21,555 nt of DNA. It comes from a virus. This document shows positions 1 to 21,555 of the stretch, one piece after another. The stretch's first letter is position 1, and every line of letters starts with the position of its first letter. The notes beneath the pieces are model-generated. The model saw only the letters and a list, made by a program, of their open reading frames with translations. It was not told where the DNA came from and did not search any database. The stretch spans positions 1 to 21,555 of IMG/VR virus record IMGVR_UViG_3300029265_000036; one strand, written 5' to 3'. Both the position numbers and the translations under genes were made by a program.

Positions 1-1
1 C

Positions 2-73
2 TTAGAACCATCATTGTCTATCACATTTGGTCCTAACAACAACTCATTCACAGTATCAGATTGGGGCGCATAA
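2..73 (+). CDS. C-terminal end of an upstream phage gene (partial)
   Basis: The frame beginning at base 2 is open from the window edge to a TAA at 71-73 and encodes about 23 residues ending in FTVSDWGA. The stop shares its last base with the ATG of the next gene (TAATG), the same junction seen repeatedly across this window, which supports a real gene end. The tail is too short to name a family. From its place before a fibre-like gene it could be another structural protein, but that is inference only. Confidence 0.5.
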   Translation, partial: LEPSLSITFGPNNNSFTVSDWGA

Positions 74-1593
74 TGACGAAGGTTTTAGCAAATTTCAGCG
101 ACTTAGTTACAACTACTCGCGCATCCCGAGGTACAGCTTTGAGGCATGTTAGATATGGTAGTGAGCTAATCATTAACGGTAATTTTGCCACTAATAGTGA
201 TTGGACGCTACAATCTGGCTGGAGTATTTTAAGTGGCCAGCTAAATTTAAACACTTCTGTTTCAGGTGCGGGTGTTAAGACCCGCGCAAATCAATCTGTA
301 GCAACTGCTGTTAGTTCTGTTTACAAAGTACTAGTCACTGTTTCCGGTGCTACAAATCTAAGCGGAAATGAGGTTTTTATCAGCTTCGGCGACACTAACC
401 TAGAATTGAACGACTCACAGAGCGTTACAACTAACGGCGTATATGAAACTGTAATTGTTGCCGATAGCACAGATACGTTATTACAAGCTAGGACAGGTTC
501 ACCAGTAAGCGGGGACGAATCACTTTCTATAGATAGTGTGTCAGTACGCGAGGTCATATTCGACAGGGCCACTGACCCATTGATCATATTTAACCACCCC
601 CGCCACGTCCCGCGCATTGAGTATGACACGGCAGGCAATCTTTTGGGGCTGTTGGTTGAGGATGAGGGGACTAACTACTTAACTCAGTCTAATAATTTTG
701 GAGGTTCACCCTACACTAGAGTAGCAGATGTTTCAGTTGCTACGTCTACTCTTGTTGCGCCTGATGGAACACTTACAGCTAGTAAAATTACTGGTACTAG
801 TGGGTATATAATTGATACAAGTATAGGTTCAGAGGTTGGAGTAAAAACTATTTGGGCAAGGACAACGAGCGGCACAGGAACAGTAGCTCTTTTAGGATTT
901 AACAGCTTTTCAAAATACCAGAAAACAATCACCCCTGAATGGCAACGATTTGACGCTTTGGCTGATGAAAACGAAACTGGCGGAGGTTCTTTTTATGCTG
1001 TTGACTTTAGGTTTGGAACTTTAGACGAGCTTCATATTTGGCAAGCTCAAGGGGAAGGTGGTCTAAAACCCACGTCTAATATCTTTACAACTGGCAACGC
1101 TGCAACAAGAGCCGCAGACATTGCGACAATTCCCTCTGGTACATTCCCCTACAACACGGAAGCAATCACGATACATATTACTGGCGACGTTAGCTATGTG
1201 GATAATGGCGCAACAGTAGAAACCGAGTTTTACGCTATGACTATTGACGCCAACAACAACTTAAACTGTGTGTTGAGGACTTCTAACGATAGAACAGGAC
1301 AAGTTAGGGTTTTCCAAGAAGCTAGCAACGTAAGAGAACTGATCGAGACTGATAATGATTTCTTTTCACCCGCGCTTAATGTTCCGTATAATATTGTATC
1401 CGTTCACGAACCCAGAAGCGTACAGTTTTCTATTAATGGTAATCAAATACCTGCGGATACAACATCGACGGAGCTGCCAAATCTATTAGAGGCAGACATA
1501 GATTTGTTCCGCGTCGGCTGCGGCCACATCAAGACCTTCTCCATAATCCCACGCGCTATTTCACCAGCACAGCAAGTCGCACTCACATCATAG
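73..1593 (+). CDS. Fibre/spike-like structural protein with carbohydrate-binding-like and concanavalin-like regions
   Basis: This 506-residue protein is probably an external virion fibre or spike that contacts host surface sugars. Residues about 31-158 start with ELIINGNF followed by TNSDWTL, the usual opening of carbohydrate-binding-module-like beta sandwiches. Residues about 178-205 carry the pattern PRIEYD...GLLVEDEGTNYL, which is frequent in phage fibre and head-fibre proteins before a further beta domain. The C-terminal part (about 365-506) alternates short beta strands and ends with FSIIPRAISPAQQVALTS, as in LamG/concanavalin-like domains. No catalytic motif is visible. I chose ATG 73 because it overlaps the upstream stop (TAATG) and has a G-rich stretch 6 bases upstream; an in-frame TTG at 61 would add four residues. 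It is followed 10 bases later by a small conserved protein. Tail fibre versus head fibre cannot be decided from sequence. Confidence 0.7.
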   Translation: MTKVLANFSDLVTTTRASRGTALRHVRYGSELIINGNFATNSDWTLQSGWSILSGQLNLNTSVSGAGVKTRANQSVATAVSSVYKVLVTVSGATNLSGNEVFISFGDTNLELNDSQSVTTNGVYETVIVADSTDTLLQARTGSPVSGDESLSIDSVSVREVIFDRATDPLIIFNHPRHVPRIEYDTAGNLLGLLVEDEGTNYLTQSNNFGGSPYTRVADVSVATSTLVAPDGTLTASKITGTSGYIIDTSIGSEVGVKTIWARTTSGTGTVALLGFNSFSKYQKTITPEWQRFDALADENETGGGSFYAVDFRFGTLDELHIWQAQGEGGLKPTSNIFTTGNAATRAADIATIPSGTFPYNTEAITIHITGDVSYVDNGATVETEFYAMTIDANNNLNCVLRTSNDRTGQVRVFQEASNVRELIETDNDFFSPALNVPYNIVSVHEPRSVQFSINGNQIPADTTSTELPNLLEADIDLFRVGCGHIKTFSIIPRAISPAQQVALTS

Positions 1594-1603
1594 GAGTTCT
1601 AAA

Positions 1604-1996
1604 ATGGACATTGAGACAACACCAGCACCACAGACGGACTTTTATTTACAGTTAGACAACGAGGCTGATATGCCGAGTGCGTTAGCTGCGTTTTACAAAC
1701 AGGATTACACTACGGTCACTGATCCAGACACAGGTGAAACTAGCGATCAGGTCGAGGGCGACCCGTATTTAGTCCTGCACACTGCGGACTACGCTATCGA
1801 CATAATTGGTATAATGTATGAACCAACAGGAAAGACCTTAGTTTCTAGCGATGGTTTTCAGTACGCAGAACAAGCTGCAATGGACGGCTGGCATATTAAC
1901 ATTAGGTTAATTAGTGATAATCGCCGGACTGACATCGAAGCAATAAATAATGCGTATGGCGTTGAAGTTAATACCCCCTCACGCGTCTGGGCATAA
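1604..1996 (+). CDS. Conserved small phage protein following the fibre gene
   Basis: The 130-residue product is soluble-looking and acidic, with no signal peptide or membrane span. Its middle (YLVLHTADYAIDIIGIMYEP followed by TGKTL) and its end (GWHINIRLI, then VNTPSRVWA) match a pattern I recognise from small phage proteins next to fibre and lysis genes; the Pro-x-Arg-Val-Trp-Ala ending is the most recognisable part. The biochemical function of that family is not known to me. A role in fibre assembly or as a minor virion protein is possible from position alone. The ribosome-binding sequence TAGGAG at 1591-1596 includes the upstream stop codon, so the two genes are probably translationally coupled. 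Start ATG 1604 lies seven bases downstream of it. Confidence 0.75.
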   Translation: MDIETTPAPQTDFYLQLDNEADMPSALAAFYKQDYTTVTDPDTGETSDQVEGDPYLVLHTADYAIDIIGIMYEPTGKTLVSSDGFQYAEQAAMDGWHINIRLISDNRRTDIEAINNAYGVEVNTPSRVWA

Positions 1997-2019
1997 ACAA
2001 GAACGATCGGAAAAATAAG

Positions 2020-2301
2020 ATGGTAGATAATGCTAGGCTAGAGCGTATAGAAGACAAGATAGACTCGCTTGCGCAGGCGATGATAGATGTTGCTCGCCTA
2101 GAGGAGCGCACGCGTACTCTGTACGAGAATGATAAAAAACAAGACAGTGTAATTTTGTTGCACGCGAACAAAATAAGCGCCTTGGAGCAATCGGATACGA
2201 TTAACGTGCATAAACTTCGTGTACGCGATAGGTTTACGTGGGTCGTAATTTCAGCGTTAGTAACCGTGGTTATAACAGTAGTAAGTGGAGCTAGGACGTG
2301 A
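2020..2301 (+). CDS. Coiled-coil protein with C-terminal membrane anchor (XhlA-like lysis accessory)
   Basis: The 93-residue protein has a charged, heptad-like N-terminal and middle region (about residues 5-60, rich in Leu, Ile, Glu, Arg and Lys) and one strongly hydrophobic segment near the C-terminus (about 73-90, FTWVVISALVTVVITVVSG). A coiled coil followed by a C-terminal span is the layout of XhlA-type haemolysin/holin accessory proteins encoded beside phage endolysins. The next gene is an M15 peptidase whose GTG overlaps this stop by four bases (GTGA), placing it in the lysis cassette. A plausible job is to help make or regulate the membrane lesion. It could also be a tail-anchored protein of other function. 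No catalytic motif is seen. Confidence 0.65.
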   Translation: MVDNARLERIEDKIDSLAQAMIDVARLEERTRTLYENDKKQDSVILLHANKISALEQSDTINVHKLRVRDRFTWVVISALVTVVITVVSGART

Positions 2302-2900
2302 ATAAACTCTATGGGCATTTTAGTGACGTAAATACAGACGATTGGCGCTGGGCTTCGTTTGATCCGCAGGAAATTGCGTCCAAGGGCGAAGGCGAGCTAC
2401 TGGTAAACAAAGCCGCGTTAGACAAGCTGCAGGAGCTGCGCGATCTAGTGGGAAAACCTATATACCTTACCTCTGCGTACCGGTCAGCGGCCCATAACAA
2501 ACGCGTGGGCGGCGCAAAGTCTTCTAAACATATGTTGGCGGAAGCCTTTGACATCCAAACCAAGAACCATGATCCCCATGAATTAGAAGAGGCCGCACGT
2601 AAAGTCGGGTTTCTGGGGTTTGGATACTACGTAGACCAAGGGTTTCTGCATGTTGATATGGGGCCCGCACGTAGCTGGGGCAAACCATGGCCTAAGAAAC
2701 GCGATAAAATTACTAAAAGTAAGACGGTCCGTGCGTCGGCAGTAGCGGTAGCATCAGGCACGGGGTCCGCGGTTACGGCAGTTTCATCGCTAGATAACAA
2801 TGCGCAGTACATTGTTTTAGTTTTTGCCGGTATAGTTGTGCTGGCGGGATTATGGATTATGAAAGAGCGTATTAAGAAATGGGCGGAAGGAGATAGGTAG
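2298..2900 (+). CDS. Endolysin: M15-family zinc peptidase fused to a holin-like hydrophobic tail
   Basis: Residues about 35-131 form a peptidase M15 (M15_3-like, D-Ala-D-Ala carboxypeptidase/endopeptidase) domain expected to cut peptidoglycan peptide bonds. The zinc-binding pattern is visible: LTSAYRS, then SSKHMLAEAFD giving His78 and Asp85, then FLHVDMG giving His118. After a Lys-rich linker (133-142), residues 144-165 are small and semi-hydrophobic and 171-188 form a clear membrane span, followed by a positively charged tail ending WAEGDR. That C-terminal block resembles separate small phage holin-like proteins, so this looks like an endolysin-holin fusion. There is no N-terminal signal sequence. 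The start is GTG 2298, overlapping the upstream stop (GTGA), with GGAG at 2287-2290. The spanin pair follows at once, completing a Gram-negative lysis module. Confidence 0.88.
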   Translation: MNKLYGHFSDVNTDDWRWASFDPQEIASKGEGELLVNKAALDKLQELRDLVGKPIYLTSAYRSAAHNKRVGGAKSSKHMLAEAFDIQTKNHDPHELEEAARKVGFLGFGYYVDQGFLHVDMGPARSWGKPWPKKRDKITKSKTVRASAVAVASGTGSAVTAVSSLDNNAQYIVLVFAGIVVLAGLWIMKERIKKWAEGDR

Positions 2901-3100
2901 TGGACATTATCATATACATAGGTGGCATACTTGCTACCATAATTGGCATATTTTTAGCAGGGCAGCGAAAGGGAAAAGCAGATGTCGAAACAGAAATTGA
3001 GAACACTCGGAAGGCAACCCAAGGACGCATTACAGATGCGGTCATTAATTCTGGGACTAGTAGCGTGTCTTGGCGCGACAGGCTGCGTAAAATCAAGTGA
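2900..3100 (+). CDS. Short inner-membrane spanin (Rz-like)
   Basis: The 66-residue protein has a hydrophobic N-terminal segment (residues about 3-20, IIYIGGILATIIGIFLAG), a basic stretch GQRKGK and a charged helix, ending WRDRLRKIK. This is the plan of a short i-spanin: an N-terminal inner-membrane anchor with a periplasmic helix that meets the outer-membrane partner and helps fuse or disrupt the outer membrane at lysis. The assignment rests mostly on architecture and place, directly after the endolysin and overlapped out of phase by a lipoprotein gene, as in Rz/Rz1 pairs. The GTG start at 2900 shares its G with the TAG stop of the endolysin (TAGTG), and the strong AAGGAG at 2888-2892 supports it. 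The periplasmic part is short for a classical Rz. Confidence 0.7.
   Translation: MDIIIYIGGILATIIGIFLAGQRKGKADVETEIENTRKATQGRITDAVINSGTSSVSWRDRLRKIK
3021..3025 (+). promoter_or_regulatory. Ribosome-binding site for the nested o-spanin
   Basis: AAGGA lies 10 bases before ATG 3036, inside the i-spanin coding sequence. It decides the start of the embedded lipoprotein gene in favour of 3036, where the signal peptide begins directly, over the upstream in-frame ATG at 2982. Confidence 0.5.
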
Positions 3101-3248
3101 TGCTGCGTTCTGCGGCCCTGTTTTTATGGGAGCTATAGAGCGACACACTGTTGAGTTGAGTAGCCCCCTAACCCGCGATCCAGTCGGAGAAACCGGCACC
3201 GCAGTCGTCGAAGGCGTATTAGCTGGCTGCAATCTTAGGAAACTGTAA
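3036..3248 (+). CDS. Outer-membrane spanin lipoprotein (Rz1-like), nested over the i-spanin end
   Basis: Starting at ATG 3036 the protein is 70 residues with an N-terminal lipoprotein signal: MRSLILGLVACLGATGC, with Cys17 as the lipidation site (lipobox ATGC, acceptable though without the preferred Leu). The mature part has two further cysteines (26 and 65) and is not Pro-rich like lambda Rz1. A longer in-frame start at 2982 would put 18 charged residues before the signal peptide and lacks support; 3036 has AAGGA at 3021-3025. The gene lies in another frame over the last 65 bases of the i-spanin gene, the usual arrangement of spanin pairs. Its TAA is joined to the next ATG (TAATG). Another small phage lipoprotein is the main alternative. 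Confidence 0.72.
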   Translation: MRSLILGLVACLGATGCVKSSDAAFCGPVFMGAIERHTVELSSPLTRDPVGETGTAVVEGVLAGCNLRKL

Positions 3249-3532
3249 TGGCAAAAGACCCGCGACTAGAACGTGTCGGCGTTAGTGGATTTAACAAGCC
3301 CAAGCGTACACCCAACCACCCGAAGAAATCACACGTAGTGGTTGCTAAAGAGGGTGAGAAGGTAAAGACTATTCGGTTTGGTGAGCAAGGTGCCAGTACA
3401 GCGGGCGCTGCTAAAGCTGGAGACTCTGACAAGATGAAAGCGAAGCGTAAGAGCTTCAAGGCTCGTCACGGTAAAAACATAGCCAAAGGCAAGATGTCTG
3501 CGGCGTATTGGGCAGACAAGGAGAAGTGGTGA
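3248..3532 (+). CDS. Small basic phage protein 1 of 4, function unknown
   Basis: The 94-residue protein is strongly Lys/Arg-rich and carries the pattern GVSGFNKPKRTPNHPKKSHV, then VKTIRFGEQG, and near the end KRKSFKARHGKNIAKGKMSA followed by AYWADKEKW. I recognise this combination from short proteins of marine phages and some algal viruses, where FKARHxKNI...SAAYWAxKxxW is the conserved core. The function is not established to my knowledge. There is no signal peptide or membrane span; the charge suggests nucleic-acid binding or packaging inside the virion, which is inference. It starts at the base shared with the o-spanin stop (TAATG) and ends in TGATG at the next gene, so it is likely translated as part of a coupled series of four. 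Confidence 0.78.
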   Translation: MAKDPRLERVGVSGFNKPKRTPNHPKKSHVVVAKEGEKVKTIRFGEQGASTAGAAKAGDSDKMKAKRKSFKARHGKNIAKGKMSAAYWADKEKW

Positions 3533-3711
3533 TGGCAGCTAAGAAGTCTACGGTTAACGCCGCAGGTAATTACACTAAGCCTACAATGCGCAAGAAACTG
3601 GTGTCCTCTATAAAAGCGGGCACTAAGGGCGGAGACGCGGGGCAGTGGTCTGCACGCAAAGCTCAAATGGTTGCGAAGCAATACAAAGCCAAAGGTGGGG
3701 GCTACAAGTAA
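3532..3711 (+). CDS. Small basic phage protein 2 of 4, GQWSARKAQ motif
   Basis: From ATG 3532 the protein has 59 residues, nearly a quarter of them Lys or Arg. The core is GTKGGDAGQWSARKAQMVAK followed by AKGGGYK, a motif I recognise from short proteins of aquatic phages and large algal viruses; I cannot confirm a Pfam name from memory. I chose 3532 because it shares a base with the preceding stop (TGATG). An in-frame ATG at 3508 would overlap the previous gene by 25 bases and add eight non-conserved residues. Its function is unknown; a DNA-binding or virion-core role is a guess from charge. Confidence 0.76.
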   Translation: MAAKKSTVNAAGNYTKPTMRKKLVSSIKAGTKGGDAGQWSARKAQMVAKQYKAKGGGYK

Positions 3712-3902
3712 TGAAGAATGCTAGGCACTACAAAAATAGTGGGTCTTTGTATACAGGCAAGACCCACAAACACGCGGACGGTACTCTTATGACGGGCGCG
3801 GCTATGTCTAAGTCGTCTACTAAACTGTCTCACTATAAAGACCTAAGTAAAGCTGCGAAAGGTAAAGTCGATGGCGCTGGCAAAAAGTCAAAAAAGCCTT
3901 AA
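3711..3902 (+). CDS. Small basic phage protein 3 of 4
   Basis: From ATG 3711 this is a 63-residue basic protein with the recognisable start MKNARHYKNSGSLYTGKTHK followed by HADGTLMTGA, and a Lys-rich C-terminal tail ending GKKSKKP. The short stretch around YTGKTHKHADGTLMTGA occurs in other aquatic phage proteins as I remember them, with no known function. The ATG overlaps the previous stop by one base (TAATG); the longer frame starting at 3645 would run over gene 2 and is not favoured. The next gene begins 32 bases before this stop. The absence of a signal peptide or membrane span points to a cytoplasmic or virion protein. Confidence 0.72.
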   Translation: MKNARHYKNSGSLYTGKTHKHADGTLMTGAAMSKSSTKLSHYKDLSKAAKGKVDGAGKKSKKP

Positions 3903-4131
3903 GAATTGGGGCAAAGAAGACTGGGGAACCAAGAGTGGCAAGAACTCCACACAGGGGTCAAAAGCCTCTGGCGAACGGTATCTACCCAAGAAAGCGCGAG
4001 ACTCTTTGACGGATAAAGAGTATAATGCTACATCAGCGGCCAAGCGCAAAGGCAAAGCAGCCGGTAAGCAGAACGTGCCACAGCCGAAAAAGATAGCCAA
4101 AAAGACGGCTAAGTTCCGAAGTAAAAAGTAA
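3871..4131 (+). CDS. Small basic phage protein 4 of 4
   Basis: The 86-residue protein has the ordered motifs SLKNWGKEDWGTKSGKNS, GERYLPKKARDSLT, KEYNATSAAKRKGKAAGKQ and PKKIAKKTAKFR. This whole pattern is familiar from short proteins shared by aquatic bacteriophages and algal nucleocytoplasmic viruses; the family has a DUF-type name at best and no known activity. Its strongly positive charge would suit binding DNA or another acidic partner. ATG 3871 overlaps the previous gene by 32 bases in another frame, with AAAGG a few bases upstream; conservation of the motifs from residue 9 onward supports this frame. A 24-base spacer with a good ribosome-binding site then leads to the neck gene. Confidence 0.76.
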   Translation: MALAKSQKSLKNWGKEDWGTKSGKNSTQGSKASGERYLPKKARDSLTDKEYNATSAAKRKGKAAGKQNVPQPKKIAKKTAKFRSKK

Positions 4132-4155
4132 CCCGCCGGGTAAGGAGAAACCGTA

Positions 4156-4821
4156 ATGGCCACTGTAGTCCCAGATTTATCTGAGTTGTTTGAAGAAGCA
4201 TACGAACGTGCTGGCGTGGAGATGAAGTCTGGTTACGACCTAAAGACTATCCGCCGCAGTTTAAACTTACTCACACTGGAATGGCAGAACCGTGGACTAA
4301 ACCTGTTTACTATCGAGGCGGGAAGCATACCGCTTGTGGCGGGAACCGCGACGTATACTATGCCTGCAGACACCATAGACCTAATAGAGCATAGCTTGCG
4401 TACGGGATCAGGGACTTCACAGCGCGACATATCTTTGCAGCGTGTTAGTGTTTCTACATACGCGCAACAATCCAGCAAGAATATGATGTCTCGTCCTACA
4501 CAAGTATTTCTACAGCGCCTGCCAACGTCCGTCACTGTGACTGTGTGGCCCGTGCCAGACGCGTCTGAGCCCTATGTTATGTCATACTACCGCCTAAAGG
4601 GTATAGACGGCATAGACGGGGGCGTTGGGGGCGAAGTAACGTCCGTGCCACCTCGGTTTGTACCTGCACTCGTAGCAGGTTTGGCCTACATGATAGCGGT
4701 TAAAAAGCCAGAAGCTGTGTCTCGCGCTCCGTTGCTTAAAGCGGTATACGACGAGCAATTCACTCTCGCTGCAGGCGAAGACGAAGAGCGTGCATCCATC
4801 CGATTAGTGCCGGGACGATGA
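4156..4821 (+). CDS. Neck/head-completion protein, P22 gp4-like
   Basis: The 221-residue protein resembles P22 gp4-type packaged-DNA stabilisation proteins, which bind under the portal after packaging and form the first ring of the short tail. The N-terminal half is helical: LFEEAYERAGVEM, then LKTIRRSLNLLTLEWQNRGL, a typical signature of this group. It is followed by a beta region (GTATYTMPADTIDLIEHSLR) and VTVWPVPDASEPYVMSYYR. A C-terminal helix contains FVPALVAGLAYMIAVKKPEA and the tail AGEDEERASIRLVPGR. The residue pattern is a confident match to the neck class, though whether it is a true gp4 homologue or a related adaptor needs a profile search. AAGGAG before ATG 4156 is a strong ribosome-binding site, and the gene opens the head-tail connector block. 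Confidence 0.8.
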   Translation: MATVVPDLSELFEEAYERAGVEMKSGYDLKTIRRSLNLLTLEWQNRGLNLFTIEAGSIPLVAGTATYTMPADTIDLIEHSLRTGSGTSQRDISLQRVSVSTYAQQSSKNMMSRPTQVFLQRLPTSVTVTVWPVPDASEPYVMSYYRLKGIDGIDGGVGGEVTSVPPRFVPALVAGLAYMIAVKKPEAVSRAPLLKAVYDEQFTLAAGEDEERASIRLVPGR

Positions 4822-4822
4822 C

Positions 4823-5125
4823 ATGAAGGGCAGCAAAAACGCTTACGGTATATGTGACCGCACTGGGTTTAGGTACAAGCTAGACGATCTCGTATACGAG
4901 TCTGTAAACGGTACTCGCACAGGTCTTCGTATTGGTAAAAACGTTAGCGACAAAGATCACCCACAGAACTTTATTGGGCGTGTTAAAACGTCAGACGATC
5001 AATCCCTACGCGATCCTCGCCCAGACACGTCGCCCGGATCAGGACTTCACGGGTGGAATCCTGTTGGTAATGACGCGCAATTTATGGTTGGGTATGTTGG
5101 AACTGTTACGGTTAAAACGGAGTAA
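4823..5125 (+). CDS. Small conserved phage protein between neck genes (possible zinc-ribbon remnant)
   Basis: This 100-residue protein contains YGICDRTGFRYKLDDLVYE, then RTGLRIG, then KDHPQNFIGRVK and LRDPRPD. I recognise it as a small family found beside phage neck and tail genes. In many relatives, as I remember them, the first motif reads Cys-Asp-x-Cys-Gly and a second Cys pair follows, forming a zinc ribbon; here only Cys11 remains and residue 14 is Thr. The protein therefore probably cannot bind zinc in that way, or belongs to a metal-free branch. The start ATG 4823 comes one base after the upstream TGA. The function is unknown; its placement suggests a minor neck or assembly role. Confidence 0.7.
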   Translation: MKGSKNAYGICDRTGFRYKLDDLVYESVNGTRTGLRIGKNVSDKDHPQNFIGRVKTSDDQSLRDPRPDTSPGSGLHGWNPVGNDAQFMVGYVGTVTVKTE

Positions 5126-5130
5126 GTTAG

Positions 5131-5784
5131 ATGAACTACACACAATTAACCGCCGCGGTTAAGTCATACACAGAAAATCTAGAAGCTACGTTTGTAGAAA
5201 CGATACCGACGTTTATAAAACAAGCGGAGGAACGTATTATACGTAACCCGCAAGTTCGCATCATAGAACTGCATAAAAACGCAACCCTGACGCTATCTGC
5301 AGGAGACCGGTTTTTATCGCGCCCTGCGGACTTTATAGCCATGTCATCGGTAGCGGTCATTAGCGCGGCCGGTAAGTATTCTTTTGTGTACGACAAAGAC
5401 ACAAACTTTATACGAGAAGCGTATCCTGATCCTGCAGTTACCGGCGTACCTAAATACTATACCCAGTTTGAGGGCGACGTAGTTTCGCCTGCGTCTACCG
5501 GAAAGTTTATGTTCGGCCCAACGCCAAGCGCAAATTACTCGGTAGAGTTACATTACTACTATGACCCCGTATCCATAGTAGACGCTGGGTCTTCGTGGTT
5601 CGGGGATAACGCAGAGATGGCCCTGTTGTATGGCACACTTATCGAAGCCTACACGTTTATGAAGGGTGATGCGGATATCATGGCTGGATACGAAAAGAAG
5701 TACGCAGAGGGCATGGCTGGTTTAGGCGTGGTAGGCTTACGTACGCATAGAGACAACTATAAAGACGGTGAGTTATCCGTATAA
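5131..5784 (+). CDS. Head-tail adaptor protein (SU10-type adaptor / tail-tubular-A-like)
   Basis: The 217-residue protein opens with NYTQLTAAVKSYTE and FIKQAEERIIRNPQVRI, followed by beta strands with LSAGDRFLSRPADFI and SFVYDKDTNFIREAYPD. It then has PKYYTQFEGD, MFGPTPSANYSVELHYYYDP, and a C-terminal helical part GDNAEMALLYGTLIEAYTFM with the tail YEKKYAEGMAGL. This order is a clear match to phage adaptor proteins that sit between portal/neck and nozzle in short-tailed phages. It is full length for the group. GGAG at 5119-5122 precedes ATG 5131. Together with the gp4-like protein and the later nozzle it defines the tail as P22/SU10-like rather than strictly T7-like. Confidence 0.83.
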   Translation: MNYTQLTAAVKSYTENLEATFVETIPTFIKQAEERIIRNPQVRIIELHKNATLTLSAGDRFLSRPADFIAMSSVAVISAAGKYSFVYDKDTNFIREAYPDPAVTGVPKYYTQFEGDVVSPASTGKFMFGPTPSANYSVELHYYYDPVSIVDAGSSWFGDNAEMALLYGTLIEAYTFMKGDADIMAGYEKKYAEGMAGLGVVGLRTHRDNYKDGELSV

Positions 5785-5797
5785 CTGGAGATTATAA

Positions 5798-6226
5798 ATG
5801 CCTATAAACCAAACGCTGTGCACGTCCTTTAAGAAGGAGCTCATGGAGGGAGTACATGACTTTACGAGTGACACGTTTAAAATAGCCCTATACTCTAACG
5901 CTGCATCTATTGGCGCCGCGTCTACTGTTTATACCTCTACTGCAGAGGTTGTAGGGACGGGTTACGATGCTACGGGTAAAAGCCTAACCGTAAGCGGCGG
6001 GGCCGTGTCCGTATCAGGGACTACGGTTTTCGTGGACTTTGACGACGTACTGTGGGCAGAGTCGACAATAAGCGCCCAAGGTGCCCTTATATACAACAGC
6101 ACTGCGCTAGGTAATCCTGCCGTGGCCGTTCTAGATTTTGGTATAACACGATCAACGTACGCGGAAACATTAACTGTTGCTTTCCCCAGTGCAAACGAAA
6201 CGCAAGCTATTGTGCGTATATCTTAG
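5798..6226 (+). CDS. Conserved beta-rich phage structural protein
   Basis: This 142-residue protein has the family pattern CTSFKKELMEGVHDF, DTFKIALYSNAASI, EVVGTGYDATGKSLTVSG, VFVDFDDVLWAESTISAQGA (then LIYN), and an ending with TVAFPSANETQAIVRIS. I recognise this as a widespread small phage protein that is usually found among structural genes. It has been proposed as a decoration or minor tail component, but I know of no firm function. The fold is expected to be an all-beta sandwich, with no signal peptide or membrane segment. GGAG lies just before ATG 5798. The gene is followed by one of only two longer spacers in the window, so it may end the neck transcription unit. Confidence 0.76.
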   Translation: MPINQTLCTSFKKELMEGVHDFTSDTFKIALYSNAASIGAASTVYTSTAEVVGTGYDATGKSLTVSGGAVSVSGTTVFVDFDDVLWAESTISAQGALIYNSTALGNPAVAVLDFGITRSTYAETLTVAFPSANETQAIVRIS

Positions 6227-6231
6227 CAAAG

Positions 6232-6260
6232 TGGACTACTGCATACGCGTGTGGTACAGT
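6232..6260 (+). promoter_or_regulatory. Candidate sigma70-like promoter before the tail-fibre block
   Basis: In the 65-base spacer, TGGACT (6232-6237) and TACAGT (6255-6260) are separated by 17 bases, each matching four of six positions of the bacterial consensus. A TG at 6252-6253 gives an extended -10 element. The spacer leads to the fibre gene starting at 6292. This is a weak signal seen by eye; many phages of this type use their own polymerase, whose promoters I could not identify here. Confidence 0.3.
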
Positions 6261-6291
6261 AAACATAACCGACAAACCGTAAGGATAGACT

Positions 6292-7191
6292 ATGCCAACA
6301 ACATTTACCCAGAACAACGGTTTGTCCAAGCCCGGTAACGGCGAAGGCAGCGGCACGTGGGGCAATACTGCAAACACAGTGTTTGACATAGTAGACCGCG
6401 CTATATCAGGTGTCGGGGCGCTGACTCTTAGCGGCACTACGACTACCTTGGCTACGAGCGACGGTATTCTATCCGACGGTAACTATAAAGTCCTTGTGTT
6501 AGGGGGATCACCCTCGGGCACAAACACTATATCCCTTACCCCGACTGACGCACAGAAAGTGTACATGGTCTTTAACAACACGGCACAATCAGTCGTGTTT
6601 AAGCAAGGTTCTGGGGGTACAGCCACAATCACCGCAGGGTCATCCGCTATGGTATACTCAGACGGAGGAGGCGCAAGCGGGGCTGTTTCTGACCTAACGG
6701 CTCAATTCCGCCTAAGTAGTGTGTACGCGAAGTTAACCGCAATCAACGCTTTAGCAGTTACAAACGGGAACTTTATCGTAGGTAATGGAAGCACGTGGAT
6801 TGCTAATACACCCGTACAGGCCCTTGTAGCTCTGGGGGTTACATCCACCGCCGCGGAACTAAACAAAGTAGACGGGTTTACGGGAGTTGCGGCGGACCTT
6901 AATTACGCAAAAGACTTGCGTGCGACCAACGTTACCGACACCGAGTACAACTATCTCGACGGTGTAACATCTTCTATCCAAACGCAGGTTGACGCTAAGT
7001 CACCCACTAATAACCCCACGTTTACTGGCACAGTGACCACCCCCGTAATGAGTCTTGGGGACGGATTTACGATTAGTGCGGACGCGAATAACCTTATTAT
7101 AAAAAAAGGTGCTACGGTTATCATGAATATATCGAAAGACGGTGCCATAGTTGCACGCTCCGATGTATCCGCGTTTGACACGACTATTTAA
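6292..7191 (+). CDS. Tail fibre protein with T4-type LDG repeats
   Basis: The 299-residue protein starts TTFTQNNGLSKPGNGEGSGT followed by WGNTANTVFDIVDRAISG. That virion-attachment-like N-terminus is common in marine phage fibres, where the Gly-x-Trp-Gly-x-x-x-Asn core is typical. Residues about 185-235 contain short fibre repeats: TAAELNKVDGFTGVAADLN, then DTEYNYLDGVTSSIQTQVDA, then a Pro-Thr-x-Asn-Pro-Thr-Phe-Thr-Gly-Thr-Val motif typical of trimeric shaft elements. The C-terminus (LGDGFTISADANNLIIKKGA) is a compact beta tip without a recognisable enzyme or chaperone domain. AAGGA ends nine bases before ATG 6292. It probably forms the shaft to which the following glycine-rich adhesin, or another tip, attaches; that pairing is inference. 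Confidence 0.82.
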   Translation: MPTTFTQNNGLSKPGNGEGSGTWGNTANTVFDIVDRAISGVGALTLSGTTTTLATSDGILSDGNYKVLVLGGSPSGTNTISLTPTDAQKVYMVFNNTAQSVVFKQGSGGTATITAGSSAMVYSDGGGASGAVSDLTAQFRLSSVYAKLTAINALAVTNGNFIVGNGSTWIANTPVQALVALGVTSTAAELNKVDGFTGVAADLNYAKDLRATNVTDTEYNYLDGVTSSIQTQVDAKSPTNNPTFTGTVTTPVMSLGDGFTISADANNLIIKKGATVIMNISKDGAIVARSDVSAFDTTI

Positions 7192-7205
7192 TAAGGGAAA
7201 ACACC

Positions 7206-8303
7206 ATGGCGATACCATCATCAGGTAAGTTGACCCTCTCTAGTATTCAAACAGAGTTCGGGGGCAGTAACCCTACGAGCCTTAGTGAATACTATCGAGA
7301 CGGCGGTTTAGTGACCGACAACAACACAGACGTGCCTACATCCGGTAAGATTAGCCTTGGTGATTTTTACGGCGCGTCAAATATATTCCGCTTTACAATT
7401 AGCTCTGACACTAAAGAGGCTAACATATCGGTACTTGCGCTCGCAGGTGGGTGGAGTGGTGCTGGTCCTGTAGAAGTAACTATAGCGTCAGGAGTATGGT
7501 GCTGGTCAGACGACACTAGCAAAGGCGGGATTATTATACCGTCAAGCATGACATCTACGGTACTCATTACGAACAATGGATACATCATCGGTCGCGGTGG
7601 AAATGGGGGAGCAGGCCCGTTGGTAAATGGGGCGGCAAACGACGGACTACCCGGAGGTCCGGCTATACAGTTATCCAACTCGGGAACTACGATAATTAAT
7701 AACGTATCTTCGTACATAGCGGGTGGCGGTGGGGGCGGCGCAGGCGGAACAACTAACACCACGGATGCTTCCGGTGGTGGTGGTGGTGCAGGAGGCGGAA
7801 CCGGCGGTGCAAGTGGAAATAGTAATTTTGGGACTACGCCTGTAGCCGGGGGCGCCGGTGGAGCTATAGGAGTAGCGGGTGATAACTCGGCTGCTAACGG
7901 GCAGAACACAGGTGGACTTGGCGGCGAAGCGGGCGGTTCTGGTGCAGGACGCCAGCAAAACGACTCGTCTAACCGAGATGGCATATCCGGCGGCGGTGGC
8001 GGCGGTCGCGTATTGCTCGGAAATGCGGTAAACGCAAGATATCCTAGTGGTAGTGGTGCGGACAGCCCCGGAGGATTTGGCGGCGCGTACAATCAAAACG
8101 GAGGCGCGAACAATAGGCAAATAGCGTCTAATCCGGGCCAAGACTATGGCAGTCTTTCTACGCAACCGTCAGGCGGTGGGGGAGGCTGGGCTATGTCTGG
8201 AGGCGACAATACCGCGGGTCATGACGGCGGAGACGGCGGTGCGGCAATATCGGGCAGCAAAGCCGGACTTACCAACAACGGTACAATTTTTGGAGCCACA
8301 TAA
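7206..8303 (+). CDS. Glycine-rich receptor-binding adhesin, gp38-like
   Basis: The 365-residue protein has an N-terminal part with two related motifs, IPSSGKLTLSSIQTEFGG followed by SLSEYYRDGG, and VPTSGKISLGDFYGA, seen at the start of many marine phage fibre tips. A beta region follows (about 58-130). From about residue 135 to the end there are repeated long glycine runs (for example YIAGGGGGGAGG, SGGGGGAGGGTGGASG and SGGGGGGRVLL) separated by variable polar loops, ending GGDGGAAISG and NNGTIFGA. Such blocks form polyglycine-II sandwiches in the gp38 adhesins of T-even-like phages such as S16, in which the loops contact the receptor. A receptor-binding tip is therefore the best call, directly after a fibre shaft gene. 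The variable loops are the expected host-range determinants. The ATG is at 7206, with AAGGGA upstream. Confidence 0.78.
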   Translation: MAIPSSGKLTLSSIQTEFGGSNPTSLSEYYRDGGLVTDNNTDVPTSGKISLGDFYGASNIFRFTISSDTKEANISVLALAGGWSGAGPVEVTIASGVWCWSDDTSKGGIIIPSSMTSTVLITNNGYIIGRGGNGGAGPLVNGAANDGLPGGPAIQLSNSGTTIINNVSSYIAGGGGGGAGGTTNTTDASGGGGGAGGGTGGASGNSNFGTTPVAGGAGGAIGVAGDNSAANGQNTGGLGGEAGGSGAGRQQNDSSNRDGISGGGGGGRVLLGNAVNARYPSGSGADSPGGFGGAYNQNGGANNRQIASNPGQDYGSLSTQPSGGGGGWAMSGGDNTAGHDGGDGGAAISGSKAGLTNNGTIFGAT

Positions 8304-10165
8304 TGCCACTGCAGAAATTACAATTTACGCCGGGTATTAATAGAGAGTCTACGGATTACGCTAACTCCGGTGGTTGGTATCACAGTAGCCTTATACGTTT
8401 TCGTAAAGGATTTCCCGAAACTATTGGAGGGTGGGCAAGACTATCTAACCTGCCGTTGCTAGGTTCGTGCAGATTTTTAAAAGCGTGGTCGGCGCTAGAC
8501 GGCACGTCACTATTGGGCGCGGGCACGCATTTAAAACTTTACATAGTAATCGGCGGAGACCCCGTAGATATAACGCCTTTGCGGACTACAACCAGCGCAG
8601 GGGATGTGACTTTTTCAGCTACAAACGGTTCAAACGTTTTAACAGTGTCTGATACGTCTCACGGGTTATCGGTTAACAACTTCGTAACTTTTTCGGGGGC
8701 TAGTAGTTTAGGAGGTGTAGTAACTGCAGCCGTCTTAAACGCAGAATATCAAGTAGCATCTATAACCAACGCGGGGGTCTATACCGTGGTTATGGCAGTA
8801 ACAGCTAACGGATCAGACAACTCCAACGGGGGCTCAAGCACCGTGGGCGCTTATCAGATACCCGTAGGTATAGACAATTCGGTAAATGGTACTGGGTGGG
8901 GCGCAGGCGCGTGGAACGAAAACCCTTGGGGTGGTCCAGCGGACACAACTGTGGCGGGGGACCGTTTGCGACTGTGGACTATGGACAACTGGGGTGAAGA
9001 CTTAATAGCTGCGGTCCGCGATGGAGGCGTATATTATTGGAACCGAAGCGCAGGCTTTTCCGCCCGCGCTGTAGCATTAAGTGATTTAGCGGGGGCGTCT
9101 TCTCCACCTGTTGTCGCTGTTTCTGTGCTTGTGTCTGAGAAAGACCGCCACGTCATAGCGTTTGGGTGCGATCCCGAGGGTAACTCGACTACACAAGACC
9201 CTATGCTAATACGTTTTTCTGCCACTGAAAGCCTTACTGAGTGGAACACAACTGCGGAGAATACCGCGGGTAGCTTGCGCTTGGACTCGGGTAGCTCGAT
9301 CGTAACTGCAGTGCAAACGCGCCAACAAATATTTATCCTTACCGACTCTGCCGCATACACTATGCAGTTTATTGGGGCGCCATTTACGTTTGGCACTACA
9401 GAGATATCGGTGGGTACGTCAGTCATATCCAGCAACGCGGCCATACCGGTGCAAGATACTGTCTACTGGATGGGCGACGGATTGTTCTATAAGTTTGACG
9501 GTATTGTATCCGTTATACCGTGCTCGGTAGACGAGTATGTATTTAGTGATCTAAATTACGACCAGCTGTCAAAAGTAGTATCCGGTGCAAACGCTGCAGA
9601 CGGTGAAGTATGGTGGTTCTATCCATCCGAAGGCGTGGATAACGTAAACAGGTACGTGATATACAATTACCAGCAAGACATATGGTATTACGGTGATCTC
9701 GCACGCACTGCGTGGGTCGACCGTTCTATAGAAACTTACCCGTTAGCGGCTGCACAAGACGGGCATATATACTTTCAAGAGTTTGGACTAGACAACGGCG
9801 AGTTTAATCCGCCCACTGGACTAAACTCATTTATCGAGTCAAGTCCATTCGAGATAGGCGCGGGGGATAAATTCGCATTTGCGTCACGTATCATACCCGA
9901 TCTAACGTTTAGAAACTCTACAGCCCCCGCCCCAAAGGTTATATTTACCACAAAGGCGCTGCAGTTTCCGGGCGGTAATTATTACGGTGCGGACGAAGAA
10001 ACTGTAACGGGAACCGCGGCACTGCCTATAGAGCAATTTACTAACCAGCTATACGTACGACTACGCGGGAGGGGGATGTCCATGCGTGTAGAATCTGATA
10101 TGGCGGGGGTTTCATGGAGATTGGGGAGCCCACGAATAGAATTACGTACGGATGGAGGTAGATAA
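8303..10165 (+). CDS. Tail nozzle protein (P22 gp10 / tail-tubular-B-like)
   Basis: This 620-residue protein begins LQKLQFTPGINRESTDYANS, GGWYHSSLIRFRKGFPETIG, GGWARLSN, the signature of the large beta-propeller-type nozzle proteins of short-tailed phages. Further recognisable stretches are GTHLKLYIV, a PWGGPA / RLRLWTMDNWGEDLIAAVRD block, RHVIAFGCDP, GSLRLDSGSSIVTAVQTRQQ and YNYQQDIWYYGDLARTAW. The C-terminal part ends in RGRGMSMRVESDMAGVSWRL. The nozzle closes the distal end of the tail tube and opens on DNA release. Residues about 105-200 (a glycine/serine-rich beta segment with VSDTSHGLSVNNFVTF) look like an inserted Ig-like or carbohydrate-facing domain. The ATG shares a base with the adhesin stop (TAATG), with GGAG at 8292-8295. 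Confidence 0.82.
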   Translation: MPLQKLQFTPGINRESTDYANSGGWYHSSLIRFRKGFPETIGGWARLSNLPLLGSCRFLKAWSALDGTSLLGAGTHLKLYIVIGGDPVDITPLRTTTSAGDVTFSATNGSNVLTVSDTSHGLSVNNFVTFSGASSLGGVVTAAVLNAEYQVASITNAGVYTVVMAVTANGSDNSNGGSSTVGAYQIPVGIDNSVNGTGWGAGAWNENPWGGPADTTVAGDRLRLWTMDNWGEDLIAAVRDGGVYYWNRSAGFSARAVALSDLAGASSPPVVAVSVLVSEKDRHVIAFGCDPEGNSTTQDPMLIRFSATESLTEWNTTAENTAGSLRLDSGSSIVTAVQTRQQIFILTDSAAYTMQFIGAPFTFGTTEISVGTSVISSNAAIPVQDTVYWMGDGLFYKFDGIVSVIPCSVDEYVFSDLNYDQLSKVVSGANAADGEVWWFYPSEGVDNVNRYVIYNYQQDIWYYGDLARTAWVDRSIETYPLAAAQDGHIYFQEFGLDNGEFNPPTGLNSFIESSPFEIGAGDKFAFASRIIPDLTFRNSTAPAPKVIFTTKALQFPGGNYYGADEETVTGTAALPIEQFTNQLYVRLRGRGMSMRVESDMAGVSWRLGSPRIELRTDGGR

Positions 10166-10722
10166 TGGGCAACTCAACGCCGATCCCGTTCTTTCCTGTA
10201 CCCCCTACCGTTTATTCAGCGAGATATATGTCCGAAATAACACGGGCGTTTTCGTTATACACGACTCAGCAGCTTGCTAACGTCTCCCTAGCGGCCCTAG
10301 TAGCGCAGATACGCAACACTAACGCGATATCCAATCTAAATGCTACTTCGACGTTTACTGATGTAGTTATAGACGGAGAACAAGATCAACTAGACAGTGG
10401 GTTTACTAACGGTACTACTGGCATTGTATGCGGGTTTACCGGTCGGGTAAAATGCACAGTGCACATAGATTATTCGTCTTCTGTGGGCCGCGCTAGTGTG
10501 CATTTAGGCGTTGCTGTTGACGGGGTAACACAGCCAATATTAGGAAAAGGCGGGTACATAAGAAGCGCAAGCGGGCACAACGATGCCACCGCCACATCAA
10601 CGCAATACATACAAGTTACCAGCGGTGATGAAGTTACCCTGCAAACAAAGCAGGGCGCATCTGGTGGTACTTGTGCGGGAACGGCGGGAAAATGTATGTT
10701 ACTTATGGAGCGATGGGCGTAG
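10165..10722 (+). CDS. Virion protein with C1q/TNF-like jelly-roll domain
   Basis: The 185-residue protein has an N-terminal attachment region (FPVPPTVYSARYMSEITRAF followed by SLYTTQQLANV), a linker, and a C-terminal all-beta domain from about residue 68. That domain includes FTGRVKCTVHIDYSSS, RASVHLGVAVDG and QYIQVTSGDEVTLQTKQGAS, and ends in LLMERWA. This strand pattern with the final hydrophobic -LxxERx ending is characteristic of C1q/TNF-like trimeric jelly rolls on phage fibres and head spikes. It has three cysteines in the C-terminal domain, unusual in this window. It probably assembles as a trimeric knob attached near the nozzle. GGAGG at 10154-10158 and the TAATG junction fix the start. 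A longer spacer follows, so it likely ends this block. Confidence 0.7.
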   Translation: MGNSTPIPFFPVPPTVYSARYMSEITRAFSLYTTQQLANVSLAALVAQIRNTNAISNLNATSTFTDVVIDGEQDQLDSGFTNGTTGIVCGFTGRVKCTVHIDYSSSVGRASVHLGVAVDGVTQPILGKGGYIRSASGHNDATATSTQYIQVTSGDEVTLQTKQGASGGTCAGTAGKCMLLMERWA

Positions 10723-10806
10723 TAAAGTCTACCCGACATAACTTGCAGGTAGCTAAAAACTTAAAATATGTGTAATGTGCATCAACAATGACGTAGGAGA
10801 TTAACC
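10723..10806 (+). other. A/T-rich spacer before the ejection-protein block
   Basis: This 84-base gap is the longest in the window and is richer in A and T than its surroundings. It contains TAAAAT at 10762-10767, one mismatch from a -10 hexamer, but no good -35 at the right distance, and AGGAGA at 10795-10800 serving the GTG at 10807. A promoter or a transcript-processing site would fit the position, but I cannot demonstrate either. I see no convincing terminator hairpin. Confidence 0.25.
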
Positions 10807-11628
10807 GTGGGATACTTAGCAGACGCAGCGCGAGGAATAGAGTCTATCGGCAGTGGTATTAGAAATACTGTTCGAGACGTATTTGGCGGGTCGCAAAGAA
10901 GCAACGCTAACATTAGAGGCGAAACGCCCACGAAGTCTCTTCGCCCTCGTGCACGGCCGAGCGATCTAAATAGCGGCATCGCATCTATCTCCAATAACAA
11001 TAATATTAGAAGCCGTAGGGACCGCAACGACAATGATACGCGTAGTGCCCCCGTACCAGAAAACGTAGAACCTACGTATGCGTCACGGGCCGCAGAAGGC
11101 AGCTTCGTGCAACCGTTAAACCCTAATTATGATCCATCCGATCCTATGTCGCAACGATACGCAAGCCGCCCGTCATACGAGGCGCTGGTTAAATACCGAG
11201 ACGACCTTAAGAAACCGGCTTCAAAGATGGCCGAGGGCGGTGCAGTAGGTGAAAAAGAACAAGTTATAGATGCAGCTGTAGCCGCTATCACAGGGCAACT
11301 TACCGGAGAAGAGGCGGCCGTAGCACTCGCTATGTTCGTTGAGTCCTATGGAGAACAAGAGCTTGAGAAACTCGTAGCCGCAGCGCAATCCAAAACGCAA
11401 GGTGGCGAAGTAGAGGGTCCGGGCACAGGGAAGAGTGACGACGTAGACGCTGCAGTAGGTGAAAAGCCATACAAGCTGTCTAACGGAGAATACATTATGC
11501 CTATCGAGGCGGTTAAAGCGGTTGGCGGCGGTGATCACGCTAAAGGCATCGAAGAGTTAGACCGTATCAGGGAAATGGCCCAGTCAAGCCGTCCGCGTCA
11601 AGGGTCTATGGACCCAAGCGCCGCATGA
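10807..11628 (+). CDS. Putative internal virion / scaffold-associated protein
   Basis: The 273-residue protein has a disordered-looking N-terminal half rich in Arg, Asn and Ser, then a motif MAEGGAVGEKE at 141, and a helical Glu/Ala-rich region. Near the C-terminus is YKLSNGEYIMPIEAVKAVGG followed by GDHAKGIEELDRI. I recognise this last pattern, a Ser-x-Gly-Glu-Tyr-hydrophobic-Met-Pro core, from proteins of marine podoviruses encoded just before the internal virion proteins; the function is not known to me. It starts with GTG 10807, supported by AGGAGA six bases upstream. Its stop overlaps the next ATG by four bases (ATGA), so it is co-translated with the GNAT-like protein. It could be an assembly factor or a minor core protein. 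Confidence 0.65.
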   Translation: MGYLADAARGIESIGSGIRNTVRDVFGGSQRSNANIRGETPTKSLRPRARPSDLNSGIASISNNNNIRSRRDRNDNDTRSAPVPENVEPTYASRAAEGSFVQPLNPNYDPSDPMSQRYASRPSYEALVKYRDDLKKPASKMAEGGAVGEKEQVIDAAVAAITGQLTGEEAAVALAMFVESYGEQELEKLVAAAQSKTQGGEVEGPGTGKSDDVDAAVGEKPYKLSNGEYIMPIEAVKAVGGGDHAKGIEELDRIREMAQSSRPRQGSMDPSAA

Positions 11629-12059
11629 CCGACGTAGCTAGAATGACTCCAGTGCCTCCCGCGTACTTAGACGCAGTGTGGCGAGATATACTTCCGTTCG
11701 TTACGGCCGCGGTTGCTACATCAGCGGGAGCGTTTACGGCGTCAAGCGTATATAAAGATGCGAAAAGCGGTTTCCACACTGTCTGGATTATTGTGTCGGA
11801 TGATGTTATACAGCTCATGTTAACTACTAGGATCGTGCAATACCCCGAGAAACGCGCACTAATAGTGGATTGGGTCGGCGGCGGCGACTTACGCAATGTC
11901 TTGGAAACAGGACTAGACACGCTAAAAGATTATGCGCGAGACAACTCTTGTACGGAAATTGAGGGTAGCGGTCGCAAAGGTTGGGAAAAGTGGTTAGCGC
12001 CGCATGGGTGGACACACCAGCATGTAGCATACAAGTTGGAGATAGACGATGAAAAATAG
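11625..12059 (+). CDS. GNAT-fold protein, possible internal virion protein A (T7 gp13-like position)
   Basis: The 144-residue protein shows a GNAT-like layout: N-terminal helices, a central beta region (FHTVWIIVSDDVIQLMLTTR), then ALIVDWVGGGDLRNVLETGL followed by a helix. After that come CTEIEGSGRKGWEKWLAPHG and WTHQHVAYKLEI, where a Gly-Arg-x-Gly-Trp pattern before the last strands is typical of phage GNAT-like proteins. In T7-like phages a GNAT-like protein occupies the corresponding place as internal virion protein A; that parallel is by position and fold, not shown homology. The classical acetyl-CoA loop is degenerate, so enzymatic activity is uncertain and it may be purely structural. 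ATG 11625 overlaps the preceding stop; an ATG at 11643 is an alternative start. It overlaps the next gene by 11 bases. Confidence 0.6.
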   Translation: MTDVARMTPVPPAYLDAVWRDILPFVTAAVATSAGAFTASSVYKDAKSGFHTVWIIVSDDVIQLMLTTRIVQYPEKRALIVDWVGGGDLRNVLETGLDTLKDYARDNSCTEIEGSGRKGWEKWLAPHGWTHQHVAYKLEIDDEK

Positions 12060-13074
12060 TACCTACGAGACCACATCACAAACGGAAAACAAACTTCCTG
12101 AGTGGGCCGCGCCGTACTTCGAGAGAAACATTGCGCAAGCAGAAGCTGCGTACGGTACTGAGTATCAGGGGTACGGAGGCGATAGAATTGCTGGACCCGG
12201 CACTGATACCATGGGTGCACGAGACATGGCGAGAGATATAGCGGGAAACCCTATTGGCGGTATGGAAGAGGCCCAACAGTTTTTAACTTCGGGGTTAGAG
12301 ACCACTGGACAGCTAGGCCAGTACGATCCATCGGGGTTTTCGGAGTATGGGTTCGATCCTGCACGTCAGTTTAACGGTGCCGAAGCCCAGAGCTATATGA
12401 GCCCGTATCAACAGAACGTAACCGACGTTAACAAAGCGCAAGCATTCCAAGACTTTCAGCGCCTGCAGGGTGGCAGAGATGCCAGTGCAGTAGCTGCAGG
12501 TGCATTTGGAGGCTCGCGACAGGGCGTCGTGCAAGGTATGGCCGAGCAAGACTTGATGACGCAGCTAGGTCGCATACAAGCGGAAGGTTCTCAAAACGCG
12601 TTTAATAACGCGCAAAGTCAGTTTAACGCGGATCGTGGTGCGCAGTTCGGTACACAACAAGCACAAGCTGGTGAGATGGGCCGTGCACAATCAGGCAACG
12701 CAGGAGAAAGTCAGTTCGGTGCAGGCCAAGGTCTCGCTGCATTGCAGACAGGCGCACAATTTGCTGGTGGTCTTACCGACGTTGGCCAGCTGCAGCGTCA
12801 GGGACAGATACAGAACGCGCAGTTGCTTGAGGGCGTTGGCGGCGCGATTACTGCCGAGCAGCAAGCAGAGAACGATCTAAACTATAATAACTTTATGGAA
12901 GAGCAGAACTTTACGCGTAACCAAGTAGGGGGAATGACCAATGTTCTTAACGGTCAACCTGTATCACCTACGGGTAGTTCTAGTACCGTAGGAACTCAAC
13001 CCGGCCCAAGCCCGCTTCAACAAATTGGCGGTGCGGGTCTAGGCGCAGTCGGTCTATATAAGGCATTCCAGTAA
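12049..13074 (+). CDS. Gln/Ala-rich internal virion protein (ejection protein B-like)
   Basis: This 341-residue protein starts with a polar segment (LPEWAAPYFERNIAQAEAAY). It has a middle block with YMSPYQQNVTDVNKAQAFQD, then GAFGGSRQGVVQGMAEQDLM, a long Gln/Asn/Ala-rich helical stretch (FNNAQSQFNADRGAQF), and a Gly-rich C-terminus (QIGGAGLGAVGLYKAF). The YMSPYQQ...GAFGGSRQ combination is a signature I recognise from ejection-type proteins of marine and other podoviruses, placed before the giant internal proteins. Such proteins leave the capsid with the DNA and build a channel in the periplasm. Nothing in the sequence suggests an enzyme. GGAG at 12038-12041 and an 11-base overlap with the GNAT-like gene support ATG 12049. 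The stop shares a base with the next ATG. Confidence 0.72.
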   Translation: MKNSTYETTSQTENKLPEWAAPYFERNIAQAEAAYGTEYQGYGGDRIAGPGTDTMGARDMARDIAGNPIGGMEEAQQFLTSGLETTGQLGQYDPSGFSEYGFDPARQFNGAEAQSYMSPYQQNVTDVNKAQAFQDFQRLQGGRDASAVAAGAFGGSRQGVVQGMAEQDLMTQLGRIQAEGSQNAFNNAQSQFNADRGAQFGTQQAQAGEMGRAQSGNAGESQFGAGQGLAALQTGAQFAGGLTDVGQLQRQGQIQNAQLLEGVGGAITAEQQAENDLNYNNFMEEQNFTRNQVGGMTNVLNGQPVSPTGSSSTVGTQPGPSPLQQIGGAGLGAVGLYKAFQ

Positions 13075-15779
13075 TGAGCATTAACATCTTTAAAGCGCAA
13101 GACATGCTTAAAAATATGTCTAAGCAACAGTTGGTAACGGAAGCACAGAACCCTACGGGGTCCGCTCCTGCATTTATGGTTCACGCACGTTTGGCGGAAA
13201 TAGGCGAGCAAGAAAAAGAAGCGCAACGTGCCTCTAGCGAACAGGACACTACGACTGTAGCGCAAGACGTTGTTCAAGGTGCAGGCGTTGGCGGTCTTGG
13301 GTCTATGACGCAAGCGTTTAATCCACGTGCAAAAGACTCGTCAAACAACGGCGCGTTTGATCCCCGCACGGTGCCCGACAACACTGGTCGCCAGCAAGCG
13401 CCCGTAGGTATGAAGAACGGTGGCGAGGTCGGCGCTGATGCGTACATGAAGAATGGCGGCATGGTCGGCAAGCCTACGTATATGGCGGAAGGAGGCGAGG
13501 TAAAAAAGGAATTTAGTGAAATGTCTCCTGCGGAGCGTTTAGCTATGGATCGAGACTTTATGATCCGACATATGCGCAACCCCGAAAGCGACCCTGCCGA
13601 TACGGATAGACTTTTAAAGAAATTCAGTAGGGTGTACGGCGAAGATGAGCTTAATAACCTTACGGGGTCCGTTTCTCCGCAATCACTTCAAAACGTGCAG
13701 CCTATGGGTCAACCCTCAATAGCAGACATTGACGTGCGTATGCCTACGCGTACAAACGGACTAGGTGGGCTAGACGCTATGCGCGGTGCTCCTACGCAGC
13801 CTGTGGCTCCCGCATCGGGCGGCGGACTAGACGCTATTATGGCGGGTCTAGACAATGTTGTGTCCTCTACTAAGAAACCTGCAGTTGACGCTTACCCCCG
13901 CGGAACTATGGTTGACGGTACGTTCTACAACTTAATGCCTGATAACGAGGTGCTAAACGCTCGTACCGGTGAAGTAGTATCACCTGCAGTCGCAAGCGTA
14001 GTTCGTGCTAAATTAAACCCTGTCATGCCAAGTGGCCCAGAATTAGGCTCTGGTGTGAACCCGTCATACGTAGAGGGGCAAACGCTAAATCCAAGTTTTG
14101 ACGGTGTAAATCCGTCATACGACGAAAACCAAGTAGTCGGTCCTCCTATGTCTGGCGCCGAATTAATAAATCGCTACCCAGAACGCGGCGTAGGTACTTC
14201 CCCCCTCCCTGTTATGCGTCCTGACGATAGCAATATTACCCAGAACGGTGCGTACTCCCGTAGGACCGTAATGGACGCGCAAGAGGAAGCGCAACGTAAC
14301 ATAGACAACCCCCCGCAATCTCCGGGCTTCGGCGGATTAGTAGAACGCCGCGACCAGATAGCGGCGGGCCTTGCATCCATCCCGTCTCGCATAGGTGATG
14401 GCCTTAAAAACGATGCGCAGATCGTAAAAGATTTTGGCCAAGGCATAGTTGCTGCCGGTTCTAACTTTGTAGACGCACGTAAGAATGATCTTAGGGATGA
14501 CGCGTCGCGAGCAAAAGATATTGGCCAAGGCATAGTTGCCGGACTTAAAAACGATGTGGGGATAATAAAAGATTTTGGCATCGGCATAGGTGATGGCCTT
14601 AAAAACGATGCGGGGATAATAACAGATTTTGGACAAGCCCGTGTGGATGACATTAAAAACGATTCGGCACTAGTAAAAGATTATTTTTCGGGTTTAGAAG
14701 TCGAGGAGACTACTTTCGCTGAACAGAGAGCCATTCTCGTTTCGAGGCTAAATGACCCAGAAATAACTCCGGGCATGAAAACCATGATACAGAACAGCAT
14801 AGATAGTATAGACACAAGAACAACCCGCGGTATCGCGCTAGACAACGCGGTAAATAAGGTAGCGGACGGTGTAAATTATTTAGGCGACGGGGCGCGTAAC
14901 CTCGTTGCGACGGGACTTGGGGCGTTTGGCGATACTGGTATGAATCTAGGCGCTGACATCTTAGATGGTATTCCTGAGAGCCGCGAGCCGTTTATACCAA
15001 AACGAGAAGCCCCTATCCCTGTACTGAGTGCAGAGACGGATAACCCCGACTCCGATGTTAACGGTGCTCCTGTAGTGCAGCCCCTACAAGACGGAACTCT
15101 ACCTGCCGACCTGCTACCACCTACAGTTACCGACACCGTACGTGCGGCACCCAACAGGCGCACTGCAGGTCAAGGCCAAGGCGGAATAGCGTCAACGCCA
15201 AGCGGACCAAGTGTAGCATCGGAAGCGGTGTTGGCAGAAGCCATGGCCGAAAAAGAGGCAGGTGCATCCAAAGCCAAATGGCTAATGCTTGCCGAGATTG
15301 GCGCTGGAATGTTGGGGTCTACTAAACCGGGCTTTGCAGGTACAGGCGACGCAGTAAGCGCAGGTCTAGCTTCGTACAACGCGTCAGAAGAAATGCGCAA
15401 AGCCGAAGAACGTAACGATGCAGCTATGACTGAGGACAAACGACGTTACGAACAGAACCGTAAAGATGCGTTCCAGTTAGCGTCTATGAAACGATCAGGA
15501 GCTAGTGCTAAACCTATGGCCGCTTCGCAATACAAGGCGTATGTAGACCAGAGAGACGCGGCGCAAGAAAGGCTATCGTCCCTTCCCGGACTTGACGAGC
15601 CCGGTGCTTTCAGTTCATTTTTCTTCGGCTCTGAGGCCACCGATCCTATACCAGACGAGCGCACTGATTTGACAAATGAGGTCAAGCGGCTAAACCAGAT
15701 TATAGCTATGGCAGATATGCGGTTCACACCTCGGGGTATAGCGTCTGTAGAGAGCGACTTAAATATTAACGTTCAGTAA
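13074..15779 (+). CDS. Large internal virion (ejection) protein with tandem repeats
   Basis: The 901-residue protein starts MSINIFKAQDMLKNMSKQQL, with a short helical head typical of podovirus ejection proteins. At residues 113, 125 and 137 there is a 12-residue repeat starting Met-x-x-Gly-Gly-x-Val. A Pro/Asn-rich, probably disordered region follows (about 180-430). At about 440-545 there are roughly five copies of an 18-20-residue repeat of the type GLKNDxGIIKDFGxGI, predicted to form amphipathic helices. The C-terminal part has a Glu/Ala-rich helix (SEAVLAEAMAEKEAGASKAK), a small hydrophobic stretch (MLAEIGAGMLGSTKPGFAGT) and long charged helices. No catalytic motif is visible. It sits between two other ejection-type genes and its ATG is coupled to the upstream stop (TAATG). 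It is probably analogous in role, not demonstrably in ancestry, to T7 gp15. Confidence 0.7.
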   Translation: MSINIFKAQDMLKNMSKQQLVTEAQNPTGSAPAFMVHARLAEIGEQEKEAQRASSEQDTTTVAQDVVQGAGVGGLGSMTQAFNPRAKDSSNNGAFDPRTVPDNTGRQQAPVGMKNGGEVGADAYMKNGGMVGKPTYMAEGGEVKKEFSEMSPAERLAMDRDFMIRHMRNPESDPADTDRLLKKFSRVYGEDELNNLTGSVSPQSLQNVQPMGQPSIADIDVRMPTRTNGLGGLDAMRGAPTQPVAPASGGGLDAIMAGLDNVVSSTKKPAVDAYPRGTMVDGTFYNLMPDNEVLNARTGEVVSPAVASVVRAKLNPVMPSGPELGSGVNPSYVEGQTLNPSFDGVNPSYDENQVVGPPMSGAELINRYPERGVGTSPLPVMRPDDSNITQNGAYSRRTVMDAQEEAQRNIDNPPQSPGFGGLVERRDQIAAGLASIPSRIGDGLKNDAQIVKDFGQGIVAAGSNFVDARKNDLRDDASRAKDIGQGIVAGLKNDVGIIKDFGIGIGDGLKNDAGIITDFGQARVDDIKNDSALVKDYFSGLEVEETTFAEQRAILVSRLNDPEITPGMKTMIQNSIDSIDTRTTRGIALDNAVNKVADGVNYLGDGARNLVATGLGAFGDTGMNLGADILDGIPESREPFIPKREAPIPVLSAETDNPDSDVNGAPVVQPLQDGTLPADLLPPTVTDTVRAAPNRRTAGQGQGGIASTPSGPSVASEAVLAEAMAEKEAGASKAKWLMLAEIGAGMLGSTKPGFAGTGDAVSAGLASYNASEEMRKAEERNDAAMTEDKRRYEQNRKDAFQLASMKRSGASAKPMAASQYKAYVDQRDAAQERLSSLPGLDEPGAFSSFFFGSEATDPIPDERTDLTNEVKRLNQIIAMADMRFTPRGIASVESDLNINVQ
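13410..13517 (+). repeat. Three tandem 12-residue repeats, Met-x-x-Gly-Gly-x-Val
   Basis: Codons 113-148 of the large internal protein encode MKNGGEVGADAY, MKNGGMVGKPTY and MAEGGEVKKEFS, exactly 36 bases apart. The same motif occurs once in the gene starting at 10807 (MAEGGAVGEKEQ from residue 141). It looks like a short linear motif present in more than one internal protein. Confidence 0.75.
14390..14700 (+). repeat. Degenerate 18-20-residue amphipathic repeats
   Basis: About five copies of a unit with the core Lys-Asn-Asp-x-x-x-Ile/Val-x-Lys-Asp-Phe-Gly run through residues about 440-545 of the internal protein; the clearest lie at 14397-14451, 14547-14589 and 14598-14640. At the DNA level the copies share stretches such as GATGGCCTTAAAAACGATG, found at both 14396 and 14591, which points to recent duplication. 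Confidence 0.7.
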
Positions 15780-15784
15780 GTAAC

Positions 15785-15790
15785 GGGAGG
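15785..15790 (+). promoter_or_regulatory. Strong ribosome-binding site of the giant ejection protein
   Basis: GGGAGG lies six bases before ATG 15797 in a 17-base spacer. It is among the best ribosome-binding sequences in the window and fixes the start of the incomplete giant reading frame. Confidence 0.6.
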
Positions 15791-15796
15791 CTTATT

Positions 15797-18700
15797 ATGG
15801 CCACAATACCTATAAGAAGTGACAAAACCGGACGTACGTACAACATTACTATCGCTGGAGATCAACCAACTGCCGAAGAACAGGCACGCGCAACCGCTGC
15901 TATACAACAGCGTGACGCTGATTTTGCAACGCAATATGAAGAGCAATTTGGTCGGCCTCTCGGGTATGACGACGGCACTGCATTTGATCGTGGTATAGAT
16001 AAAGGCAAGACTAGCGGATACTCGGCTCTAGGGGTCGCGGCAGAGACTGCGGGTCAGGTAACAGGGTTTGACGGGTTAGCGGGCCTTGGTGCCAGAATGC
16101 AAGGACAAGCCCGTGCAGAGCAAATACGTGAGAATGTAAACTTACCGCAGAACACTTCGTTTTCTGACGCCGAAGGTGTTGGCGAGTTCTTTACTGCATT
16201 AGGAGAAGTAGGCGGGCAGACGGCTCCAGAGATGACCGCGACTATAGGCTCTATGCTCGTGGGTACTGCCGCAGGCGGACCGGTAGGTGGTTTAGCTGCA
16301 GGTGCAGCGACTGCGCTTCCGTTGTTCTTTGGGCGCAACGTAGAGTTACAGCGATCCGAAGTTGCGTCGGGACGAAAAGAGGAAGTAGATTTATGGGACG
16401 CGTTCTTATCTGCGGGTGGACAGGCCGCGCTTAACGTAATCGGTGATAAATTACTTGTCGGTAGGTTGGCTAGTTCTAGCGGCGGCATATTCTCTCGTGC
16501 ATCCAAGGGCTTCGTCCAAGGTGCGGCGACTGAGATACCTACGGAGATTGGACAGCAAGTTCTAGAGAGACTGCAGGCTGGTTTGCCTTTAGATGACGAC
16601 AACGCTATAGCGCAGTACAAGGAAGTAGCTATTGGCGCCGGTCTAATCGGCGGTACAGTCGGTGGAGTTACCGGACCATTTAAACGTACGGGAGACGCGC
16701 CAGCAACTGCACCACCCGCAGTAGAGGAAGTAGACTCCGTAACCGTCGAAAACCCAGACCTAGCTACTATTACAGATGAAGACATGGCAGCTGTAGAGGG
16801 CGAATTTATTGGGCCGCAAGAGTCGGGTTTGTCGACCGCATTAAACACAAAAGGCAGCGAAGATTTACTAACGTCGCTTGGAATACCGTCTCAATTAACG
16901 GTATCAAAAAAGATAAAAAAGTTAGACTTGGACGATCCAACTGTTCTTAGTACCCTCGCAGCGTGGAGTGAAACCCCCTTTGCAAATAAAAAGAACCCTA
17001 AAGCCGTTGCAGCGACTAAAAAGTATATCACAGACAAGACAGCTACAGATGCCGTAGACGCAGCTGACGTAAACACAGCTGACGTAGACGCCGTAGAAGT
17101 AACCGACGTAGATGCCGTAGACGAAGCTCCCGTGGACGACGTAGAAGTAGCGGAGGAAGTAGCTCCTGTAGAAGTAGCGGAGGAAGTAGCTCCTGTAGAA
17201 GTAACCGAGGCAGCAAACGAAGAGGCAGCAAATAATGCAACTAGACCTAACGAACAAGCAACTGGAGAAGGCGCTACTTCTAGTGAGCTTGATACCAAAG
17301 AATCAGAAAACGTCAGTACCAAAGAAGGTGCCGCCCCAGCTGAGTCACTTAACACCGGAGGAGTGGGAAGTGGTGTCTTGGATACTGGAGGAGTTACACG
17401 AACAGCAAAGCCGACAGCCGATACAGTAGATGGGCCCACTGCTGCACCAAACCCAAGCGTCTTAAACCGGAACGCTGCGCCCGGTGCAGAGAGCGGAGCT
17501 GCGGGTCAAACTATTCCGCCGTCCATGTCTGGTCTAGGCCCCCAAGAGCGTGCACTTGTTGCCGAGCAAAACAAACTTAGGGCGCGTCTAGCATCCGCAA
17601 AAGACGCTGGTGCGGCAGCGAAAGAGCAAGGTATAACTTTGAGTGCGTTGCAGTCCGCCGACAGGCTACGCGTCAACAAGATTAAGTTTACTGACCTTCC
17701 TAACGCCACGAAGGCGAGAAAAAAGAAAGCACTAGACGATGCGGCTTTGTCTAGTGCACCAACGCAAGCATCTGAAAACTATAAGGCGGCTCGACAAGAC
17801 GCAGCGGATACGTTTGCGGCAAACGCGTCCCCGCAGCTAAAGAGTGAAGAGCGCCTGTATGCAGGTGACTATGGCGACACCACAGACGTACTGACTGCTA
17901 GTGATTACAAGGCGGTAAAGTCGCTATTGGCTACGCCTAATAACCAGCTAAAAAACGCTAAGGGGGACACCGCCGCTACCAAGAAGAATAAAGAAGCTGC
18001 CAAAAGCGCGAAGAACTTCTTCTCTAAGAACTCTGACCCAATGAAAACCCTTGTGCAAATAGGATACTCAATAGACGCCAACGAGTCGGACACAATTCGT
18101 AGTGGCGGTGATCAAGACGCGGTGCCTGAGTATTTCCAAGGTACAGGTCGGATCGCAGGTATGCGTGCTGCCCAGTGGGTAGCCGATAATATGAACAATG
18201 CGTCAACTGAGTACGTTCTCGGTGTAGCCGAAGAGATGTCTACTGAGGCCGCGATTACCGCTAATGACACCTACCGTCAGAGCGTAAGCAACGTAGCGGA
18301 CCGGACGGCGCTAGAAGCCGAACGGGAAGCCTTACGTACGTTGCTTGCTGGTGAAGAGATAGACAACCTGACGTTCGACGATCGCATGAAATTGCTAGAT
18401 AAAAAAGCGAAAGCTATGCGAACCGTGTTGGGTATTAGCCCATCAAGCAAGCAGATGTTCGCTCTATCTAGCGACGCAGGCCCTTCATTAGTAAGCGCAT
18501 TGCGTGCGGGTGACATGGTAGCCGCCCTAGAGGCCATACAGTTTACGTCCCCATCCCGTACACTTAAGGTATTAGCTAGAAACCTTATCCCATACATGGA
18601 CGGAGTTACTGTAGGTGTATACAACCGTACGGGCCGAATAGTAAATCCTGACGGGTCTCGTAACCCCCTTATAGCAAAACTTAACGACGGTAGGTTTGTT

Positions 18701-21555
18701 GAAGTAGACGCTACGTACGACCCTGATACGCACTCCATAGCCCTCGCAGACAACGGTATAGGATTAAATGTCAAGAACATACTACATGAAGCACTGCACG
18801 CGGCCACGGTACAGGAATTAAACAACTCCAACAGTCCGTTTACCCGTAAGATCAAAGTTCTTATGGACCGCATGAACGCGCAATATCCCGCGAACAGTGT
18901 AGGCGAAGCTGATAGCCTGCTGCGCAGTGACTATAACTATGGTATGTCCAACGTGTATGAGTTCGTAACCAACGGACTGACAAACGATAACTTCTTAAAC
19001 GCGCTAGATCGTGTACCGTACGTGGAGACAGTAGTTAACGTAGACGGCACCACCGATAAGTCTGTTATGACTCTGCGGGATAGGTTCGTTAAACTGTTTC
19101 GTGACTTCGTGGCTAAAATATTAAGGCGCAAGACCGAAGCTGTAACTCCTGATGACAGGTCGATAGCCGACGAACTAAGTGAGTTAACTAACGCACTACT
19201 GACTACGCCCGGCGCACTTGTTAACACGAGCCCCCTGTACGGTGCAGCGACTAACCCAATCGGTGCCATGGGTGCACTAAACGGGCTTTCAGCACGCGTG
19301 GTAGACGCAACCGAGGCCAACGTAAAAGACGCGTTTGACTCGTTCTCGTTCCTTAACACATCAAGTGCCGTAAAAGAGTTCGTGGCCAACGCCGCGATAC
19401 CGATGCGCAATATGGTAGACTATGCCAAGCCGTTTTTCGGTGACTTGGCCACGCAAGTGTACAACATTGTAACGCAGCACAACGCAGCTATTAAGCGTAT
19501 GAACGACACAAACCGTGAAACTATTGACCAAGTAGCGAAGTATCTAAAAGACTTCCCTGCGGACGTGGGTACGTTTAATGATATGGCGTTCCAAGCCAGT
19601 CAAAGAAGTATCGACCCAAGGAAACCACGGTCTCACTACGAAAACCACACACTTCGCTATTGGACCATGCACCCTGACGGCAGGCCGAAAGAACCTGTGG
19701 TTGAGGTGTTTACAGGTGATCCGCTTACTGCATCAAAGCGCAGAAATGCCAGACTTCGCCAGCTAAACGCGGACCCAATACCGAACTCACGTGGTCGCGC
19801 TGCCATACAAAACACGCCCGACAACTCTGACACGTTTGCTACGTACCTAGAACTTCGCGGTCTCTTAGACCAGCTTAACGCCAACAGTAACGGGGAAGCA
19901 GGCAGATCGTACGGTCGTATGCTGGGGATGTATAAGAACATGCACTCTGAGGCGGCGCGTGTGTTTAAGGCACGTATTGGCGCAATGCTGCCCGGAAACG
20001 AGTCGTTGCAGCGTGCTATCTACCGAGACATATTCGATAAGATGTTTACCATGAATATGCTGGAAGCCTACCTACCACTGCAACGTATTGGTGACTTCTG
20101 GCTGTCGTACACCGCCACCGACCCTACATCGAAAGAGCTGGAGGTGTTCTCCGAAACGTTTGAAACACCCGAACAACGTGCGCGTACTGTAAAAGAATTA
20201 ACAGAACTGCAAACTGCGGACCCTACTACTGGAATCGCGAGTATTGCGACGTTTTCTAACTATAAAGACTTCCAAGAGCGCGGCGCCCCAACGGCGTTCG
20301 TAGCCAAGACCGTCTTAAAAATAGATCAGTCCGTGAAAGAGCGGGCGGAAAAGGCAGGTGCCGACGCGAAGCAGGAAGCTCTTGCGGCGGGCATAATCGA
20401 GGCTGACGCGGATGTCCTCGCAGAGAACGCGCAAAGTGCATACACCACGGAGGCCACTGCTGACGCCACTAAGTTAAAAGAAGACTTGGTGAACATAGCG
20501 TTAGAGATGATGCCAGAGCGGTCGTTCCTGCAGAGCTACAAGGCGCGTAAAGGTACATCTGGTTTTGAGGGGGGCCGCACGCCGCTAAATAAGAAGCTAG
20601 AACGCCACGATGCTATTAACTTAATGATGCGTAAGAGCACTATGATGTCCCGTCAGTTGGCAGACTTAGAGTTTGGTGCCAAGGCGTCTGACTTAATACG
20701 TAGGCTTAACGAGGTGGCGCATAAAAAGTCTCCTAATTACTCCGACAAAGACAACGCCAATATGCGGATATCCCTAAACGTGCTAAAAAAGGGACTCGGT
20801 AATATAAACGTTAAGCGTAGCAAGTTGGTGCAATCTCTTAACACGTTTACATACATGATGACTTTAGGCTTTAACGTGTCGTCTGCGGTTATGAACGTTA
20901 TGGGCATACCCACGATAATCGCGCCCTATCTCGCAGGTAAGTACGGTGCCAATAGCACTGCACGCGCCCTATCTCGCGCCACCAAAGTAATCGCTAATTC
21001 AGGACGCACTCGTATGGTGTCCCGTGTCGATGAATTTGGTAACATAGAGCAATACGAACGAGGTGTAAGTAAGGCGGATGCGTCCTTGGAGAACTACAAC
21101 TTCGACGCGTACGACTATACTGCAGGGTACAACTCAGGTTCTAACAAGACGGCTAGATACGGTCCGTTAACAGCCGTTATGAGGGACCGAGGGCTTTTCG
21201 CTGACTCACTGCACTACGATAACTTAGACGTGCAGGGCATGAAGACCGGAGGACTTGCGCAGTCGTTCGTAATGAAGGGCGCGTACCTGATGCACCAAAC
21301 AGAGAAACTGGTTCGAGAGAGTACGGCCATCGCAACGTATGACCTAGAGCTGAATAAGATTTCGAAGGGTAACGACGCGCACGTATTCACTAAGGAACAG
21401 CTAGAAGCGGCCGCACTAAATGCTGCATACGAAACAGAAGTTACAAACGGTACCATTGCGGCGGCTGCGGCACCTAACTTTGCACAAAACGGCATAATGC
21501 CTATGATGTATATGTTTAAGCGATATCCACTTGCTATATACAACTTACTTGGCAC
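15797..21555 (+). CDS. Giant ejection / polyvalent protein with HExxH metallopeptidase domain (incomplete at window end)
   Basis: The frame from ATG 15797 stays open to the window edge: at least 1919 residues with no stop. The N-terminus (MATIPIRSDKTGRTYNITIA) leads to a Gly/Ala-rich hydrophobic stretch at about 149-179 and another at about 272-293, good candidates for membrane contact. Residues about 415-478 are Ala/Val/Asp/Glu repeats. A zincin motif ILHEALHAAT gives His997, Glu998 and His1001; Glu1055 in VYEFVTNGL, 54 residues on, is a candidate third ligand. A conserved-looking segment LGFNVSSAVMNVMGIPTIIA near residues 1688-1707 and a Met-rich end (NGIMPMMYMFKRYPLAIYNL) resemble the C-terminal parts of large internal proteins of marine podoviruses. 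It is most likely the last ejected protein, comparable in role to T7 gp16, with a peptidase where T7 has a transglycosylase. No transglycosylase motif was seen in the visible part. Confidence 0.78.
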   Translation, partial: MATIPIRSDKTGRTYNITIAGDQPTAEEQARATAAIQQRDADFATQYEEQFGRPLGYDDGTAFDRGIDKGKTSGYSALGVAAETAGQVTGFDGLAGLGARMQGQARAEQIRENVNLPQNTSFSDAEGVGEFFTALGEVGGQTAPEMTATIGSMLVGTAAGGPVGGLAAGAATALPLFFGRNVELQRSEVASGRKEEVDLWDAFLSAGGQAALNVIGDKLLVGRLASSSGGIFSRASKGFVQGAATEIPTEIGQQVLERLQAGLPLDDDNAIAQYKEVAIGAGLIGGTVGGVTGPFKRTGDAPATAPPAVEEVDSVTVENPDLATITDEDMAAVEGEFIGPQESGLSTALNTKGSEDLLTSLGIPSQLTVSKKIKKLDLDDPTVLSTLAAWSETPFANKKNPKAVAATKKYITDKTATDAVDAADVNTADVDAVEVTDVDAVDEAPVDDVEVAEEVAPVEVAEEVAPVEVTEAANEEAANNATRPNEQATGEGATSSELDTKESENVSTKEGAAPAESLNTGGVGSGVLDTGGVTRTAKPTADTVDGPTAAPNPSVLNRNAAPGAESGAAGQTIPPSMSGLGPQERALVAEQNKLRARLASAKDAGAAAKEQGITLSALQSADRLRVNKIKFTDLPNATKARKKKALDDAALSSAPTQASENYKAARQDAADTFAANASPQLKSEERLYAGDYGDTTDVLTASDYKAVKSLLATPNNQLKNAKGDTAATKKNKEAAKSAKNFFSKNSDPMKTLVQIGYSIDANESDTIRSGGDQDAVPEYFQGTGRIAGMRAAQWVADNMNNASTEYVLGVAEEMSTEAAITANDTYRQSVSNVADRTALEAEREALRTLLAGEEIDNLTFDDRMKLLDKKAKAMRTVLGISPSSKQMFALSSDAGPSLVSALRAGDMVAALEAIQFTSPSRTLKVLARNLIPYMDGVTVGVYNRTGRIVNPDGSRNPLIAKLNDGRFVEVDATYDPDTHSIALADNGIGLNVKNILHEALHAATVQELNNSNSPFTRKIKVLMDRMNAQYPANSVGEADSLLRSDYNYGMSNVYEFVTNGLTNDNFLNALDRVPYVETVVNVDGTTDKSVMTLRDRFVKLFRDFVAKILRRKTEAVTPDDRSIADELSELTNALLTTPGALVNTSPLYGAATNPIGAMGALNGLSARVVDATEANVKDAFDSFSFLNTSSAVKEFVANAAIPMRNMVDYAKPFFGDLATQVYNIVTQHNAAIKRMNDTNRETIDQVAKYLKDFPADVGTFNDMAFQASQRSIDPRKPRSHYENHTLRYWTMHPDGRPKEPVVEVFTGDPLTASKRRNARLRQLNADPIPNSRGRAAIQNTPDNSDTFATYLELRGLLDQLNANSNGEAGRSYGRMLGMYKNMHSEAARVFKARIGAMLPGNESLQRAIYRDIFDKMFTMNMLEAYLPLQRIGDFWLSYTATDPTSKELEVFSETFETPEQRARTVKELTELQTADPTTGIASIATFSNYKDFQERGAPTAFVAKTVLKIDQSVKERAEKAGADAKQEALAAGIIEADADVLAENAQSAYTTEATADATKLKEDLVNIALEMMPERSFLQSYKARKGTSGFEGGRTPLNKKLERHDAINLMMRKSTMMSRQLADLEFGAKASDLIRRLNEVAHKKSPNYSDKDNANMRISLNVLKKGLGNINVKRSKLVQSLNTFTYMMTLGFNVSSAVMNVMGIPTIIAPYLAGKYGANSTARALSRATKVIANSGRTRMVSRVDEFGNIEQYERGVSKADASLENYNFDAYDYTAGYNSGSNKTARYGPLTAVMRDRGLFADSLHYDNLDVQGMKTGGLAQSFVMKGAYLMHQTEKLVRESTAIATYDLELNKISKGNDAHVFTKEQLEAAALNAAYETEVTNGTIAAAAAPNFAQNGIMPMMYMFKRYPLAIYNLLG
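17141..17203 (+). repeat. Perfect 27-base tandem repeat in the acidic Ala/Val region
   Basis: Bases 17141-17167 and 17168-17194 are identical, and the first nine bases recur at 17195-17203. The unit encodes VEVAEEVAP in frame. Looser GAC/GTA-rich copies extend back to about 17042. The stretch probably forms a flexible acidic linker between the N-terminal membrane-like region and the peptidase region. Confidence 0.85.

Follow-up and report, generated by a model that had tools for sequence, protein, structure and literature searches.

A single zincin domain, its active site intact, connects giant ejection proteins that are usually considered separately. Our example comes from a virus record of 21,555 nucleotides (IMG/VR record IMGVR_UViG_3300029265_000036). 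We call this whole stretch the window, and it is the entire record. The gene in question runs off its end. With moderate confidence, we read it as encoding the largest ejection protein of a short-tailed phage, packaged with an intact-site zincin that would cut protein after ejection. By sequence comparison and structural modeling, residues 885 to 1165 are a zincin of the phage polyvalent-protein type, with a predicted metal site formed by His997, His1001, and Glu1055. The family is common to the virion RNA polymerases (vRNAPs) of Schitoviridae (the C1 domain in N4), ejection proteins of the phiKMV gp37 type, and the giant proteins of crAss-like phages.

The gene and its neighbors

The frame that opens at 15797 is open for 1919 codons and still open at the window's end. 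A first-pass annotation of the same DNA had described a frame of at least that length leaving the window, and advised recovering the gene from a longer contig. Contig L002 supplied it. This contig overlaps window positions 11610 to 21555 with 27 mismatches in 9946 bases (99.7% identity) and completes the giant protein at 2237 residues. A more distant phage, L003, encodes a homologue of 2212 residues that is 54% identical. The features we shall need are these, in window coordinates:

12049..13074, +, 341-residue protein; phrog_4287 'DNA ejection protein' matches it at E 3.9e-17
13074..15779, +, 901-residue protein, candidate second ejection protein, directly upstream of the giant gene; no profile matches
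15797..21555, +, gene for the giant ejection/polyvalent protein, running past the window end (2237 residues in L002)
15797..16696, +, N-terminal region (residues 1-300), where the L003 homologue is 65% identical
17045..17210, +, acidic low-complexity linker rich in Ala, Asp, Glu, and Val, about residues 417-471, with short tandem repeats
18449..19291, +, zincin-like metallopeptidase domain (C1-type of N4 vRNAP), residues 885-1165, assigned by alignment, model, and profile
18785..18799, +, HEALH, residues 997-1001, predicted to provide two metal ligands and the general base Glu998
18959..18961, +, Glu1055, predicted third metal ligand, on model helix 169-178 (model residue 171), after the HExxH helix
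20408..21555, +, first part of the C-terminal tail-700/PLxRFG domain, which spans residues 1538-2217 in the full protein and is truncated here

The order is thus 341, 901, and 2237 residues. By position the giant gene may correspond to that of T7 gp16, the largest and last in its ejection-protein cluster. The arrangement fits the giant gene being the largest member of such a cluster; the presence of its product in the virion we infer from homology and gene order. The earlier description of an ejection-type giant protein was borne out by the tail-700/PLxRFG C terminus and the nearby 'DNA ejection protein' gene. Comparison by hhalign of the 901- and 341-residue proteins with the ejection proteins of phiKMV, N4, and Skulduggery gave no match.

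Standard searches had little to say about the giant itself. Pfam found nothing in either the 1919-residue window protein or the full 2237 residues. With the truncated protein, PHROGs gave a weak match only and tblastn against phages nothing at 1e-5; the C-terminal family came to light in tblastn only with the full-length protein. The N-terminal 320 residues have weak matches only (Vibrio vRNAPs at E 6 and above), and hydropathy picks out no clear membrane helix in the N terminus (maximum 1.37).

Two minor points about this stretch deserve recording. A 54-base tandem repeat at 14513-14682 gives the 901-residue protein repeated 18-residue units. Also, of the 27 positions at which the window and L002 differ, 26 fall within 20572-21529, in the final kilobase, which suggests that strains vary there or that the contig end is a mixed assembly.

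An invariant active site

HEALH is the sole HExxH in the giant protein, against 0.005 expected from amino-acid composition. An alignment of 19 proteins has HExxH and the later Glu in every member, although these were preselected by similarity, which makes profile E-values from that set flattering. Scans of IMG/VR added 171 loci, 170 of them with the domain; HExxH formed part of some of the search patterns and so was partly selected for. Glu1055, however, was kept in 80 of 80 loci retrieved with patterns that did not contain that Glu. In a 69-member alignment of diverse relatives, the only invariant columns are those of His997, Glu998, His1001, and Glu1055. The motif and candidate third ligand that had been picked out from the letters of one sequence are thus present as claimed and conserved among relatives. 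The more distant L003 protein has HEVFH and the same Glu. Between these two proteins, the zincin domain is 40% identical and the C terminus 67%, with the active site intact in both. An invariant active site in a domain that has otherwise diverged this far argues for catalysis.

Fold and relatives of the zincin domain

An AlphaFold2 model of residues 885-1165 (pLDDT 84) comprises helices, strands at model residues 54-101, the HExxH helix at 108-125, and then the helix of Glu1055. Foldseek of the model against the PDB returned no match below E 0.001. Structural comparison put N4 vRNAP (gp50; PDB code 9pnr) first, with Z 9.2 over 187 residues of chain 2124-2355 and the HE of the N4 motif at 2228; other zincins followed at Z about 4.5. 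The C1 domain of N4 vRNAP is given as residues 2124-2375, with an HExxH motif, in the structural report (PMC12633501). The structure prediction and profile searches proposed by the first-pass annotation for residues 900-1100 or so have therefore led to the zincin family, with 9pnr at its head; conservation, model, and this match together uphold a zincin-type peptidase with Glu1055 as its predicted third ligand.

Profiles agree. The PHROG family 'virion RNA polymerase' (phrog_2206) matches the isolated domain at 1.6e-6, and thus only the zincin part of the giant protein; the full-length PHROG scan did not list it. No Pfam model reaches the domain. A profile of the 69 members finds PhiM1 gp48 (8vb2) at E 1.8e-18 and another phage protein, 23sg, at 3.9e-15; its match to 9sfn is inflated by the inclusion of phiKMV in the profile. 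A two-sequence profile built from the window and L003 proteins reaches chain G of 9sfn ('Internal virion protein') with E 9e-4, and gives E 0.16 for PhiM1 gp48, which is not significant (nominal 20,000-sequence search). The link to gp48 hence rests on the deeper, 69-member profile. In tblastn against 50,697 phage records, the window domain reaches crAss-like giant proteins at 5e-5 and internal virion proteins of Xanthomonas phages at 6e-4, with virion RNA polymerases scoring less well; the L003 domain finds a 'DNA ejectosome component' (2e-4) and phiKMV gp37 (3e-3). Nearly all the named matches are giant ejection proteins or vRNAPs.

The relatives differ in what surrounds the domain. Unlike an N4-type vRNAP, the 2237-residue protein matches no RNA polymerase domain in Pfam or PHROGs, and the C-terminal parts of the two are not alignable by sequence. 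The tetrameric ejection proteins phiKMV gp37 and PhiM1 gp48 (9sfn, 8vb2; encoded at L016 5744-9757 and L273 4198-7989) carry the same zincin, with HExxH and Glu, in shorter chains (1263 and 1337 residues), and the partner protein has a lysozyme motif; phiKMV gp37 also lacks the tail-700 match of the window protein. With the zincin-like metallopeptidases of polyvalent proteins (Iyer et al. 2017), the window protein shares the HExxH helix, the Glu in a later helix, and the setting in a very large multidomain phage protein. It differs from them in having no recognizable SNF2 helicase, methylase, or ADP-ribosyltransferase (ART) domain.

Two relatives have features of their own. The crAss-like giant protein cr55_1 (L008 10552-16575) has an ART-PolyVal ADP-ribosyltransferase at residues 291-399, just ahead of its zincin at 517. 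In the vRNAP of Vibrio phage K479, the HExxH at 2033 is joined by another at residue 1333 of the stretch examined (L011 3997-4011).

The C-terminal domain and a recurring motif position

Residues 1538-2217 belong to NCBIfam NF032893, tail-700/PLxRFG (E 6.9e-55, 186.7 bits against a cut-off of 100), and the C terminus of the full-length protein also matches the PHROG 'DarB-like antirestriction' at 5e-25. By tblastn the same C terminus appears in giant proteins of phages of about 60 kb, such as Skulduggery, PBC5, and Itty13 (hhalign E 3e-26 with Skulduggery). These DarB-like/PLxRFG giants have HExxH at a similar distance from the stop, but in motifs of other types. A non-redundant set of 46 such proteins contains 35 HExxH sites, where composition predicts 2.2, spread over 33 of the 46 and lying mostly 1,050-1,370 residues ahead of the stop. 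The motifs are of several kinds (LLHEMFHAG, LRHEIIHALRD, AYHEAFHRLQ, and IHEILHH). The remaining 13 have no HExxH within the stretch examined, so the zincin is not indispensable to the architecture. Nor is the window protein a DarB-type antirestriction protein in full: neither helicase nor methylase was matched along its whole length, whereas Skulduggery has both. L002 does encode a separate SNF2-like DNA helicase at 15620-17155 (phrog_62); in the Skulduggery relative, the helicase lies inside the giant protein.

The HExxH site is followed by 1240 residues in the window protein and 1272 in N4 vRNAP. The similar spacing may be coincidence: hhalign of the C-terminal half against N4 C2, with shallow and deeper profiles, gave nothing clearly above the reversed control, and an AlphaFold2 model of residues 1560-2237 (pLDDT 68.5) had no match with a Z of 8 or more.

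Transglycosylase, endolysin, or peptidase?

The first-pass annotation had the peptidase standing in place of a transglycosylase. Half of that idea survives. Neither the giant protein nor its 901-residue neighbor matched an SLT or lysozyme profile in Pfam, PHROGs, or NCBIfam, while the same libraries recovered both positive controls, the SLT domain of the Skulduggery protein and the lysozyme motif of phiKMV gp36. A glycosidase is therefore likely absent from these two sequences, and where T7 gp16 has an N-terminal transglycosylase (within residues 1-156; PMC8954989), the window protein has none recognized by these libraries and a zincin instead. The word that fails is 'instead' as a general rule. 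Skulduggery carries SLT (residues 58-157), helicase, and methylase domains together with HExxH in one chain, so transglycosylase and zincin are not alternatives; phiKMV divides lysozyme motif and zincin between two proteins, gp36 and gp37 respectively.

Names have complicated the picture. Alignments of the family phrog_342, 'internal virion protein with endolysin domain', do not begin until family position 168 for phiKMV gp37 and 192 for PhiM1 gp48. If T7 gp16 is a member of phrog_342, the endolysin name may have been inherited from a part that gp37 and gp48 lack. In PhiM1, the authors' account of gp48 describes Asp268-Asp528 as endolysin/exotransglycosidase-like, by BLASTP and DALI (PMC11440229). 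The same segment contains HEAAH at 385 and Glu449, and it matches the zincin profile. On this profile evidence, what has been called 'endolysin-like' in ejection proteins of the phiKMV/PhiM1 type is probably this zincin.

What would the zincin cut?

We think it likely that the domain acts as a peptidase on some protein, be it an ejection protein or one of the host's, and action on a protein after ejection is favored over cutting of the wall. In outline, a 2237-residue chain of linked domains (conserved N terminus, acidic linker, zincin at 885-1165, and tail-700/PLxRFG C terminus) would be packaged whole, pass through the tail, probably before the DNA, and refold in the host envelope or cytoplasm. 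His997, His1001, and Glu1055 would hold the metal, and Glu998 would activate the water that cuts the protein. The finding of intact relatives in virions or after purification makes a cut after ejection most likely. Its substrate would be an ejection protein (the giant itself or a partner) or a host protein.

Could the zincin work as an effector, injected to cleave a host protein (one used in defense, for instance)? We take this possibility seriously, giving it a little under an even chance. The fast divergence outside the active site speaks for it, as do the several zincin motif types ahead of the same C terminus and the ADP-ribosyltransferase that adjoins the zincin in the crAss-like relative. 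Against it, the domain also occurs in core ejectosome parts of the phiKMV gp37 type, suggesting a role that is general rather than host-specific.

It is also possible, and we put it forward tentatively, that the zincin processes ejection proteins, either its own chain (at the acidic linker, for example) or its partners, during assembly or on arrival, thereby freeing domains. The acidic repeat linker upstream of the zincin would suit such a role. Self-processing sits less easily with the relatives. N4 packages its vRNAP uncut, and the solved structure is of a single long chain with C1 included; PhiM1 gp48 was modeled as an ejectosome component with its zincin region in place. Unconditional self-cutting is accordingly unlikely, and the intact N4 vRNAP tips the balance slightly toward a substrate in trans.

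A zincin fold kept for structure rather than catalysis seems to us unlikely: the corresponding PhiM1 domain does form part of the ejectosome surface beside the DNA, but Glu998 and the three ligands are the only invariant residues, and a purely structural part would not need them. Least probable is cutting of peptidoglycan peptides so that the ejection channel can cross the wall, the role named first among the earlier proposals: the name given to PhiM1 gp48 Asp268-Asp528 and the lack of a recognized glycosidase in the window's two largest ejection proteins lend it something, but among solved structures the closest are N4 vRNAP C1 and zincins that cut proteins, and carriers of the zincin already have the wall covered (SLT beside HExxH in Skulduggery, the gp36 lysozyme motif in phiKMV).

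What was known, and why it matters

A metallopeptidase in such a protein is not new. The domain was named in polyvalent proteins by Iyer et al. 2017 (PMC5512222), who make zincins the commonest domain of these proteins, N4 vRNAP included, propose processing or effector roles, and describe N4 vRNAP as packaged unprocessed. The link from this zincin to the phiKMV/PhiM1 ejection proteins, and with it the relabeling of their endolysin-like domain, did not turn up in the open-access literature we searched. For crAss-like zincins, we found no literature on phage, and a term search of one crAss overview gave no mention of a peptidase.

Zincins of several types precede conserved C-terminal modules in otherwise unrelated giants (vRNAPs and proteins of the phiKMV gp37, PLxRFG/DarB-like, and crAss-like kinds). 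One might venture, though we would not press it, that podophage ejection machines in general include a protease slot. The phiKMV/PhiM1 'endolysin-like' domain would then be a protease, which would make a proteolytic step after ejection a shared stage of phage entry. Our comparison at least suggests that a domain already solved in the PhiM1 ejectosome, and labeled endolysin-like, is a protease. N4 and phiKMV, both well studied, have the same active site, so a proteolytic entry step is testable by a single loss-of-function mutation.

Other features of the window

The remaining observations concern genes farther upstream. At 2298-2900 lies an M15-type peptidase, a probable endolysin (Pfam Peptidase_M15_3, E 3.8e-26), which has a hydrophobic stretch close to the C terminus. 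Two different proteins, at 4156-4821 and 5131-5784, both match the SU10 adaptor family PF24175, with about 310 bases between them. Finally, the second half of the protein encoded at 7206-8303 is long and rich in glycine, which recalls the tip adhesins of phages.
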